A program made the position numbers and the translations under genes. Shown here one piece after another: positions 1-59,703 of a stretch of DNA of 59,703 nucleotides. Location: contig PLUL01000074.1 of NCBI GenBank assembly GCA_003164895.1, forward strand, positions 39,547 through 99,249, in the 5' to 3' direction. The DNA is from Bacteroidota bacterium. GTDB lineage: Bacteria > Bacteroidota > Bacteroidia > Palsa-948. The notes below the pieces were generated by a model. That model was given only the letters and a program-made list of their open reading frames with translations, was not told the DNA's origin and ran no database searches. Position 1 is the stretch's first letter. Each line of letters starts with the position of its first letter.

Positions 1-1547
1 ATTTTGCAGGCGCAACAAACGGAAGGCGTCCTATTGGCTCTCTCATTTCTGACGGCACTTTTCTTTATGGAATGACAACTAATGGAGGCATAAAGGATAG
101 CGGAACAGTATTTAAAATAAAACCGGATGGAACAGGGTATTCTGACCTGCTTGATTTTGCAGGCGCAACAAACGGAAGTGCACCTAGTGGCAACCTTTAT
201 TTTGACGGGACTTTTCTCTATGGAATGACACAGTTTGGCGGCACAAGTACATATTGCAGTGCGTATGGATGTGGAGTTCTCTTTAAAATAAAGACGGACG
301 GAACAGGATATGCAAACCTGCACAATTTCGGATTTGACGGACTTGAACCTTTGGGCTCTCTTATTTCAGATGGAGTTTTTCTTTATGGAATGACTCAAGG
401 TGGTGGTGGATTAGGAAGAGGGGTTGTCTTTAGAATTAAACCGGATGGAACAGGATATTTTCAACTGCATAGTTTTTTAGGTCAGCCATCAGAGGGTATG
501 AGACCTTACGGCTCCCTTATTTCTGATGGAATATTTCTCTATGGAATGACAGGTTATCAAGCTACAATATTTAAATATCAAAATGTATATATAACTGGTA
601 AATCAAATATTTGCTCAGGGTTAGGACAAACCGATACACTCACCGCAACGGGTGGTGCAACCTATTCATGGAATACAGGGCAAACAACAACGTCAATTAT
701 AGTTTCGCCTACAACAACTACCATCTATACTGTTACAGCAACATCCGGCACTTGTGTTGCTACAGCAACAACTACTGTTACAGTATTTAATTCTCCGCCA
801 ACTGCAACAATTACCCCAAGCGGTGCTACTACTTTTTGTCAGGGAAAATCAGTAACGCTTACATCGGGCACTGGCAATAGTTATTTATGGTCTAATAATG
901 CAATTACACAAAGTATTGTAGTTACAAGTTCTGGAAATTATTCTGTGGTTGCAACAAATGCTTGTGGCAGCAGTAATTCTCCCCCTATAAATGTTACAGT
1001 AAATTCTTTACCAACTGTAAATATATCGCCAACTTCTGCAACTATATGTAGTGGGGTTTCTGAAACACTTTCTTCTTCACCTTGCTCAAGTTATTATTGG
1101 AGTACTGGTGCATCTACAACTTCTATTTCAGTTGCTCCAACAACTACAACTATTTATTCTGTTTTATGCACAGATGTAAATGGATGCACTGGAGTGAGTA
1201 CATCTACCATTACTGTTCAAACGTGCACAGGCATTTCAAATTATGATTTGCAAAATGAGTTTTCTATTTATCCTAATCCAAGCAATGGAAGTTTCACAAT
1301 ACAAGCCAATAGCCAACAGCTTTTAGCTAATAGCCAAATTGAAATTTATAATGTGATGGGAGAGAAAGTGTATGTGCAAGCCATGCCTCCCCCTTTATCC
1401 CCCTCAGGAGGGGGACAGAGCGCAAACAGCGCGACAGGGGGAGGACAATTCACCATTGATATTTCTTCTCACCCAAGCGGAATTTATTTCATTCAATTAA
1501 AAACAGAGCAGGGGATGGCAACAAAAAAATTAGTGATAAATAAATAA
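1..1547 (+). CDS. Secreted GloVer-repeat protein with T9SS C-terminal sorting domain (5' end outside window)
   Basis: The reading frame is open from the first base, so the true start and signal peptide lie upstream. The visible part has three layers. First come at least four repeats of about 50 residues with the pattern LISDGxFLYGMTxxGGxxxxGxVFxIKPDGTGY, which fits the GloVer (Gloeo/Verruco, TIGR03803-type) tandem repeat, probably propeller-like. Then come Ig/PKD-like Ser/Thr-rich segments with conserved Cys. Last is a C-terminal domain starting at FSIYPNPSNGSF and ending GIYFIQLKTEQGMATKKLVINK-like, typical of type A T9SS sorting domains (Por_Secre_tail). The product should cross the outer membrane by T9SS and be released or anchored. 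The sorting domain carries two repeat-derived inserts (five heptamers at 1304-1338 and a palindromic element at 1386-1444). The ligand is unknown. Confidence 0.9.
   Translation, partial: FAGATNGRRPIGSLISDGTFLYGMTTNGGIKDSGTVFKIKPDGTGYSDLLDFAGATNGSAPSGNLYFDGTFLYGMTQFGGTSTYCSAYGCGVLFKIKTDGTGYANLHNFGFDGLEPLGSLISDGVFLYGMTQGGGGLGRGVVFRIKPDGTGYFQLHSFLGQPSEGMRPYGSLISDGIFLYGMTGYQATIFKYQNVYITGKSNICSGLGQTDTLTATGGATYSWNTGQTTTSIIVSPTTTTIYTVTATSGTCVATATTTVTVFNSPPTATITPSGATTFCQGKSVTLTSGTGNSYLWSNNAITQSIVVTSSGNYSVVATNACGSSNSPPINVTVNSLPTVNISPTSATICSGVSETLSSSPCSSYYWSTGASTTSISVAPTTTTIYSVLCTDVNGCTGVSTSTITVQTCTGISNYDLQNEFSIYPNPSNGSFTIQANSQQLLANSQIEIYNVMGEKVYVQAMPPPLSPSGGGQSANSATGGGQFTIDISSHPSGIYFIQLKTEQGMATKKLVINK
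1304..1338. repeat. Five-heptamer repeat block inside the sorting domain
   Basis: The block is five consecutive 7-bp units, AGCCAAT, AGCCAAC, AGCTTTT, AGCTAAT and AGCCAAA, 35 bp in total. It is read in frame as ANSQQLLANSQ. Blocks of the same design and length occur at 2243-2277 and 32017-32051. Confidence 0.8.
1386..1444. repeat. CT-rich palindromic element in frame in a coding sequence
   Basis: The outer arms CCTCCCCCT (1386-1394) and AGGGGGAGG (1436-1444) enclose an inner hairpin CCCCCT/AGGGGG (1399-1404, 1409-1414). The element is translated as a Pro/Ser/Gly-rich stretch (about PPPLSPSGGGQ onward) between two conserved parts of the T9SS sorting domain, which suggests an in-frame insertion. 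Confidence 0.8.
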
Positions 1548-1552
1548 CAAAC

Positions 1553-1631
1553 GCCCTCACCCTGCACCCTCTCCCAATGGGAGAGGGAAACAGCTTCCTT
1601 CTCCTGCGGGAGAAGGAGTGAGGATGAGGGC
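1553..1631. repeat. Intergenic CT-rich palindromic element, possible terminator
   Basis: The outer arms GCCCTCA (1553-1559) and TGAGGGC (1625-1631) surround two perfect hairpins, CCCTCTCCC-AAT-GGGAGAGGG (1567-1587) and CCTTCTCC/GGAGAAGG (1597-1616), giving a three-way-junction-like fold. An A-run follows (1632-1638). It sits just after the stop of the T9SS gene and could help end that transcript. It belongs to the same family as the elements at 1386, 5335, 5804, 25910 and 57160. Confidence 0.8.
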
Positions 1632-1754
1632 AAAAAAACTAAATCATAAACCAAAACACACAAACCAGATATGAAAATATAAGTATATAGAAGATAGCCC
1701 CCCAACATCTTACCCCCGCCTTAGGTTTTCACATCGCAAAACCAAAACAAAGCT

Positions 1755-2246
1755 ATGGCAGCTAACAATTTCAACACCGACATTCCTGATGCAGTAATTG
1801 CTCAGGTTCTCAGTTCACTTGCAGCAGCAGATGCAGCGCTTGCTCCTTACAAAGTGGCACTTACCGAAGCGCAAAAAAAACATTTGCCCACCATTGGAGA
1901 TGGAACAATTCCGTTTGCCGAAAAAACCGATGCGTTTATGGACAGCGCACCCAAGTACAATCCGCCTTATGTGGATGTAACAGAAACGCACAAGGATTTT
2001 AAAAACTTTCAAAAGATTCATCCCGTAATTCAAAAGCTTGATTCCATTAGAAAAGATGCAAACGATATCAGCATTGCCGCAGGCAGCGATGCGTATGTGC
2101 AATATCTGGCTTATTACAGTTCGGTAGGAAAAGCGGCAGAGCAGGGCGTGCCCGGTGCAAAAACCATTTATGATGAACTGGGCGCACGTTTTCCATCGCG
2201 CACCAAACCAACTCCGCCTCCGGCAGCAGCGCCTCCAACAAAATAG
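1755..2246 (+). CDS. 163-aa protein of unknown function upstream of a 21-bp repeat array
   Basis: No function can be assigned. The protein is soluble, with no signal peptide. It has an N-terminal helical segment (AQVLSSLAAADAALAPYKVALTEAQ), a conserved-looking core LPTIGDGTIPFAEKTDAF, a second core SDAYVQYLAYYSSVG followed by PGAKTIYDELGARFP, and a low-complexity tail TPPPAAAPPTK. From memory, small proteins with the GD-x-x-x-x-F-x-x-K core and the PGAKTIYDEL ending recur in many Bacteroidota and other environmental bacteria, but I know of no assigned role. The stop codon lies inside a 35-bp heptamer block, and an array of exact 21-bp hairpin units follows at once. The second array in this window also directly follows a small unknown gene (58632-59258). 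Confidence 0.85.
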   Translation: MAANNFNTDIPDAVIAQVLSSLAAADAALAPYKVALTEAQKKHLPTIGDGTIPFAEKTDAFMDSAPKYNPPYVDVTETHKDFKNFQKIHPVIQKLDSIRKDANDISIAAGSDAYVQYLAYYSSVGKAAEQGVPGAKTIYDELGARFPSRTKPTPPPAAAPPTK

Positions 2247-2277
2247 CCAATAGCCATTAGCTATCAGCTATTAGCCA
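2243..2277. repeat. Five-heptamer repeat block overlapping a stop codon
   Basis: The five 7-bp units are ATAGCCA, ATAGCCA, TTAGCTA, TCAGCTA and TTAGCCA, 35 bp in total. The TAG at 2244-2246 ends the 163-aa gene, so the repeat may have trimmed or set its C terminus. It has the same length and design as the blocks at 1304-1338 and 32017-32051. Confidence 0.8.
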
Positions 2278-2287
2278 AAACCCACAA

Positions 2288-2510
2288 ATTGCGTAAATTT
2301 ACGCAACGTTCCTCAAAAAATGCCCTCCGTCCTGTAAAAACGGCAGGACGCTGGGCATAAAATGGTGAACGCTGAGCAAAAAATGCTTGGCATCCTGTAA
2401 AAATGACAGGACGTTGGGTAGATTTTACTCAACGTTGAGCAAAAAATGCTGGAGCTTGAACAGAATTTGCTCGGCATTGAACAAAAATACCCGAGCGTTA
2501 ACAGAAATTA
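2288..2510. repeat. Array of exact 21-bp degenerate hairpin units (10 full units plus a partial)
   Basis: Ten full units start at 2288, 2309, 2330, 2351, 2372, 2393, 2414, 2435, 2456 and 2477, with a partial eleventh at 2498, and no indel anywhere. The typical design is a left arm of about 7 nt, an A-rich loop, a right arm, then a short linker, most often ACG. Examples are TCCTGT..ACAGGA (unit 6), TTGGGTA..TACTCAA (unit 7) and TGAGCA..TGCTTG (unit 5). Positions 1-7 pair with 19-13 in most units although their sequences differ. Unit 1 is an even longer palindrome, shifted by one base. The array runs from just after the 163-aa gene to the stop codon of the converging SulP gene, so it would form the 3' UTR of the 163-aa gene. 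Confidence 0.88.
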
Positions 2511-4157
2511 ATCGTTGCTATGTAGAATCTTTTCTGCTCTTGCCAGCGCGGCATCAATATCAACGCAAACATTTGCTTTGCCGATGTTGAAAATAAGACG
2601 GGATTTTTCTAATTCATTGTAAACTCCTTTCTGCACTCCTGAAAGAATAAATTTTGTCCCCTGATTTTTTGCCTGTTTGAAAACTTCTTCGAGCGTGTGC
2701 AGTCCTGTTGCGTCAATAACAGGAACAGAACGCATGCGGATGATCAGAATTTTCGGAGGACTTTCCATTATTTTCATTGACTCCTTAAATTTATAGGCAG
2801 CTCCAAAAAACATCGGTCCTGAAACTTCAAATACTTCCACACCCGCAGGAACTTTATATCGGCTGATAGCTTTCTCATCATCGGCTTCGTTCATTTCTTT
2901 GGTGATAATATTTACGTTCGAAATTTGCGTCATCCTTCTCATGAAAAGAAAAACGGCAAGCACCATTCCTATTTCGATGGCAACAGTAAGATCAACAAAC
3001 ACAGTAAGAAAAAAAGTGGCAAGCATCACAGCAGCATCGCTTTTTGAAGTGCGTAAAACTCCAATGAAAGAACGCCATTCGCTCATGTTGTAGGCAACTA
3101 CTACAAGAATTCCGGCAAGACAAGAAAGCGGAATCAGCGTTGCCCATTTTCCAATGACCAGCATGATGATGAGAAGTGTAATTGCATGAACAATTCCTGC
3201 GATGGGAGTTCTTCCTCCGCTTTTTACATTTGTTGCAGTGCGTGCAAGCGCGCCTGTAGCAGGAATTCCACCGAAGAATGCCGAAGCGATATTTGCAATT
3301 CCTTGTCCCACCAACTCGACATTCGATTTATGGTTTCCGCCAATCATTCCATCGGCAACCACAGCGGAAAGAAGAGATTCAATTCCTCCAAGCAAGGCGA
3401 TGGTGAATGCAGGGCGAATTAATTTTTGTATCATGGAAAAATCAAATCCCGGAACATGAGGCATCGGGAATGAAGATGGAATTTCACCGAACTTACTTCC
3501 GATGGTTTCTACATCCAAATGAAAATACTGAACGGCAAAAGTGGAAAGTAAAATTGCCACCAGCGAGCCGGGAATTTTTCGCGTGATTCTTGGCAAGAAA
3601 GCTGCCACCAGAACTGTTCCTGCTGCAATTGAAATTGCTAAAATATTTATCGAACCGAAATTCAAAAAATATTCTTTCCACTTGTCAACGAAATCTGCGG
3701 GGACGGTTCCCATGTGCAAACCACAAAAATCTTTTATCTGTGAAGAAAAAATAATCAAGGCAATTCCACTGGTAAAACCTACAATTAAAGGATGAGGAAT
3801 GAATTTTATCATGGAACCCATCCGAGCGAATCCCATTATCACCAGCATGATTCCTGCCATGAAAGTGGCGTAGATCAATCCGTCAATTCCGAATTGCTGA
3901 ACGACTCCGTAAACAATAACGATGAATGCACCTGTGGGTCCTCCGATCTGAACGCGGCTTCCGCCAAGAAATGAAATTAAAAATCCGCCGATCACTCCGG
4001 TTACCAAACCTTTTTCGGGGGAAACGCCCGATGCGATGGCGAATGCAATGCAAAGCGGAAGCGCAACAACGCCTACAACAATTCCGGAGATAAAGTCCTT
4101 GTAAAATTGTGCTCTCGTGTAACTTCTTAGCGTAACAAATAATTTCGGAACAAACAT
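2508..4157 (-). CDS. SulP-family anion transporter with STAS domain
   Basis: This is a membrane transporter of the SulP/SLC26 type (sulfate, bicarbonate or another anion; the substrate cannot be read from sequence). The N-terminal transmembrane core begins [27 protein letters not shown] and carries the family's [14 protein letters not shown] and [23 protein letters not shown] motifs. A C-terminal STAS domain covers roughly the last 115 residues ([16 protein letters not shown]). The frame extends upstream to 4220, but I chose the ATG at 4157 (549 aa). The sulP-like alignment starts there, a TATATTTG promoter sits 8 nt upstream, and the longer form would run into the divergent gene. It converges with the 163-aa gene and ends in the last repeat unit of the 21-bp array. 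Confidence 0.93.
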
Positions 4158-4165
4158 AAACTGGG

Positions 4166-4173
4166 CAAATATA
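4166..4173 (-). promoter_or_regulatory. TAnnTTTG promoter element for the SulP gene
   Basis: The minus strand reads TATATTTG, an exact match to the Bacteroidota -7 consensus, ending 8 nt before the chosen ATG. The mRNA leader would be only a few nucleotides long. Confidence 0.6.
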
Positions 4174-4239
4174 GAAAAGAGAAGCGAGTAATAAATTTTC
4201 TGTTGAAGAGAATAATGCACCTACGTTGGTTGAAAATTT

Positions 4240-4247
4240 TATTTTTG
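4240..4247 (+). promoter_or_regulatory. TAnnTTTG promoter element for the ferredoxin-reductase gene
   Basis: TATTTTTG matches the Bacteroidota -7 consensus and ends 9 nt before the ATG at 4257. Together with the element at 4166-4173 it gives back-to-back promoters within about 80 bp. Confidence 0.6.
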
Positions 4248-4256
4248 TTCTTTCTT

Positions 4257-5321
4257 ATGGCAAAATTCCATTCACTCAAAATAGCCGATGTGAGCAAGGA
4301 AACTGCAGATTGCGTTTCTGTTGCGTTTGATGTTCCATCTTTATTGAAGGAAGAATATAAATTCATCCAGGGACAATACCTTACTCTGAAACTTTTTGTG
4401 AAGGGGGAAGAACTGCGCAGGTCGTATTCTGTTTGCAGCGGTGTGAATGAAGGTGAACTTCGTGTTGCTATCAAAAGAGTGAAGGACGGAAAAGGTTCCA
4501 ATTTTGTTTATGATAATTTCAAAGCAGGACAGGAAGTGGAAGTGATGACTCCCATGGGAAGTTTCCATTCTCAAATGGATCCATCGCATAAAAAAAATTA
4601 TGTACTGTTTGCAGGAGGAAGTGGAATCACGCCTATGCTTTCTATCGTTAAGACTGTTTTACAATCAGAGCAAAATTCTTCTTTGATATTGTTCTATGGC
4701 AACCTGAATGAAGAGAGCACCATCTTTAAAAAACAATTAGACGAACTCGCGGAGAAAAACTCTTCTCGATTCAAATTGCATTATATTTTTGAGAAACCTA
4801 CTTCTCAAATTGAGGAACTGTATAAAGGAATGTTGGTGAAAGAAAAAGTAAAAACGCATATCGATAAACACATTGTTCTTTCATCTGACAATGAATTCTT
4901 CATTTGCGGACCAAAACCGATGATGGACAATGTGCGCGAAACGCTGGAAGAAAATAAAATAGACAAATCAAGAATTCACGTAGAGTATTTTACTTCTTCA
5001 TCTATAGATAAGGAAGAAAAAAAATCTTCAATAGAAAAAATTATCAGCAAAGTTACGGTTGTGCAATACGGAATGGAAACCACTTTTGATCTTGCTTCGG
5101 ATAAAAAAGCGATTCTCGATGCAGCAATTGAACATGGAGTGGATGCGCCCTTCGCCTGCAAAGGAGCGGTGTGCGCTACGTGCAGAGGAAAAGTGATCGA
5201 GGGAAAAGTTCACATGGATAAAAACTTTGCGCTCACCGATGCTGAAGTTGCCGAAGGATTTATTCTCACTTGCCAGAGCCATCCCATCACGCCAGTGGTG
5301 AAGGTGGATTATGATGTTTAG
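4257..5321 (+). CDS. PaaE-like ferredoxin:NAD(P)H oxidoreductase with C-terminal [2Fe-2S] domain
   Basis: This is a three-domain electron-transfer protein. An FAD-binding domain carries RRSYS (residues 54-58). An NAD(P)-binding domain carries GGSGITPMLSI. A plant-type ferredoxin domain at the C terminus has CKGAVCATC (C-x4-C-x2-C) plus a later Cys in ILTCQSHP, which complete the [2Fe-2S] ligands. This order matches PaaE/PaaK reductases and related oxygenase reductases. No oxygenase component lies nearby, so the partner is unknown. The frame opens at 4203, but the ATG at 4257 (354 aa, MAKFHSLKI) fits the family's N terminus and lies just after a TATTTTTG promoter. The gene converges with heme A synthase across a hairpin at 5335-5352. 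Confidence 0.93.
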   Translation: MAKFHSLKIADVSKETADCVSVAFDVPSLLKEEYKFIQGQYLTLKLFVKGEELRRSYSVCSGVNEGELRVAIKRVKDGKGSNFVYDNFKAGQEVEVMTPMGSFHSQMDPSHKKNYVLFAGGSGITPMLSIVKTVLQSEQNSSLILFYGNLNEESTIFKKQLDELAEKNSSRFKLHYIFEKPTSQIEELYKGMLVKEKVKTHIDKHIVLSSDNEFFICGPKPMMDNVRETLEENKIDKSRIHVEYFTSSSIDKEEKKSSIEKIISKVTVVQYGMETTFDLASDKKAILDAAIEHGVDAPFACKGAVCATCRGKVIEGKVHMDKNFALTDAEVAEGFILTCQSHPITPVVKVDYDV

Positions 5322-5352
5322 CCCTCTCCCTAATCCTCTCCCACAGGAGAGG
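5322..5352. repeat. CT-rich palindromic element between convergent genes
   Basis: CCTCTCC (5335-5341), CACA, GGAGAGG (5346-5352) form a perfect 7-bp hairpin, preceded by a second CCCTCTCC copy at 5322. It fills the gap between two convergent genes and could act as a bidirectional terminator, though U-tracts are weak. Confidence 0.65.
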
Positions 5353-5355
5353 GAA

Positions 5356-6426
5356 TTATTTTGTGCGATGAATCAGGAGTAGGGTAGTGGCGAAAAGAAA
5401 AAACGCTCCCGTCTGGTGAAGCACTGCGATTACGATCGGAACTCCGTAAAGAAGCGTAAGCACTCCTAACATGAATTGTGCAAGCACAATTATTCCAAGC
5501 GCATTGATTATTTTCCGTTGCTGCGGAGTGAGTTGCATTTTTTGTGCGCGGTAAAAAATAATTCCGACAATAATTACCACAACGTAGGCGATGTAGCGAT
5601 GAATAAATTGCACTCCGGCAAATCCTTCCAGGAAATTTTTCCATACGGGTTTAAGAGAAACAATATCGTCCGGAAACCATTGATCGCCCATCTTGGGCCA
5701 TGTGGGATAACCGTAGCCTGCTTTCATGCCTGCGACAAAAGCTCCATAAATTATCTGGAGGATGACGAATGAGAAAAGAAGGATGGAAAGTTTTTTGAGT
5801 CCGACCTCATCCCTTTCTCCCTTCTCCTTAAGGAGAAGGGACGGGGTTGAGGTTAAATCCAGCGCATACCAAAACGTAAAACCAAAAACCATCAATGCGC
5901 TGATGAGATGCGAGGCAAGACGGTAATGGCTCACGTGAACATTTTCAGAGAGGCCACTTTTTACCATAAACCAGCCAAGCGCACCCTGAAATCCGCCCAA
6001 CGCAAAAAGCACGATGGCTTTTTTCATAAATCCTTCAGGGAATTTTTTCTTCATCCAGAACCAAACGAACGGGACGAGGAAAACAAACCCGATAATTCTT
6101 CCAATGAGACGGTGAATGTATTCCCACCAGAATATTCCTTTGAAATCGGATAAAGTAAAATCGGAGTTGATGAGTTTGAACTGCGGAGTTTGTTTGTACG
6201 AATCAAATTCTTTCTGCCAGGAATCTTCGGAAAGCGGAGGAAGCGTGCCGGTAACCACTTTCCACTGGGTGATGGATAAGCCGGAGCCGGTGAGCCGTGT
6301 GATGCCGCCAATCACTACCATTAAATAGATTAAAAAGCATCCGGTAAGGAGCCAGATGATGATGGGGCGGTAAGAAGTTTGTGTTTTATTTATTTCCACG
6401 CACAGAAATTTATTTTCAATCCCCAT
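5356..6426 (-). CDS. ctaA: Heme A synthase, COX15/CtaA family
   Basis: This protein oxidises the C8 methyl of heme O to give heme A for aa3-type cytochrome oxidase, in the cytoplasmic membrane. At 356 aa it has eight predicted membrane segments. The paired histidine sites expected for the two heme-binding halves are visible: H105 (EYIHRLIGR), H167/H173 (SHYRLASH), H276 (FIHRYIA) and H337 (LHQTGAF). The family motif GGITRLTGSGLSITQWK is at residues 40-56. A repeat-derived insert (about residues 193-207, STPSLLLKEKGERDE) lies in the loop joining the two halves, where it should be tolerated. The start overlaps the end of the upstream amidohydrolase gene by 11 nt, which implies co-transcription and perhaps coupled translation. 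Confidence 0.95.
   Translation of the reverse strand: MGIENKFLCVEINKTQTSYRPIIIWLLTGCFLIYLMVVIGGITRLTGSGLSITQWKVVTGTLPPLSEDSWQKEFDSYKQTPQFKLINSDFTLSDFKGIFWWEYIHRLIGRIIGFVFLVPFVWFWMKKKFPEGFMKKAIVLFALGGFQGALGWFMVKSGLSENVHVSHYRLASHLISALMVFGFTFWYALDLTSTPSLLLKEKGERDEVGLKKLSILLFSFVILQIIYGAFVAGMKAGYGYPTWPKMGDQWFPDDIVSLKPVWKNFLEGFAGVQFIHRYIAYVVVIIVGIIFYRAQKMQLTPQQRKIINALGIIVLAQFMLGVLTLLYGVPIVIAVLHQTGAFFLFATTLLLIHRTK
5804..5853. repeat. CT-rich palindromic element in frame in the heme A synthase gene
   Basis: A perfect 22-nt palindrome (5819-5840, arms CCCTTCTCCTT and AAGGAGAAGGG) sits inside outer arms ACCTCA (5804-5809) and TGAGGT (5848-5853). It encodes the inter-domain loop of CtaA without breaking the frame. 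Confidence 0.85.
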
Positions 6427-9400
6427 CCGTTACTTCATGCCAAGGAAAGTTTGAATTATATCCCGGTATTTCCCAGAAGAATTTTCCGCGCTTCTTATCG
6501 TAATTGCCAATTTCGTTCATGGTGTCGCAGTCGTATAATCTGCCGTTCACCATGGTGTAATGCACGGTTTCGGAGTTCTTAATATCATCGAGCGGATTTT
6601 TATCCATGATAATAAGGTCGGCAAGTTTTCCTTTTTCGAGCGAGCCAATTTCTTTTTCCATGCCGATGTATTCCGCACCGTTCATGGTGGCACAGCGCAG
6701 CGCCTGCATATTGGTCATTCCGCCTTGCTGCAGCATCCACAATTCCCAGTGCGCGCCAATGCCGTTCATCTGTCCGTGCTGTCCGAGATTTACTTTCACG
6801 CCTGCATCCGCCAGTTTTTTGCAGCTCTGCGAAACTAAAATATATCCGTTGGTGTATTCTTCTTCTGGAATCATGGTGCGGTGCCGCGCTTTGGTGTCAA
6901 CCACATTTCGCGGAGTGAAATTGAGCAGGCGTTGCTTTTCCCACACGTTGGTGTGCTGATACCAATAGGTTTCTCCGCTCATGGCGCCATAGCAAACGAT
7001 GAGCGTGGGCGTGTATTGCGTTTTGCTTTTGCTCCAGAGTTGCACCATATCATTATATAATGGCACGACTGGAAGATTGTGTTCAACGCCTGTGTGCCCG
7101 TCAAGAATGTGCGTGAGATTGTAAAAATAAGTGGAGCCGCCTTCGGGAACAACTTGTATTCCGAGCTGACGCGCGGCTGTGATTACCTGCTGGCGTTGTT
7201 CTCTGCGCGGCTGATTATAGCTTTTCACCGAGAACGCACCGAACGCTTTTGTTCGCACGATCGCAGACTTTGCATCGTCCAGAGAATTTATCACCGCCTT
7301 GAAATCCCCATCTGCGCCATAAAGGATTGTTCCGGTAGAAAAAATTCTTGGTCCGGTCATGATCCCTGCTTTCACCATTTCGCTCTGCGAGAAAACCATT
7401 TCGGTGTTGGAAGACGGATCGTGCGTTGTAGTTACACCGTAAGCAAGATTTGCAAAGTAAGTCCATTCTTTCTGAGGAGAAAGTCCTTGGCGGAAAGTCC
7501 AGAGATGCGCGTGAACATCAATCATTCCGGGCATAATTGTTTTTCCGCTCATGTCCATTACTTTTGCTCCTGCGGGAATCTGAACTTTATCCGAAGCGCC
7601 GATGTCTGTAATTTTATTTTCTGTAACAACGATGGTTCCGTTCTCAATTACTTCATCGCCTTTCATCGTGATGATTCTCGCGCCTTTAAATGCGATTGTT
7701 CCTTTTGGTTTGTCAGAATCGAGAATGAGATTTATTTTTATTCCAACCGTATCCATCTTTAAAAGACTGTCTGCTTTTCCATTAATGAAACCGAATCGGT
7801 TTCCAAGTTCTGTCGTGAAATATTCTTCTCCCAGTGTCCAATGAATTTTCTTACCATCTGCGCTCCAGTGAATATTTATCCCTGCATCTTTTGCTACTTG
7901 TGCAACAGGAACGCTTTCCATCTTCGCAGAAATATCTTCTGTCTTTCCTACCAGTGGCATCGGTGCGATGTATACTTTGAAAAGTTCTCGGTAAGCGATC
8001 CAATTATTATCAGGACTCGGTACAAAACTGTTTGTGTATTTGGAAGTGAAGTGTGTGCGAACATCTTTTCCATTGAGGTCGCAGCTTTTCATAGCGAAAT
8101 TATCTCCATCTCCGGTCTGGAAGAAAATCCGTTTTCCATCTTTTGAAAAATATGGGTCGCTGCCATCTTTTATTACAAGCGTTGGTTTTCCGCCAGAAGC
8201 AGGCATGATGTACAAACCCGGATTCACGCAAAACGCATTTCCCTGTTGGTTGTTGCCTTCTTCTTTTTGATAGACGATCCATTTTCCATCGGGAGAAAAT
8301 CTTGGTGTTCGGTAAATTCCTTTTTCGGTAGAATTTTTTATTAATTTTTTATCTGCTAAATTCATTTTCATTATTGATCCGCTTCCTTCATCGCTCCAAG
8401 TTACATAAATGATTTCTTTTCCATCGGGAGAAAATGAAGGCTCGAATTCAAAATCAACGGAAGAAGTTAATCTTGCAGGAGTTCCATTCGGTAATTCTTT
8501 TTTCCAGAGATAACCAACGGCATTGAATAGAATATATTTTTCATCAGGAGAAGTTACCACATTGCGAATTGTTTTTACTGCGAATTTATCAGGAGCAACC
8601 GGATTTTGAAAATGAAGCGCGTCATAAATTTTTTGTTTCACTTTTGCTGTGAAAGGAATCTCTGCTGCTTTAGAAGTTGTAATATCTATTTTCCAAATTT
8701 TTCCTTGCGCCCAGATGATAATGTCCTTCGCATCCAGCCATTGAAATCCGGTGTAAGGTCCAAATATTGCCCAAGCTTCAGATTGGTCTTTGCTGAGTTT
8801 GTCGTACACAGGATATTCTTCGCCTGTTTCTAAATTCCTCAGATACAAAACTGATTTTTCACGAACTCTTCTTACAAACGCAAGTGTTTTTCCATCCTTG
8901 GAAATCTGCGGACGCATTGCACCGCCTGAGCCGCCGGTTACCGTTTCAGTTTCTCCGGTTGCAAATTCATATCGCTTGATGACATAAATCTGGTTGTTGG
9001 GATCCTTGTTGTATTCAAAATGTCCTCCCGGATACATATCCTCGCTGTAGTAAACATATTTTCCATCGGGAGAAACACTGGGTTCGCCCAGATCCTGCTG
9101 ATCATTTTTTCTTTTTGTAATTTGAATGCCTTCTCCGCCTGTGAAATGATACATCCATAATTCTCCGGCACCGAGCGAGCGGGTAGAAGTGAAATGTTTT
9201 TTTGCAATCAAATAATTTCCATCGGGCATCCACACAGCATTGTTGAGCAATCGGAAATTTTCTTTCGTGATTTGTTTTGCATCCGAACCATCGCGGTTCA
9301 TCATCCAGATATTATCTCCGCCACCTGCATCGCTGGTGAAAGATATCTTTTTTCCATCGGGAGAAAATCGCGGCTGCACCTCCAGCGAATGTCCTCCACG

Positions 9401-9676
9401 CAAAAGTTTTGCTTCCCCACCCGTGATCGGCATGGAGTAAATATCCCCGAGCAGATCGAAAATAATTTCTTTTCCATCGGGGGAAACATCCAGACTCATC
9501 CAGGTTCCTTCTGTGGTAGTGAATTCCACATCTTTAAATGTGCCGGGAGGATTGTTGACATCCCATTTCTTATTGTCTTTCTTTTTGGTGGTGTCTTTTG
9601 CTGCAGTTTTGGTTTGTGCAATCACTCCTTCGATTACGCTCAGGGTGATCATTAGAATGAGAAAAAGTTTTTTCAT
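6416..9676 (-). CDS. Secreted amidohydrolase with N-terminal PD40/TolB-like beta-propeller
   Basis: This is a 1086-aa periplasmic or surface enzyme. A signal peptide (MKKLFLILMITLSVIEGVIAQ) is followed by about 660 residues of PD40/WD40-like repeats with recurring FSPDGKxI and SPDGKYV blades. The C-terminal third (from about residue 690) is a metal-dependent amidohydrolase: GKTIMPGMIDVHAHLW provides the HxH metal site, VKSYNQP the likely metal-bridging Lys region, DGHTGVEHN a further His pair, and GSLEKGKLADLIIMDKNPL the family's closing motif. Related two-part proteins are usually annotated as amidohydrolase or imidazolonepropionase-like; the substrate is unknown. It heads a unit with ctaA (11-nt overlap). 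Confidence 0.93.
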   Translation of the reverse strand: MKKLFLILMITLSVIEGVIAQTKTAAKDTTKKKDNKKWDVNNPPGTFKDVEFTTTEGTWMSLDVSPDGKEIIFDLLGDIYSMPITGGEAKLLRGGHSLEVQPRFSPDGKKISFTSDAGGGDNIWMMNRDGSDAKQITKENFRLLNNAVWMPDGNYLIAKKHFTSTRSLGAGELWMYHFTGGEGIQITKRKNDQQDLGEPSVSPDGKYVYYSEDMYPGGHFEYNKDPNNQIYVIKRYEFATGETETVTGGSGGAMRPQISKDGKTLAFVRRVREKSVLYLRNLETGEEYPVYDKLSKDQSEAWAIFGPYTGFQWLDAKDIIIWAQGKIWKIDITTSKAAEIPFTAKVKQKIYDALHFQNPVAPDKFAVKTIRNVVTSPDEKYILFNAVGYLWKKELPNGTPARLTSSVDFEFEPSFSPDGKEIIYVTWSDEGSGSIMKMNLADKKLIKNSTEKGIYRTPRFSPDGKWIVYQKEEGNNQQGNAFCVNPGLYIMPASGGKPTLVIKDGSDPYFSKDGKRIFFQTGDGDNFAMKSCDLNGKDVRTHFTSKYTNSFVPSPDNNWIAYRELFKVYIAPMPLVGKTEDISAKMESVPVAQVAKDAGINIHWSADGKKIHWTLGEEYFTTELGNRFGFINGKADSLLKMDTVGIKINLILDSDKPKGTIAFKGARIITMKGDEVIENGTIVVTENKITDIGASDKVQIPAGAKVMDMSGKTIMPGMIDVHAHLWTFRQGLSPQKEWTYFANLAYGVTTTHDPSSNTEMVFSQSEMVKAGIMTGPRIFSTGTILYGADGDFKAVINSLDDAKSAIVRTKAFGAFSVKSYNQPRREQRQQVITAARQLGIQVVPEGGSTYFYNLTHILDGHTGVEHNLPVVPLYNDMVQLWSKSKTQYTPTLIVCYGAMSGETYWYQHTNVWEKQRLLNFTPRNVVDTKARHRTMIPEEEYTNGYILVSQSCKKLADAGVKVNLGQHGQMNGIGAHWELWMLQQGGMTNMQALRCATMNGAEYIGMEKEIGSLEKGKLADLIIMDKNPLDDIKNSETVHYTMVNGRLYDCDTMNEIGNYDKKRGKFFWEIPGYNSNFPWHEVTDGD

Positions 9677-9730
9677 GGAAAGTTTTTAGAGCGGTAAAAG
9701 TAGAAAAATAAATACGAGTTTGTCTTCCTT

Positions 9731-9769
9731 AAAATAAAACATCCGAGCCCCCAAAAGGAAACTCGGATG
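9731..9769 (-). terminator. Rho-independent terminator of the DEAD-box helicase gene
   Basis: The arms CATCCGAG (9740-9747) and CTCGGATG (9762-9769) pair perfectly. In the minus-strand sense they are followed by TTTTATTTT (9739-9731). It lies about 40 nt after the helicase stop codon. Confidence 0.8.
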
Positions 9770-9811
9770 AGAAGAAAATACTATTCAGATTCTTTAAGAA
9801 ACTATTCAGAA

Positions 9812-11455
9812 TTAATCCTGATGATCCCGATTGCCATCGGAGCTTTTGCGTTTTCTGAAACGAACATTGCTCCTGTCTCCGGATGGTTTCTCCGGAGGCG
9901 TACTTTCAGAAGATCGTTCTCTTGAGAAACGGTTATCTGATCGTCTTGGTTCGCCGGTGGCGGAACCTGAATGACTTCTTGGACGCTCGTATCTTTCTCT
10001 TGGAGTAAAGCTTGGACGATCCGAAGAATGTGAAGGTCGGTCATGAGAAGATCTTTCCCGGTTGTAGGAAGGTCGTTCTCTATTGTAAGATGGTCTTTCT
10101 CTTTCGAAGGAAGGTCTTGATTCTGTTTGTCGTGGTTCGGGAGTTGAAGGTGCGTTACCTTTCAGAGTAAGTTTCAATAATACAGCAGCAAGTTGTTCTG
10201 CAGTGAAACCTTCTTTGCAATAATCCGCTACCATGGCATCGAATTTTTCGAGATGACCGGCAGTGACGATTGATTTCAGCTGAGTAAGAAGTTTTACATT
10301 GCTGAGTTCGAGAATTTCTTTTTCTGTAGGAACATTTCCTCTTGCGATCTTCACTTTTGCGTAGCGCTCAATGTCTCTCAGTTTAAAGGAATCATTTCTT
10401 CCTGTAACAAAGCTGAACGCTTTTCCTGTTTTTCCGGCTCTGCCGGTACGACCAATGCGATGCACATAATATTCTGCATCCATCGGAATGTCGTAATTGA
10501 AAACTGCATCCACGTTACTAACGTCAATTCCGCGTGCGGCAACATCCGAAGCAACCAAAATATTTATTCTGCCTAATTTGAAACTTGACAGAACCGAATT
10601 GCGTTGTGCCTGACTAAGGTCTCCGTGAATTGCATCTGCTTTATGTCCCATCGTGCGCATGGTGGCAACCACTTCGTCCACTCTGCGTTTTGTATTGCAG
10701 AACAGCAAAGTTAATTTCAGGTTATGCAGATCCATCAGTGAAGAAACTATTTTAGCACGTGAAGCATGTCCTACTTCAAAATAAATTTGTTCAATAGAAG
10801 TTGCTGTAAGATTTTCGGTTGTAACTTTTACGTGAACCGGATGTTTTTGGAAACGGTGTGCAATATCTAAAATTGGTTTTGGCATTGTCGCAGAAAAGAG
10901 AACGGTTTGTCTTTCAGGAGACATTTTTTTAAGAATGTTTTCAATGTCTTCCCTGAATCCCATATCAAGCATGGTATCTGCTTCATCGAGCACCGCCATT
11001 TTTACTTTCTCGAACGATAATGTTTTACGTTCAAGATGATCCATGATCCTACCGGGAGTTCCAACAATTACGTTCATGCCTCTTCTCAGTTGCATGATCT
11101 GTTCTGACATAGAAGCTCCTCCGTAAATCGCAAGGACATGAATATGTTTTTTGTATTTGGCAAGCTTCTTCAGTTCCAATGCAACTTGTTGTGCAAGTTC
11201 GCGTGTAGGACACATAACGAGCGAGGAAACAAATTTATCTTCCGGCTGAATTAATTCCAGTAGGGGAATTCCGAATGCGGCTGTTTTTCCTGTGCCGGTT
11301 TGTGCCTGACCGATCACATCTTTCCTGTCTAACAGGTGAGGAATAGTTTGCGATTGAATGGGCGATGCCTCGATAAATCCCATGTCGGTGATGGCGTGTT
11401 GCATTTCTTCACTAAGCGAAAGCTCATTGAATTTTAATTTTTTTACTTCTTTCAT
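9812..11455 (-). CDS. DEAD-box ATP-dependent RNA helicase with basic Arg/Ser-rich tail
   Basis: This protein unwinds RNA duplexes, probably in ribosome assembly or cold adaptation. All core motifs are visible: Q-motif region SPIQSQTIPHLL, motif I AQTGTGKT, Ia PTRELAQQ, Ib TPGR, II DEAD, III SAT, V ARGID and VI HRIGRTGR. After the helicase core comes a linker and, for about the last 110 residues, a low-complexity basic tail (RERPSYNRERPSYNRE repeats, then RFRKRKSSDG), as is common in Bacteroidota and RhlE/DeaD-like helicases for RNA binding. The total length is 547 aa. It has its own promoter about 245 nt upstream, a highly structured leader, and a terminator at 9731-9769, so it is a single-gene unit. 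Confidence 0.96.
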   Translation of the reverse strand: MKEVKKLKFNELSLSEEMQHAITDMGFIEASPIQSQTIPHLLDRKDVIGQAQTGTGKTAAFGIPLLELIQPEDKFVSSLVMCPTRELAQQVALELKKLAKYKKHIHVLAIYGGASMSEQIMQLRRGMNVIVGTPGRIMDHLERKTLSFEKVKMAVLDEADTMLDMGFREDIENILKKMSPERQTVLFSATMPKPILDIAHRFQKHPVHVKVTTENLTATSIEQIYFEVGHASRAKIVSSLMDLHNLKLTLLFCNTKRRVDEVVATMRTMGHKADAIHGDLSQAQRNSVLSSFKLGRINILVASDVAARGIDVSNVDAVFNYDIPMDAEYYVHRIGRTGRAGKTGKAFSFVTGRNDSFKLRDIERYAKVKIARGNVPTEKEILELSNVKLLTQLKSIVTAGHLEKFDAMVADYCKEGFTAEQLAAVLLKLTLKGNAPSTPEPRQTESRPSFERERPSYNRERPSYNRERSSHDRPSHSSDRPSFTPRERYERPRSHSGSATGEPRRSDNRFSRERSSESTPPEKPSGDRSNVRFRKRKSSDGNRDHQD

Positions 11456-11692
11456 ATTTTTTTTTTGATTACACAGATTGTTAAGAGATTACACCGATAA
11501 AGAATCATAACGAAATCGGTGTAATCTTCCCGAAAATCGGTGTAATCCTAAACCTTTTTAAATTTTTAGAATGCTACGGCAGTGTTGTGATGCCTGCCGT
11601 ATGATGTCTCGTGACTTTGTCCGATTTTCGGACTCCGACTTTTGTCGGAGAGGGGCAGATTAACTGATGTACCAATCTAATTTCTGTACGAA
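11456..11692 (-). promoter_or_regulatory. Long structured 5' leader of the DEAD-box helicase gene
   Basis: Read on the minus strand from a probable start near 11692, the leader can form three adjacent perfect hairpins: CTCCGAC/GTCGGAG (11633-11650), GTCCGA/TCGGAC (11619-11633) and TACGGCAG/CTGCCGTA (11575-11601). Nearer the start codon, GATTACACCGAT at 11487-11498 can pair over 12 bp with ATCGGTGTAATC at 11515-11526. It can equally pair with a second copy of that arm at 11536-11547, so two folds compete. Long structured leaders that change fold with temperature are known for cold-shock mRNAs. That role here is inferred. Confidence 0.6.
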
Positions 11693-11697
11693 GATAA

Positions 11698-11705
11698 CAA
11701 AAGTA
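11698..11705 (-). promoter_or_regulatory. TAnnTTTG promoter element for the DEAD-box helicase
   Basis: The minus strand reads TACTTTTG, an exact match to the Bacteroidota -7 consensus. It is about 245 nt upstream of the helicase start, which implies the long leader described at 11456-11692. Confidence 0.55.
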
Positions 11706-11739
11706 TTGATATGGTGGAAGTAAAGTTCAGGCAGCGATT

Positions 11740-12183
11740 TTAATTATGTAATTTCATAATTTCTTCGTTGTATAATTTAATTGCTTTATTGAAATGATGA
11801 TTTTCTGAAATTATCAATGGAATTGCCAATGGAATAGCTACAAAATATTTAAGTATAGTTATACGACGCGGATAATTAAGATTCATCATAGCACCTGAAC
11901 CAAAGTCAACAAAATTTGATGTGTTTTCAAATTTCAAATATTCATTCCTTGATGAAGGGAACATACACAATCGAGTTCTTAATTCGGAATCCGAAAGTTC
12001 TCCTCCGTTCATTGTGTAGATAACTTCTTTAACAGAGTCTTGCTCATTAAAAACTTTCTTAATTATAATAATGTTTTCAATATCTGCGTTTGTAATTGAA
12101 AAATCCATTGATTGTGAGTAGGAAACAAAAGGTAAAATCAAAACCAATAAAATGGATATTGGAATAAGGATAATAGATTTCAT
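11740..12183 (-). CDS. Secreted or membrane-associated orphan protein, 147 aa
   Basis: I do not recognise this protein. It has a clear N-terminal signal sequence (MKSIILIPISILLVLILPFVSYSQ), a short polar middle (MDFSITNADIENIIIIKKVFNEQDSV) and a second hydrophobic stretch near the C terminus (TILKYFVAIPLAIPLIIS), so it may be periplasmic with a membrane-associated end. No Cys lipobox is present. A perfect TAAATTTG promoter ends only 4 nt before the ATG, which makes the mRNA effectively leaderless. It is divergent from the complex I operon and unlikely to be part of it. Confidence 0.75.
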   Translation of the reverse strand: MKSIILIPISILLVLILPFVSYSQSMDFSITNADIENIIIIKKVFNEQDSVKEVIYTMNGGELSDSELRTRLCMFPSSRNEYLKFENTSNFVDFGSGAMMNLNYPRRITILKYFVAIPLAIPLIISENHHFNKAIKLYNEEIMKLHN

Positions 12184-12187
12184 CCAA

Positions 12188-12195
12188 CAAATTTA
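12188..12195 (-). promoter_or_regulatory. TAnnTTTG promoter element 4 nt from an ATG
   Basis: The minus strand reads TAAATTTG, then TTGG, then ATG (12183). At the spacing usual in Bacteroidota, transcription would start at or next to the A of the ATG. Confidence 0.6.
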
Positions 12196-12339
12196 CTTTA
12201 TTTTTCTTGGATAACCTTTACTATTGCTGTACAAGAATAAAACGCATAACACACATTTTTTTAATTTACTGTTGTTAATATCTCATGCTTTATGTTTTAA
12301 AATTTGTTTATGTTTACGCCCATCAATAAATAATTATTT

Positions 12340-12690
12340 ATGGGAGTCGGTTCACTAATTCTTCTAATCTTATGCGGTGTTGCTTTCTGCGGATTGGGAA
12401 TTGGAATTTCCAAACTCATTGCCCCATCATCCAAAAACTCTCAAAAGCTTGAAGCATACGAATGCGGTATTCCCACCGAGGGCGGAACCTGGGTGCAATA
12501 TAATGTAGGATATTATTTATTCGCGCTTATTTTTTTGGTGTTCGATGTGGAAATAGTTTTTCTTTTTCCTTGGGCGGTTGTGCTACGCGAAGTTGGCATG
12601 GTAGCTTTTGTTGAAGTATTAATTTTTGTTTTCATATTATTTCTTGGTTTATTATACGCATGGAAAAAAGGCGCGTTGAAATGGCAATAA
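12340..12690 (+). CDS. nuoA: NADH-quinone oxidoreductase subunit A
   Basis: This is a membrane subunit of complex I, 116 aa, with three transmembrane helices. The conserved loop YECGIPTEGGTWVQYNVGYYLFALIFLVFDVE carries the family's Cys and acidic residues near the quinone site. It is the first gene of an 11-gene operon in the order A-B-C-D-H-I-J-K-L-M-N; nuoB starts 18 nt later. The start ATG (TTATGGGAGTC) has no Shine-Dalgarno site, as usual in this phylum. No exact promoter match was found in the 156 bp upstream; TATGTTTA near 12309 is one mismatch away. Confidence 0.97.
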   Translation: MGVGSLILLILCGVAFCGLGIGISKLIAPSSKNSQKLEAYECGIPTEGGTWVQYNVGYYLFALIFLVFDVEIVFLFPWAVVLREVGMVAFVEVLIFVFILFLGLLYAWKKGALKWQ

Positions 12691-12708
12691 CAAAAAGTAA
12701 TTATTAAA

Positions 12709-13233
12709 ATGGACAAAAAAGAATTTCCCGGAGCGGTACAAAATTGGCCCGGTGGCGGTATGGTGGTTACTTCGCTGACCGATGTTGTCAATTGGTCTCG
12801 TGCTAATTCTTTGTGGCCGCTTGTTTTTGGAACGAGCTGCTGCGCCATTGAAATGATGTCGGCTGCATCGGCAAAATATGATTGGTCGCGTTTTGGATTT
12901 GAAGTTGCCCGTGCCACACCAAGGCAAGCTGACCTTATTATATGTGCAGGAACTATTGTTTATAAAATGGCTCCTGTGCTCAAGCGTTTGTACGATCAAA
13001 TGGCGGATCCTAAATATGTAATTGCCATGGGAGCTTGTACAATTTCCGGCGGACCATTTTTTTACAATTCATATTCGGTAGTGCGTGGAGTTGATCATAT
13101 TGTGCCGGTTGATGTTTACATTCCGGGTTGTCCTCCACGCCCGGAAGCTTTGCTTCATGCGCTTATTGAATTGCAATTGAAAATTAAGAATAGAAAAAGC
13201 GGAGATACAAAACAAGTTGTTAGTAATATATAG
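12709..13233 (+). CDS. nuoB: NADH-quinone oxidoreductase subunit B
   Basis: This is the peripheral-arm subunit that carries the terminal iron-sulfur cluster N2, which hands electrons to quinone. It is 174 aa. Cluster ligands are visible in GTSCCAIEM (adjacent Cys pair), in [13 protein letters not shown] and in [11 protein letters not shown]. The N terminus contains the Gly-rich [12 protein letters not shown] segment. It sits between nuoA (18 nt) and nuoC (10 nt). Confidence 0.97.
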
Positions 13234-13243
13234 ATAGAAATTT

Positions 13244-13696
13244 GTGACCAACGAAGAACTCAAAATATTTATTTCCGCTCATACGCCTGAAGTTGTATTT
13301 GAAGAATCGCAATTTCTAAACACTACTATTAGTTTCGATAAACTTTATTCGCTCGCAAAACATCTGCGCACAAATCCTGATGCTGATTTTGATTATTTAT
13401 TCTGTCTGAGCGGAGTGGATTGGAAAGATCACATGCTGGTAGTTTATCACCTCACTTCACGAAAACATAAACACAATGTTGTGTTGAAAGCAAAGATCAC
13501 CGACAGAGTGAATCCTGAAGTTCATACCGTGTGCGACATTTGGAAAACGGCAGAGTTGCACGAGCGTGAAGTATATGATCTGTTTGGAATAAAATTTACG
13601 GAACATCCTGATCTGAGAAGATTATTTTTGGATGATACCTGGGGTTTTCCGCTGAGAAAAGATTATAAAGACGATGTAACTATAGTTCAATTGTGA
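13244..13696 (+). CDS. nuoC: NADH-quinone oxidoreductase subunit C (30 kDa)
   Basis: This is a peripheral-arm structural subunit of the quinone module, 150 aa. The family signature [36 protein letters not shown] is intact. The start is GTG (13244), and the stop overlaps the GTG start of nuoD in the four bases GTGA. NuoC and NuoD are separate proteins here, unlike the fused NuoCD of E. coli and many Bacteroides. Confidence 0.97.
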
Positions 13697-14823
13697 TTGA
13701 CAAAGAAGAAATAGAAGATCTGACTCAGGCGCACGAAGAGGATTTTATTCTCAACGTGGGTCCTCAGCATCCGTCCACACACGGAGTTCTGCGCCTGAAA
13801 ATAAAATTGCAGGGCGAAACGGTGACACATATTGAACCGCATCTGGGTTACATTCATCGCTCTATAGAAAAAATGTGCGAAGCGTCTTCGTACCGAAATT
13901 TTATTTACCTCACCAGCCGAATGGATTATCTCTCCGCGCATATGAATAATCAGGCGTGTGCAATGGTGGTGGAAAAAGGTTTGCAGTTGGAAATTCCTAA
14001 GCGAGCAAAAGTGATTCGCATTCTGATGTCGGAACTAACTCGTCTTGCTTCGCATCAATTATGGTGGGCATGCACCGGACTCGACCTTGGCGCAACTACG
14101 CCTTTCTTTGTTGGCTTCAGAGATCGCGAAGTGATATTGGATATTTTTGACGAGACTTGCGGTTCACGGCTAACGATGGATTACAATGTTCCGGGCGGAA
14201 TTATGTTTGATATTCATCCTAATTTTCAGAAAAATGTTCACGCTTTTCTGAAAGGTTTCAAAAAAAATCTTCCCGAGTACCATCAGCTTCTTACCGGCAA
14301 TGTGATTTTTCAAAATCGTACAAAAGGAGTAGGTTACCTTTCTCCTGAAGATACGATTTCGTTTGGCTGCTCAGGTCCAACAGCGCGTGGTTCAGGAGTG
14401 AGTTGTGATATTCGTAAATGGCAACCTTATGATGGTTATGAAGATGTTCAGTTTAATGAAGTGTTGGAAACTGCCGGGGATTGTTACGCGCGTTATCTTG
14501 TTCGCATGAGAGAAATGGAAGAGTCTGTGAAAATAATTGAGCAACTGATAGATAATATTCCCGAAGGAGATTTTCAGGCGAAGACAAAAGCTGTGCTTAA
14601 ACTTCCTAAAGGCGAATTTTATTCGCGTGTTGAAACAGCGCGCGGAGAACTTGGGGTTTATTTGGTGAGTGATGGAACATCAAAACCGTATCGCATGAAA
14701 TTCCGTTCACCGAATTTTTCTAACCTTTCTGCTTTGCGAGAGATCGCAGTAGGAGGGAAGATCGGTGATTTGGTTGCAAACATGGCAATGCTTGACTTAG
14801 TAATTCCTGATATTGACAGATAG
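13693..14823 (+). CDS. nuoD: NADH-quinone oxidoreductase subunit D (49 kDa)
   Basis: This subunit forms the quinone-binding cavity together with NuoB. It is 376 aa. Typical motifs are visible: [15 protein letters not shown] near the N terminus (quinone-site His), [14 protein letters not shown], and the C-terminal [16 protein letters not shown] and [19 protein letters not shown]. The start is GTG, in a 4-nt overlap with nuoC. The next gene is nuoH, only 3 nt after the stop, so the position where nuoE, nuoF and nuoG usually sit is empty. Confidence 0.97.
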
Positions 14824-14826
14824 ATT

Positions 14827-15912
14827 ATGAAGTATATATACGATTTCTCATTTCTAACCTCAAAGATCCATAACTGGTTCCTGGCTCATTGCAGTTCTGG
14901 ATGGACTATTTTATGGGAAATGGTGATCGTTGGGCTTTGCGCTATCACGCTTTTTGTAGTTCTTGGATTGATCTTCGTTTACATGGAACGGAAAGTTGCT
15001 GCGTTCATGCAATTTCGTTTGGGTCCGAATCGTGTAGGCCCGAAAGGAACGCTTCAGGCAGTTGCTGATACCGTCAAACTTTTAATGAAAGAAGGATTCA
15101 CTCCTCAGGCAGCAGATATGTTTTTATTTAATCTCGCTCCTTTTATTGTGCTATCGGTTTCCATGCTTGCTCTTGCTCCGTTACCGTTTGCGAAAGGTTT
15201 GCAGATATATGACATTAATATAGGAGTGTTTTACATCTCGGCAGTTTCTTCAATTTCCGTAATTGGAATTTTAATTGCAGGATGGGCGAGCAACAATAAA
15301 TATTCTTTGCTAGGTGCGATGAGAAGCGGAGCACAAATTGTAAGTTATGAATTGTCTGCCGGATTATCTGTGATTGCAATTGTTGCATTTGCAGGAAGCA
15401 TGAGCTTGTCAGACATCGTTGAAAGTCAAAGAACAGGATGGTGGATATTTAAAGGACATATTCCTGCTGTAATTGCTTTTGTAATATTTATTATCGCAGG
15501 AACTGCAGAATTAAATCGCGCACCTTTTGATATGGCAGAAGCAGAATCAGAACTTACGGGAGGATTTCATACTGAATATACCGGAATGCGTTTCGCGATG
15601 TTTTTCCTCGCGGAATATGTGAACATGTTTGTTGTATGCGCCATCGGTGCAACTTTATTTTTAGGAGGATGGATGCCGCTGCATTTCGGAAATCTTTCCG
15701 GATTCAATCACATCATGGATTATGTTCCGCCTTTTGTTTGGTTCTTTGGAAAAACTTTTTTCTTAGTGTGGGTAATTATGTGGTTTCGCTGGACTTTCCC
15801 GCGCCTGCGCATCGATCAGCTTTTAACACTTGAGTGGAAATATTTAATGCCGATAAGTTTAGTAAATATGATAATTGTTGCATTTGTTGTAATAATGAAA
15901 TGGCACTTTTGA
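14827..15912 (+). CDS. nuoH: NADH-quinone oxidoreductase subunit H
   Basis: This membrane subunit contacts the peripheral arm and forms the entrance of the quinone channel. It is 361 aa with about eight transmembrane helices. Diagnostic stretches are YMERKVAAFMQFRLGPNRVGPKG and LNRAPFDMAEAESELTGGF with its cluster of acidic residues. The N terminus has an extra stretch (MKYIYDFSFLTSKIHNWFLAHCSSGWTILWE, given here only as a landmark of about 30 residues) ahead of the first conserved helix. It lies between nuoD and nuoI with single-digit gaps. Confidence 0.96.
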   Translation: MKYIYDFSFLTSKIHNWFLAHCSSGWTILWEMVIVGLCAITLFVVLGLIFVYMERKVAAFMQFRLGPNRVGPKGTLQAVADTVKLLMKEGFTPQAADMFLFNLAPFIVLSVSMLALAPLPFAKGLQIYDINIGVFYISAVSSISVIGILIAGWASNNKYSLLGAMRSGAQIVSYELSAGLSVIAIVAFAGSMSLSDIVESQRTGWWIFKGHIPAVIAFVIFIIAGTAELNRAPFDMAEAESELTGGFHTEYTGMRFAMFFLAEYVNMFVVCAIGATLFLGGWMPLHFGNLSGFNHIMDYVPPFVWFFGKTFFLVWVIMWFRWTFPRLRIDQLLTLEWKYLMPISLVNMIIVAFVVIMKWHF

Positions 15913-15918
15913 TATAAT

Positions 15919-16401
15919 ATGAAATTCTTGATTGAATACATAGGGACGATTTTTAAATCACTTGGTTCATTGTGGAATGGAATGAGATTGACTTTATATT
16001 ATTTTTTTCATCCAAAAGAAATTCATACTCAGCAGTATCCTGATAATCGTGATACGCTGACTTTGGGAGAACGTTTTCGCGGAGAAGTGGTAATGCCACA
16101 CGATGAAAATAACGAGCACAAATGTACTGGATGCACTTCCTGTGAATTGGCTTGCCCGAACGGAACAATAAAAATACTTTATAAAAATGTAGTTGACGAA
16201 ACAACGGGGAAAAAGAAAAAAGCCATAGACGAATTTGTATATCATTTGGGAATGTGCACGTTTTGCAACTTATGTATCATTGCATGTCCGACCGATGCCA
16301 TTAAGATGTCGCACGATTTTGAACACAGCACGTTTGATAGAAAGAGTTTGACAAAGATTTTAAATAAACCAGGTTCTAAACTGATGAAAGGAGTTGAATA
16401 A
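15919..16401 (+). CDS. nuoI: NADH-quinone oxidoreductase subunit I (two 4Fe-4S ferredoxin)
   Basis: This subunit relays electrons through clusters N6a and N6b to NuoB. It is 160 aa. Both C-x2-C-x2-C-x3-C motifs are complete: CTGCTSCELACP and CTFCNLCIIACP. An amphipathic N-terminal region (YIGTIFKSLGSLWNGMRLTL) should lie along the membrane. Because NuoEFG are not encoded in the operon, NuoI would be the electron-entry subunit of a minimal complex, as in cyanobacterial, archaeal and Campylobacter-type enzymes. Confidence 0.96.
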   Translation: MKFLIEYIGTIFKSLGSLWNGMRLTLYYFFHPKEIHTQQYPDNRDTLTLGERFRGEVVMPHDENNEHKCTGCTSCELACPNGTIKILYKNVVDETTGKKKKAIDEFVYHLGMCTFCNLCIIACPTDAIKMSHDFEHSTFDRKSLTKILNKPGSKLMKGVE

Positions 16402-16402
16402 T

Positions 16403-16918
16403 ATGAGCGTATCAGAATTTTTCTTCTACTTGTTCTCTGCGATGATCATCGTCTTCGGTATTCTTGCTGTTACGACCAAGAAAATATTCCATGCGGCTGT
16501 TTATCTGCTGTTCACTCTTATCAATGTGGCTGCACTTTATTTTTGTCTGAATTATGAGTTCCTGGCAGCGGTACAGATTGTAGTGTACGTCGGTGGAATA
16601 GTGGTGTTGATCTTGTTTTCCTTGTTCTTAACACATCGTGTTTCTGATGACATGCTCACACCGCCATGGTACAGAATGGTTTTTGCAATGTTGTTGTGTG
16701 TGTTCGGTTTTGGATTTGCTTTTTTTCTGGTGATAGTGCATAACTTCCCTGAAGTTACAAATACTCCGATTGAAATTTCGGTGCATTATATAGGAAGACA
16801 AATGTTGAATTACGGAAGTGGCGGATATGTTCTTCCTTTTGAAGTGGTGAGTATCCTTTTGCTTGCTGCATTGATCGGAAGTATTGCAATTGCTTTTAAA
16901 ACAAAAAAGAATGTCTGA
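16403..16918 (+). CDS. nuoJ: NADH-quinone oxidoreductase subunit J
   Basis: This membrane subunit has five transmembrane helices and is 171 aa. The conserved third helix region YEFLAAVQIVVYVGGIVVLILF carries the pi-bulge segment. An in-frame TTG lies 9 nt further upstream inside nuoI, but the ATG at 16403, one base after the nuoI stop, gives the normal N terminus MSVSEFFFYLFS. Its end overlaps nuoK by 8 nt. Confidence 0.95.
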   Translation: MSVSEFFFYLFSAMIIVFGILAVTTKKIFHAAVYLLFTLINVAALYFCLNYEFLAAVQIVVYVGGIVVLILFSLFLTHRVSDDMLTPPWYRMVFAMLLCVFGFGFAFFLVIVHNFPEVTNTPIEISVHYIGRQMLNYGSGGYVLPFEVVSILLLAALIGSIAIAFKTKKNV

Positions 16919-17225
16919 AATACCAATGACATACGTGCTGTTTGTGAGTTTCGCTCTCTTCTTTATAGGAGCGTACGGATTTCTCACACGCAGAAATATG
17001 ATCACGATGTTGATGGCAGTTGAGTTGATGTTGAATGCAGTGAACATAAATTTTGTGGCATTCAACAAATATCTGTTCCCTGAAAAAGGAGACGGAGTTT
17101 TCTTTACGATCTTTATTATCACCATTGCTGCTGCTGAAGCGGCTGTGGCAATCGCAATAATTATAAATATTTACCGCAAATTCAAATCGATTGATTCAGA
17201 AGATGCCGATACATTGAAATGGTAA
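16911..17225 (+). CDS. nuoK: NADH-quinone oxidoreductase subunit K
   Basis: This is a small three-helix membrane subunit in the proton-pumping chain, 104 aa. The two conserved buried glutamates are seen in MLMAVELMLNAVNINFVAF and in ITIAAAEAAVAIAIIINIYR. The ATG at 16911 lies inside the last codons of nuoJ; an upstream in-frame start at 16884 would add residues not found in the family. The end overlaps the nuoL start (ATGGTAATG). Confidence 0.95.
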   Translation: MSEIPMTYVLFVSFALFFIGAYGFLTRRNMITMLMAVELMLNAVNINFVAFNKYLFPEKGDGVFFTIFIITIAAAEAAVAIAIIINIYRKFKSIDSEDADTLKW

Positions 17226-19162
17226 TGCAGAATTTTTCTTACATATCACTTGTGCTGATCATTCCAATTGTGGTATTTGCCATTACCGGTTTGTTCGGCA
17301 AAAAGTTCTCAGCCTTTTCCGGAATACTCGGAACAGTTGGAATGTTGGTGGCTGCTTGTCTTTCTTATTTCGCAGCGTACCAGTATTTCATTGTTGGCGG
17401 CAGAGCAGACGGAGTTTATCCAACCATAATCGCGTTCAAACAAACATGGCTTCAATTCTCACCTAATCTGAGTATAGATATTGGAATCATGTTGGATCCA
17501 ATTTCTGTGATGATGCTCGTGGTGGTAACCACCGTTTCATTGATGGTTCATTTTTACAGCATCGGCTACTTGCACGGAGAAGAAAGATATGCAACTTATT
17601 ATGCATTCCTTTCTCTTTTTAGCTTCTCTATGCTTGGATTAGTTGTTGCTACAAATATTTTCCAGATGTATATGTTCTGGGAACTGGTAGGTGTTTCTTC
17701 TTTCCTTCTTATCGGATATTATTTTGAAAAACCATCGGCAGTTGCCGCAGCTAAAAAAGCTTTCATCGTTACCCGCTTTGCCGATCTTGGTTTCCTTGCA
17801 GGGATTTTAGTTCTTTCTTTCTACAGCGAGTCGCTGGATTTTCAAACTATCATTCACAGAATGATGGATTACAATTCTCCGATCTTCCATAATGCAAACA
17901 CGGCTTCCTTCATGGGATTGTCAGCGCTAACGTGGGCGTTGTGTTTAATATTTATTGGTGGTGCAGGTAAATCGGCAATGTTCCCTCTTCACATTTGGTT
18001 GCCGGATGCAATGGAAGGACCAACACCGGTGTCTGCACTCATTCACGCGGCTACGATGGTTGTTGCGGGAGTATTTCTTGTCGCAAGATTGTTCCCCGTT
18101 TACTCGCAGGTTCCGATTGCGCTGGATGTGGTTGCGTATGTAGGAATATTTTCTGCATTTTTTGCTGCTATCATCGCTTGCACACAAACGGATATTAAAC
18201 GAGTGCTTGCATTTTCAACTATGTCGCAGATTGGCTATATGATGTTTTCTCTCGGAGTTGCCGGTGGATACTGGGGAGAAAAAGGACTTGGATATTCTGC
18301 TTCCATGTTTCATTTGTTTACTCACGCAATGTTCAAAGCGCTGTTGTTTCTCGGAGCAGGTGCGGTAATTCACTATGTGCATTCGAACGAAATGGGGGAT
18401 ATGGGAGGATTGAGAAAGAAAATGCCGATCACAAATATTGTTTTCTTCATTGCCTGTCTTGCGATCTCAGGTGTGCCGCCACTCTCAGGATTTTTCAGCA
18501 AGGAAGAAATTCTTACAGCGGCATTCAATCACAATAAAATAATTTATGCTGTTGGAATTCTTACTGCATGTCTGACTGCATTCTATATGTTCCGTCTATA
18601 TTTTATGATCTTCTGGAATAAGTCTTCGGTTTCTCATCACGAAGGTGAGGGACACCATGGCGAAGCACCATTTACTATGAAACTTCCTCTGATAATTCTT
18701 GGTCTTGCAACAATTGTAGTTGGATTTATTCCTTTTGGAAAATATATTTCTGCCGATGGTTCTATCCTTGAATCTGAATTCCATCTGAACCTTGCCATTA
18801 TTGCTGTTGCTGCCGGATTGCTCGGTATTACCATTGCGACAGCATTTTACATGAAGCCGAGCGAAATGCCAGCTAAAATTTCAGCTTCTATTGGAAGTAT
18901 TTATAATTCTATTCACCAGAAATTCTTTATTGATGAGATATATTTGTTTGTAACTAAAAAAATAATTTTCAATCTGGTTTCAGCTCCTGCTGCTTGGTTC
19001 GATAAAAATATTGTTGACGGAATGATGAATTTTATTTCGGTTGTTACTGAAAATACTTCTGATGGAATAAAATCTTTCCAGTCAGGGAAAATTGCTGATT
19101 ATGTATTATGGTTTTTTGCAGGTGTAATATTAATTTCATTATTAATAGTTTTTGCTTTTTAA
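17219..19162 (+). CDS. nuoL: NADH-quinone oxidoreductase subunit L (antiporter-like)
   Basis: This is the distal proton-pumping subunit, 647 aa and about 16 transmembrane helices. Core motifs of the antiporter-like family are visible: FWELVGVSSFLLIGYYF (key Glu), HIWLPDAMEGPTPVSALIHAATMVVAGVFL, and FSTMSQIGYMMF. The C-terminal extension includes the long lateral helix region. Either ATG at 17219 or ATG at 17225 could start translation; both overlap the nuoK stop. There is no sign of a duplicated L subunit. Confidence 0.96.
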   Translation: MVMQNFSYISLVLIIPIVVFAITGLFGKKFSAFSGILGTVGMLVAACLSYFAAYQYFIVGGRADGVYPTIIAFKQTWLQFSPNLSIDIGIMLDPISVMMLVVVTTVSLMVHFYSIGYLHGEERYATYYAFLSLFSFSMLGLVVATNIFQMYMFWELVGVSSFLLIGYYFEKPSAVAAAKKAFIVTRFADLGFLAGILVLSFYSESLDFQTIIHRMMDYNSPIFHNANTASFMGLSALTWALCLIFIGGAGKSAMFPLHIWLPDAMEGPTPVSALIHAATMVVAGVFLVARLFPVYSQVPIALDVVAYVGIFSAFFAAIIACTQTDIKRVLAFSTMSQIGYMMFSLGVAGGYWGEKGLGYSASMFHLFTHAMFKALLFLGAGAVIHYVHSNEMGDMGGLRKKMPITNIVFFIACLAISGVPPLSGFFSKEEILTAAFNHNKIIYAVGILTACLTAFYMFRLYFMIFWNKSSVSHHEGEGHHGEAPFTMKLPLIILGLATIVVGFIPFGKYISADGSILESEFHLNLAIIAVAAGLLGITIATAFYMKPSEMPAKISASIGSIYNSIHQKFFIDEIYLFVTKKIIFNLVSAPAAWFDKNIVDGMMNFISVVTENTSDGIKSFQSGKIADYVLWFFAGVILISLLIVFAF

Positions 19163-19163
19163 A

Positions 19164-20648
19164 ATGAACTTGTCGTTTCTTATATTGATTCCTCTGCTGA
19201 CACTGATAGGCATTATGCTTGTCAATGGTAAAACTGCGCGTGTAGTTGCGTTTGTTGGCTCGCTTTTACAGTTGGGACTTGCTATCTTCCTTTTATTCGC
19301 TTATATGCATGAAAGAGGTGCGGGCAATGTATCATCTGTTTTGTTTGAAGAGACCCATCCTTGGTTTTCTCAGTGGAACATAAATTATCATATTGGCGTG
19401 GATGGAATTTCGATTGCGATGATCCTTCTTACTTCCGTTGTGTTGGTCGGTGGCGTGCTTGTTTCCTGGAAGATGGAATATCAGTCAAAAGAATTTTTCT
19501 TTCTTTTAGTATTACTTGCGACCGGTGCTTTCGGATTCTTTATTTCATTGGATCTGTTCACGCAGTTTTTCTTTTTTGAATTGGCAGTAGTTCCAAAATA
19601 TCTTCTCATTTCCATCTGGGGAAGCGGAAAGAAAGAATATGCTGCTATGAAACTTGTGCTGATGCTGATGGGTGGCTCCTCTTTGGTGTTGATCAGTATT
19701 CTCGGAGTATATTATTATTCGGCAGTAGGTGGAGTTGGGACTTTTGATCTTAAGAAACTGGGTACGATCGGATTCTCACATGAGATTCAAATGTTCTTGT
19801 TCCCGATGATGTTCGTCGGATTTGGAGTGTTGAGCGCATTATTCCCATTTCATACCTGGGCACCTGACGGACATTCTTCGGCACCAACTGCTGCGTCCAT
19901 GTTCCTTGCAGGAATCTCGATGAAACTTGGCGGTTACGGATGTCTGCGTGTTGCAATGGTTCTTTTCCCCGAAGCGGCTCATGCTTACTCTCCTTACATA
20001 ATTATTCTTGCCTGCATCGGAATTTTATATGGCGCATTGGTAACAGTGAAGCAGCGCGATATTAAAATGATGAACGCGTATTCATCGGTGAGCCACTGCG
20101 GATTTGTTCTGCTTGGAATGGCGATGCTGACAAAGACCGCGATTGTCGGAGCGGTGCTGCAAATGGTTTCTCATGGTGTTATGACGGCTCTTTTCTTCGC
20201 TGTGATCGGTATGATGTACGAACGTACACACACTCGCATGGGCGATCAGATGGGCGGACTTTTGAAAGTGATGCCATTCATTGGAACTGTTTTTATTATC
20301 GCGGGACTTACTTCACTTGGACTTCCAGGATTCAGCGGTTTCGTTGCTGAGATGACCGTATTTGTCGGTTCGTTCCAAGTACAAGATTTGTTTCACCGTT
20401 CAGCAACCATCATTGCAACGATGTCGCTGGTGGTAACAGCAGTTTATATTTTACGCGCGGTTGGAATTTCACTATGGGGACCGATTAAGAACAAGGAGTT
20501 TGAGCTTTTGCCGGATGCTACATGGAATGAAAAACTTGCATCCATTATATTGATTGCTTCAATAATCCTGATTGGTTCAATGCCATTTTGGATTTCAGAT
20601 TTGATTGCTAAAACAACTGAAACATTATTTAGTGCGGTAATAAAATAA
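19164..20648 (+). CDS. nuoM: NADH-quinone oxidoreductase subunit M (antiporter-like)
   Basis: This is a proton-pumping subunit with about 14 transmembrane helices, 494 aa. Motifs include FFFELAVVPKYLLISIWG (key Glu), FPFHTWAPDGHSSAPTAASMFLAGISMKLGGYGCLR and YSSVSHCGFVLLGM. I chose the ATG at 19164, one base after the nuoL stop, rather than an upstream in-frame TTG at 19152. A single base separates its stop from nuoN. Confidence 0.96.
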   Translation: MNLSFLILIPLLTLIGIMLVNGKTARVVAFVGSLLQLGLAIFLLFAYMHERGAGNVSSVLFEETHPWFSQWNINYHIGVDGISIAMILLTSVVLVGGVLVSWKMEYQSKEFFFLLVLLATGAFGFFISLDLFTQFFFFELAVVPKYLLISIWGSGKKEYAAMKLVLMLMGGSSLVLISILGVYYYSAVGGVGTFDLKKLGTIGFSHEIQMFLFPMMFVGFGVLSALFPFHTWAPDGHSSAPTAASMFLAGISMKLGGYGCLRVAMVLFPEAAHAYSPYIIILACIGILYGALVTVKQRDIKMMNAYSSVSHCGFVLLGMAMLTKTAIVGAVLQMVSHGVMTALFFAVIGMMYERTHTRMGDQMGGLLKVMPFIGTVFIIAGLTSLGLPGFSGFVAEMTVFVGSFQVQDLFHRSATIIATMSLVVTAVYILRAVGISLWGPIKNKEFELLPDATWNEKLASIILIASIILIGSMPFWISDLIAKTTETLFSAVIK

Positions 20649-20649
20649 T

Positions 20650-22065
20650 ATGTCATTGCTGAATTATATATCCATGATGCGTTTTGAAGTGTTTGCACTT
20701 GGAATAATTGTATTGCTTTTACTGGTTAAGATTTTCTCTGAGAAATTAAATACTTCTTTTATTCTTGGATTTATAAATGTTGCACTTGTTGGTTTACTAG
20801 TAGCCGGTTTCATCGGACATCCGCACGGAAATATTTTCGGAAGAATGTTCCTGAATGACGGAACAATTATGTTAGAGAAACAGATTATCACATTCGCTAC
20901 ACTGCTTATTTTCCTTCAAGCAAATTTCTGGCTCAAGAAACAGGAGAATTGTCTTGAATTTTGTTTGTTGCTTTTCTCCGTGCTGATTGGAATGTATTTC
21001 TTGGTCTCTTCCGGAAATTTTTTAATGTTCTATCTCGGATTGGAAATGGCAACTATTCCTCTTGCTGCGCTTGCTGCATTTGATTTCGGCAGGATGCGTT
21101 CGGCAGAAGGTGCAGGTAAAATGATATTGTCCTCTGCATTCTCTTCTGCAATTTTACTTTTTGGCCTGTCACTTATCTATGGAACAACTGGTTCGCTTGA
21201 TTTCAATGAAGTGAGAGATGCTTATTCTTCTTCAGCATTACAGCTGTTCACTCTTGCATTTGTTTTTGTGGGGTTTGCGTTTAAGATTTCAATCGTTCCT
21301 TTCCATCTCTGGACTGCCGATGTGTACGAAGGTTCGCCAGTTGCTGTAACTTCATTTCTATCAGTTGTGTCGAAAGGAGCATCGTTATTTATTTTTATGA
21401 CGGTTCTCTACAGAGTTTTCCCGATGGCTCAGGAAACCTGGGTTCACATTCTGGTTCTGCTTTCTGCAATTACCATGACAATCGGAAATCTTTTTGCAAT
21501 GCGCCAGACCAATATCAAACGCTTCCTTGCATTTTCTTCCATCACGCAAGCAGGATATATTTTGATTGGTGTTGCTGCTACATCTTCCTTGTCAATGGCA
21601 TCGGTTATTTATTTTATTCTGATTTATACTTTCTCAAACATTTGCGCCTTCACAGTGGTTTCAATTATTTCAGATAGAAACGGCAAAGAAGATATTGACG
21701 ATTATAAAGGTCTTTATAAAACTAATCCTTTGCTCAGCATTGCGATGATGCTGGCAGTTTTTTCACTCGCTGGAATTCCTCCAACTGCCGGATTTTTCGG
21801 TAAACTTTTTCTGCTTACTTCCGGTGCTTCATCAGGATTGATTGCGTTGATTATTATCGCATCGCTGAATATGATTGTTTCATTATACTATTATTTGAAA
21901 ATTGTGAAAGCGATGTTTGTAGATAAAAATGAAAGTCCGATTGAAAAAATCTCGATAGATATTTCTGCGAAAACTGTTTTAATAATTTGCTTTGTTGGTA
22001 TTTTGGCAGTTGGATTTATCAGTTTTGTTTTTGAATACATTCATTCATTAAGTTTTGGACTATGA
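20650..22065 (+). CDS. nuoN: NADH-quinone oxidoreductase subunit N (antiporter-like)
   Basis: This proton-pumping subunit has about 14 transmembrane helices, 471 aa. It shows FYLGLEMATIPLAALAAF (key Glu), PFHLWTADVYEGSPVAVTSFLSVVSKGASLFIF and FLAFSSITQAGYILIG. It is the last recognised complex I gene. Its stop overlaps the next start as ATGA, so a non-complex-I gene is translationally coupled to it. Confidence 0.96.
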   Translation: MSLLNYISMMRFEVFALGIIVLLLLVKIFSEKLNTSFILGFINVALVGLLVAGFIGHPHGNIFGRMFLNDGTIMLEKQIITFATLLIFLQANFWLKKQENCLEFCLLLFSVLIGMYFLVSSGNFLMFYLGLEMATIPLAALAAFDFGRMRSAEGAGKMILSSAFSSAILLFGLSLIYGTTGSLDFNEVRDAYSSSALQLFTLAFVFVGFAFKISIVPFHLWTADVYEGSPVAVTSFLSVVSKGASLFIFMTVLYRVFPMAQETWVHILVLLSAITMTIGNLFAMRQTNIKRFLAFSSITQAGYILIGVAATSSLSMASVIYFILIYTFSNICAFTVVSIISDRNGKEDIDDYKGLYKTNPLLSIAMMLAVFSLAGIPPTAGFFGKLFLLTSGASSGLIALIIIASLNMIVSLYYYLKIVKAMFVDKNESPIEKISIDISAKTVLIICFVGILAVGFISFVFEYIHSLSFGL

Positions 22066-22481
22066 ACCGACTGTCAAGCGAAGCACACGTGGTGGAAGAA
22101 ATAAATGCGGTGCGCTGTTCCATCGTTGAGAAAAATGTTTCTCCTGAAAGAGTAGAATTCTTAAAAAAACTTCTTGAGCACAATGGATTCACTGTAATAA
22201 CTGCTCCAACTCCTCCGCCTCCGGCGAAACCTGCGCCAAAAGCTGTTGTTCTTCCTGCCGGAACAGAAGGACAACCTGCACCGCTACCACCGTTACCACC
22301 ACCGCCACCTCCTGCACCTTCAACCTTTACAATTGGCGTAACAAATATCGCTTTCCATCCTATGCTTGCAGTTTACGAACGTTCTTTATTAACTCCCGAT
22401 GGAAAAGTTGTCTCGATTGCCTATTGGAATCAGGAAACTGAAAAAGCAGGCGAAGTGTATTGGCAGAGAAGACAAAAATAA
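22062..22481 (+). CDS. Proline-rich protein coupled to the complex I operon
   Basis: The function is unknown. It is 139 aa, soluble, without a signal peptide. A short helical N-terminal part (EEINAVRCSIVEKNVSPERVEFLKKLLEHNGFTVITA) is followed by a Pro/Ala linker (residues about 48-85, with runs such as PPLPPPPPPAP) and a compact C-terminal part (TFTIGVTNIAFHPMLAVYERSLLTPDGKVVSIAYWNQ). Its ATG overlaps the nuoN stop in ATGA, so it should be made in proportion to NuoN. It could be an assembly or accessory factor for complex I, but nothing in the sequence proves it; it may equally be a passenger gene. Confidence 0.8.
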   Translation: MNRLSSEAHVVEEINAVRCSIVEKNVSPERVEFLKKLLEHNGFTVITAPTPPPPAKPAPKAVVLPAGTEGQPAPLPPLPPPPPPAPSTFTIGVTNIAFHPMLAVYERSLLTPDGKVVSIAYWNQETEKAGEVYWQRRQK

Positions 22482-22504
22482 TATGACAGTTTCTGAAAAG
22501 AAAT

Positions 22505-22512
22505 TATCTTTG
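22505..22512 (+). promoter_or_regulatory. TAnnTTTG promoter element
   Basis: TATCTTTG matches the Bacteroidota -7 consensus and lies 24 nt upstream of the ATG at 22537, giving a leader of about 20 nt. Confidence 0.5.
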
Positions 22513-22536
22513 TTTCAACTATTTTCGTGAACCAAT

Positions 22537-22963
22537 ATGTCGGCAGCAATTACCATTCTCGAAAAAAAAGTACATCCTTCTTTTGTTGCTTCTTTACGAA
22601 GTGATGACATAGTGCATTTTGAAATGAAAGATATTGCAGATTACACTATAGAAATTGTGGATGCGCAAACGAAAGTGTTATATGAATTTGGGAACAGTAA
22701 AAAGTTTCCTGTAATGGTAACTTTTACTTCTTATAATTCTCCCAACGAAGAAACCATGAAGTATGCTTCCGAAGAAAAGAATATAAAATATACCAAGGCA
22801 GCGGCAGTTGTGGTGGATTCACTTGCACTTCAGTTCGGTACAAATTTTTATTTAATTTTTTTTCAAACCCAAAACTCCTACAAAACTTTTTAATAAGGAA
22901 GCAGATGCAGTTAAGTGGCTGAAAAAAATAAAACAAGAACACATTGCATCTGTTTTAGTTTAA
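22537..22963 (+). pseudogene. Small STAS/SpoIIAA-like protein gene with a frameshift in a T-run
   Basis: The frame from 22537 stops at 22893 (118 aa; MSAAITILEKKVHPSFVASL). After an eight-T run at 22856-22863 the sensible protein continues one frame over: FKPKTPTKLFNKEADAVKWL and on to the stop at 22961-22963, giving about 141 aa if one T is removed. The restored ending, with an acidic/aromatic AVKWL helix, is usual for small SpoIIAA-like or DUF7793-like proteins of this phylum; that family call is tentative. Homopolymer position suggests either a sequencing error or a real slip. The extended frame overlaps the convergent ltaE gene by 9 nt. Confidence 0.7.
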
Positions 22964-23977
22964 TTCCTTCAGAACTTTCAAAGTTTTTTCCAGCATCGTA
23001 TCGTCAAAATCAAGGTGAGTTACAAATCGAACCATCTTTTTCCCAAAACCGATACCTTTCACACCTTTGTCGGATAATTTTTTTAGAAATTCTTCGCTCG
23101 TCATTTCTTTTAAAGAAAAAATTATAATGTTTGTTTCGACAGGAAGAAGTTCTTCGATAAATGAACAATTCTTCAAAACCTCCGCTATTTTTTTTGCACG
23201 AAGATGGTCGTCTTTCAATCGTTTGATGTTATTATCCAAGGCGTAAATTCCTGCCGCTGCAAGAAATCCTGCCTGACGCATTCCTCCTCCAAAAACTTTT
23301 CTAACTCTTCTGGCTCTCTTGATGAATTCTTTGTCGCCAACCAAAACAGAACCTACCGGACATCCCAATCCTTTTGAAAAACAAATTGAAATCGAATCGA
23401 AATAGTTTGCTGTTTCCACTGGTGAATCTCCTGTTTCAGCAAGCGCATTGAAAATTCTCGCGCCATCTAAATGAAGTTTGAGATTATTTTTTTTACAAAC
23501 CTCCGAGATTTCTTTAATGTCATTCAACTTGTAATAACTTCCACCGGCACGGTTCACTGTATTTTCAAGGCAGACGAGAGAAGTGCGCGGTAGCCAATCA
23601 AATGCAGGATTGATATTTTCTGAAACTTGTTGCGCAGAAATTCTTCCTCTATCTCCAGGTAAAAGTTTTACCTGCACTCCCGAGTTGAACGCAATTCCAC
23701 CACCTTCATTGATATAAATATGTGCGTGCGTATCGCAGATAAGTTCATCACTGGGTTGCGTGTGAGTTTTAATGGCAACCTGGTTGGTCATCGTCCCCGA
23801 TGGACAAAATAATCCGGCTTCCTTGCCAAATAATTTTGCGGTTCGTTCTTCTAGATTATTTACAGAAGTGTCTTCGCCGAAAACATCGTCTCCAACTGTT
23901 GCAGACATCATGGCTTTGAGCATTCCTTTACTTGGGCGAGTTACTGTATCGCTGCGGAGGTCAATAAATTTTTGCAT
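22955..23977 (-). CDS. ltaE: Low-specificity L-threonine aldolase (PLP enzyme)
   Basis: This enzyme cleaves threonine/allo-threonine to glycine and acetaldehyde. At 340 aa it is the normal length for the family. Diagnostic stretches: IDLRSDTVTRPS at the N terminus, VGDDVFGEDTSVNNLEE, the His stacking on PLP in DTHAHIYINEGGG, the Asp-Gly-Ala-Arg in LHLDGARIFNA, and the PLP lysine in CFSKGLGCPVGSVLVG. It stands alone on its strand between a convergent small gene and the divergent yicC operon. Confidence 0.95.
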   Translation of the reverse strand: MQKFIDLRSDTVTRPSKGMLKAMMSATVGDDVFGEDTSVNNLEERTAKLFGKEAGLFCPSGTMTNQVAIKTHTQPSDELICDTHAHIYINEGGGIAFNSGVQVKLLPGDRGRISAQQVSENINPAFDWLPRTSLVCLENTVNRAGGSYYKLNDIKEISEVCKKNNLKLHLDGARIFNALAETGDSPVETANYFDSISICFSKGLGCPVGSVLVGDKEFIKRARRVRKVFGGGMRQAGFLAAAGIYALDNNIKRLKDDHLRAKKIAEVLKNCSFIEELLPVETNIIIFSLKEMTSEEFLKKLSDKGVKGIGFGKKMVRFVTHLDFDDTMLEKTLKVLKELN

Positions 23978-24038
23978 AGGTTACAAATTGTGATTGATTG
24001 CCGAATTTACAAATTACATTCACATGGAAATCCATTCG

Positions 24039-24046
24039 TATATTTG
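24039..24046 (+). promoter_or_regulatory. TAnnTTTG promoter of the yicC-gmk-nadD operon
   Basis: TATATTTG matches the -7 consensus exactly and ends 21 nt before the yicC ATG. No clear -33 TTTG was seen. Confidence 0.6.
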
Positions 24047-24067
24047 CATAAATAAGTTATCTGCACT

Positions 24068-24937
24068 ATGACAAAATCAATGACCGGCTTTGGAAAAGAA
24101 GAAGCGACCCTGAAAAACAAACGTGTGTCAGTTGAAATTCGTTCGCTGAACAGCAAAGGACTCGACGTGAACACCCGCATGCCGAATTTGTATCGCGAGA
24201 AAGAACTTTTTCTGCGCAATTTACTTTCCGAAAAATTAGAAAGAGGCAAAATAGATTTTTCCATTAATGTTGAATCACCGGAAGGTGCAAGAGGAACTCA
24301 AATAAATAAATCGGTTGTGAAAAATTATCATGCGCAGTTAAAATCAATTGCAAAAGACTTAAAAGCCGAACACAATGATTTGATGGAAATAATTATGAGG
24401 TTGCCGGATGTAATGAAATCTGAAAAGGAAGAATTCAATGAAGCGGAGTGGAAACAGATTTTGAGATTAACCGAATTGGCGATAAAAAAATTAGACATAT
24501 TTCGGGCGAGAGAAGGAAAGGTTTTGGAAAATGATTTACGCAAGCGGATTGAACTTATTCTGAAATCGCTTTTGGTTATTGAAGAAAACGACAATGAACG
24601 CATCACTGCTATTCGCGAAAAAATCAGAAAAGGAATTGAGGAGTTGGTGGCAAAGGATAAAGTTGACAACAATCGTTTTGAACAGGAATTAATTTATTAT
24701 ATAGAGAAATTAGACATCACGGAAGAAAAAGTCCGACTGAAAACTCATTGTGATTATTTTCTAAAGACAATGAGTGAAGCCGCAAGCGGAAAAAAACTCG
24801 GATTTATTTCACAGGAAATAGGTAGGGAGATAAATACCATCGGTTCTAAGGCAAATGATGCGAGCATTCAGAAAATAGTAGTGCAGATGAAAGATGAATT
24901 GGAAAAAATTAAAGAGCAATTGAATAATGTACTGTAG
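24068..24937 (+). CDS. yicC: YicC-family endoribonuclease
   Basis: The YicC family is linked to RNA turnover and stationary-phase survival. At 289 aa this is full length. It has the invariant N terminus MTKSMTGFGKEE, EIRSLNSKGLDVNTRMP, and the C-terminal hallmark LKTHCDYFLKTM...GKKLGFISQEIGREINTIGSKANDA (shown in parts). It begins an operon with gmk (5-nt gap) and nadD, the usual yicC-gmk order in bacteria. Confidence 0.96.
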   Translation: MTKSMTGFGKEEATLKNKRVSVEIRSLNSKGLDVNTRMPNLYREKELFLRNLLSEKLERGKIDFSINVESPEGARGTQINKSVVKNYHAQLKSIAKDLKAEHNDLMEIIMRLPDVMKSEKEEFNEAEWKQILRLTELAIKKLDIFRAREGKVLENDLRKRIELILKSLLVIEENDNERITAIREKIRKGIEELVAKDKVDNNRFEQELIYYIEKLDITEEKVRLKTHCDYFLKTMSEAASGKKLGFISQEIGREINTIGSKANDASIQKIVVQMKDELEKIKEQLNNVL

Positions 24938-24942
24938 TTAAT

Positions 24943-25512
24943 ATGCCGAATAAACTCATCATATTTTCAGCGCCTTCAGGTTCAGGGAAGACAACAATTG
25001 TTCAGCACATTCTGCGGAAGTTTTCTGGTCAGTTGGAGTTTTCTATTTCTGTTTGTACCAGAGCTATGCGAGCGAATGAAGTTGACGGAAAAGATTATCA
25101 TTTTATTTCTACAGATGAATTTAAGGAAAAAATTAAGAAGAATGAATTTGCAGAATGGGAAGAAGTTTATCAGGGACAATTTTATGGCACACTGAAATCG
25201 GAATTGGAAAGAATATGGAGTTCCGGCAAGCAGGTAATTTTTGATTTGGACGTTCAGGGAGGATTGAATTTGAAAATGAAATATGGCAGACAATCGTATG
25301 CAATATTCGTGATGCCACCATCCATTGAAGTGCTGGAACTTCGATTACGCCAGCGCAAAACCGAAACAGAAGAAAGTTTGGCGAAAAGAGTTGCAAAAGC
25401 AAAGGAAGAAATTTTGGTTGCCGACCAGTTTGATAAAATCTTAGTGAATGAAAACTTAGAGAAAGCTTGCTCCGAAGCGGAAAAATTGGTTGAATCCTTT
25501 TTGAAAAAATGA
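24943..25512 (+). CDS. gmk: Guanylate kinase
   Basis: This enzyme phosphorylates GMP/dGMP to GDP/dGDP. It is 189 aa. The P-loop APSGSGKTTI is near the N terminus, then the GMP-binding segment SVCTRAMRANEVDGKDYHFIS (R-x-x-R type), EWEEVYQGQFYGT, and DLDVQGGLNLK. The stop overlaps the nadD ATG in ATGA, so translation is coupled. Confidence 0.97.
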   Translation: MPNKLIIFSAPSGSGKTTIVQHILRKFSGQLEFSISVCTRAMRANEVDGKDYHFISTDEFKEKIKKNEFAEWEEVYQGQFYGTLKSELERIWSSGKQVIFDLDVQGGLNLKMKYGRQSYAIFVMPPSIEVLELRLRQRKTETEESLAKRVAKAKEEILVADQFDKILVNENLEKACSEAEKLVESFLKK

Positions 25513-26051
25513 AAATCGGACTTTTATTCGGTTCATTCAATCCCATTCACATCGGTCATTTAGCGGTTGCTAATTACATGGCTGAGTTTACCGATTTACA
25601 GCAAATATGGCTGGTGGTTTCTCCTCATAATCCGTTGAAAGAAAAAAAATCACTTGCTGATGAAAAGAAAAGGTTGATGCAAGTAAAAAAAGTAATTGGA
25701 AAAAGCAGAAAAGTAAAAGTGAGCGATGTTGAATTTTTATTGCCGCAGCCATCTTACACAATCAACACGCTTGAAGTTCTGAATAAAAAATATCCTCAGC
25801 ATAAATTTGTTCTTATTATGGGTTTGGATAATCTGGTTTCATTTCATAAATGGAAAGATTATAAAAAGATTTTGAAAATGATGGAACTGTATGTTTATCC
25901 CAGAAAAGTCCCCCTTAATAAAGGGGGAAATAGGGTTTTGTTAAACCATCCCAACATTACATTTTTTAACGCGCCTTTGATGAATATTTCCTCCACGTTT
26001 ATCCGTGAGCAGATGAAGAAGGGGAAGGATGTGAGGTATTTAATACCCTGA
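25509..26051 (+). CDS. nadD: Nicotinate-nucleotide adenylyltransferase
   Basis: This enzyme converts nicotinate mononucleotide and ATP to deamido-NAD. It is 180 aa. The nucleotidyltransferase motifs GSFNPIHIGHLAVAN and ISSTFIREQMKKGKDVRYLIP are intact. A palindromic repeat (25910-25927) adds about ten residues (VPLNKGGNRV) between YPRK and LLNHPNITF, a surface-loop position that leaves the motifs untouched. The stop abuts the stop of purQ on the other strand with no gap and no visible terminator. Confidence 0.95.
   Translation: MKIGLLFGSFNPIHIGHLAVANYMAEFTDLQQIWLVVSPHNPLKEKKSLADEKKRLMQVKKVIGKSRKVKVSDVEFLLPQPSYTINTLEVLNKKYPQHKFVLIMGLDNLVSFHKWKDYKKILKMMELYVYPRKVPLNKGGNRVLLNHPNITFFNAPLMNISSTFIREQMKKGKDVRYLIP
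25910..25927. repeat. CT-rich palindromic element in frame in nadD
   Basis: The arms CCCCCTT (25910-25916) and AAGGGGG (25921-25927) flank an AATA loop. It is read in frame inside NadD and belongs to the palindromic family also found at 1386, 1553, 5335, 5804 and 57160. Confidence 0.75.
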
Positions 26052-26744
26052 TTAAGCCTGCACCAAACTTAAAATAGATTCAAACAAAAATTTTCCATCT
26101 GTATTTCCAAGTTCAGTATCAGAAGCACGCTCGGGGTGAGGCATCATGCCAAAAACATTTTTCTTTGCGTTGCAAACTCCGGCAATGTTTTCTATGGAGC
26201 CATTGGGATTAGCTTCGGGAGTAATATTTCCTTTTTCATCGCAGTAGCGGAAAAGTATTTGTCCGTTTTCGTTCATCTGTTTTAGCGATTCGGCATCGTT
26301 AAAATAATTTCCCTCTCCGTGGGCGATTGGAATTTTCAGCGCTTTGTCTTTTGGAATGCCTGAAGTAATCAGCGTATGGTTGTTCTGCGTTTTGATAAAA
26401 ACATTTTTGCAGTGAAATTTTCTGTCGCTGTTGTGAAGTAATGCACCGGGAAGTAAACCTGCTTCGCAAGCAATTTGAAATCCGTTGCAAACTCCAAAAA
26501 CATATCCGCCTTTATCTGCAAACTCGCTAATTTTTTCCATGATAGGAGAGAAGCGGGCAATGGCTCCTGAGCGTAAGTAATCTCCGTATGAAAATCCTCC
26601 GGGAAGAATAATCATGTCGCATTTTTGCAAGCTTGTTTCTTTATGCCAAAGTTCAACTACCTCTTGTCCCATAATTTTTCTGAGAACATAGATCATATCG
26701 TGATCGCAGTTTGAGCCGGGAAAAATTACAACGCCAAATTTCAT
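26052..26744 (-). CDS. purQ: Phosphoribosylformylglycinamidine synthase, glutaminase subunit
   Basis: PurQ releases ammonia from glutamine for the FGAM synthase step of purine synthesis. At 230 aa it has FPGSNCDHD at the N terminus, the catalytic Cys in [10 protein letters not shown], and the His/Glu of the triad in [12 protein letters not shown] stand-alone PurQ implies a small PurL elsewhere, rather than the fused PurL of enterobacteria. It has its own promoter at 26766-26773. PurD is encoded 1.2 kb away on the same strand. Confidence 0.95.
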
Positions 26745-26765
26745 AGTTGAATTATTATTTCAAAT

Positions 26766-26773
26766 CAAATCTA
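26766..26773 (-). promoter_or_regulatory. TAnnTTTG promoter of purQ
   Basis: The minus strand reads TAGATTTG, 21 nt before the purQ ATG. It overlaps the last codon of the upstream membrane-protein gene. Confidence 0.55.
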
Positions 26774-27757
26774 CTGAATAAATTGGTTGATAAATACTGA
26801 AATAATCAACAGTAAAAATAATATTTCGGCTATCCATTCTTTTTTTGCAAAAAGCAGAAAATTTGAGAAGAAAACAGAAAAAGGAATTGCAAGAAAAGAA
26901 AGATAAGAAATGGCATACGATGGTGCAATGAAAATGGAAATGAATGCAAGAATAAAAAAATAAAGCAACAGTAAAAGATTACTACGTGACTGAACAGTGC
27001 TTTTGTTCAGATCGGTGAGGAATCTTCCTGTGGAAAAAAAAGCCGCTATAAATAATAACACTATTTGCAGATACTCGGAAAAAGAGAATGCAAGCGAATT
27101 GAAAGATTTTCTTGGGGTGATGAGCGTGTAATAAATTGCATCGTACTGAAGCGAATCAAGTTTGTCATTCCAGAAATAATAAAAAACCAAAAACACCCAG
27201 GGCAGTAATATTCCGATAAAAGAAATCACCCATTCCCGCCAGATGAATGGACGAATAATGAGCAATCCAATCCAAAGAATGAAAATAAAAATGAGAGAGG
27301 GAATGTAAAATAGCGCAGCGAGAGAAATGAAAAATCCGCTGTCAAAAGCTTCGGAATAAGCAGTTTCTTTCCGGTAGGTCTGCATTAATTTATGGAGAGC
27401 TAAAAGCATGAAAAGATTTGCAATTACGATCGGGTGAAGCGAAAGCATTTCGGGCTGTAAACTCATCAACACAATATAAACTATTGCTGAGAGATAGGAT
27501 TTTGTTTCAGTAATTTCATTTTTTTCTACGATGTGATATATCAATATGGCTTCGCAAAAAATCAGCAGGAAAGAAATAAGTGTAAGTAAAAATGGATAAC
27601 GTGCAATTCCTGCAATCAATAATTTATAAAGCGGTGCAGCATGTTCAGAAAGCGGAACTACAGGATGAATAAATCCATAAGCCCATAAACATATCAACGT
27701 AACCGGAAGGAGTACAATTGATACTGCGCGATTATGTTTTATAAATCCTACTAACAT
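26771..27757 (-). CDS. DUF6427-like polytopic membrane protein
   Basis: This is a 328-aa integral membrane protein with about nine hydrophobic segments and no enzymatic motif that I recognise. The N terminus (MLVGFIKHNRAVSIVLLPV), the central SLQPEMLSLHPIVIANLFMLLAL and RPFIWREWVISFIGILLPW are typical of a Bacteroidota-only family that I know as DUF6427. The role is unknown; the family often sits near purine and small membrane-protein genes. A TATTTTTG promoter ends 4 nt from its ATG, suggesting a leaderless mRNA. Confidence 0.85.
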   Translation of the reverse strand: MLVGFIKHNRAVSIVLLPVTLICLWAYGFIHPVVPLSEHAAPLYKLLIAGIARYPFLLTLISFLLIFCEAILIYHIVEKNEITETKSYLSAIVYIVLMSLQPEMLSLHPIVIANLFMLLALHKLMQTYRKETAYSEAFDSGFFISLAALFYIPSLIFIFILWIGLLIIRPFIWREWVISFIGILLPWVFLVFYYFWNDKLDSLQYDAIYYTLITPRKSFNSLAFSFSEYLQIVLLFIAAFFSTGRFLTDLNKSTVQSRSNLLLLLYFFILAFISIFIAPSYAISYLSFLAIPFSVFFSNFLLFAKKEWIAEILFLLLIISVFINQFIQ

Positions 27758-27761
27758 GATT

Positions 27762-27769
27762 CAAAAATA
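27762..27769 (-). promoter_or_regulatory. TAnnTTTG promoter element 4 nt from an ATG
   Basis: The minus strand reads TATTTTTG, then AATC, then ATG (27757). A divergent element of the same kind starts 5 bp away at 27774. Confidence 0.6.
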
Positions 27770-27773
27770 TTTT

Positions 27774-27781
27774 TACATTTG
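27774..27781 (+). promoter_or_regulatory. TAnnTTTG promoter for the small membrane protein gene
   Basis: TACATTTG matches the consensus and ends 21 nt before the ATG at 27803. It lies back to back with the 27762-27769 element. Confidence 0.55.
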
Positions 27782-27802
27782 TTCAATCAAAATTTTACCC
27801 CT

Positions 27803-27997
27803 ATGTTATTATTTACCTGGACCGGACTGATGACAAAACTCCAACATTGTTTTGAATGGTCTTTCCGTTTGATGGAAGGACCCAACCGAAACGTAAATAT
27901 TATGTTCATTGTCATTGGAGCTATTGGGGCTATTTATTGGCTTACGAGACAAAATAAATATAATTCCGAAGCTGATCAGAACGGAACTATTAAATAA
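27803..27997 (+). CDS. Small single-pass membrane protein (DUF6341-like)
   Basis: This is a 64-aa protein starting MLLFTWTGLMTKLQHCFEWSF, with one hydrophobic helix (VNIMFIVIGAIGAIYWLTRQ) and a short charged tail. It resembles the very small DUF6341 proteins of Bacteroidota that neighbour DUF6427 genes, a match made from memory. The frame opens at a TTG eight codons upstream (27779), but that TTG overlaps the promoter, so the ATG is preferred. The function is unknown. It converges with purD, overlapping by 8 nt. Confidence 0.75.
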   Translation: MLLFTWTGLMTKLQHCFEWSFRLMEGPNRNVNIMFIVIGAIGAIYWLTRQNKYNSEADQNGTIK

Positions 27998-29264
27998 GGT
28001 CTTTTCCAATATCTTTTCTGTAATATTTTCCTTCGTAATTAATTTTTTCAGCGTTTGCAAAACTTTTCTTTAATGCTTCTTCAATTGTTTTTCCGTAAGA
28101 AGTAACAGCAATTACTCTTCCTCCATTGGTGATTATCTTTTCATCTTTTTCGGTTGTTCCTGCATGAAAAGGAATAGAATCTTCTATCAGATCCAAACCT
28201 GAAATTATTTTTCCTTTTTCGTAATCGCCCGGATAACCACCTGAAACCAGCATGACTGTTACAGCAGTTTGTTTGTCAATATCAATTTTTTTCTTGCCGA
28301 GAGTTTGTGTGGCGACTCCTTCAAACAAATCCAGTATATCAGATTTTATCCTTGGAAAAACAACTTCCGATTCTGGATCGCCCATTCGACAATTATATTC
28401 TATCAGGAATGGTTCGCCACCCACATTTATTATTCCGAAAAAAATAAATCCTTTATAGGTGATATTTTCCGTTTGTAATCCTATAATTGTCGGTTTGATA
28501 ATTTCTTCTTCCACTTTTATCATAAAAGTTGAATCGGCAAATGGAACAGGAGAAACTGCTCCCATACCGCCTGTGTTCAAACCAGTGTCGCCTTCGCCGA
28601 TGCGCTTGTAATCTTTTGCCGCAGGAAGAATTTTGTAATTCTTTCCATCCGTCAGAACAAACACAGAAACTTCAATGCCGGTGAGGAATTCTTCTATGAC
28701 AACTTTTTCACTTGCGTTTCCGAACCGTTCGTTCAGCAACATTTCTTCCAGCTCTTTTTTTGCTTCTTCAATTGTATGTGGAATTACAACACCTTTTCCT
28801 GAGGCAAGTCCGTCAGCTTTCAGAACATAAGGAGGAGAAAGTGTTTGAAGAAATGCAAATGCATCTGAAATGGTTTCTTTGGTGAAAGTTTTATATTTCG
28901 CAGTGGGAATATAATACTTCATCATGAATTGCTTGGAAAAATCCTTGCTTCCTTCCAGTTGTGCGCCATCTTTTTTCGGACCGATGACAGAAATATTTTT
29001 CAGCTTTTCATCTGCAAGAAAAAAATCATGAATGCCTTTCACCAGCGGTTCTTCCGGACCAACCACTACCATATTGATTTCATTTTCCAGAACAAATTTT
29101 TTCACCGCTTCAAAATCGGTTGGAGAAATATTTATGTTTTCCCCATATTCAAGTGTGCCGGCATTTCCGGGTGCAATGAAAAGTGAACCTAGTTTTTCGC
29201 TTAGAGCCATTTTCCATGCAAGTGCATGTTCGCGACCGCCGCTTCCTAACAACAGAATATTCAT
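27990..29264 (-). CDS. purD: Phosphoribosylamine-glycine ligase (GAR synthetase)
   Basis: This enzyme joins glycine to phosphoribosylamine using ATP in purine synthesis. It is 424 aa. ATP-grasp features are visible: MNILLLGSGGREHALAWK, VGPEEPLVKGI, PYVLKADGLASGKGVVIP, the Mg/ATP loop GDTGLNTGGMGAVSPVPF, and EYNCRMGDPESEVVFPR. The promoter at 29283-29290 gives it an independent transcript. Confidence 0.97.
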   Translation of the reverse strand: MNILLLGSGGREHALAWKMALSEKLGSLFIAPGNAGTLEYGENINISPTDFEAVKKFVLENEINMVVVGPEEPLVKGIHDFFLADEKLKNISVIGPKKDGAQLEGSKDFSKQFMMKYYIPTAKYKTFTKETISDAFAFLQTLSPPYVLKADGLASGKGVVIPHTIEEAKKELEEMLLNERFGNASEKVVIEEFLTGIEVSVFVLTDGKNYKILPAAKDYKRIGEGDTGLNTGGMGAVSPVPFADSTFMIKVEEEIIKPTIIGLQTENITYKGFIFFGIINVGGEPFLIEYNCRMGDPESEVVFPRIKSDILDLFEGVATQTLGKKKIDIDKQTAVTVMLVSGGYPGDYEKGKIISGLDLIEDSIPFHAGTTEKDEKIITNGGRVIAVTSYGKTIEEALKKSFANAEKINYEGKYYRKDIGKDLI

Positions 29265-29282
29265 AGTGTTCGGTTATAAAGT

Positions 29283-29290
29283 CAAAAGTA
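29283..29290 (-). promoter_or_regulatory. TAnnTTTG promoter of purD
   Basis: The minus strand reads TACTTTTG, ending 18 nt before the purD ATG. Confidence 0.55.
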
Positions 29291-29319
29291 AAAAGAAACA
29301 GGAAGTGAAACTTATTTTT

Positions 29320-30099
29320 TTATAATAATGAAGGAGAGAAATTGGTTCTTGGAGGTATGTCAAGAAACGGGTAAATAACTTTGGAAAGATAAAGTCCTTG
29401 TGGAGCAGCAAATTCAATGTTCGGCAGAGATTTCTTCGAGATGAGATAATTCTCGAATTCATCCACACTTATTTCTCCTGTTCCGATTTTGAGAAGCTTG
29501 GCGATAATTGCCCGAATCATTCCGCGCAAGAACCGATTGGAAGAAATTTGAATGCGCAGTTTATCGCCTTTGCTGTCAGAAAATAATCCTGCTGAACTAA
29601 TATTACAAATTGTACTTTCATTTTTGTCGGGAGATTTGCAAAACGCTCGGTAGTCTTTGTGTTTGGTCAATAAGGAAAGAGCTTGTTGCATTTTAACTAT
29701 ATTAAGTCCTTTGTCCAAATAAAGACAGCTAAAGTGATTCAGGAAAGGATCTTTGAAGGTATGAATGAAATAATCATAAGTTCTTTGTATTGCATCAAAC
29801 CTTGCGTGAGAATTATTTTCAACCGGAATAATATCAAATACGGAAATATCTTCCGGCAGTATTTTATTTAATCTGAATACAATCTCATCATTCAATTCTT
29901 GTTCTGAATCCAAATGGAAAAAATATTGACTTGCATGAACTTGCGCATCGGTTCTTCCGCAGCCCAAAATAGTTACAGAAGTGTTTAACAGTTTGCCGAT
30001 ATTTATTTCCAGCACTTCCTGAACGGTTAAATGAGGCGCGTGTTTTTGCCAACCGTGGTAATTGAAGCCGTAATATCCTATGTGGAAAAAATATCTCAA
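29320..30099 (-). CDS. truA: tRNA pseudouridine(38-40) synthase
   Basis: This enzyme makes pseudouridine at positions 38-40 of the tRNA anticodon arm. At 259 aa the N terminus IGYYGFNYHGWQKH and the catalytic Asp in GCGRTDAQVHASQYFFHLD are visible; the family usually has Gly where this one has Gln after GRTDA. The C-terminal FLRGMIRAIIAKLLKIG matches the conserved helix region. Its ATG overlaps the rsmI stop by 4 nt, so it is the last gene of a unit that starts at 32753. Confidence 0.94.
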   Translation of the reverse strand: MRYFFHIGYYGFNYHGWQKHAPHLTVQEVLEINIGKLLNTSVTILGCGRTDAQVHASQYFFHLDSEQELNDEIVFRLNKILPEDISVFDIIPVENNSHARFDAIQRTYDYFIHTFKDPFLNHFSCLYLDKGLNIVKMQQALSLLTKHKDYRAFCKSPDKNESTICNISSAGLFSDSKGDKLRIQISSNRFLRGMIRAIIAKLLKIGTGEISVDEFENYLISKKSLPNIEFAAPQGLYLSKVIYPFLDIPPRTNFSPSLL

Positions 30100-30770
30100 T
30101 CTTGTTTTCCTTCAACCACGATTACTATTTCACCTTTAACTGTCTTTTGAGAAAAATAGGCAATCAACTCTTGAAGAGTTCCTCGCTTGGTTTCTTCAAA
30201 TATCTTCGAGATTTCGCGTGATATGCTTGCTCTTCTGCCGCTTCCTAAATATTGTGCAAATTCTTCGAGAGCTTTTACCAAACGGAAAGGCGATTCATAA
30301 AAAATCATCGTACGTGTTTCTTCGGCAAGTTCTTTCAGTTTTGTCTGTCTGCCTTTTTTCTGTGGAAGGAATCCGTAAAACACAAATGATTCGCAGGGAA
30401 GACCTGAGTTGACTAATGCAGGAACAAAAGCAGTTGCACCGGGCAGACATTCCACCTCAATTCCATTTTTAATGCATTCACGCACAAGCAAAAATCCAGG
30501 GTCGGAAATTGCTGGAGTGCCTGCATCGCTTACTAAGGCAACAGTTTCTCCGTTTTTAATTCGCTCAGCAATTTCAGTAACTGTTTTGTGTTCATTGTGC
30601 AGGTGATGTGATTGTAATTTATTTTCTATGAAAAAATGTTTCAGTAAATGTCCGGTTGTGCGTGTGTCTTCGGCAAGAATTACGTTCACCTCTTTTAAAA
30701 TGCGAAGTGCGCGAAGCGTGATGTCTTCGAGATTTCCGATCGGGGTGGGGATGATGTAAAGTTTTGACAT
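30096..30770 (-). CDS. rsmI: 16S rRNA (cytidine(1402)-2'-O)-methyltransferase
   Basis: This enzyme methylates the ribose of C1402 in 16S rRNA. At 224 aa it belongs to the tetrapyrrole-methylase-like fold. Diagnostic stretches are LYIIPTPIGNLEDITLRALRIL, AEDTRTTGHLLKHF, and ALVSDAGTPAISDPGFLLVREC. It lies 6 nt after the M28 peptidase gene and overlaps truA in ATGA. Confidence 0.96.
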   Translation of the reverse strand: MSKLYIIPTPIGNLEDITLRALRILKEVNVILAEDTRTTGHLLKHFFIENKLQSHHLHNEHKTVTEIAERIKNGETVALVSDAGTPAISDPGFLLVRECIKNGIEVECLPGATAFVPALVNSGLPCESFVFYGFLPQKKGRQTKLKELAEETRTMIFYESPFRLVKALEEFAQYLGSGRRASISREISKIFEETKRGTLQELIAYFSQKTVKGEIVIVVEGKQD

Positions 30771-30776
30771 TTTAAT

Positions 30777-32108
30777 TTACTTCTGCAAAGTATCCGAAAA
30801 ATCAATTACCAATTTATATAATTCTTCAAATTTAGTCAAAGGTAATGTTTCGGGACGGTCGTAGATATCGTGATATGCTTTGATGCCTCCGAGCGTGTAG
30901 ATGTAAAAAGTTTTCACGCCCGCTTCTTCAAAAAAATAATGATCGCTGATACTTGCCTTGCCTCGCGGCTGAACGCTTGGCAGATACTTTTTTTCTTCAT
31001 TGATTTTAACCAGTTCGTCAAATTCTTTTTTGTGTTGCGTGGCGTTAACTACCTTGATTCCTTCATCACCTGTGCCGACAATATCAAAGTTGATTAAAAA
31101 CTTTATTTGATTTATATTAAATAGCTGGTGTTCAACATAATACTTTGAACCAATTAATCCAACTTCTTCTGCACCGAAAGCCATAAAAGCAACGGAATAT
31201 TTGAGAGGATGTTGTGAATAATATCTGGCAAGATTCAAGAGCATCGCGCAGCCACTGGCGTTGTCGTTAGCTCCTGGAAATTCTGCCTCTTCGTCCATCA
31301 TTCCAAGGTGATCGTAATGTGCGGTGAAGACAATAAATGAATCGGGATATTGTGTGCCTCTGATGTAGCCGATTACATTTTGGGATTGGTAGTTGGGGAT
31401 GAATTTACTTTCCACAAAAAAATAAAAATGCTCAAGTTGCTCATGCCAAATTTTATTTTCACAATCAGGCACTAGTAACTCGAATGTGGGAAATGAAGCA
31501 AGAGTTTGCGAGGCATCCCAAGTAAGTTTTTTATTATTGAAAATGACAATTGCTTTTGAGTGATAAGGATTTTGTTTTGCATTTTCAATTAATTTCATTT
31601 GACTTGATTCGCTTACCCCTTTACTGTCAATAACAATTACTTTATCGGAAAAATTATTTTTTTCAAATTCATTAAGATTTTTTTTAGATGACACAACGGA
31701 ACTATCAAACCATATAACTTTATAGTTACCGTATTCTGTATGTGGGGAATTTGGATTTACTAAAATAAAAGAGTCGGTTTCAAAATATTTGTCAATTCCT
31801 CTGAATCCCCAACCGAAGCCCCCGGGAAAAGTATTTACTGGAAAGGAAAATCTTTGATAGAATTCCTTCTCGATGGGCTTTAGACCAATTTTTTCAAATT
31901 GCTTTTTAATGTAATCAGCCGCGATACTATCCCCTTTCATTATATAGCCACGACCATACATGCTCGGAGAAGCAAGAGTGTCAACAATTTGGTGAGCGTA
32001 TTTGAGAACATCATTCTGGCAGTTGGCAGTCAGCAGTTGGCAGTTGGCAAAAATAAATAATGAATAACGAATGAATATCCGATTTGTGATTCGTATTTTT
32101 CGTATCAT
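30777..32108 (-). CDS. Secreted M28-family metallopeptidase
   Basis: This is probably a zinc-dependent aminopeptidase acting outside the cytoplasm. The two-metal site residues are seen in order: TAHYDHLG (His, Asp), PGANDNASG (bridging Asp), AFGAEEVGLIGS (catalytic Glu pair), NFDIVGTGD (Asp) and SISDHYFFEEAG (His). The N terminus is odd: the 35-bp heptamer block at 32017-32051 encodes FANCQLLTANCQ, which makes up much of the weak signal-peptide-like region. A degenerate AT repeat upstream encodes RIFIRYSLFIF. The true start or export signal may therefore differ from the ATG at 32108. It lies 15 nt after the 209-aa gene and 6 nt before rsmI. Confidence 0.9.
   Translation of the reverse strand: MIRKIRITNRIFIRYSLFIFANCQLLTANCQNDVLKYAHQIVDTLASPSMYGRGYIMKGDSIAADYIKKQFEKIGLKPIEKEFYQRFSFPVNTFPGGFGWGFRGIDKYFETDSFILVNPNSPHTEYGNYKVIWFDSSVVSSKKNLNEFEKNNFSDKVIVIDSKGVSESSQMKLIENAKQNPYHSKAIVIFNNKKLTWDASQTLASFPTFELLVPDCENKIWHEQLEHFYFFVESKFIPNYQSQNVIGYIRGTQYPDSFIVFTAHYDHLGMMDEEAEFPGANDNASGCAMLLNLARYYSQHPLKYSVAFMAFGAEEVGLIGSKYYVEHQLFNINQIKFLINFDIVGTGDEGIKVVNATQHKKEFDELVKINEEKKYLPSVQPRGKASISDHYFFEEAGVKTFYIYTLGGIKAYHDIYDRPETLPLTKFEELYKLVIDFSDTLQK
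32017..32051. repeat. Five-heptamer repeat block at the M28 peptidase N terminus
   Basis: The five 7-bp units on the plus strand are TGGCAGT, TGGCAGT, CAGCAGT, TGGCAGT and TGGCAAA, 35 bp in total. Its length and unit design match the blocks at 1304-1338 and 2243-2277, although the unit sequence differs. Confidence 0.8.
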
Positions 32109-32123
32109 TTCGTTTTTCGAAGA

Positions 32124-32753
32124 TTAAACAAATCGCCTTTGAACCAAGTCAATAAAATTCTTTGCGATAGGATTTTCCTCGTTCTCGTTCCATTTGTACA
32201 TATCTTTTAGATCAGCGATATAATTTTCGGCATCTGCGTATTCGGAGAAATTGTTTATCTGATCAACGGCAACATTATATTCCTTCATGTTCCCTTCAAA
32301 AAGCTCGTTAATGAACTGAAACTTTTCATTGATGCCAATGGAAGCTTTGAGATTAGTAATTTTTTTGTTGAAGAGTTTTTCTCCAACGCTTTCTTCTTCT
32401 GATTTCTTTTTTGATGCTTTAGTTTCCTTCTGAAGAGGTTTTTCAGAAATAGCTTCATGAGAAACTTCAGCAGATATTGATTCGGAAGAGAAAAGATCAA
32501 TAGATGATTCCTTGGAAAGTATTTCCTTTTTTGGAGGTTCTGGTTTAATAGATTTTTCCTCAATGATTATTTTTTCTTCCTTCGTAGATTCAATCTCTGG
32601 AGAAGTTTGAAATATATTGTCAGTATGTTTCAGAAGAATAGATTTTTCATGAAGTTCTCTTGCTAATTCAAGTAAAGCATCTTCTGAATTTGTTTCAGAA
32701 AATTTCTTCGCTAACTTGTATATCTCTTGTTTTATTTCCTCTTTGTTCTTCAT
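32124..32753 (-). CDS. Conserved Bacteroidota protein of unknown function, 209 aa
   Basis: There is no enzymatic motif. The N-terminal helical segment (KNKEEIKQEIYKLAKKF) is followed by a long Glu/Lys/Ser-rich linker (residues about 60-130) and a compact C-terminal domain of about 75 residues (LKASIGINEKFQFINELFEGN, then NYIADLKDMYKWNENEEN). The C-terminal domain looks conserved in this phylum. The open frame extends to 32954 across the divergent tdk promoter. I chose the ATG at 32753 because the upstream part is antisense to tdk and has no protein-like pattern. It is the first gene of the unit with the M28 peptidase, rsmI and truA. Confidence 0.8.
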   Translation of the reverse strand: MKNKEEIKQEIYKLAKKFSETNSEDALLELARELHEKSILLKHTDNIFQTSPEIESTKEEKIIIEEKSIKPEPPKKEILSKESSIDLFSSESISAEVSHEAISEKPLQKETKASKKKSEEESVGEKLFNKKITNLKASIGINEKFQFINELFEGNMKEYNVAVDQINNFSEYADAENYIADLKDMYKWNENEENPIAKNFIDLVQRRFV

Positions 32754-32775
32754 GAAAACGCAATTGAAAATTAAG

Positions 32776-32783
32776 TAGATTTG
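32776..32783 (+). promoter_or_regulatory. TAnnTTTG promoter of the tdk-murF/alr unit
   Basis: TAGATTTG matches the consensus and ends 46 nt before the tdk ATG at 32830. Confidence 0.5.
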
Positions 32784-32829
32784 TTGTGATAAATGTATAA
32801 ATAAAAACGTCATTGCAATAACAAACGAA

Positions 32830-33414
32830 ATGTTCCCCGAATATCCCATACACACAGGCAAACACCGAGGATGGATCGAAGTGATCAGCGGAAGCATGTT
32901 TTCCGGAAAAACAGTTGAACTCATCCGCAGGATCAGGCGTGCGCAAATTGCCAAACAGAAATTTGAAATTTACAAACCGATCATCGACAATCGTTACTCG
33001 GAAGAGAAAGTTGTTTCTCACGATGCGAACGAGATGCACTCCATCCCTGTTGCCTCTTCAAAAGATATTTTAAAACGGGTGAACGAACCGGAAATTGTTG
33101 GAATTGACGAAGCCCAATTTTTTGACATGGGTTTGGTGGATGTCTGTACCGAGCTTGCCAATAAAGGAATTCGAGTGGTTGTTGCCGGGCTGGATAAAGA
33201 TTACTTGGGGAAACCATTTGGTCCTATGCCCGCACTAATGGCTTCTGCTGAATATGTCACCAAGATCCATGCGGTATGCATGCGCTGCGGTTCTCTGGCG
33301 AATTTTTCTCATCGCATCACGCACGATGATTCGTTGATCGTGCTGGGTGAAAAAAATAATTATGAGCCGCTTTGCAGAGATTGTTTTAATACAGAATTGA
33401 AATCGGATAAATAA
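32830..33414 (+). CDS. tdk: Thymidine kinase (type II)
   Basis: This enzyme phosphorylates thymidine in nucleotide salvage. It is 194 aa. The P-loop GSMFSGKT is at residues 21-28, and the DEAQFF motif supplies the Mg/catalytic Glu. A zinc site is formed by CMRCG and the C-terminal CRDCF. It is followed with no gap by the murF-alr fusion gene, which starts with GTG directly after the TAA. Confidence 0.96.
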   Translation: MFPEYPIHTGKHRGWIEVISGSMFSGKTVELIRRIRRAQIAKQKFEIYKPIIDNRYSEEKVVSHDANEMHSIPVASSKDILKRVNEPEIVGIDEAQFFDMGLVDVCTELANKGIRVVVAGLDKDYLGKPFGPMPALMASAEYVTKIHAVCMRCGSLANFSHRITHDDSLIVLGEKNNYEPLCRDCFNTELKSDK

Positions 33415-35895
33415 GTGTACTACTTCGCCAAAGATATTGCGCGCATTCTTAACGGAACCATTCATGGAAATGAAAATCCCGATGCAATCATTCGTCATTT
33501 GATGATTGATAGCCGAAGTTTGGCTTCTGCTGAAACATCTTTGTTCTTTGCGCTGAAAGGCGAGAGGCATGATGGACATAAATATCTATCCGATGCGTAT
33601 CAAAAGAGAGTTCGTAATTTTGTAGTGTCAGAACTTCCTTCTTCTGTGGAAAAGGACTACGCAGGAGCAAATTTCATCTTTGTAAAAGATACACTTGCAG
33701 CGCTTCAGCATGTATGCGCAAACCACCGCAGGAAATTTAATATTCCGGTCATCGGTATTACCGGAAGTAATGGAAAGACGATAGTGAAAGAATGGCTTTA
33801 TCAGCTGATGCAGGAAGACAAGAATATTGTTCGCAGCCCTAAGAGTTATAATTCACAAGTTGGTGTTCCGCTTTCTGTCTGGCAGATAAATGAAGAGAAC
33901 GAGCTGGCGATTTTCGAAGCAGGCATTTCCCGCCCCGATGAAATGGAAAAACTGGAGCCGATTATTTCGCCAACGATAGGACTGATTACAAATATCGGTC
34001 AGGCACACGATGAAAATTTTTTGAACTCAAAACAAAAGATACGGGAGAAGCTGAAACTTTTTGTTCATGCGACTACTTTAATTTTTAATCGCGACAACCT
34101 TGAACTGAACGATGAGATTGTTTCTAATTCTGTGATGAAGCGATTGAATCTTTTTACTTGGTCGAAAAAATCAAAAGCAAATCTTCAGATAGGAAAAATA
34201 ACGAAGGACGGAAACGAAACCGAACTTCAGGGAATTTATAATAATGAATTCATTCGGATAAAAATTTCTTTTATTGATGAAGCGAGCATAGAGAACGCCA
34301 TTCACTGCTGGTCGGTGATGCTTTTTCTCGGTTATCAGAATAAAATGATTGCCGAGCAGATGCCTCGACTTAGTCCGGTTGCAATGCGTTTGGAATTGAA
34401 AGAAGGAATTAATAATTGCTCTGTGATAAACGACAGTTATAATTCTGATTTGGGCTCGCTTGCTATTGCGCTTGATTTTCTGAATCAGCAAAAACAACAT
34501 TCAAAAAGAACTTTGGTGTTGTCAGATATTCTTCAGAGCGGCAAGAATGAAAATGAACTGTATGCTGAAGTGGCGAATCTTGTTAGAGAAAAAGGTGTTA
34601 GCAGAATTATTGGAATTGGTGAAGCAATTTCACGACAGGAAAAACAATTTGTTGGAGAGAAATATTTTTTCAAAACAACAGATGAATTTCTTTCTACCTA
34701 TAACGGGAACTTGTTCAACAACGAAACAATTCTTCTTAAAGGCGCGCGCGCTTTTCAGTTCGAAAAAATTTCCCAGCTTCTCCAGCAAAAAGCGCATGAA
34801 ACAGTGTTGGAAATTAATTTTGATTCTCTCGTTCACAACCTGAATTATTACCGCTCCAAACTTGCACCCGGCACAAAAATTATGGCGATGGTCAAAGCGT
34901 TTTCGTATGGAAGCGGTGGATTTGAAATTGCAAATGTGCTGCAATATCATCACGTAGATTATCTCGCAGTTGCTTATTCGGATGAAGGAATTGAATTGCG
35001 AAAATCCGGAATCACTTTGCCGATTATGGTAATGAATCCCGAAGAGCCGAGTTATGATGCGATGATAAAACACAATCTTGAACCTGAGATTTTCAGTTTT
35101 CGCGTGCTGAAATTATTTGATGATGCGGTGAAGCGCAGCGGTAAGACAGAACCTTTTCCAATCCACATAAAACTTGATACCGGAATGCACCGCTTGGGTT
35201 TTGAAGAAAAAGATGTCAACGAACTTGCTGTGAGAATTGCCAATACAAAATATTTGCAGATACGTTCTGTGTTTTCACATCTGGCAGGAAGCGATGAAGA
35301 ACAGCACGATGAGTTCACGCGATTGCAAATAAAAAAGTTTGGTGAGATGAGCGAAGTCATTCGTTCGCGGTTTAATTATCCCATTCTACGCCACATTCTT
35401 AACTCAGCAGGCATTGTGCGTTTTCCCGGAGCGCAGTTTGAAATGGTTCGGCTCGGTATCGGTTTGTACGGAATCGGAGCGAATGAAACAGAACAGCAAT
35501 ATTTTAAAAACGTGAGTACCTTAAAGACAACTATCTCGCAGATAAAAAATATTTCCGCTGGAGATTCAATCGGTTACAGCCGAAAATTTGTCGCGCAAAA
35601 AGATATGCGCATCGCCACCGTTCCTATCGGTTATGCAGACGGATTAAGCAGGCGGCTCAGCAACGGAAAAGGAAAAATGATTGTGAAGAGCGCGCAAGCA
35701 CCCATTGTTGGAAATGTTTGCATGGATATGTGCATGTTGGATGTTACATACATACCCTGCGCGGAAGGCGATGAAGTGATTGTGTTTGGCGAGCAGTATT
35801 CCATTCATTTGCTCGCAAAAGATATGGATACAATTTCCTACGAAGTTTTTACCGGAATTTCACGAAGAGTGAAGCGGATTTATTTTCATGAGTGA
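33415..35895 (+). CDS. murF-alr: Bifunctional MurF ligase / alanine racemase
   Basis: One 826-aa protein supplies and uses D-alanine for peptidoglycan. The N-terminal half (about residues 1-455) is a MurF-type ligase with the ATP loop GITGSNGKTIVKEW, the EAGISRPDEM segment and NDSYNSDLGSL. The C-terminal half (from about 460) is a PLP alanine racemase: the PLP Lys lies in MAMVKAFSYGSGG, the PLP-binding and catalytic regions in LDTGMHRLGF and VRLGIGLYGIG, and the final VGNVCMDMCMLDVT matches the family. The fusion is typical of Bacteroidota. The start is GTG, immediately after tdk. Confidence 0.96.
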   Translation: MYYFAKDIARILNGTIHGNENPDAIIRHLMIDSRSLASAETSLFFALKGERHDGHKYLSDAYQKRVRNFVVSELPSSVEKDYAGANFIFVKDTLAALQHVCANHRRKFNIPVIGITGSNGKTIVKEWLYQLMQEDKNIVRSPKSYNSQVGVPLSVWQINEENELAIFEAGISRPDEMEKLEPIISPTIGLITNIGQAHDENFLNSKQKIREKLKLFVHATTLIFNRDNLELNDEIVSNSVMKRLNLFTWSKKSKANLQIGKITKDGNETELQGIYNNEFIRIKISFIDEASIENAIHCWSVMLFLGYQNKMIAEQMPRLSPVAMRLELKEGINNCSVINDSYNSDLGSLAIALDFLNQQKQHSKRTLVLSDILQSGKNENELYAEVANLVREKGVSRIIGIGEAISRQEKQFVGEKYFFKTTDEFLSTYNGNLFNNETILLKGARAFQFEKISQLLQQKAHETVLEINFDSLVHNLNYYRSKLAPGTKIMAMVKAFSYGSGGFEIANVLQYHHVDYLAVAYSDEGIELRKSGITLPIMVMNPEEPSYDAMIKHNLEPEIFSFRVLKLFDDAVKRSGKTEPFPIHIKLDTGMHRLGFEEKDVNELAVRIANTKYLQIRSVFSHLAGSDEEQHDEFTRLQIKKFGEMSEVIRSRFNYPILRHILNSAGIVRFPGAQFEMVRLGIGLYGIGANETEQQYFKNVSTLKTTISQIKNISAGDSIGYSRKFVAQKDMRIATVPIGYADGLSRRLSNGKGKMIVKSAQAPIVGNVCMDMCMLDVTYIPCAEGDEVIVFGEQYSIHLLAKDMDTISYEVFTGISRRVKRIYFHE

Positions 35896-36004
35896 TTTTG
35901 TTGTATTGAGCGTACTCAAAACATCTGTTTTCAACTGCATAATTTATCCGTTCGAATAAATCCTTCGTCTGATAATATTTTTTCTGAAAAACTTATACTT
36001 TCTA

Positions 36005-36889
36005 CTACGTTGGAACGGCAGTCAGCGACATATCAAGTGATTTTACGCTATGAGTAAGCGCGCCAACAGAAATATAATCTGTTCCGCAGGAAGCATATTT
36101 GCGGATGTTCTTTTCATTCACGCCGCCGGAAATTTCGGTTTCAAATCTTCCATTGATGAGTTGAACGGCTTTTGTAATTTCCGAAGTGGAAAAGTTATCT
36201 AAAAGAATTCTGTCAATTTTTCCGATTGCAAGAATTTCATTCACTTCTTTAAGGTTTCTCGCTTCAATTTCGATTTGAAATTTTAGTTTTTTCATTTTCA
36301 GATACTCGTTTGCGGATTCGATCGCATTCTGAATTCCTCCTGCGAAATCAATGTGGTTATTTTTGATGAGAATCATATCGTACAAACCAAAACGGTGATT
36401 GTGTCCTCCACCAATCTTTACCGCCCATTTTTCTAATCCACGAACGAGCGGAGTAGTTTTGCGTGTATCCAATAATTTTATCTTATATGGTTTGCAGAGT
36501 TGAATAAGTTTGTTGGTCATGGTTGCAATGCCGCTCATTCGTTGCATGCAATTCAATACAAGTCTTTCAGCAGTTAAAATTGAACGAGCGTTTCCCTCAA
36601 CTGTAAAAGCTATGTCTCCTTTTTTAATTTGCGAACCATCTTTTTTATTTGTAGTTACTTTTAGATTTTTGTCAACTACATGGAATATTTTTTTTGCAAG
36701 TTCAATGCCGGCAATGATCCCATTTTCCTTTACTATAAGGTTAGCTTTGTTTTTTGCATTTGAAGGGATGGTAGAAATGGAAGTGTGATCGCCATTGCCG
36801 ATGTCTTCTTTTAACGCCTGACGAATGAAATGGTCAAGATCAAAATCTTTATGAAGATGATGGAGGAAAATATTTTTATTCAACATCAA
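36005..36889 (-). CDS. nadC: Nicotinate-nucleotide pyrophosphorylase (quinolinate phosphoribosyltransferase)
   Basis: This enzyme makes nicotinate mononucleotide from quinolinate and PRPP, one step before NadD in this window. It is 294 aa. Typical stretches are KEDIGNGDHTSISTIP, LNCMQRMSGIATMT, LDTRKTTPLVRGLEKWAVKIGGGHNHR (shown as a landmark) and ISVGALTHSVKSLDMSL. Its start overlaps the end of the DUF4783-like gene by 14 nt. Confidence 0.96.
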   Translation of the reverse strand: MMLNKNIFLHHLHKDFDLDHFIRQALKEDIGNGDHTSISTIPSNAKNKANLIVKENGIIAGIELAKKIFHVVDKNLKVTTNKKDGSQIKKGDIAFTVEGNARSILTAERLVLNCMQRMSGIATMTNKLIQLCKPYKIKLLDTRKTTPLVRGLEKWAVKIGGGHNHRFGLYDMILIKNNHIDFAGGIQNAIESANEYLKMKKLKFQIEIEARNLKEVNEILAIGKIDRILLDNFSTSEITKAVQLINGRFETEISGGVNEKNIRKYASCGTDYISVGALTHSVKSLDMSLTAVPT

Positions 36890-37271
36890 AACGCAGTTGC
36901 TGGAAGGTTAATTTATTGCCTTCTTTTTTGAACAGGGAATATGTCCTGAATTTTTTTCCCGATGTCGTTTCATACGAACCAATTACAGAAACATCTCCGT
37001 TTTTGGAAACACTTTTATGAATGATAGAAAATAATTTTACAGGGTTCTTTCCGAAAAAATCTTTAAGGATCAATTCTGCCTGAGCTTTGCTGTACAGATT
37101 TTCTTTGTTCGGTGGAACTTTCAGGTCAATATTAGCGGGAAAAAATTTTGCAACATTGGATGCATTTCCTGTTTTTATAGCTGCAGAAACGTCATCATTA
37201 ATATCCAAAAAAGATTCTGAGGAAGGATAATTGAGTGTAAAGCAAAATAATATGGTGAGTAAAATATTCAT
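36876..37271 (-). CDS. Secreted DUF4783-like protein
   Basis: This is a 131-aa protein with a signal-like N terminus (MNILLTILFCFTLNYPSS) and an NTF2-like body: ISAAIKTGNA-type start helix, PPNKENLYSKAQAELILKDFF, then IHKSVSKNGDVSVIGSYETTSGKKFRTY. This layout fits DUF4783, a Bacteroidota family often encoded next to nadC, as here (14-nt overlap). The ligand and role are unknown. Confidence 0.85.
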   Translation of the reverse strand: MNILLTILFCFTLNYPSSESFLDINDDVSAAIKTGNASNVAKFFPANIDLKVPPNKENLYSKAQAELILKDFFGKNPVKLFSIIHKSVSKNGDVSVIGSYETTSGKKFRTYSLFKKEGNKLTFQQLRFDVE

Positions 37272-37397
37272 GAAACTTTATCTTCTATAGCAAATATCAC
37301 GCCATTTATTAATTTTTAACTCTTAACTTTGTAATTCATCAGCAAAATTATACTTTTTTATTCTATCTCTCACTTTATATAAATTTAGATTTTGAAT

Positions 37398-37856
37398 ATG
37401 ACCATCACCCTGATCTGTACCGGAAAGACCTCTGAAAAATATATTATTGAAGGAATCAAACTTTATCTGGAGCGGATCAAGCACTATTGCAAATTTGAAA
37501 TGATTGAAATTGAATCAGGCAACGGAAATGAAATACAAATTCGGAAAAAGGAATCGGAAAATATTCTGAAAAGGGCAGGAGAAAAGGTTTTTTTAATTCT
37601 GCTGGATGAAAAGGGAAAGGAGTTGGATTCTGTAGGTTTTTCCGATTTGATAAAACATCATCAGAATATTTCTACCCGAAATCTTGTTTTTGTGATTGGG
37701 GGTGCGTATGGATTTTCGGAAGAGGTTTACAAAAGAGCAAATCTTAAAATTGCATTATCAAAAATGACTTTCCCTCATCAATTGGTAAGAGTAATATTTA
37801 TTGAACAACTTTATCGGGCAATGACGATTTTAAAAGGCGAAAAATATCATCATTGA
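37398..37856 (+). CDS. rlmH: 23S rRNA (pseudouridine(1915)-N(3))-methyltransferase
   Basis: This is a SPOUT-fold enzyme that methylates pseudouridine 1915 in helix 69. At 152 aa it has LLDEKGKELDS (substrate loop), FVIGGAYGFSEEVYKRA (SAM-binding knot) and the invariant ending LSKMTFPHQLVRVIFIEQLYRAMTILKGEKYHH (landmark). The ATG at 37398 gives MTITLICTGKT; an in-frame TTG two codons upstream is less likely. It converges with galE, overlapping by 7 nt. Confidence 0.96.
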   Translation: MTITLICTGKTSEKYIIEGIKLYLERIKHYCKFEMIEIESGNGNEIQIRKKESENILKRAGEKVFLILLDEKGKELDSVGFSDLIKHHQNISTRNLVFVIGGAYGFSEEVYKRANLKIALSKMTFPHQLVRVIFIEQLYRAMTILKGEKYHH

Positions 37857-38878
37857 TTCTTTGCCGACTGATTCAACTGCCATTTCCACGCACTTTCCAT
37901 CATCTGTTCAATGTTGAATTTTGGTTTCCATCCCAAAAGATTAAGAGCTTTTGTACTGTCTGAATAAATTGCTTCCACATCGCCTGCTCTTTGAGGAGCT
38001 ATTTTGTAATTCAGTTTTTTATTGCTGACTTTTTCAAACGCTTTTATTGCTTCAAGTACGGTAACCCCATTTCCTGTTCCTAAGTTGATAATCTCGAAAT
38101 TGTTTTTAATTTTTCTATCACACAACACCTGAAGAGCAAGCACATGCGCATATGCAATATCCGATACGTGAATATAATCGCGAATGCAGCTTCCATCCCT
38201 TGTTTTATAATCATTGCCGAACACGTTGAATTGTTCAATTTTTCCAATTGCAAATTGTGTAATAGCTGGAACAATGTTATCGGGTTTGCCAATAGGAGCT
38301 TCACCAATCAAGCCGCTTATGTGGGCACCAACAGGATTAAAATATCTTAGTGCTATGGAAAATATATTTGCATTCTCCTTTGCAAACGTAGCTATCATTT
38401 CTTCTCCTTCACGTTTTGTTTGTGCATAAGGTGATTGAGCTTTTTGTAAAGGAGATTCTTCATTAACCGGAAGTGTCTCAATGTTTCCATAAACGGAGCA
38501 GGAAGAAGAGAAAATGAAATTTTTTATTCCGAATTCTTTTATGCAGGCAAGAATATTTTTAAGCGATTCGTTGTTGTTGTGGTAATATAATTCAGGATTT
38601 GCAACCGATTCGGGAACTGATTTGAGCGCGGCAAAGTGGATTACACCTTGAATGTCTGTATTCTCCGAAAAAATATTTTTTGTATTCTCTAAATTGCATA
38701 AATCAACATCGTAATTTTTTATCTGTCTATTTGAAATATTTTTAATTCTTTCAAATGTTGCGGGAGATGAACGCAGAAAATTATCCGCAGAAATTACCTC
38801 CCATGACGTTTTCTCAATCACTTCTAATATGGTATGTGAGCCAATATAACCAGCACCGCCTGTAATGAGGATTTTCAT
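37850..38878 (-). CDS. galE: UDP-glucose 4-epimerase
   Basis: This enzyme interconverts UDP-glucose and UDP-galactose, feeding galactose into the glycan made by the neighbouring genes. It is 342 aa. The NAD-binding GGAGYIGSH is at the N terminus, SSCSVYG carries the catalytic Ser, SPYAQTKREGE the Tyr-x3-Lys pair, and GTRDGSCIRDYIHV-type and LGTGNGVTVLE segments are present. It is the last gene of the leftward unit 40879-37850. Confidence 0.95.
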   Translation of the reverse strand: MKILITGGAGYIGSHTILEVIEKTSWEVISADNFLRSSPATFERIKNISNRQIKNYDVDLCNLENTKNIFSENTDIQGVIHFAALKSVPESVANPELYYHNNNESLKNILACIKEFGIKNFIFSSSCSVYGNIETLPVNEESPLQKAQSPYAQTKREGEEMIATFAKENANIFSIALRYFNPVGAHISGLIGEAPIGKPDNIVPAITQFAIGKIEQFNVFGNDYKTRDGSCIRDYIHVSDIAYAHVLALQVLCDRKIKNNFEIINLGTGNGVTVLEAIKAFEKVSNKKLNYKIAPQRAGDVEAIYSDSTKALNLLGWKPKFNIEQMMESAWKWQLNQSAKNQ

Positions 38879-38881
38879 GAT

Positions 38882-39967
38882 TTATTTTAATAATTGTTTA
38901 AATAAGTTTAGGTATTTTTCTTTTTGTGATTCTACCGAATATTTTTCTTCCACTGTTTTTCGGGCATGAACGCCAATTTGTTTTCTCAGTTCATTGTTTT
39001 CAATCAATAGTGAAATTTTCTCAACCCATTCTTTGTTATTTTTTGCAAGATAACCATTAATTCCATCAGAAATTATTTCGCAATTCACTCCTACCGGAGA
39101 CATGATGCAGGGAATTTCAAGTGCCATATATTGCAATCCTTTTAATCCGCATTTTCCTTTTGCCCATTCGTCATCCGGCAAAGGCATGATGCCAATGTCG
39201 AAAGTGGAAAGTTCTTTTATTTCGTTCTCTTTATTCCAAGTAATTCCTGTGATTCCAAGTTCTGTATTTTTGTATGAACTGTCTCCGATAACTTTGAAAT
39301 AAATCTTATCCCCGTATTTCTGTTTCAGTTTTTTTAAAAATGGAACAGCAAACTCGAAATGTTTTATAGTAGTATGACTGCCAGTCCAGCCAATGCATAT
39401 CGTTCTTCTATCAGAATATAGGATTGCTTCTTTATGATAATCAGTATCTATGGTAGTTGGGATTACAACAACATTTTGAGAATACTTTCTTGCATAATCA
39501 GCCAAATAGTTATTTCCTGCTATTACTAAATCAGATAATGAAATTATTTTTGCTGTTTTACTTGGGTCTTTAAGCCATCCGAGTTTTTTATTTGCATCCG
39601 AAATATCAAAATGCCAGATAGCATCATCAAAATCAAAAACAATTTTTGCTTTACTTTTTCTGAATTGTTTTTCAAAATAAATTGAACGTGTCATTAATGC
39701 TTCTCTGTAAATAAAAATAATATCGTATTCGTTTTTACGAAGCAAATTCTTAAAGCGGATAAGATAACTTTGAATAAATATGGTAAGTTTAGAAAAATAA
39801 TGTCCTGTTTTATATAGTATCTTATCACTTTTTTCGTTTAGTAAAGAACTTAACTCACATGTAAATCCGTGTTGGTCTAAGTAATCGAAATATTGCTCGA
39901 ATCTGAATCGCTGACCCGGAGCGCGGTCTTTGCGGTGCGATGCTATGAATAGAATTTTTCTTTTCAT
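38882..39967 (-). CDS. GT4-type glycosyltransferase
   Basis: This is a predicted retaining glycosyltransferase of the GT-B fold, 361 aa. It starts KRKILFIASHRKDRAPGQRFR, binds a sugar nucleotide through GWTGSHTTIKHFEF and the C-terminal KCGLKGLQYMALEIPCIMSPVG segment (E-x7-E-like region), and ends with the usual helix pair VEEKYSVESQKEKYLNLF. Donor and acceptor are unknown. It lies between galE (3-nt gap) and a methyltransferase (adjacent). Confidence 0.88.
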   Translation of the reverse strand: MKRKILFIASHRKDRAPGQRFRFEQYFDYLDQHGFTCELSSLLNEKSDKILYKTGHYFSKLTIFIQSYLIRFKNLLRKNEYDIIFIYREALMTRSIYFEKQFRKSKAKIVFDFDDAIWHFDISDANKKLGWLKDPSKTAKIISLSDLVIAGNNYLADYARKYSQNVVVIPTTIDTDYHKEAILYSDRRTICIGWTGSHTTIKHFEFAVPFLKKLKQKYGDKIYFKVIGDSSYKNTELGITGITWNKENEIKELSTFDIGIMPLPDDEWAKGKCGLKGLQYMALEIPCIMSPVGVNCEIISDGINGYLAKNNKEWVEKISLLIENNELRKQIGVHARKTVEEKYSVESQKEKYLNLFKQLLK

Positions 39968-40879
39968 TTAAAGATGAATGCGTTTGCCAATCACATGCCA
40001 AAAAGGTTCGTTGGGAGAAAATCTGAGTTCTCCTAATCCTGCATTTTCCATCATTACTTTAATTTCTTCTTTGCTAAAACGTTGTTCCAATGGAGTCCCA
40101 AATCTATCCAATGCATCGTTGCGAATAATCTTGATACTTTTTCCTATATAATAGGATAGCGGAATTTTTTTGTAATAATTTTTATTTGGAAAAATAACTT
40201 TTATAAATCTCCCTACAGCAATAAATGGAATGTAAACAAAAAGGGCTATTACTTCACATAAAAAAAACTTGACAGATGTTGGCATTTTTGAAATGATATT
40301 TCTTACTAAGTTGGCAAGAGTAAAAATAAAACGAAACATAAAACCCTTGTTTTCTAAATTGTAATACAAATAAAGTAAAAACAATCCATTCTTTTTTAAT
40401 TTCTTCACTGCCTTTGCCAGGGCATTAGCAGTATCCGGAAGGTGATGCAATACGCCAAGGCAAATGATAAAATCAAAACTTTGATCAGCGAAAGGAATTG
40501 TATCAACACCCGCCCGAGTAATTCTTATATTATTTTTCTCTTGCGTTAACTTTGCAGCACTGTAAACTGCATCGCTTGGGTCAATGGCTTCAACGAAGCC
40601 AACTTTATCTGCAAGAAAATGAGACCATCTTCCAGAGCCGCATCCAAGATCGAGAGCCACCATTTCTTTTGTTAAATCAGAGGGTTGCACCACATCAAAA
40701 TATTCATTCCCGATATATTGTATTTCATTTTCAGAAAAAAAATTAAACTTATTCCATTCCTCGCCGAAAGAATTTATTGTATCTGCATGTACATGATTCT
40801 CCTTTTCTTTCAGGAAAGATGCAATTTCTTTATTCTGAAAAGAAATTATTTTTATAGGAGTCTCAGTATATAAAAGCAT
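39968..40879 (-). CDS. Class I SAM-dependent methyltransferase with hydrophobic C-terminal region
   Basis: The SAM-binding core carries VALDLGCGSGRWSHFLADKVG (motif I), EAIDPSDAVYSAA, and FDFIICLGVLHHLPDTANAL (motif IV area). The C-terminal part has a hydrophobic stretch (FMFRFIFTLANLVRNII, then VIALFVYIPFIAV), suggesting membrane contact. At 303 aa it probably methylates a lipid-linked sugar or another glycan intermediate; the target is unknown. It is the first gene of the galE unit, with a promoter at 40916-40923. Confidence 0.87.
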   Translation of the reverse strand: MLLYTETPIKIISFQNKEIASFLKEKENHVHADTINSFGEEWNKFNFFSENEIQYIGNEYFDVVQPSDLTKEMVALDLGCGSGRWSHFLADKVGFVEAIDPSDAVYSAAKLTQEKNNIRITRAGVDTIPFADQSFDFIICLGVLHHLPDTANALAKAVKKLKKNGLFLLYLYYNLENKGFMFRFIFTLANLVRNIISKMPTSVKFFLCEVIALFVYIPFIAVGRFIKVIFPNKNYYKKIPLSYYIGKSIKIIRNDALDRFGTPLEQRFSKEEIKVMMENAGLGELRFSPNEPFWHVIGKRIHL

Positions 40880-40915
40880 TTTTTTTTGAATCTTATTCTA
40901 TTTTCATAATTATAG

Positions 40916-40923
40916 CAAAGATA
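40916..40923 (-). promoter_or_regulatory. TAnnTTTG promoter of the leftward galE unit
   Basis: The minus strand reads TATCTTTG, 36 nt before the ATG at 40879. It is divergent from the element at 40977-40984. Confidence 0.5.
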
Positions 40924-40976
40924 CAGGATAACATTTACTTTAAATGAGATAAGCAAAAGATGTTAAAAAATTTATG

Positions 40977-40984
40977 TAGGTTTG
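40977..40984 (+). promoter_or_regulatory. TAnnTTTG promoter element 4 nt from an ATG
   Basis: TAGGTTTG, then TTTT, then ATG (40989). This is the third case in the window of exact TAnnTTTG-N4-ATG spacing. Confidence 0.6.
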
Positions 40985-40988
40985 TTTT

Positions 40989-42356
40989 ATGAATAATGAA
41001 ATTATTACTTATTGGGACTGGTTACTTGCGCCTTTTTATATTATAGTTATTTATATTGTTGCTTCCAGAATTAAAAATAACAACATAAAAAAAAATTCTA
41101 CATACAAGTATTTTTTATGGGGTTTATTTGCTAAGATTTTTGGTGCAATATGCTTATGTTTGATTTATGTTTATTATTACAAAGAGGGAGGAGATACTCT
41201 GGCATATCAATCTTCTGCAAAGGTACTTGTTAATTTGCTTTTTGATTCGCCGTTAAATTTTTTTAAGGTTTTCTTTGGAGATACAACTCCTGAAAATTAT
41301 TCTTACTTTAATTCTAACACTGGTTATCCAGAATTTTGGATAGATACTCAGACATTTAATGTAGTGAGATTGTGTACTTTTTTCGAGTTATTTGCATGTA
41401 AAAGTTATTTGGTAACATCTATAATTGTTTCAGTGATTAGTTTTACAGGAGTTTGGAAATTATATTTATTATTTTGTGAATTATATCCTGTAATATATCG
41501 ACAGCTTGCACTTTCAGTTCTTTTTATTCCATCTCTTGTTTTTTGGGGTTCTGGCATGCTGAAAGATTCATGGACATTAAGTGCGGCTTGTTGGTTTTGT
41601 GTTTCTTTTTACAAAGTTTTCATTCGGAGAGAAAATATTATTTATTACGTAATTTCAATGATAATTTCAGTATTGATACTCACTTCCATAAAGCCATACA
41701 TTTTTATTGGCATTTTTCCCGGATGTTTGTTGTGGTTGGTCTGGGGCAGAATCACCAAAATAACAAATTTATTTCTAAGGATTCTTGCCGGACCTGTAAT
41801 TGTAAGTTTTGGAGTATCTATAGGGGTATTCGCATGGATAAGCTTGAGTTCAGGATTTGGAGAATATTCTTCTATTGATAAAATTGTAATGAAAGCGCAT
41901 ATTTCATCTGAGGATTTAAAGCAAGAACATTATCATGGCAACTCTTTTGATATAGGGAGTTATGATCCTACACTACAGGGTATGTTATCAAAATTTCCTG
42001 AAGCAACTATTGCCGGATTGTTCAGACCTTTTTTGTGGGAAGCAAAAAATATTGTAATGATCTTGTCTGGAATTGAAAACTTAATGCTTCTTTTATTTGC
42101 AATTTATTGCATTCTAAAAAAACCTGTTCGATTTTTTACATTTGCATTTTCTGATCCTTTGGTTTTATTTTGCTTGTCCTTTGCAATAATTTTTGCTTTT
42201 TCCGTTGCAATTTCAACTTCCAATTTTGGAGCGTTAGTCAGGTTAAGAATCCCCCTGCTCCCATTTTTTCTTTCCGGGCTGTTTATGATTCATTTTAACA
42301 GTCAGAAAGAAAATGTAGAATTAAAAAAAACTAAATCTGTGTATCCTGTTTCTTGA
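40989..42356 (+). CDS. Polytopic membrane protein of the glycan locus (polymerase/flippase-like, uncertain)
   Basis: This is a 455-aa protein with about ten to eleven hydrophobic segments. Landmarks are an early YKEGGDTLAYQSSAKVL loop, FIPSLVFWGSGMLKDSWTLS, and a large loop near residues 300-345 (KQEHYHGNSFDIGSYDPTLQ). This size and layout are common for unannotated membrane proteins in Bacteroidota surface-polysaccharide loci, some of which are called O-antigen polymerase-like. No diagnostic motif allows a firm call. It is transcribed against most of the locus, from its own near-leaderless promoter. Confidence 0.8.
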   Translation: MNNEIITYWDWLLAPFYIIVIYIVASRIKNNNIKKNSTYKYFLWGLFAKIFGAICLCLIYVYYYKEGGDTLAYQSSAKVLVNLLFDSPLNFFKVFFGDTTPENYSYFNSNTGYPEFWIDTQTFNVVRLCTFFELFACKSYLVTSIIVSVISFTGVWKLYLLFCELYPVIYRQLALSVLFIPSLVFWGSGMLKDSWTLSAACWFCVSFYKVFIRRENIIYYVISMIISVLILTSIKPYIFIGIFPGCLLWLVWGRITKITNLFLRILAGPVIVSFGVSIGVFAWISLSSGFGEYSSIDKIVMKAHISSEDLKQEHYHGNSFDIGSYDPTLQGMLSKFPEATIAGLFRPFLWEAKNIVMILSGIENLMLLLFAIYCILKKPVRFFTFAFSDPLVLFCLSFAIIFAFSVAISTSNFGALVRLRIPLLPFFLSGLFMIHFNSQKENVELKKTKSVYPVS

Positions 42357-42367
42357 AAAATACATTT

Positions 42368-43600
42368 CTATGAGGAGCATAATTTATTATAAACTTGTCT
42401 ATAATAAATTAAACCGAGTTCAATTGAAAAATAACTAATTGCGACTTCTCTTAACTTGCTCTTGTCTTTTAATAATAGAGAATCAATGTTGTTAATTACA
42501 TTTAGTATAGATTTTTCGCTGAAATTTTCCACTACTAACCCGCAATTTGTTTTTTTTAATAGCACATCAATATCTCCTATGTTTCCATTGCATATTATAG
42601 GTACTCCCATCGATAAGAGTTCACCTAATTTTGTTGGTGATGAAGCGTATTTGGAAAAAGTAGGTTTGATAAAAAATATTGAAAGATTGCTCAATGATAG
42701 GAAAGAAGGTAATTCTTCCCTATTTGCATGTTTCACTATGATTTTTTCTATCGGTATGTTTTGTTTTAAAGCAGCATTTACAATTTTTTGAGAGTCTTCG
42801 TGAGTGATGAAAAAAAACTTACTTCTTGGTTTGCTTTTAAGAAGTAGTTTAAAAAATAAAAGCATTTCGTCCAATAAGTACCATGTTCCTAATGAACCTA
42901 AGTAGGAGATAATAAAATCATCATGCGAAATACCTATTTCATTTCGGAGTAAATTAACTGTTTTGGGATTAATTTTTGCTCTGGAAAAATGATCTGTATC
43001 TGTGCAACAAGGAATAACTTGAATTGGGATTGGCTGATTGGGTATTGTGTTCCATTGTTGAATTATATTTTTTGCTTTTTCAGTCAAAGAAATCGTGTAA
43101 TCAGCATTTGAGAGAAATAAATTTTCCTTTTTTTTAAAGTATTTGTAGATGAAATTATAAAAAGGATTTTTAATATTCCAAATATTACCATCCAATCTTT
43201 CATCTGCCCAAAATCCTCGCATATCAAAAATAAATTTCACCTGATATGCCTTCTTAAGATGCAATCCGATAATAGAAGGAATATAACTGCGGCAATGTAC
43301 TATGGAGAAGTTTTCTTTTTTATGCAACCTTATAGCTTTTCTTCTCATGCGCCAAATATCCCAAAGAGTGGAAAGTACAGGGGGGCTTTTAGTGTAGATG
43401 ACCGGATGCCAATCAATATTATTTTTCTTTAATAATTCTGAGATATGAACTTTATTTTCAGAATAGTTTTTCTTCTTTTCGCAGCTGAGAATGTGAATTT
43501 TAAAACCTTTTTTTGAAAGCCCTACTAAGTAGGGAATTACCTGCGACTGTCCCAGAGGGTCAGTCATTCCATCGTAGGATATGTATAGTATTTTTTTCAA
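42368..43600 (-). CDS. GT4-type glycosyltransferase
   Basis: This is a predicted GT-B glycosyltransferase, 410 aa. The N terminus KILYISYDGMTDPLGQSQVIPYL is a common start in capsule/O-antigen GT4 enzymes. The C-terminal half has ISYLGSLGTWYLLDEMLLFF and the donor-binding region SPTKLGELLSMGVPIICNGNIGD with its conserved Glu. The sugar is unknown. It is the last gene of a leftward run 47269-42368 and lies 17 nt from the deacetylase gene. Confidence 0.9.
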   Translation of the reverse strand: MKKILYISYDGMTDPLGQSQVIPYLVGLSKKGFKIHILSCEKKKNYSENKVHISELLKKNNIDWHPVIYTKSPPVLSTLWDIWRMRRKAIRLHKKENFSIVHCRSYIPSIIGLHLKKAYQVKFIFDMRGFWADERLDGNIWNIKNPFYNFIYKYFKKKENLFLSNADYTISLTEKAKNIIQQWNTIPNQPIPIQVIPCCTDTDHFSRAKINPKTVNLLRNEIGISHDDFIISYLGSLGTWYLLDEMLLFFKLLLKSKPRSKFFFITHEDSQKIVNAALKQNIPIEKIIVKHANREELPSFLSLSNLSIFFIKPTFSKYASSPTKLGELLSMGVPIICNGNIGDIDVLLKKTNCGLVVENFSEKSILNVINNIDSLLLKDKSKLREVAISYFSIELGLIYYRQVYNKLCSS

Positions 43601-43617
43601 AAGATGTATATCCTATT

Positions 43618-44574
43618 TCACAAATTGTAATTTTTAAAAAAGGTACGATTGATAAGAAATGATAATTCCTGTACAGATTGATTAAGTATACTAATTCTGG
43701 GTATTATTTTTTGCTTGGTTTTTAAATAGTCCTGTTGTGAAGGTAAAGGCATTGGATTATTGGTGTAAACGTAATTAATGCCTGATTTAAAAGCTATTTC
43801 AATAGTTTCTTTATTGTAATGCACTTTCTTTCCAAAAGGAATTGAAAAATGTTTTGAATCTATTCCAAAATTATTTTTTATAAAACTTACATTTTCACAT
43901 ATCTCATTTTTAATTTCATTATGATTGCATTTAGAAAGTATAAAATGATTTACACTATGATTTTCTATTTTAACTCCTTTTGATAACAAGAAATTTATAT
44001 CATTAATATCAAGATATATTTTATTTTTATTTATTGGAACATAATGCTCTATCTGCGAAATTAAATAGGACGAAAAGAACGTAGATATATACTCATAGGG
44101 AGAGGTAATAAAAGATTCGTAATTAATTAAATTATTACTCATTTCTTTAACAATGGGGAATATTGCATTTTTAAATGCAGAGTTGGTTAAATTTAACTTA
44201 ATATCAGAGACCCATAATCTATTATGTTCTACTGCATTTTTATTTATAAAGACCGTAAATGGAATATTTTGAGTACTTAATAGAGGATAAGCAATTTCTT
44301 TCGTAGAATAAAACCCATCGTCAAAAACAATGCTTGCATAATTTTTGTTTTTTGTTAAGTCATCATTAACTATTTGATCCAATGAAATAAATTCAAAATA
44401 TTTTTTAAGAAATACAATATATGTTTTAAAATTATTAATTTCTGTAGTATATATAGGGGAATATAAAATGGAGTTCTTATCGGAAATATTATGATATAAA
44501 AAAATGAATCTATTGTTTTTTGAATATTTAAAAAAGGGGAGTAATGCAATACTTTTTTTTAAAAAAATCTTCAT
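43618..44574 (-). CDS. Polysaccharide deacetylase (NodB homology, CE4)
   Basis: This enzyme would remove acetyl groups from N-acetyl sugars of the glycan. The metal/catalytic motifs are visible: ASIVFDDGFYST (the DD of motif 1), NHSVNHFILS (H-S-x2-N-H, motif 2) and HFSIPFGKKVHYN (motif 3 area). It is 318 aa without a clear cleavable signal; the N terminus (KKSIALLPFF) is only weakly hydrophobic. It is strongly AT-rich, like its neighbours. Confidence 0.87.
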   Translation of the reverse strand: MKIFLKKSIALLPFFKYSKNNRFIFLYHNISDKNSILYSPIYTTEINNFKTYIVFLKKYFEFISLDQIVNDDLTKNKNYASIVFDDGFYSTKEIAYPLLSTQNIPFTVFINKNAVEHNRLWVSDIKLNLTNSAFKNAIFPIVKEMSNNLINYESFITSPYEYISTFFSSYLISQIEHYVPINKNKIYLDINDINFLLSKGVKIENHSVNHFILSKCNHNEIKNEICENVSFIKNNFGIDSKHFSIPFGKKVHYNKETIEIAFKSGINYVYTNNPMPLPSQQDYLKTKQKIIPRISILNQSVQELSFLINRTFFKNYNL

Positions 44575-44683
44575 GGATATGTAACTGTTTAAATTTTCTC
44601 AAATACTTTAATGTCAATGATGCTTTACATTAAATTTAACGGAACTTGCCAAATTATACAATATTGGGATTTGGTCATTTGCA

Positions 44684-45409
44684 TCAATCTGCAATTATAT
44701 TGCACCATAATTTTTGAACCCCATATTTATATTCTTCTTTTATTACCTCAATATTGCATTCTATTAATAAAGCATTTAGTTCATTTCTGTCGAATTCAGT
44801 AATGTGGTCATCGTCAGAGTATATAAGTTTAAGTTCTAAATCTTTTCTATAATGATTTAAATAGTGTCTTTCAAAATCAGGTAATTCGATATATATATAA
44901 TGAAAATAATCCTTGAAACTCATAAGGAATCCTTTTGGATTGTCAAGATGTTCAAGTATATGAGAAAGAATTAAAATATCAAATTTCTTCTTATTTGTTT
45001 TAAGGAATTCTAATGCTTCACCATGAATAAATGTCAGATTGTTCTTTTTATATTTTTGTTTGGCAATTTCAATAGCATTTTTGTTATAGTCAATTCCAAT
45101 CACTTCTTTGGCTTGTTCTGAAATAATGAAACTCATATCTCCTTCATGGCATCCGAGGTCTAAAATAATATCGTTTTTGCTAATATTTGGTAGAATAAAT
45201 TCTTTTGAAAATGTTCTTACGGGATGATTATCAGAAGAGTAATTTTTAAATGAAGCTTCGTGAGATAACCTATCAAATATCCATTCTAAATTCAAATAGA
45301 GTTTAAATTTTGCTTTATGACTTAATGGAAGTAGTTTTTGAATCCTATAAATAATAGTTAAAAGTAAGTTTCTTGTTTTTTTTCTTGAAAGTTTAATTCC
45401 CATATCCAA
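44684..45409 (-). CDS. Class I SAM-dependent methyltransferase
   Basis: This is a 241-aa methyltransferase with motif I DIILDLGCHEGDMSFII, the acidic post-I segment VIGIDYNKNAIEIAK and ILILSHILEHLDNPKGFL. The family (Methyltransf_11/23-like) acts on many small substrates; here a sugar or lipid-linked glycan is likely. A gap of 109 bp to the deacetylase gene holds nothing recognisable. It lies 6 nt from the GT2 gene. Confidence 0.87.
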   Translation of the reverse strand: MDMGIKLSRKKTRNLLLTIIYRIQKLLPLSHKAKFKLYLNLEWIFDRLSHEASFKNYSSDNHPVRTFSKEFILPNISKNDIILDLGCHEGDMSFIISEQAKEVIGIDYNKNAIEIAKQKYKKNNLTFIHGEALEFLKTNKKKFDILILSHILEHLDNPKGFLMSFKDYFHYIYIELPDFERHYLNHYRKDLELKLIYSDDDHITEFDRNELNALLIECNIEVIKEEYKYGVQKLWCNIIAD

Positions 45410-45415
45410 ATTTAG

Positions 45416-46333
45416 TTAAATAACCCGCGTTAATTTGAAAGGTCGCATTTTCTTGAGCAACTTCAATATGTTGGGAGGATAAAATAAAATGGATTTAATA
45501 ATAAAATAAAAACCCTTTGTTTTGTTATGACCATTTACCCACCAGCATCCGGCAAGAATAAGATAGGTGTTTGAAAAACATTGTTGTTTAAACCAGAAAG
45601 ACTTAAAAAAAATTTGAGACTGAGCTTTTCTAAGAACATATAAATTATCACTCTGAAGCGTTTGCACATTGTGACTCATGCTGTCTTCATGAACGCGGTA
45701 AGACCAAAGAGGAAGGGGAACTCTTTTGCAAGAGAAACCTTTTGATAAAAGTTGAAGACAGAAATCCCAATCGGCAGAGGTTGAGAGATTGGTATCAAAA
45801 GAAATATCTATTACCTCAAAACAACTACTTCTAACAATAATATTACTTGGAACGCCTATTATTTCTCCTTTTCGTAAAAGGAGTGAATTTAGTAAGTTAC
45901 CATTATCCCGCCCCTCTCTTATCCCTGTTTTATTCAGCATTTCATCAGCAAGATACATGTCGCTGAAAACCCAATCAATAGTTTTATATTCATTTAAAAC
46001 TTTAATTTTTTTTTCTACATTTTCCGGCTCCCAAACATCATCGGCATCAAGGAAAGCGATGAATTCCCCAACGGCTTTTTTGATGCCTTCATTGCGTGCA
46101 AAAGATACACCTTTGTTTTGTTGGGAGAAATATTTAACCCTTGAATCTAAATTGCAGTATTTTATAATTAGTTCTTCAGAGACATCTGTTGATCCATCAT
46201 TAATAATAATTAATTCGAGATATTTATGTGTTTGATTTAGAGCTGATTCTATCGTCTGTTCGATATATTTTTCAGCATTGTAACACGGTATAATAACAGA
46301 AACAAAATATTTCATGTTTAATTTTTCAGGCAT
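45416..46333 (-). CDS. GT2-family glycosyltransferase
   Basis: This is an inverting glycosyltransferase of the GT-A fold, 305 aa. It has VSVIIPCYNAEKYIEQTIES, LIIINDGSTD, and the metal-binding Asp motif AFLDADDVWEPEN; the acceptor-side region LSTSADWDFCLQLLSKG is also typical. The start could be the ATG at 46333 or the one at 46315 (MKYFVSV), the latter matching the family start better. It is the only GT2 enzyme in the locus. Confidence 0.9.
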   Translation of the reverse strand: MPEKLNMKYFVSVIIPCYNAEKYIEQTIESALNQTHKYLELIIINDGSTDVSEELIIKYCNLDSRVKYFSQQNKGVSFARNEGIKKAVGEFIAFLDADDVWEPENVEKKIKVLNEYKTIDWVFSDMYLADEMLNKTGIREGRDNGNLLNSLLLRKGEIIGVPSNIIVRSSCFEVIDISFDTNLSTSADWDFCLQLLSKGFSCKRVPLPLWSYRVHEDSMSHNVQTLQSDNLYVLRKAQSQIFFKSFWFKQQCFSNTYLILAGCWWVNGHNKTKGFYFIIKSILFYPPNILKLLKKMRPFKLTRVI

Positions 46334-46420
46334 AAAATAAAAAATATTTTATTTTTTTTCTTGACAAATAACTTTATCTAAAAAACTCGCACCTAATATT
46401 AGCAGCATGATTATTATAAA

Positions 46421-47269
46421 TTATAAAGTTTTATAATCATACTTATTAATGTCATTCAAATCAAAAAATGAGACATTAGGATTTAGGGCTAAATTATTTA
46501 TACAATCAATGGTCATCTTTATTGTATCTTTTAAATTATAATCATGCGTACATAATGCTCCAATTATTTTTTTGTTAGAAGGAATATTTTTAATTAGTTT
46601 GTTTAAGTTTCTTCTGAAATCATCAGTGAAATTCGTATTATGGCATCCTATGAGAGTTTGTATGTATTTAATTTTATTGAGATAAAATGGCTGACCAAAG
46701 GAAATATCATTTGTTTTTAGAAATTCTTTTGAAAATATATTTTTAAAATTAGGATTGTAAGTGAAAGTGAAATCAATGTTAAAGTTATTGCTAATTAACA
46801 ATTCAATTAAATCCTCATTCATATACCACCATCCGCCCGAATAACAGTTATTTGTATCTATTTCGTTTTTTTTGAACCATTGGATTTCATCATTAAATTG
46901 CTTGGTAACTGTTTCCTTTTCTTTTACAGGTGGTTTTATTTCTTTTCCATCTTTGTAAAAATGCCCATGATAACCTATTTGGGAAATAGCAGATAATTCC
47001 TTTAAACGGGTTACATACAATTCTTCTTTTATATTTTTCTGTAACATGATTATTTTTATCTGAGGATTATTTGCCGGCATAACAGTACAAATTGCTTTCT
47101 TGGAGGTTATTTTAAAAAAATCATAACAAAAGGATTTCAATAATGCAAAGTCATGTTCATTGTAAATTGATTCTGTGTGGAACACATAACAAAAACGATA
47201 TTCATGATTACTTTCTAAAGGATAGGAATTAATATGGTATAGAATATTTTTAAGTAAATGTTTTATCAT
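46421..47269 (-). CDS. Deacetylase/hydrolase-like protein of unknown specificity
   Basis: I do not recognise the family with confidence. At 282 aa it shows a pattern like the polysaccharide-deacetylase/glycoside-hydrolase barrel: YRFCYVFHTESIY, an H-x-H in IGYHGHFYKDGKEI, YSGGWWYMNEDLIELL, and a late ALCTHDYNLKD with His-Asp. These could be metal-site residues. The frame begins at a TTG (47293); I chose the ATG at 47269. It heads a leftward run of five genes and is divergent from the FemAB-like gene. Confidence 0.65.
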   Translation of the reverse strand: MIKHLLKNILYHINSYPLESNHEYRFCYVFHTESIYNEHDFALLKSFCYDFFKITSKKAICTVMPANNPQIKIIMLQKNIKEELYVTRLKELSAISQIGYHGHFYKDGKEIKPPVKEKETVTKQFNDEIQWFKKNEIDTNNCYSGGWWYMNEDLIELLISNNFNIDFTFTYNPNFKNIFSKEFLKTNDISFGQPFYLNKIKYIQTLIGCHNTNFTDDFRRNLNKLIKNIPSNKKIIGALCTHDYNLKDTIKMTIDCINNLALNPNVSFFDLNDINKYDYKTL

Positions 47270-47489
47270 AAAAATGGATAAATCATATTTCAATTATTTT
47301 TTATAATATAAGAGATATTTATACTTGCAAAAAGTAAATTCACTCTTATTTTTATTTGATGATAGTGGGTATGAATAAGCATCTTTCAAATAAATCTCAT
47401 CGGATAAAGATATAATGAATTTTGAATAAAATTAAAGAGTATGAAAAAATATCTGAAAAGTTAATGAATCGATTTAGAATTACAACTGG

Positions 47490-47497
47490 TATATTTG
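47490..47497 (+). promoter_or_regulatory. TAnnTTTG promoter of the FemAB-like gene
   Basis: TATATTTG matches the consensus and ends 25 nt before the ATG at 47523. The rest of the 47294-47522 gap shows only AT-rich sequence. Confidence 0.55.
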
Positions 47498-47522
47498 ATA
47501 GTTTTAAAAAACGTATAACGTT

Positions 47523-48242
47523 ATGATTCGTTTTATTACTAAAAACAGTTTATTTTATAAGCGACAGGAAATTTGGTTTTATAATGGCGAAAAAATTCCT
47601 TTATATAGTAATAATCTTTTTTATCAAGCTAAATCTTTGCCTGATAATTTTATAATTCAAGATAAAAATAATTTTTACACTTCTTGTATTGACCTGACAT
47701 TGAATGAAGATACACTTTTTAAAAATATAAAAGATAGATTTAGGACAGAAATTAGAAGGGCAGAAAGGGAGGGATGTGCTTTTGAATACATTGAACACCT
47801 TATACATGCGGATTTTTTAAAGTATATGTATTTATATGAAAAATTTAGTAAAGTAAAAAAGCTATTTCCTCCTGATAGATATAGAATGAAAGCTTTATTT
47901 GAGAGTAATAATTTTATGTTTACAAAAGTTAAATATGCCGGAAAAGAAATTGTTACACATACATATATTATGGATAATGAAAGAGTCAGACTTATAAATT
48001 CATACCATGACATAGCATTTACCGATAATAAGTTGAGGGGATATAGCAATAAGTATTTACATTGGATGGATATACTTTTTTTTAAGTCAAAAGGTTTAAG
48101 TATTTATGATTTTGGAGGTGTTAATGAAGAAGGTTACCCCGGAGTAGCGGCTTTCAAAAAATCATTTGGAGGTTATGAGGAACAATCATTTGATTTTACA
48201 GTTCGCAAAGGTATTTATAAGCAATTTAAACATATATATTAA
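47523..48242 (+). CDS. FemAB/GNAT-like acyl or aminoacyl transferase
   Basis: This 239-aa protein has the GNAT fold pattern of FemAB-like enzymes in glycan loci: an early TLFKNIKDRFRTEIRRAEREG helix, then THTYIMDNERVRLINSYHD, KYLHWMDILFFKSKG, and the closing signature YDFGGVNEEGYPGVAAFKKSFGG. Such proteins usually add an acyl or amino-acid group to a sugar. Donor and acceptor are unknown. It is a single rightward gene inside the otherwise leftward locus. Confidence 0.83.
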   Translation: MIRFITKNSLFYKRQEIWFYNGEKIPLYSNNLFYQAKSLPDNFIIQDKNNFYTSCIDLTLNEDTLFKNIKDRFRTEIRRAEREGCAFEYIEHLIHADFLKYMYLYEKFSKVKKLFPPDRYRMKALFESNNFMFTKVKYAGKEIVTHTYIMDNERVRLINSYHDIAFTDNKLRGYSNKYLHWMDILFFKSKGLSIYDFGGVNEEGYPGVAAFKKSFGGYEEQSFDFTVRKGIYKQFKHIY

Positions 48243-48247
48243 AATCT

Positions 48248-49351
48248 TTATTTCTGATTTATTTCATCATATTTTGAAATCACTTGTTCAATAGAAAACG
48301 TATCTAATACGCTTTTATAAAGATTTTCTCCAAGCATTGATTTGTTAATTTTATTTTCATATAACATTAGCAAATATTTTTTCAAATCATCTTTTGGTTT
48401 TTCTCTGTCTAAAAATAATCCACTGAAATTATTTATTATATAATCGTTAAAATCGCCGACATCATTACAAACCAGTACACATTTTTTTAACAGCCCCGCT
48501 TCTTTAATCACATTATTACTTGCTTCGGATTCCGACAATAAAACAACAGCGTCTGATGCTGCCATATAATCTATAACATTTAATTTATACCCAACCAGAT
48601 AAATGTATTTTTCTAATTTATTGTGAGTGACAAATTGTTCCAGTTTTTTCATTTGGTCTCCATCTCCGACTACCATGAGTTTAATGTCAAGATTGTGATC
48701 TATTATTAATTCATGTATTGTTTCAAAAAGAATTTCATATCTTTTCCCAGGCACAAGCCGAAAAACACTGGCAAGGAGCAATTGAGTTGAATATTTACTT
48801 TTTATTATTTTAACTTCATTGATATCAGGTTCGGTATATTTTGAAAAATCATAGCCGTAGTAGATTAACTTAACTTTTGCAGGATTTACCTTTTCGGCTA
48901 TTATTTGCTCATATACTTTTTTAGAGGGAACAATAAATGATTTTCCTAATTTATTAATGATAATGTCAAATACATCCTGATTGAAATTTTTATATCCTCC
49001 GGTTCTTTTAGCATGATGGCGGCAGATAATAAAACGAGAAAGTGAAAAGAATTGAGCAAAAACAGAAATGATATTGGCTTGCTGAGTATGAGAATATACT
49101 ATATCTATTTTATTTTTGTTTGTGAATGAAATAAGAAATAAAATATGCTTCAAGTAAAAAAGAGATGAAATGTGTTTTTTGATTTGATGAGTGAATGTCT
49201 GTACTCCGTATTTCTTTACATCATGATGCAAATCTCCTTCTGGCATGTGTGTGAGCAGAAAAACATTGTGCCCTTGCTGCTGGAAAGCAATCATTAAGGA
49301 AGAGAATGCGATTGATCTTTCCTTGCCCGGATAATAAAAAAGAATGTTCAT
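48248..49351 (-). CDS. GT4-type glycosyltransferase
   Basis: This is a 367-aa predicted GT-B enzyme. It starts MNILFYYPGKERSIAFSSL, has LLASVFRLVPGKRYEILFET and the donor-site region ASDAVVLLSESEASNNVIKEAGL, with conserved Glu residues of the E-x7-E motif. Sugar specificity is unknown. It is the last gene of the long leftward unit that begins with wzm. Confidence 0.9.
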   Translation of the reverse strand: MNILFYYPGKERSIAFSSLMIAFQQQGHNVFLLTHMPEGDLHHDVKKYGVQTFTHQIKKHISSLFYLKHILFLISFTNKNKIDIVYSHTQQANIISVFAQFFSLSRFIICRHHAKRTGGYKNFNQDVFDIIINKLGKSFIVPSKKVYEQIIAEKVNPAKVKLIYYGYDFSKYTEPDINEVKIIKSKYSTQLLLASVFRLVPGKRYEILFETIHELIIDHNLDIKLMVVGDGDQMKKLEQFVTHNKLEKYIYLVGYKLNVIDYMAASDAVVLLSESEASNNVIKEAGLLKKCVLVCNDVGDFNDYIINNFSGLFLDREKPKDDLKKYLLMLYENKINKSMLGENLYKSVLDTFSIEQVISKYDEINQK

Positions 49352-49377
49352 GATTATGAGTATTCTGCAATAATTCT

Positions 49378-50175
49378 TTATAAAGTGTTTTTTCTATTAC
49401 TGCAGATTGTATAAAATGTTTTACATTTTAATATATCAGACTTGTTGCATACCATCTCATAGTCTATGGAAGAAGGATATTGATCTTTTCCAATAATTAA
49501 CCGAATTACTTTGTTTTGAAATAGGAGTGGCAATTTTCTAAACCCTCGCATGTAAAAAAAAGTTTCAAATAATTTTGCAATAGTATTTTTTATTGATTTT
49601 TCTTTATATCGGATATATTTTTGACCTAAAATTTGAATATTACCAAAATGTTCTTTTAGAATTTCATGTAGTTCATCATATATGAATTCTTGTGTGTGAA
49701 ATGGATTTTTGATTATTCCTGTTGGACTTGAAATTAATTTGTTAGGCGTAGATAGTATCAATATTCCTGTGGATTTTAACAAGCGAGTAAGTTCCTTGAG
49801 CATTTCTTTATAAAGTTTTGTATGCTCAATGGTTTCAAAAGAAACAATAATATCAAAATATTCATCTGGAAATGGCAGTTTTGTACCGTCAGCTGCAATA
49901 TATTTGAGATTGGCATTTTGAAATTCTTTTTTACAAAAGTTAATGGCTTCTTCTGAAATATCAGCGCCAACAACATTATTTTTTGTTTTATTACTCAAAA
50001 AATAGGAACCAAACCCGTTACCACATGCAATATCAAGAATGCAATCATTGGAACGAACATGATTAGCCGCTTCATTATAACGATGTAGGTGCTCCCCCCA
50101 CCAAGGACTTTCCTCTGAATACTCTTGTCGTTCTGAAGCCATTATTCTAAATTTAGTTTGAAAGTATTTTAACAT
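49378..50175 (-). CDS. Class I SAM-dependent methyltransferase
   Basis: This is a 265-aa methyltransferase with CILDIACGNGFGSYFLSNK (motif I), VVGADISEEAINFCK and FDIIVSFETIEHTKLYKEML. The HTQEFIYDELHEIL region is often seen in methyltransferases of nucleotide-sugar or O-antigen pathways. The target is unknown. It lies 2 nt after the TylF-like gene. Confidence 0.88.
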   Translation of the reverse strand: MLKYFQTKFRIMASERQEYSEESPWWGEHLHRYNEAANHVRSNDCILDIACGNGFGSYFLSNKTKNNVVGADISEEAINFCKKEFQNANLKYIAADGTKLPFPDEYFDIIVSFETIEHTKLYKEMLKELTRLLKSTGILILSTPNKLISSPTGIIKNPFHTQEFIYDELHEILKEHFGNIQILGQKYIRYKEKSIKNTIAKLFETFFYMRGFRKLPLLFQNKVIRLIIGKDQYPSSIDYEMVCNKSDILKCKTFYTICSNRKNTL

Positions 50176-50177
50176 TT

Positions 50178-50879
50178 CTAATCACATATATTCCCTTTTA
50201 TGATATAGCAAACATTGTTATCCCATTGAAAAATCTTATCAGAAAGTTTATTACTCGATAAAAAGTCATGAACAGCTTTTGAGCATCCTATCCATGCATA
50301 ATAGTCATCAATAATTATTATACCACCACCAACAACTTTTTCATATAGAATATTTAAACACTCTAAGGTAGATTCATACCAATCTCCATCTAAGCGTAAG
50401 ATTGCAATTTTTGTGCTATTGCTGAATGAAGGCAAAGTATCTTTAAACCATCCTTTTGTGATATTGTAATTACTGGTGCCGGACTTAATCATGGCTATTT
50501 GTGCAAATGAAATATCAACACTTAAATTATTATTTTTATGAAAAAGAATAGCATCTGATCCATCTTCATTTTTTTTTGCAGGAGGAAGTCCTTCAAAACT
50601 ATCAAATAAAAAATATTCTCTTTTATCACAAAATAAATAAGCAATGCCAGCAATCATGCCGCCTTTCCACGCACCGCATTCCACAACTGCGCCTTCGATA
50701 TTTTTATATTTTATTGCCAATGTAGTATTAGCTACAAAGGTTCTCCAATTAGTTAGTGTATATTTTTTAAATTTAAAATATGCATAAGTATGGCTTGGAT
50801 ACATTAAAATATTTATCCACCAAATTATTTTGGATATAATTTTTAGTTTTATTTTATTATAATCAAATCCTGTTTTCAT
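50178..50879 (-). CDS. TylF/MycF-type O-methyltransferase
   Basis: The TylF family methylates sugar hydroxyls in macrolide and polysaccharide pathways using SAM and a metal. At 233 aa this one has VECGAWKGGMIAGIAYLF (SAM loop), YFLFDSFEGLPPAKKNEDG, and ILRLDGDWYESTLECLNILY followed by GGGIIIIDDYYAW with the metal-binding Asp residues. It suggests O-methylated sugars in the glycan. Confidence 0.9.
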   Translation of the reverse strand: MKTGFDYNKIKLKIISKIIWWINILMYPSHTYAYFKFKKYTLTNWRTFVANTTLAIKYKNIEGAVVECGAWKGGMIAGIAYLFCDKREYFLFDSFEGLPPAKKNEDGSDAILFHKNNNLSVDISFAQIAMIKSGTSNYNITKGWFKDTLPSFSNSTKIAILRLDGDWYESTLECLNILYEKVVGGGIIIIDDYYAWIGCSKAVHDFLSSNKLSDKIFQWDNNVCYIIKGNICD

Positions 50880-50922
50880 AGTTATTTAGCTCTTTAAGTC
50901 CTTCCTTTCAAAATGTATTCTA

Positions 50923-51699
50923 TCATATTCCATTTTCTACATGCGGGATTACAAAAACATCAAATAACTCAACTTGGCGTATGAAAAAGTCTTTATCAAT
51001 TTCTTCACTTTTATATGTAACCTTATAATTATTTTCAATTATAAAATTCCACGTATCGGATAAGCTACTATTAAAATTATTTATCGCTTGTGGGTGTAAA
51101 GACAAAACAATATACGGATGAAACCTTTCAATTGTTCTTAATCCTCCTTTTAATATAGAGTTTTCAGCTCCTTCCGCATTGATTTTAATAAAATCAATTC
51201 TTGGTATATTATTTTGAGTTACAAATTCATCAATGGTAATAACTTGGACTTCAACAGAATGTTCGTTAATATTTCTATGATTATTTACTAAACTGTTAGC
51301 GTTGTGGGCTTCTAAATTTGCAATAAAAAAACAAGTCTTTCCTGTAAAATCTGAAATCGCTTTTTCGTATGCAATTATATTTAAACAGTTGTTTAGGTTA
51401 ATTGTTTTTTTTAAAATTTTAAAAGTAGCTTTTGTTGGTTCAAAAGAATAACATCTACCGTTGTTTCCTATTAGTTTTGACATGATTACAGACATTAACC
51501 CAATATGAGATCCTATGTCAATAGCAGTCATATCTTTCTTTAAATAGTCATTAATAAAATTAATGATATGCAATTCGTAATTCGTTTTAAAATATCTTGA
51601 GAATCTAACAGGTAGTATAACTGAAAAACCAGAAACATGTTTCCTGATCCCTTTTCCAAGAGTAACAAAATCTACTAAGAGGTAAAATATTTTTTTCAC
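50923..51699 (-). CDS. FkbM-family methyltransferase
   Basis: This is a 258-aa O-methyltransferase of the FkbM type. It has MTAIDIGSHIGLMSVIMSKL (motif I), CYSFEPTKATFKILKKTI, and DFIKINAEGAENSILKGG, the signature where Lys/Glu-Gly-x-E follows the strand. The first 30 residues are partly hydrophobic. The substrate is unknown; in such loci it is typically a sugar hydroxyl. Confidence 0.9.
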   Translation of the reverse strand: MKKIFYLLVDFVTLGKGIRKHVSGFSVILPVRFSRYFKTNYELHIINFINDYLKKDMTAIDIGSHIGLMSVIMSKLIGNNGRCYSFEPTKATFKILKKTINLNNCLNIIAYEKAISDFTGKTCFFIANLEAHNANSLVNNHRNINEHSVEVQVITIDEFVTQNNIPRIDFIKINAEGAENSILKGGLRTIERFHPYIVLSLHPQAINNFNSSLSDTWNFIIENNYKVTYKSEEIDKDFFIRQVELFDVFVIPHVENGI

Positions 51700-51741
51700 A
51701 ATATGGAATTTATTTTTTTTATGAGCATGACTACTAATATA

Positions 51742-52854
51742 TTAAAAACCAAAATCGTTTTCTAACTGGGTAAAGACGTTTTTGAAATTTTGAATCGCTT
51801 TTTCTTCTGTATAATTAGTTGCAATGGTTTTACATGACTCTGATAATTTTTCTTTTTCCGTTATTGGAAGATTAAAATACCAAAGTATTTTTTCTGCAAT
51901 TGAATTAGTGTCCAATGGAACAATAAATCGTTTGTCAACTTGCTCCACAACTTCTTTTGCGCCTGTCCACTCAGAAATTATAGGGGGTATTCCTGATGCC
52001 ATTGCAATCAGTATCGTAATGCCAAATGCTTCACCTCTTGCTGTGTGGAGATAAAGGGAAGATGTTTTGGTATATTGTCCTAAATCATCTGTTGCGCCAG
52101 TAAAACAAATTGCTTTTTTAGTGTTTTCATCTAGATTTGCTACTAACTTATCTGTTAATCTTTTTTCAAACTCACCTACGATTGTAAAAGTGATATATGG
52201 GTCTTTCTTGAAAGCAAGCCGAAAAGCATCAATCATTACATCCACTCCTTTGTACCATAAACGATTTTCTTCAGGTACATTTCCCATAAACAAAATATTT
52301 TTGCCTTTAATGTTTATTGAAGCGTCCTTTTCATCGGGATAATGCTCATTGGGGATGCCCATGAAAACAGTATAAAGTTTTGGATGTTTTTCTTTAAGAA
52401 TACTCTTTACTAATTCATTTGCCATATTCCCTTCACAAATAAAAGCATCACATCGTTTCATTGCTTGTATGTGAATCCATTCAGTGAATTTTGAAAAACG
52501 ATGAGCGTAAAGGAAATACAGGGTATGACTCCCAAGATTAACAACAATTTTTTGCTTTTTGTTTAATAAGAAAAGCATTTTCATTATGATTGGAAAGAAA
52601 AAAAGTCCATCTACAAAAAAAATATCATATTTTTTTTTATTGGGGAAAGTAAAAGCACAAACAATCCAACTAACTAATCTGTAAAGTGAAGATGAGCTTT
52701 TATCCAACCATCTCATTCTGAAGTCGGCAAAATAAAAATCAGCATTAATACTTTTAGCGAATTTTCCGTGCATAGGGTGAGGACCAGGGCGCCCATGTAT
52801 GAATGCAATTTTTGTTTTATTGTTATTTTGTTTATTCATTTTAGCACATGGCAT
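51742..52854 (-). CDS. GT4-type glycosyltransferase
   Basis: This is a 370-aa GT-B enzyme. Landmarks are TKIAFIHGRPGPHPMHGKFAK, NILFMGNVPEENRLWYKGVDVMIDAF and the donor-site SSLYLHTARGEAFGITILIAMASGIPPIIS with its two Glu-type positions. The first five codons (MPCAK) may be extra, with the ATG at 52839 as an alternative start. It lies 7 nt from the epimerase gene. Confidence 0.9.
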   Translation of the reverse strand: MPCAKMNKQNNNKTKIAFIHGRPGPHPMHGKFAKSINADFYFADFRMRWLDKSSSSLYRLVSWIVCAFTFPNKKKYDIFFVDGLFFFPIIMKMLFLLNKKQKIVVNLGSHTLYFLYAHRFSKFTEWIHIQAMKRCDAFICEGNMANELVKSILKEKHPKLYTVFMGIPNEHYPDEKDASINIKGKNILFMGNVPEENRLWYKGVDVMIDAFRLAFKKDPYITFTIVGEFEKRLTDKLVANLDENTKKAICFTGATDDLGQYTKTSSLYLHTARGEAFGITILIAMASGIPPIISEWTGAKEVVEQVDKRFIVPLDTNSIAEKILWYFNLPITEKEKLSESCKTIATNYTEEKAIQNFKNVFTQLENDFGF

Positions 52855-52861
52855 TAAAGCA

Positions 52862-53794
52862 TTATATGTTATAAAATTCTATTGTCTTTTTAATTCCTTT
52901 AGAAATCCCGTATTTATATAATACATTATTTTTCATATATGCATCGTCATATTTAATGCGATTGGAAATTGCTTGAAATTTTGCTTTTAATTCATTAATT
53001 CCAAAATAACCAATAGTTTTCATAAAGTCATTTAAGAAAGATGAAACATTAATTATTTTGCATGAAACACCAAACGCGCCGGATACAATATCAAGAAAAC
53101 TTTGAAATGAAATTGTTTCCCCAATTGTAACTACCATACTGCTTGTATCATTTTTTATAAAAAATCTGATAGCATTTGCTACATCCTTTACATAAACATA
53201 ATTCTCTGTTGTGTTCTTACATCTCGGAATGGCAATTTCACTTTTTACTCTTTGAAAAAATTCCAATAAGTACTTTTGCGGATGATGGTCGCCAAACACA
53301 TGAGTGGGACGCAGAATAATAATTTTCTTGTCACTCTTTTCCCAAAATTCTTTTAGTAATAATTCTGATTGTAGTTTTGTTAGTTCATATTCGTTTTTAG
53401 GATTGCAAGGGGAATTCTCATCAACTATTACTTTTTTGTTGCTATATTGCATTCCAACAACCCCTGTACTGCTTAGATGAATGATTTTTTTAATATTATG
53501 TATCGCAGATAAGTTGATAATGTTCTGAACTCCTATAATATTTGTTGAATAGAATTTATTTTTATCATGTAATTCTGCTGCAAGATTAACTACGACATCG
53601 ACATCTTGAAATGCTTTCCCTAAGGAAGTTTTATCTGATATATCTGCAATAAATGTCTCAAAATTTCTATTTGAGCACCAAAATTTAGGAGAATCGTTCC
53701 GCATAATTATTCTAATGGAAAAATCATCTTCTTTCAATTCCTCAAGTAGGTGCTGTCCGATAAATCCCGTAGCACCTGTGATGAGTATTTTCAT
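52862..53794 (-). CDS. NAD-dependent sugar epimerase/dehydratase (extended SDR)
   Basis: This is a 310-aa nucleotide-sugar-modifying enzyme. GATGFIGQHLLEEL binds NAD(P); LSSTGVVG gives the Ser/Thr and NEYELTKLQSE the Tyr-x3-Lys pair. RPTHVFGDHHPQKYL follows as usual. The exact reaction (epimerase, reductase or dehydratase) cannot be read. It converts a sugar nucleotide for the surrounding glycosyltransferases. Confidence 0.9.
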   Translation of the reverse strand: MKILITGATGFIGQHLLEELKEDDFSIRIIMRNDSPKFWCSNRNFETFIADISDKTSLGKAFQDVDVVVNLAAELHDKNKFYSTNIIGVQNIINLSAIHNIKKIIHLSSTGVVGMQYSNKKVIVDENSPCNPKNEYELTKLQSELLLKEFWEKSDKKIIILRPTHVFGDHHPQKYLLEFFQRVKSEIAIPRCKNTTENYVYVKDVANAIRFFIKNDTSSMVVTIGETISFQSFLDIVSGAFGVSCKIINVSSFLNDFMKTIGYFGINELKAKFQAISNRIKYDDAYMKNNVLYKYGISKGIKKTIEFYNI

Positions 53795-53873
53795 TTTTGC
53801 TTGTTTGTGAAAGTTGTTATATAGAGAAAAGAATAATTCTCATATTTAGAATATTTAATTTATAACAATCTTT

Positions 53874-55061
53874 TTAATTGACATCATTTTTATTTTTGTC
53901 AAGAACAGATAAATAAAACTTTTCATTTTGTTCAGCCGTATTTATACTAAAATCTTTTATCACAGTTTCTCTTGCGTTTTTTCCTAATTGTTTTCTTAAT
54001 GGTTCATCTGCAAGAAATATAGAAAGTTTTTTTGCTAAATCATCAGAATTGCCGCATTTGAATAACAATCCATTGAAATTATTAATAATAATAGAAGATA
54101 GTTCATTAGTATCGGATGCTACAATAGGTAATTCCATTGCCATTTTTTCAAGTAAAGAAAGTGGAAGCCCTTCGTTATGTGAAGGAAAAACTGCAATGTC
54201 TGCTTCATTTAAAATTTCATATATATCATTTCTTTTTCCTAGTAATACGACTGAGTTCTCTAATTTACTCTCGGCAATAAAATGTTCAATTCTTTCTCTT
54301 AATACCCCATCACCAACTATAAAAAGTTTTTTATTTACAGGTGAATCAATTTTTTTCCATGCTTCTAGTAGATCAAAGTGGCCTTTAATAGATTCAAGAC
54401 GTGCAACATACACAACACTAATGTAATTTTTTTGTTTTTTATTCTTTGGTGTAAATGTTTTTAGATCAATAGTATTTTCAATCAATTTAAACGTTTTATT
54501 ATTATTAAACCAGTCAAATTGTTTTATAGTAAATTCAACAGTTTTTGATACTGCAATCAAATTATAGTATTTGTATAATCTACGAAAAATTCTGATTAAT
54601 AAAAATTGTATGTACCATTTATATTCATTTTGCTTCAATCGCACAAGGTGGTCAGTATAAACTAATTCGCAATGTATTTGATTTTGAGCCAATATGCCAA
54701 TCAGTAGTTCTCTTGGTGTTGTATGTAAATGCAAAATATCCGGTTTAATATCTGAAATAATTTTCAGTACTTGCTTGGCTCGTTTTTGTGTTATTTTTTT
54801 AAATAATGCTAATTTTAAATGGCTTCGCAAAGAATAATTGTTCTCAAACAAATAATCAGTATAAATAATTTTTATCCATAGTGGTAATTGATATTGTGAA
54901 AGTATATCGTAATTTCGAGAAAGAACCACTATTGTAATGTCAAATTTCTCTAAATCTACATTTATGCACAAATCTAAAACAACCTTTTGAGTACCTCCGA
55001 TTTCCAAAGAATTCAGCAGATATACAATTTTAATTTTATTTTTTGCCTTAATTGATTTCAA
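53874..55061 (-). CDS. GT4-type glycosyltransferase
   Basis: This is a 395-aa GT-B enzyme with a textbook pattern: IVYLLNSLEIGGTQKVVLDL near the start, ISVVYVARLESIKGHFDLLEAW, and ADIAVFPSHNEGLPLSLLEKMAMELPIVAS, where E-x7-E is visible. It is one of five GT4 enzymes in the locus. The specificity is unknown. Confidence 0.93.
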   Translation of the reverse strand: MKSIKAKNKIKIVYLLNSLEIGGTQKVVLDLCINVDLEKFDITIVVLSRNYDILSQYQLPLWIKIIYTDYLFENNYSLRSHLKLALFKKITQKRAKQVLKIISDIKPDILHLHTTPRELLIGILAQNQIHCELVYTDHLVRLKQNEYKWYIQFLLIRIFRRLYKYYNLIAVSKTVEFTIKQFDWFNNNKTFKLIENTIDLKTFTPKNKKQKNYISVVYVARLESIKGHFDLLEAWKKIDSPVNKKLFIVGDGVLRERIEHFIAESKLENSVVLLGKRNDIYEILNEADIAVFPSHNEGLPLSLLEKMAMELPIVASDTNELSSIIINNFNGLLFKCGNSDDLAKKLSIFLADEPLRKQLGKNARETVIKDFSINTAEQNEKFYLSVLDKNKNDVN

Positions 55062-55083
55062 AAACTAATAAATTATTTATCTT

Positions 55084-56016
55084 CTATTTTTGATAAACTG
55101 CTATAATAGTATGCCCAATGATTTTATGACTATTGTTTTTAATATGTATTCTAAATATTTTATGCAATCCTAATTTCCAATGTAAACGCCAATATATCTG
55201 TGCTATCCAATCGATATTTAAGAATATTTTTTTAATTATCGTATATTGGTAGGTGTCATAATGTTCTACTTGCAAAGGCTCAAACAGTATTTTTTCAAGT
55301 TTAATATTGAAAATAGAAGTTAAGCTAGTTAATGATTTTTCATTCCATAATCCCATGTGGTGCGGAGGCATATTCAATATTTTTGAATTTAATGTGTTCT
55401 CCTTTAAAAAACTGTCATTATTCGGTACACTAATTAACAATTTACCTCCTTTTTTTAGGCACTTTAGTTGAGCTTCAATAAATGGATAAACTTCGGAGAT
55501 ATGTTCAAGCACTTGAAAGGAGCAAACTAAATCGTAATATTCTTGCTTATTATTACTATGTATTTCAATTGATTCATTAAGAAGATTTATTCCACTGTTT
55601 CTTGCAATTTCAATTGCTGAAGTATTAAACTCTAATCCTACACACTCAATATTTTTAAAATATTGAGATATTTTATTTATAAAACTACCACTTCCTGCTC
55701 CAACTTCTAATAGTTTAAAATCATCTTTAATAAATTTTTTACATTGTTCATGTTCCCATTTCCATGGCCTATAATACCAGTTTTCCTTAGAAAGTGCCGA
55801 ATAAAACCTATCATCACCCTGTAGATGAAATGGATAATAAAATCGATAGTTAGTGTCCAAGCATTTATATAACGAGATATATGTAATACCATTAAAAGTT
55901 GAATTTAAATCAATATTATATTCCTTTTTATATAGTTCAATTATATCAGAGGTTTTAATTGAACGTTCGCAAACAACGTTGTCTTTGTTTGTAAGTGGAC
56001 TTTTTAGTGTTCTCAT
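55084..56016 (-). CDS. Class I SAM-dependent methyltransferase (Methyltransf_23-like)
   Basis: This is a 310-aa protein with FKLLEVGAGSGSFINKISQ (motif I), CVGLEFNTSAIEIAR and YDLVCSFQVLEHISEVYPFI, then GGKLLISVPNNDSF. The long region ahead of the core (about 100 residues, RFYYPFHLQGDDRFY) is typical of methyltransferases next to ABC-dependent O-antigen exporters. Given the neighbouring Wzt with a C-terminal binding domain, it may help make a terminal methyl cap, which is an inference. Confidence 0.87.
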   Translation of the reverse strand: MRTLKSPLTNKDNVVCERSIKTSDIIELYKKEYNIDLNSTFNGITYISLYKCLDTNYRFYYPFHLQGDDRFYSALSKENWYYRPWKWEHEQCKKFIKDDFKLLEVGAGSGSFINKISQYFKNIECVGLEFNTSAIEIARNSGINLLNESIEIHSNNKQEYYDLVCSFQVLEHISEVYPFIEAQLKCLKKGGKLLISVPNNDSFLKENTLNSKILNMPPHHMGLWNEKSLTSLTSIFNIKLEKILFEPLQVEHYDTYQYTIIKKIFLNIDWIAQIYWRLHWKLGLHKIFRIHIKNNSHKIIGHTIIAVYQK

Positions 56017-56055
56017 ATTTTCTATACGTCAAGTCAGTAAATTCTCGACATTTAT

Positions 56056-57291
56056 TTATTCTGAAACTTTCCAAGTAATATTAGGTATAAAGAACTTATT
56101 AATGCGTTTGTCAGGTATGTCCCTAAACGTATTTTGTTTTAATGGCTCAACAATGATTTGGAAGCACTCCCGATGAGTTTCAAAGTCTTTAATACCATCC
56201 CCTAAATAAATATCAATATGATAAATACCTTCAAAAAATGTAAGATGTGGTATTGTCATAGAAATATAACTTTTCGTAACAGCTTTATTTGTTAGGTTAT
56301 TAGCGTAATGCCTGTTGTTAATGCCGATCAATGGTGTATTGGTGTGATCTTTGAAAACTAATCCAAGTACAGGAAAGTTAATAGGTGAGGGAGAATCAAA
56401 GTAGACTCTTATCTCAAGTTTGCACCCCATATAAGTTATGGGGGAGATTTTATCGTCACATAATATTTCAATTCGTTTTATAATGCTTTTATTTTTTTGA
56501 GAATCCCATTCAATTGTTCCTGAATTTTTTTGAGAGGTATGATCAAGCAATTCTCTATACTTGTCAATGATCTGAGATGTTGTTCCTATATTATTTACAT
56601 TACCCTTGTTTAGAAAAACTGCTTTTGAACATAATGTTTCAACTGCGGACATATTATGGCTGACAAAAATGATAGTCCTGCCGCTTTTTGCGACCTCATT
56701 CATTTTTCCCATACATTTATTTTGAAACTCAGCATCTCCTACTGCCAACACTTCATCAATCAATAATATTTCTGGTTCAAGAAAGGCTGCTACCGCGAAT
56801 GCCAGGCGCAATTGCATTCCGCTGGAATAATGTTTGAGAGGTGTGTCTAAGAATTTTTCCACTCCGCTAAAGTCAACAATCTCATCAAACTTATTTTGAA
56901 TTTCTTTTCTTTTCATGCCAAGAATAGATCCATTCAAAAAAATATTTTCTCTGCCTGTGAGTTCTGGGTGAAAACCAGTGCCCACTTCCAATAAGCTTGC
57001 AATTCTTCCACGTGAAATTATTTTGCCAGAAGTAGGGGGGGTTATCTTTGAAAGTATCTTTAAAAGAGTTGATTTTCCTGCTCCGTTCTTGCCAATGATG
57101 CCGATGGATTCACCGGGATATACATCAAAGGAAACATCTTTGAGAGCCCAGAAATCTTCGTCCCCCTCCTTATCTCCCCATGGGGAGGACAAAAAACCGC
57201 TTATGCTATCGCGCAAACTTAAATAAGGATGTTGTTCGTGCTGAATACGAAATTTTTTGGAAATATTTTTTATTTCTAATATCGGTTTCAT
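56056..57291 (-). CDS. wzt: Polysaccharide ABC exporter ATP-binding protein with C-terminal binding domain
   Basis: This is the ATPase of a Wzm/Wzt-type exporter, 411 aa. Walker A GKNGAGKST is at residues 67-75, the signature is YSSGMQLRLAFAVA and Walker B is ILLIDEVLAVGD. After about residue 260 a beta-rich domain follows (IEWDSQKNKSIIKRIEIL to the end), of the Wzt_C type that recognises the finished glycan's terminal group. A palindromic element (57160-57188) encodes the loop FLSSPWGDKEGDED just before the conserved FWALKDVSF. Its ATG shares one base with the wzm stop. Confidence 0.94.
   Translation of the reverse strand: MKPILEIKNISKKFRIQHEQHPYLSLRDSISGFLSSPWGDKEGDEDFWALKDVSFDVYPGESIGIIGKNGAGKSTLLKILSKITPPTSGKIISRGRIASLLEVGTGFHPELTGRENIFLNGSILGMKRKEIQNKFDEIVDFSGVEKFLDTPLKHYSSGMQLRLAFAVAAFLEPEILLIDEVLAVGDAEFQNKCMGKMNEVAKSGRTIIFVSHNMSAVETLCSKAVFLNKGNVNNIGTTSQIIDKYRELLDHTSQKNSGTIEWDSQKNKSIIKRIEILCDDKISPITYMGCKLEIRVYFDSPSPINFPVLGLVFKDHTNTPLIGINNRHYANNLTNKAVTKSYISMTIPHLTFFEGIYHIDIYLGDGIKDFETHRECFQIIVEPLKQNTFRDIPDKRINKFFIPNITWKVSE
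57160..57188. repeat. CT-rich palindromic element in frame in wzt
   Basis: CTCCCC-AT-GGGGAG (57174-57187) is a perfect 14-nt palindrome with a further CCCCCTCC copy at 57162-57169. It is translated in frame in an N-terminal loop of Wzt, ahead of the ATP-binding core. Confidence 0.7.
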
Positions 57292-58109
57292 CAGGCAAGG
57301 TCAGCAAAATAATATTCTGTTTTTCTGAAATAAAATAAGCCTGCAAAAAATAACAGGATTGAAGATACTGCGCTTGTTATCACCAATTGCAGATCAAGAG
57401 GTGCCTGTGTCACTGAGGAGCGAAGCAGATCAATGGCACCTGCAATGGGATTAAGAGAAAGAATAATTTGTGCCCATTTGTATTTAATAATAGAGACAGG
57501 GTAAATGACCGGAGTGAGAAATAAAAGTATTTGAATAAGAAATGGAATTACATACCTGAAGTCGCGGTACTTTATATTTAACGCGGCAAGCCCTGTACCA
57601 AGCCCGAAAGTGGATAATACAGTAATTAGAATGCCGGCAGGAAGGTAAATGATGATGTTGAAACTTACCGGCTGTTTATAATAAATAAGTATGCCTATGT
57701 AAATGATAAAAGCCATAAGGAAATCAAATAAGGCAACCAAAATGGAAGACATTGGGATTATCAAACGGGGGAAATATATTTTTTTTATAATGCCTGCATT
57801 TGATACCATGCTGCCGGAGGCATTGGATAATCCGGAAGAAAAAATATTCCAAAGCAATAATCCGGAATATACAAAAACAGGGTAGGGGATGTTATTATCT
57901 GTAGGAACTCCAAGCGCCTGTCCGAAGAAGAGTGTGAAAACTATCATCATCATAAATGGCTGAAGTATCGCCCAAAGCACGCCCAATACCGTTTGCTTGT
58001 ATTTTACCTTAATATCTCTCCACGTAAAGAAATAGAACAACTCCCTGAATTCCCAGAGTTCTTTTAATCCAAGAGAAAGTTTGCTGACTGGTTTGATCTC
58101 GTATTCCAT
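57291..58109 (-). CDS. wzm: Polysaccharide ABC exporter permease
   Basis: This is a 272-aa ABC-2 type permease with six hydrophobic segments. Landmarks are FFTWRDIKVKYKQTVLGVLWAILQPFMMMIVFTLFFG at the start (landmark), PYPVFVYSGLLLWNIFSSGLSNASGSMVSNAGIIKKIYFPR and LIQILLFLTPVIYPVS. Together with Wzt it exports the glycan across the inner membrane. It is the first gene of the long leftward unit. The 21-bp repeat array begins 24 bp upstream of its start, so any promoter must lie in or beyond that array; no exact TAnnTTTG was found. Confidence 0.95.
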   Translation of the reverse strand: MEYEIKPVSKLSLGLKELWEFRELFYFFTWRDIKVKYKQTVLGVLWAILQPFMMMIVFTLFFGQALGVPTDNNIPYPVFVYSGLLLWNIFSSGLSNASGSMVSNAGIIKKIYFPRLIIPMSSILVALFDFLMAFIIYIGILIYYKQPVSFNIIIYLPAGILITVLSTFGLGTGLAALNIKYRDFRYVIPFLIQILLFLTPVIYPVSIIKYKWAQIILSLNPIAGAIDLLRSSVTQAPLDLQLVITSAVSSILLFFAGLFYFRKTEYYFADLA

Positions 58110-58133
58110 AAATACATTATAAAGATATTAAAG

Positions 58134-58553
58134 ATTCTTGTTCACTATCGTTACATTCTTTCACGCTATTATTACATTGTTTAGCACAACGGTTGCATTC
58201 TTAATCGCTATGGTTCCATTGCGAACAAGTTTGGTTACATTCTTATTCACTACGGTTCCCTTGCGAACAAGTTTGGTTCCATTCTTAATCGCTACCGTTC
58301 CATTGCGAACGAGTTTGGTTCCATTCTTAATCGCTACTGTTCCATAGCGAACAAGTTTGGTTATATTCTTATCCGCTATCGTTCCATTGCAAGCAAGTTT
58401 GGTTCCATTCTTAATCGCTATCGTTCCATTGCGAACAAGTTTGGTTCTATTCTTATTCACTATCGTTTCATTGCGAGCAAGTTTGGTTCCATTCTTAATC
58501 GCTACCGTTCCATTGTGAACAAGTTTGGTTCGGTTGCGAGTAATTATGCTTAT
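58134..58553. repeat. Array of 20 exact 21-bp units (alternating two unit types)
   Basis: Counting from 58134, 20 units of exactly 21 bp follow with no indel. Plus-strand units begin ATTCTTAATCGCTA or ATTGCGAACAAGTTTGG and most end in GTTCC, so from the fourth unit on the two types alternate and give a 42-bp higher-order repeat; the first three units are more divergent. Hairpins such as GTTC-CATTGC-GAAC span unit borders, and GAAC-AAGTTTG-GTTC lies within the second type. The array lies between the wzm start and the terminator of the 208-aa gene. Frames stay open because 21 is a multiple of three, but nothing else suggests translation. Confidence 0.92.
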
Positions 58554-58566
58554 GCGGAAAAGAAAT

Positions 58567-58600
58567 AAAAAAGGATCCGGGAGTTTTATCTCCCGAATCC
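58567..58600 (-). terminator. Rho-independent terminator of the 208-aa gene
   Basis: The arms GGATCCGGGAG (58573-58583) and CTCCCGAATCC (58590-58600) pair over 11 bp with one G-U wobble. In the minus-strand sense a T-run follows (58572-58567). It separates the 208-aa gene from the downstream 21-bp array. Confidence 0.85.
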
Positions 58601-58631
58601 CTCTTTATCGTTGCGGATTCTTAGTTTGAGT

Positions 58632-59258
58632 TTATTGAACTTTTACTTTTATCCATTCGCACCAGTCGCCTTCAACATCGTTCTTGAGTATCGGGCGGTT
58701 ACGGAAAAACCAAATGTCGCCCTCGGTTAAATTACTCACTTTGGTTTTTGCCTTGCTGGTGGCTGGCAGGTTGGTAATGGCAACCTGGTCTTTGCTCATC
58801 TGCCATTCGTGAGGTCCGCCTCCTTCGGCAGTTACAATAATAATACCCGATACATCGCCGTTATATGCATCGTTCACTCTTTTTTGTCGAATGGAAATTG
58901 CTTTCACATTCATACCCGCGCTTTTAGCAAGCACTTCGGCTTGTGCCGGAGTTGCATCTGCCACCACTTGCACATCGTTTCGCAACGAGCGAATGTCGGC
59001 TTTGACTTGTTCCATTACCGCATTCCGTGCTTCCACAGTGGAAGTAGGCGGATTGGTTAACAATCCTGATTCGGAGGAATCAAGCGTGTCAATATCCGTT
59101 TTCAGCGAAGTAACTTTTGCTGCCGAATTTAGAAAGTTGCTGTTTCCGTTCATCGCCTCATAAATGCCCTTGGCATAGGTGAGGAAATCGTTGATCTTGG
59201 TTGGGAACATCAGCACTACTATGAGATGCCTGATGATCGCTTTAATTGAGTTTTTCAC
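58632..59258 (-). CDS. 208-aa protein of unknown function with fibronectin-III-like C-terminal part
   Basis: No function is assigned. The N-terminal half is helical (KINDFLTYAKGIYEAMNGN, then ARNAVMEQVKADIRSLRNDV, then PAQAEVLAKSAGMNVKAI). The C-terminal 80 residues have the look of a fibronectin type III domain: GGPHEWQMSKDQVAITNLPA, KVSNLTEGDIWFFRNRPIL, then GDWCEWIKVKVQ. I recall proteins of this length and order from other Bacteroidota. The start is GTG at 59258 (MKNSIKAII); an internal ATG (MFPTKIND) 17 codons on is an alternative. It is followed by a terminator and then the 20-unit 21-bp array. Confidence 0.82.
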   Translation of the reverse strand: MKNSIKAIIRHLIVVLMFPTKINDFLTYAKGIYEAMNGNSNFLNSAAKVTSLKTDIDTLDSSESGLLTNPPTSTVEARNAVMEQVKADIRSLRNDVQVVADATPAQAEVLAKSAGMNVKAISIRQKRVNDAYNGDVSGIIIVTAEGGGPHEWQMSKDQVAITNLPATSKAKTKVSNLTEGDIWFFRNRPILKNDVEGDWCEWIKVKVQ

Positions 59259-59592
59259 TGTACGTTCGCCTGCTTACTTTATCACAGGTCTTTTGTTTGT
59301 TTTAGTTTAGAATCGCGCAACGCGTACATGTTTTTTCATGAGCAACTTTTTTTACTATAACGCTTTCGTAAAATAATATTATGCGTGATAACTTTGAATA
59401 TCGCCTCATTTTAGACGAGTGAAAAATAATTTTCGATGAAGTGTTTTAGAAAATCGGCAGAATGAATAAAAATAATTCTCAATCACTAAGTTTATGTGTC
59501 CAAAACGAATGAGAGTATTTAAAGTAGTATCTTTTTGTCAAACAAGTTTTTAATCGTAAATTTGCAATAACAATAGAAGCGAAATATTTAAA
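59259..59592. other. Intergenic region between divergent genes
   Basis: These 334 bp separate the leftward 208-aa gene from the rightward partial gene. The right end holds a good promoter (59535-59564). I found no exact TAnnTTTG on the minus strand for the 208-aa gene, no repeat unit and no RNA gene. Confidence 0.6.
59557..59564 (+). promoter_or_regulatory. Bacteroidota promoter with -33 and -7 elements
   Basis: TAAATTTG at 59557-59564 is preceded by TTTTTG ending at 59537, leaving 19 bp between the elements, the normal spacing for the Bacteroidota primary sigma factor. The ATG at 59593 lies 28 nt downstream. This is the most complete promoter match in the window. Confidence 0.7.
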
Positions 59593-59703
59593 ATGAATAA
59601 TTACTTTATAAGAATATGTTGTATTATACTATTTGCAATGTATGCTTTTTTTCCTTCTTTTGGTCAAAGTTCAATTTCTCCTAATCATATTTCCGGATTG
59701 CAA
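59593..59703 (+). CDS. Start of a secreted protein (3' end outside window)
   Basis: Only 37 codons are visible. They read MNNYFIRICCIILFAMYAFF then PSFGQSSISPNHISGLQ. The first 24 residues form a signal peptide with a probable cleavage near FGQ-S. The mature protein is outside the window, so no function can be given. A strong promoter precedes it. Confidence 0.75.
   Translation, partial: MNNYFIRICCIILFAMYAFFPSFGQSSISPNHISGLQ

Follow-up and report, generated by a model that had tools for sequence, protein, structure and literature searches.

Near one end of the stretch of DNA analysed here (hereafter the window; 59,703 nucleotides from a Bacteroidota bacterium), a tandem array of 20 units of exactly 21 bp lies between two genes. 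The units differ by many substitutions and never in length. The question raised by this locus is what kind of repeat this is, and whether it belongs with any of the genes around it. The features needed to follow the argument are these:

58134-58553, no strand: 21-bp phased array of 20 units, with a 42-bp superunit from unit 4 (reading of units and Tandem Repeats Finder, TRF)
57291-58109, minus strand: flanking ABC-2 transporter permease; the array stops just upstream of its start
58564-58609, minus strand: intrinsic terminator in the interval between F1 gene and array, with a 20-pair stem and a T-run
58632-59258, minus strand: partner gene of family F1, 208 aa, with a helical N-terminal domain and an Fn3-like C-terminus (profile, AlphaFold)
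59593-59703, plus strand: start of the divergent flanking gene, which is cut by the window end (site comparison with congeners)
1755-2246, plus strand: partner gene of family F2, 163 aa, with an array 50 bp downstream
2296-2505, no strand: second intergenic array in 21-bp phase, of unrelated sequence, with a 63-bp superunit (3 x 21) (TRF)

The array and its place among known repeats

The original prediction had described 20 indel-free units of 21 bp, of two types that alternate from the fourth unit and form a 42-bp superunit, and our reading of the units agreed with it on each point. Run on the window, a check that had been proposed, TRF recovered the array at 58191-58531 with a period of 42, 8.1 copies, 86% match and 0% indels. 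The all-pairs identity of the units is 0.636 (0.278 ± 0.007 in shuffles), reaching 0.77 within type 1 and 0.87 within type 2 compared with 0.53 between types. Units 1-3 and the last unit match poorly, and the well-matched part of the array is nearer 58134-58532. The inverted repeats expected over the unit borders were likewise found: GTTC-N6-GAAC has six occurrences that keep step with the 42-bp superunit (at 58213, 58255, 58297, 58339, 58423 and 58507), and GAAC-N7-GTTC occurs four times in the array.

Regular intergenic repetition is also a property of CRISPR arrays, but here the units abut with no unique spacers between them, which rules out a CRISPR array, as the prediction had held. No Cas gene is found among the immediate flanking genes, and no Rfam covariance model matches the array. 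It is an intergenic array that is neither CRISPR nor ordinary coding sequence.

Two sister arrays were found in the genome of the window, one 83% identical (G000:C9:155-454, truncated by the contig end) and the other 79% identical (G000:C19:36260-36556). Both adjoin RND-efflux genes, with no gene of the families F1-F5 described below within reach. The genome thereby holds three arrays of related sequence, its other arrays being unrelated, and no relatives were found in 39 other genomes, 6 of them congeners. TRF also reported 21-bp periods at 10046-10118 and 44389-44429, within the minus-strand ORFs 9812-11455 and 43618-44574, and these stretches are probably coding.

Judged by its sequence, the array fits among the non-coding tandem repeats with a constant unit of 20-21 nt and variable sequence described by Subirana and Messeguer (PMC8161180), whose function is unexplained. 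Unit length is constant, sequence differs between arrays and between species, three arrays of related sequence occur in one genome, and the arrays lie outside protein genes, with a weak excess of open frames. Both sets also share the presence of several sequence families per genome and of a short motif common within a species. The published description centres on Bacillus, whereas our arrays are from Bacteroidota, with superunits of 42 or 63 bp, near-zero indels and partner families that keep a conserved side; partner genes are not mentioned there. A scan of our collection for AAYGKAAC repeated three times at 21-bp steps returned more than 115 stretches from many phyla, of which a considerable share is non-coding and has a sequence specific to the species.

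The BrickBuilt minisatellite MITE of Porphyromonas gingivalis (PMC4596501) resembles our arrays in its Bacteroidota host, intergenic location, short tandem units, many copies and dyads. It differs in having a 23-nt unit of one common sequence, leader and tail segments, terminal inverted repeats, target-site duplications and up to 6% indels, and no partner gene family is reported for it in that paper. No terminal inverted repeats frame the window module (the array with its F1 gene), which speaks against a BrickBuilt-type MITE.

Plasmid iterons and centromere repeats are direct repeats that lie next to the gene of a small protein and have a spacing near two helical turns, and both properties are found here. 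Unlike them, our arrays are chromosomal, number many per genome, differ in sequence between close paralogues and have no recognised replication or partition gene nearby.

Arrays stand beside genes of several small-protein families

The array lies downstream of the F1 gene, with 101 bp from the stop codon to the edge of the TRF array. The 208-aa protein belongs to no Pfam, NCBIfam or PADLOC family, although a profile search placed an Fn3 domain at its C-terminus. An AlphaFold model of F1, made with two sequences, was poor (pLDDT 40) and was not used for fold search; it showed helices at the N-terminus. No search found a DNA-binding motif in F1 or F2. F1 has 11 matches in the genome of the window and 29 in one congener, while among three other congeners two have none and the third has weak matches inside one long protein.

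The loci retrieved with this protein contained many 21-bp arrays that differed from one another in sequence. A 21x array lies within 700 bp of the F1 gene in 56 of 73 distinct F1 loci, compared with 29 of 884 other genes (3.3%) in unselected stretches of four carrier genomes; the TRF score cut-off was slightly stricter in this control (70, against 60 at F1 loci), a difference unlikely to have caused the twenty-fold gap. About 8 of the 16 array-less F1 loci checked keep a decayed 21/42-bp signal that rises above 26 other lags. In other genomes of the class, from about 15 genera, 22 of 26 top F1 hits have an array.

Arrays without an F1 partner led us to four further families: F2, with one member in the window beside its own array; F3, 124 aa with a basic tail; F4, about 220-280 aa with an Fn3-like end; and F5, about 300 aa with a CarboxypepD_reg end. 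The seeds of these families were found through adjacency to an array, so only non-seed members count as tests. An array occurs at 7 of 9 non-seed F2 loci, at 7 of 9 full-length F4 loci within the genus and at 4 of 4 independent cyanobacterial F3 loci (plus two seeds), while F5 has too few members for a test. F4 genes from Tannerella, Prevotellaceae, Dysgonamonadaceae and Kapaibacterium genomes have an array in 22 of 30 cases, with the seed among them. Possession of an array somewhere was the ground on which the cyanobacterial and Bacteroidales genomes were selected, but this selection does not explain adjacency gene by gene. No homology was detected among at least four of the partner families, and family models gave no functional name to any of F2-F5. 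AlphaFold predicts for F3 one long helix at residues 31-93. A Thiodictyon plasmid carries an F2 homologue with no array beside it.

With gap lengths matched, a tile-based test gave 10 of 21 against 9 of 235 (p 8e-8). With the F2-F5 seeds included, this figure is in part circular, which does not hold for the F1 tests outside the window. In unselected stretches of the carrier genomes, 10 of 20 arrays had a partner and one more adjoined an F4 remnant. Most arrays found by pattern in other taxa lack F1-F5. Thus, either more partner families exist or arrays also occur alone; clustering of the genes next to the pattern-found arrays of other taxa added no partner family. Genes were called as ORFs throughout. 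In the stretches sampled, carriers have 8-32 non-coding 21x arrays per Mb. Three congeners lacking the partner families had no non-coding 21x array in 317 kb sampled, the only array there being coding by the look of its sequence. Modules are present in the window's own genome (G000) and in G004-G006, and absent from G001-G003. The array and the gene are partners, a conclusion that we hold with high confidence, and together they look like a two-part module.

At the site of the window module, the permease of three congeners (G001, G002 and G004) appears to abut a divergent gene of the kind that starts at 59593, with no module between them. In a fourth (G005), the same site is occupied by an F1 gene that differs from that of the window and is accompanied by an array of its own. 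The module thus comes and goes at a fixed position. The module-less sites of the three congeners are too diverged to fix the junction at which a target-site duplication would be sought.

What is kept and what is let go

The side on which the array lies is family-specific: downstream in 8 of 8 cases for F2, upstream in 5 of 5 for F3 and 8 of 8 for F4, and mixed for F1. The upstream position of F4 arrays also holds in Bacteroidales and Kapaibacterium (21 of 22). Within F1, array side clusters on the gene tree, with 9 and 10 changes against 24.7 and 17.0 after shuffling, and none of 500 shuffles was as low.

Length is kept as well. Across 80 partnered arrays (18,932 bp), TRF alignments contained 3,250 mismatches to the consensus (17%) and 4 indels, all of them deletions in a single array, the latter count being a lower bound because TRF may split arrays at indels. 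These figures accord with the earlier view that the array is not a minisatellite with random length drift. Autocorrelation peaks solely at 21, 42 and 63, with no sub-period of 7 or 10-11 bp.

Sequence, on the other hand, turns over quickly. Close paralogues, with 60-90% identity, mostly have the array on the same side, but their arrays mostly have few or no 9-mers in common, which makes sequence-specific binding by the partner unlikely. Arrays of different Bacteroidota genera have little sequence in common. F3-adjacent arrays from different cyanobacterial genera share the dyad CATT-N3-AATG (L371 2738-2891, L365 1987-2198 and L367 1986-2179). Dyads are also present in the second window array, as CTCAACGTTGAG and TCCTGT..ACAGGA. 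Weaker cyanobacterial homologues of F3 adjoin arrays of 41 bp (L369 1048-1194) and 20 bp (L370 2028-2204), so that the period is not always 21.

On either strand the units show more self-complementarity than shuffled sequence, and paired double changes at dyad partners number 56, against 32 in controls. These changes carry no G-U bias that would mark a sense strand. Intrinsic curvature was rejected as a selected property, the arrays being no more curved than column-permuted ones (z 0.10 ± 0.14). The arrays thus seem to retain a period of two helical turns and a location next to the gene, and to give up their sequence.

Readings of the module

The reading that we favour, tentatively and with a probability of roughly 0.45, is that the array is the cis half of a two-part module, a DNA platform whose 21-bp phase would serve a protein and which would control or hold the partner. 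In this reading, a strictly phased non-coding array, its units two helical turns long, is permanently paired with the gene of a small protein that has a helical N-terminus; spacing, a tendency to dyad symmetry and position relative to the gene are conserved, and the sequence is not. Most likely, the array would place copies of a protein side by side along one helical face. The comparisons show the array itself, its partnership with the gene, the conserved side, the depletion of indels, the turnover of sequence and the lack of consistent coding, and from these we infer protein binding, assembly on site and regulation. The simplest candidates for the bound protein are an oligomer of the partner itself or a regulator of the partner gene. 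In either case, the platform may control the partner gene or keep the gene product at its own locus. Self-complementarity on both strands, the joint changes at dyads and the lack of a G-U bias are easier to reconcile with such a DNA platform than with an RNA of the sense strand. Against this reading count the small overlap in sequence between arrays of close paralogues, the arrays that have no partner, the lack of detected homology among the partner families, curvature no greater than that of permuted arrays and the failure of every search to find a DNA-binding motif in F1 or F2.

An RNA role is rather unlikely. The array could be transcribed as a 5' leader, a 3' trailer or a small RNA, with a string of hairpins that tunes stability or translation. 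Several upstream arrays stop 30-100 bp ahead of the start codon, and bacterial satellites of 52 nt are transcribed (PMC8625621). Moreover, promoter motifs of the Bacteroidota type lie beyond the array at 7 of 46 loci (2.4 expected) and in the gap at 1 of 46 (2.5 expected), which leaves the leader role open. However, folding of the sense strand is no better than that of the antisense strand (z -1.2 vs -1.9), in keeping with the missing G-U bias, a strong terminator separates the F1 gene of the window from its array, and a leader has no need of a strict 21-bp phase.

We also consider it unlikely that array and gene are mobile together and that the array is a recombination site, or a by-product, of a mobility system acting in trans. 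The model for such a role is the attC site, at which integron cassettes recombine. That unrelated partner families carry one common tag leaves a cassette role open, and scattered, numerous copies with a patchy distribution within the genus, the empty or differently occupied site in congeners and the sister arrays away from any F gene all agree with it. Against it stand the lack of terminal inverted repeats around the window module, the fact that array side follows the gene tree and the absence of a recurrent integrase or transposase among the recognised neighbours. Additionally, searches of phage, plasmid and IMG/VR viral contigs found no F1 homologue.

A functionless satellite, made and homogenised by slippage in loose intergenic DNA near fast-evolving genes, would account for the fast turnover of sequence, for the decay of arrays and for those that have no partner. 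It is nevertheless improbable, given the near absence of indels beside 17% mismatches, a single period across two phyla, an enrichment that holds after gap-length matching and the conserved side.

Translation of the 21 bp as seven codons of a heptad-repeat peptide is very improbable. The arrays lack consistent coding, and the slight excess of open frames (77 against 59.4 ± 4.9 in sense and 74 against 62.3 ± 5.3 in antisense) is shared by the two strands; avoidance of TpA may underlie it. Arrays with any open frame number 60 against 56.4 ± 2.8, and in some arrays none of the six frames is free of stops. Indels of 3 bp are likewise absent, and cyanobacteria have arrays with periods of 20 and 41 bp.

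Returning to the DNA platform, the kind of array is already known and the partner gene appears to be the novelty. We put at even odds the broader claim of an undescribed two-part module of Bacteroidota and Cyanobacteriota, in which a non-coding 21-bp array of free sequence is permanently paired with a gene from one of several families of small helical proteins and is read by its spacing and dyads, not by its sequence. If true, the module would account for at least a share of the bacterial satellites of constant size, which were enigmatic in the descriptions of 2020-21, with no partner gene or function given (PMC8161180). Partner families that keep a family-specific side in two phyla turn the question of these satellites into an experimental one, with one named gene and its protein. 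The partnership would, in addition, place in a first context protein families without a Pfam model that reach up to dozens of copies per genome.

A few further repeats were observed around these loci. L233 11700-12048, together with G006:C76:52129-52221, is an array next to a short F4 remnant, and it resembles a module that has kept its array after decay of the gene. Short arrays of 7 bp occur in the window (32017-32049) and at L188 103-139, L193 1187-1245, L212 841-954 and L231 18749-18798, and several of them adjoin F1 genes and 21-bp arrays in the same genomes; 21 is three times 7, yet the 21-bp units have no 7-bp sub-period. Finally, one dispersed element resembling a MITE (ACTTACGC...GTCATTCCGAGCGAAGCGAGGAATCTCC...) seems to be repeated in the vicinity of the F1 loci L200, L202, L213, L214 and L226 of the G006 and G004 genomes.
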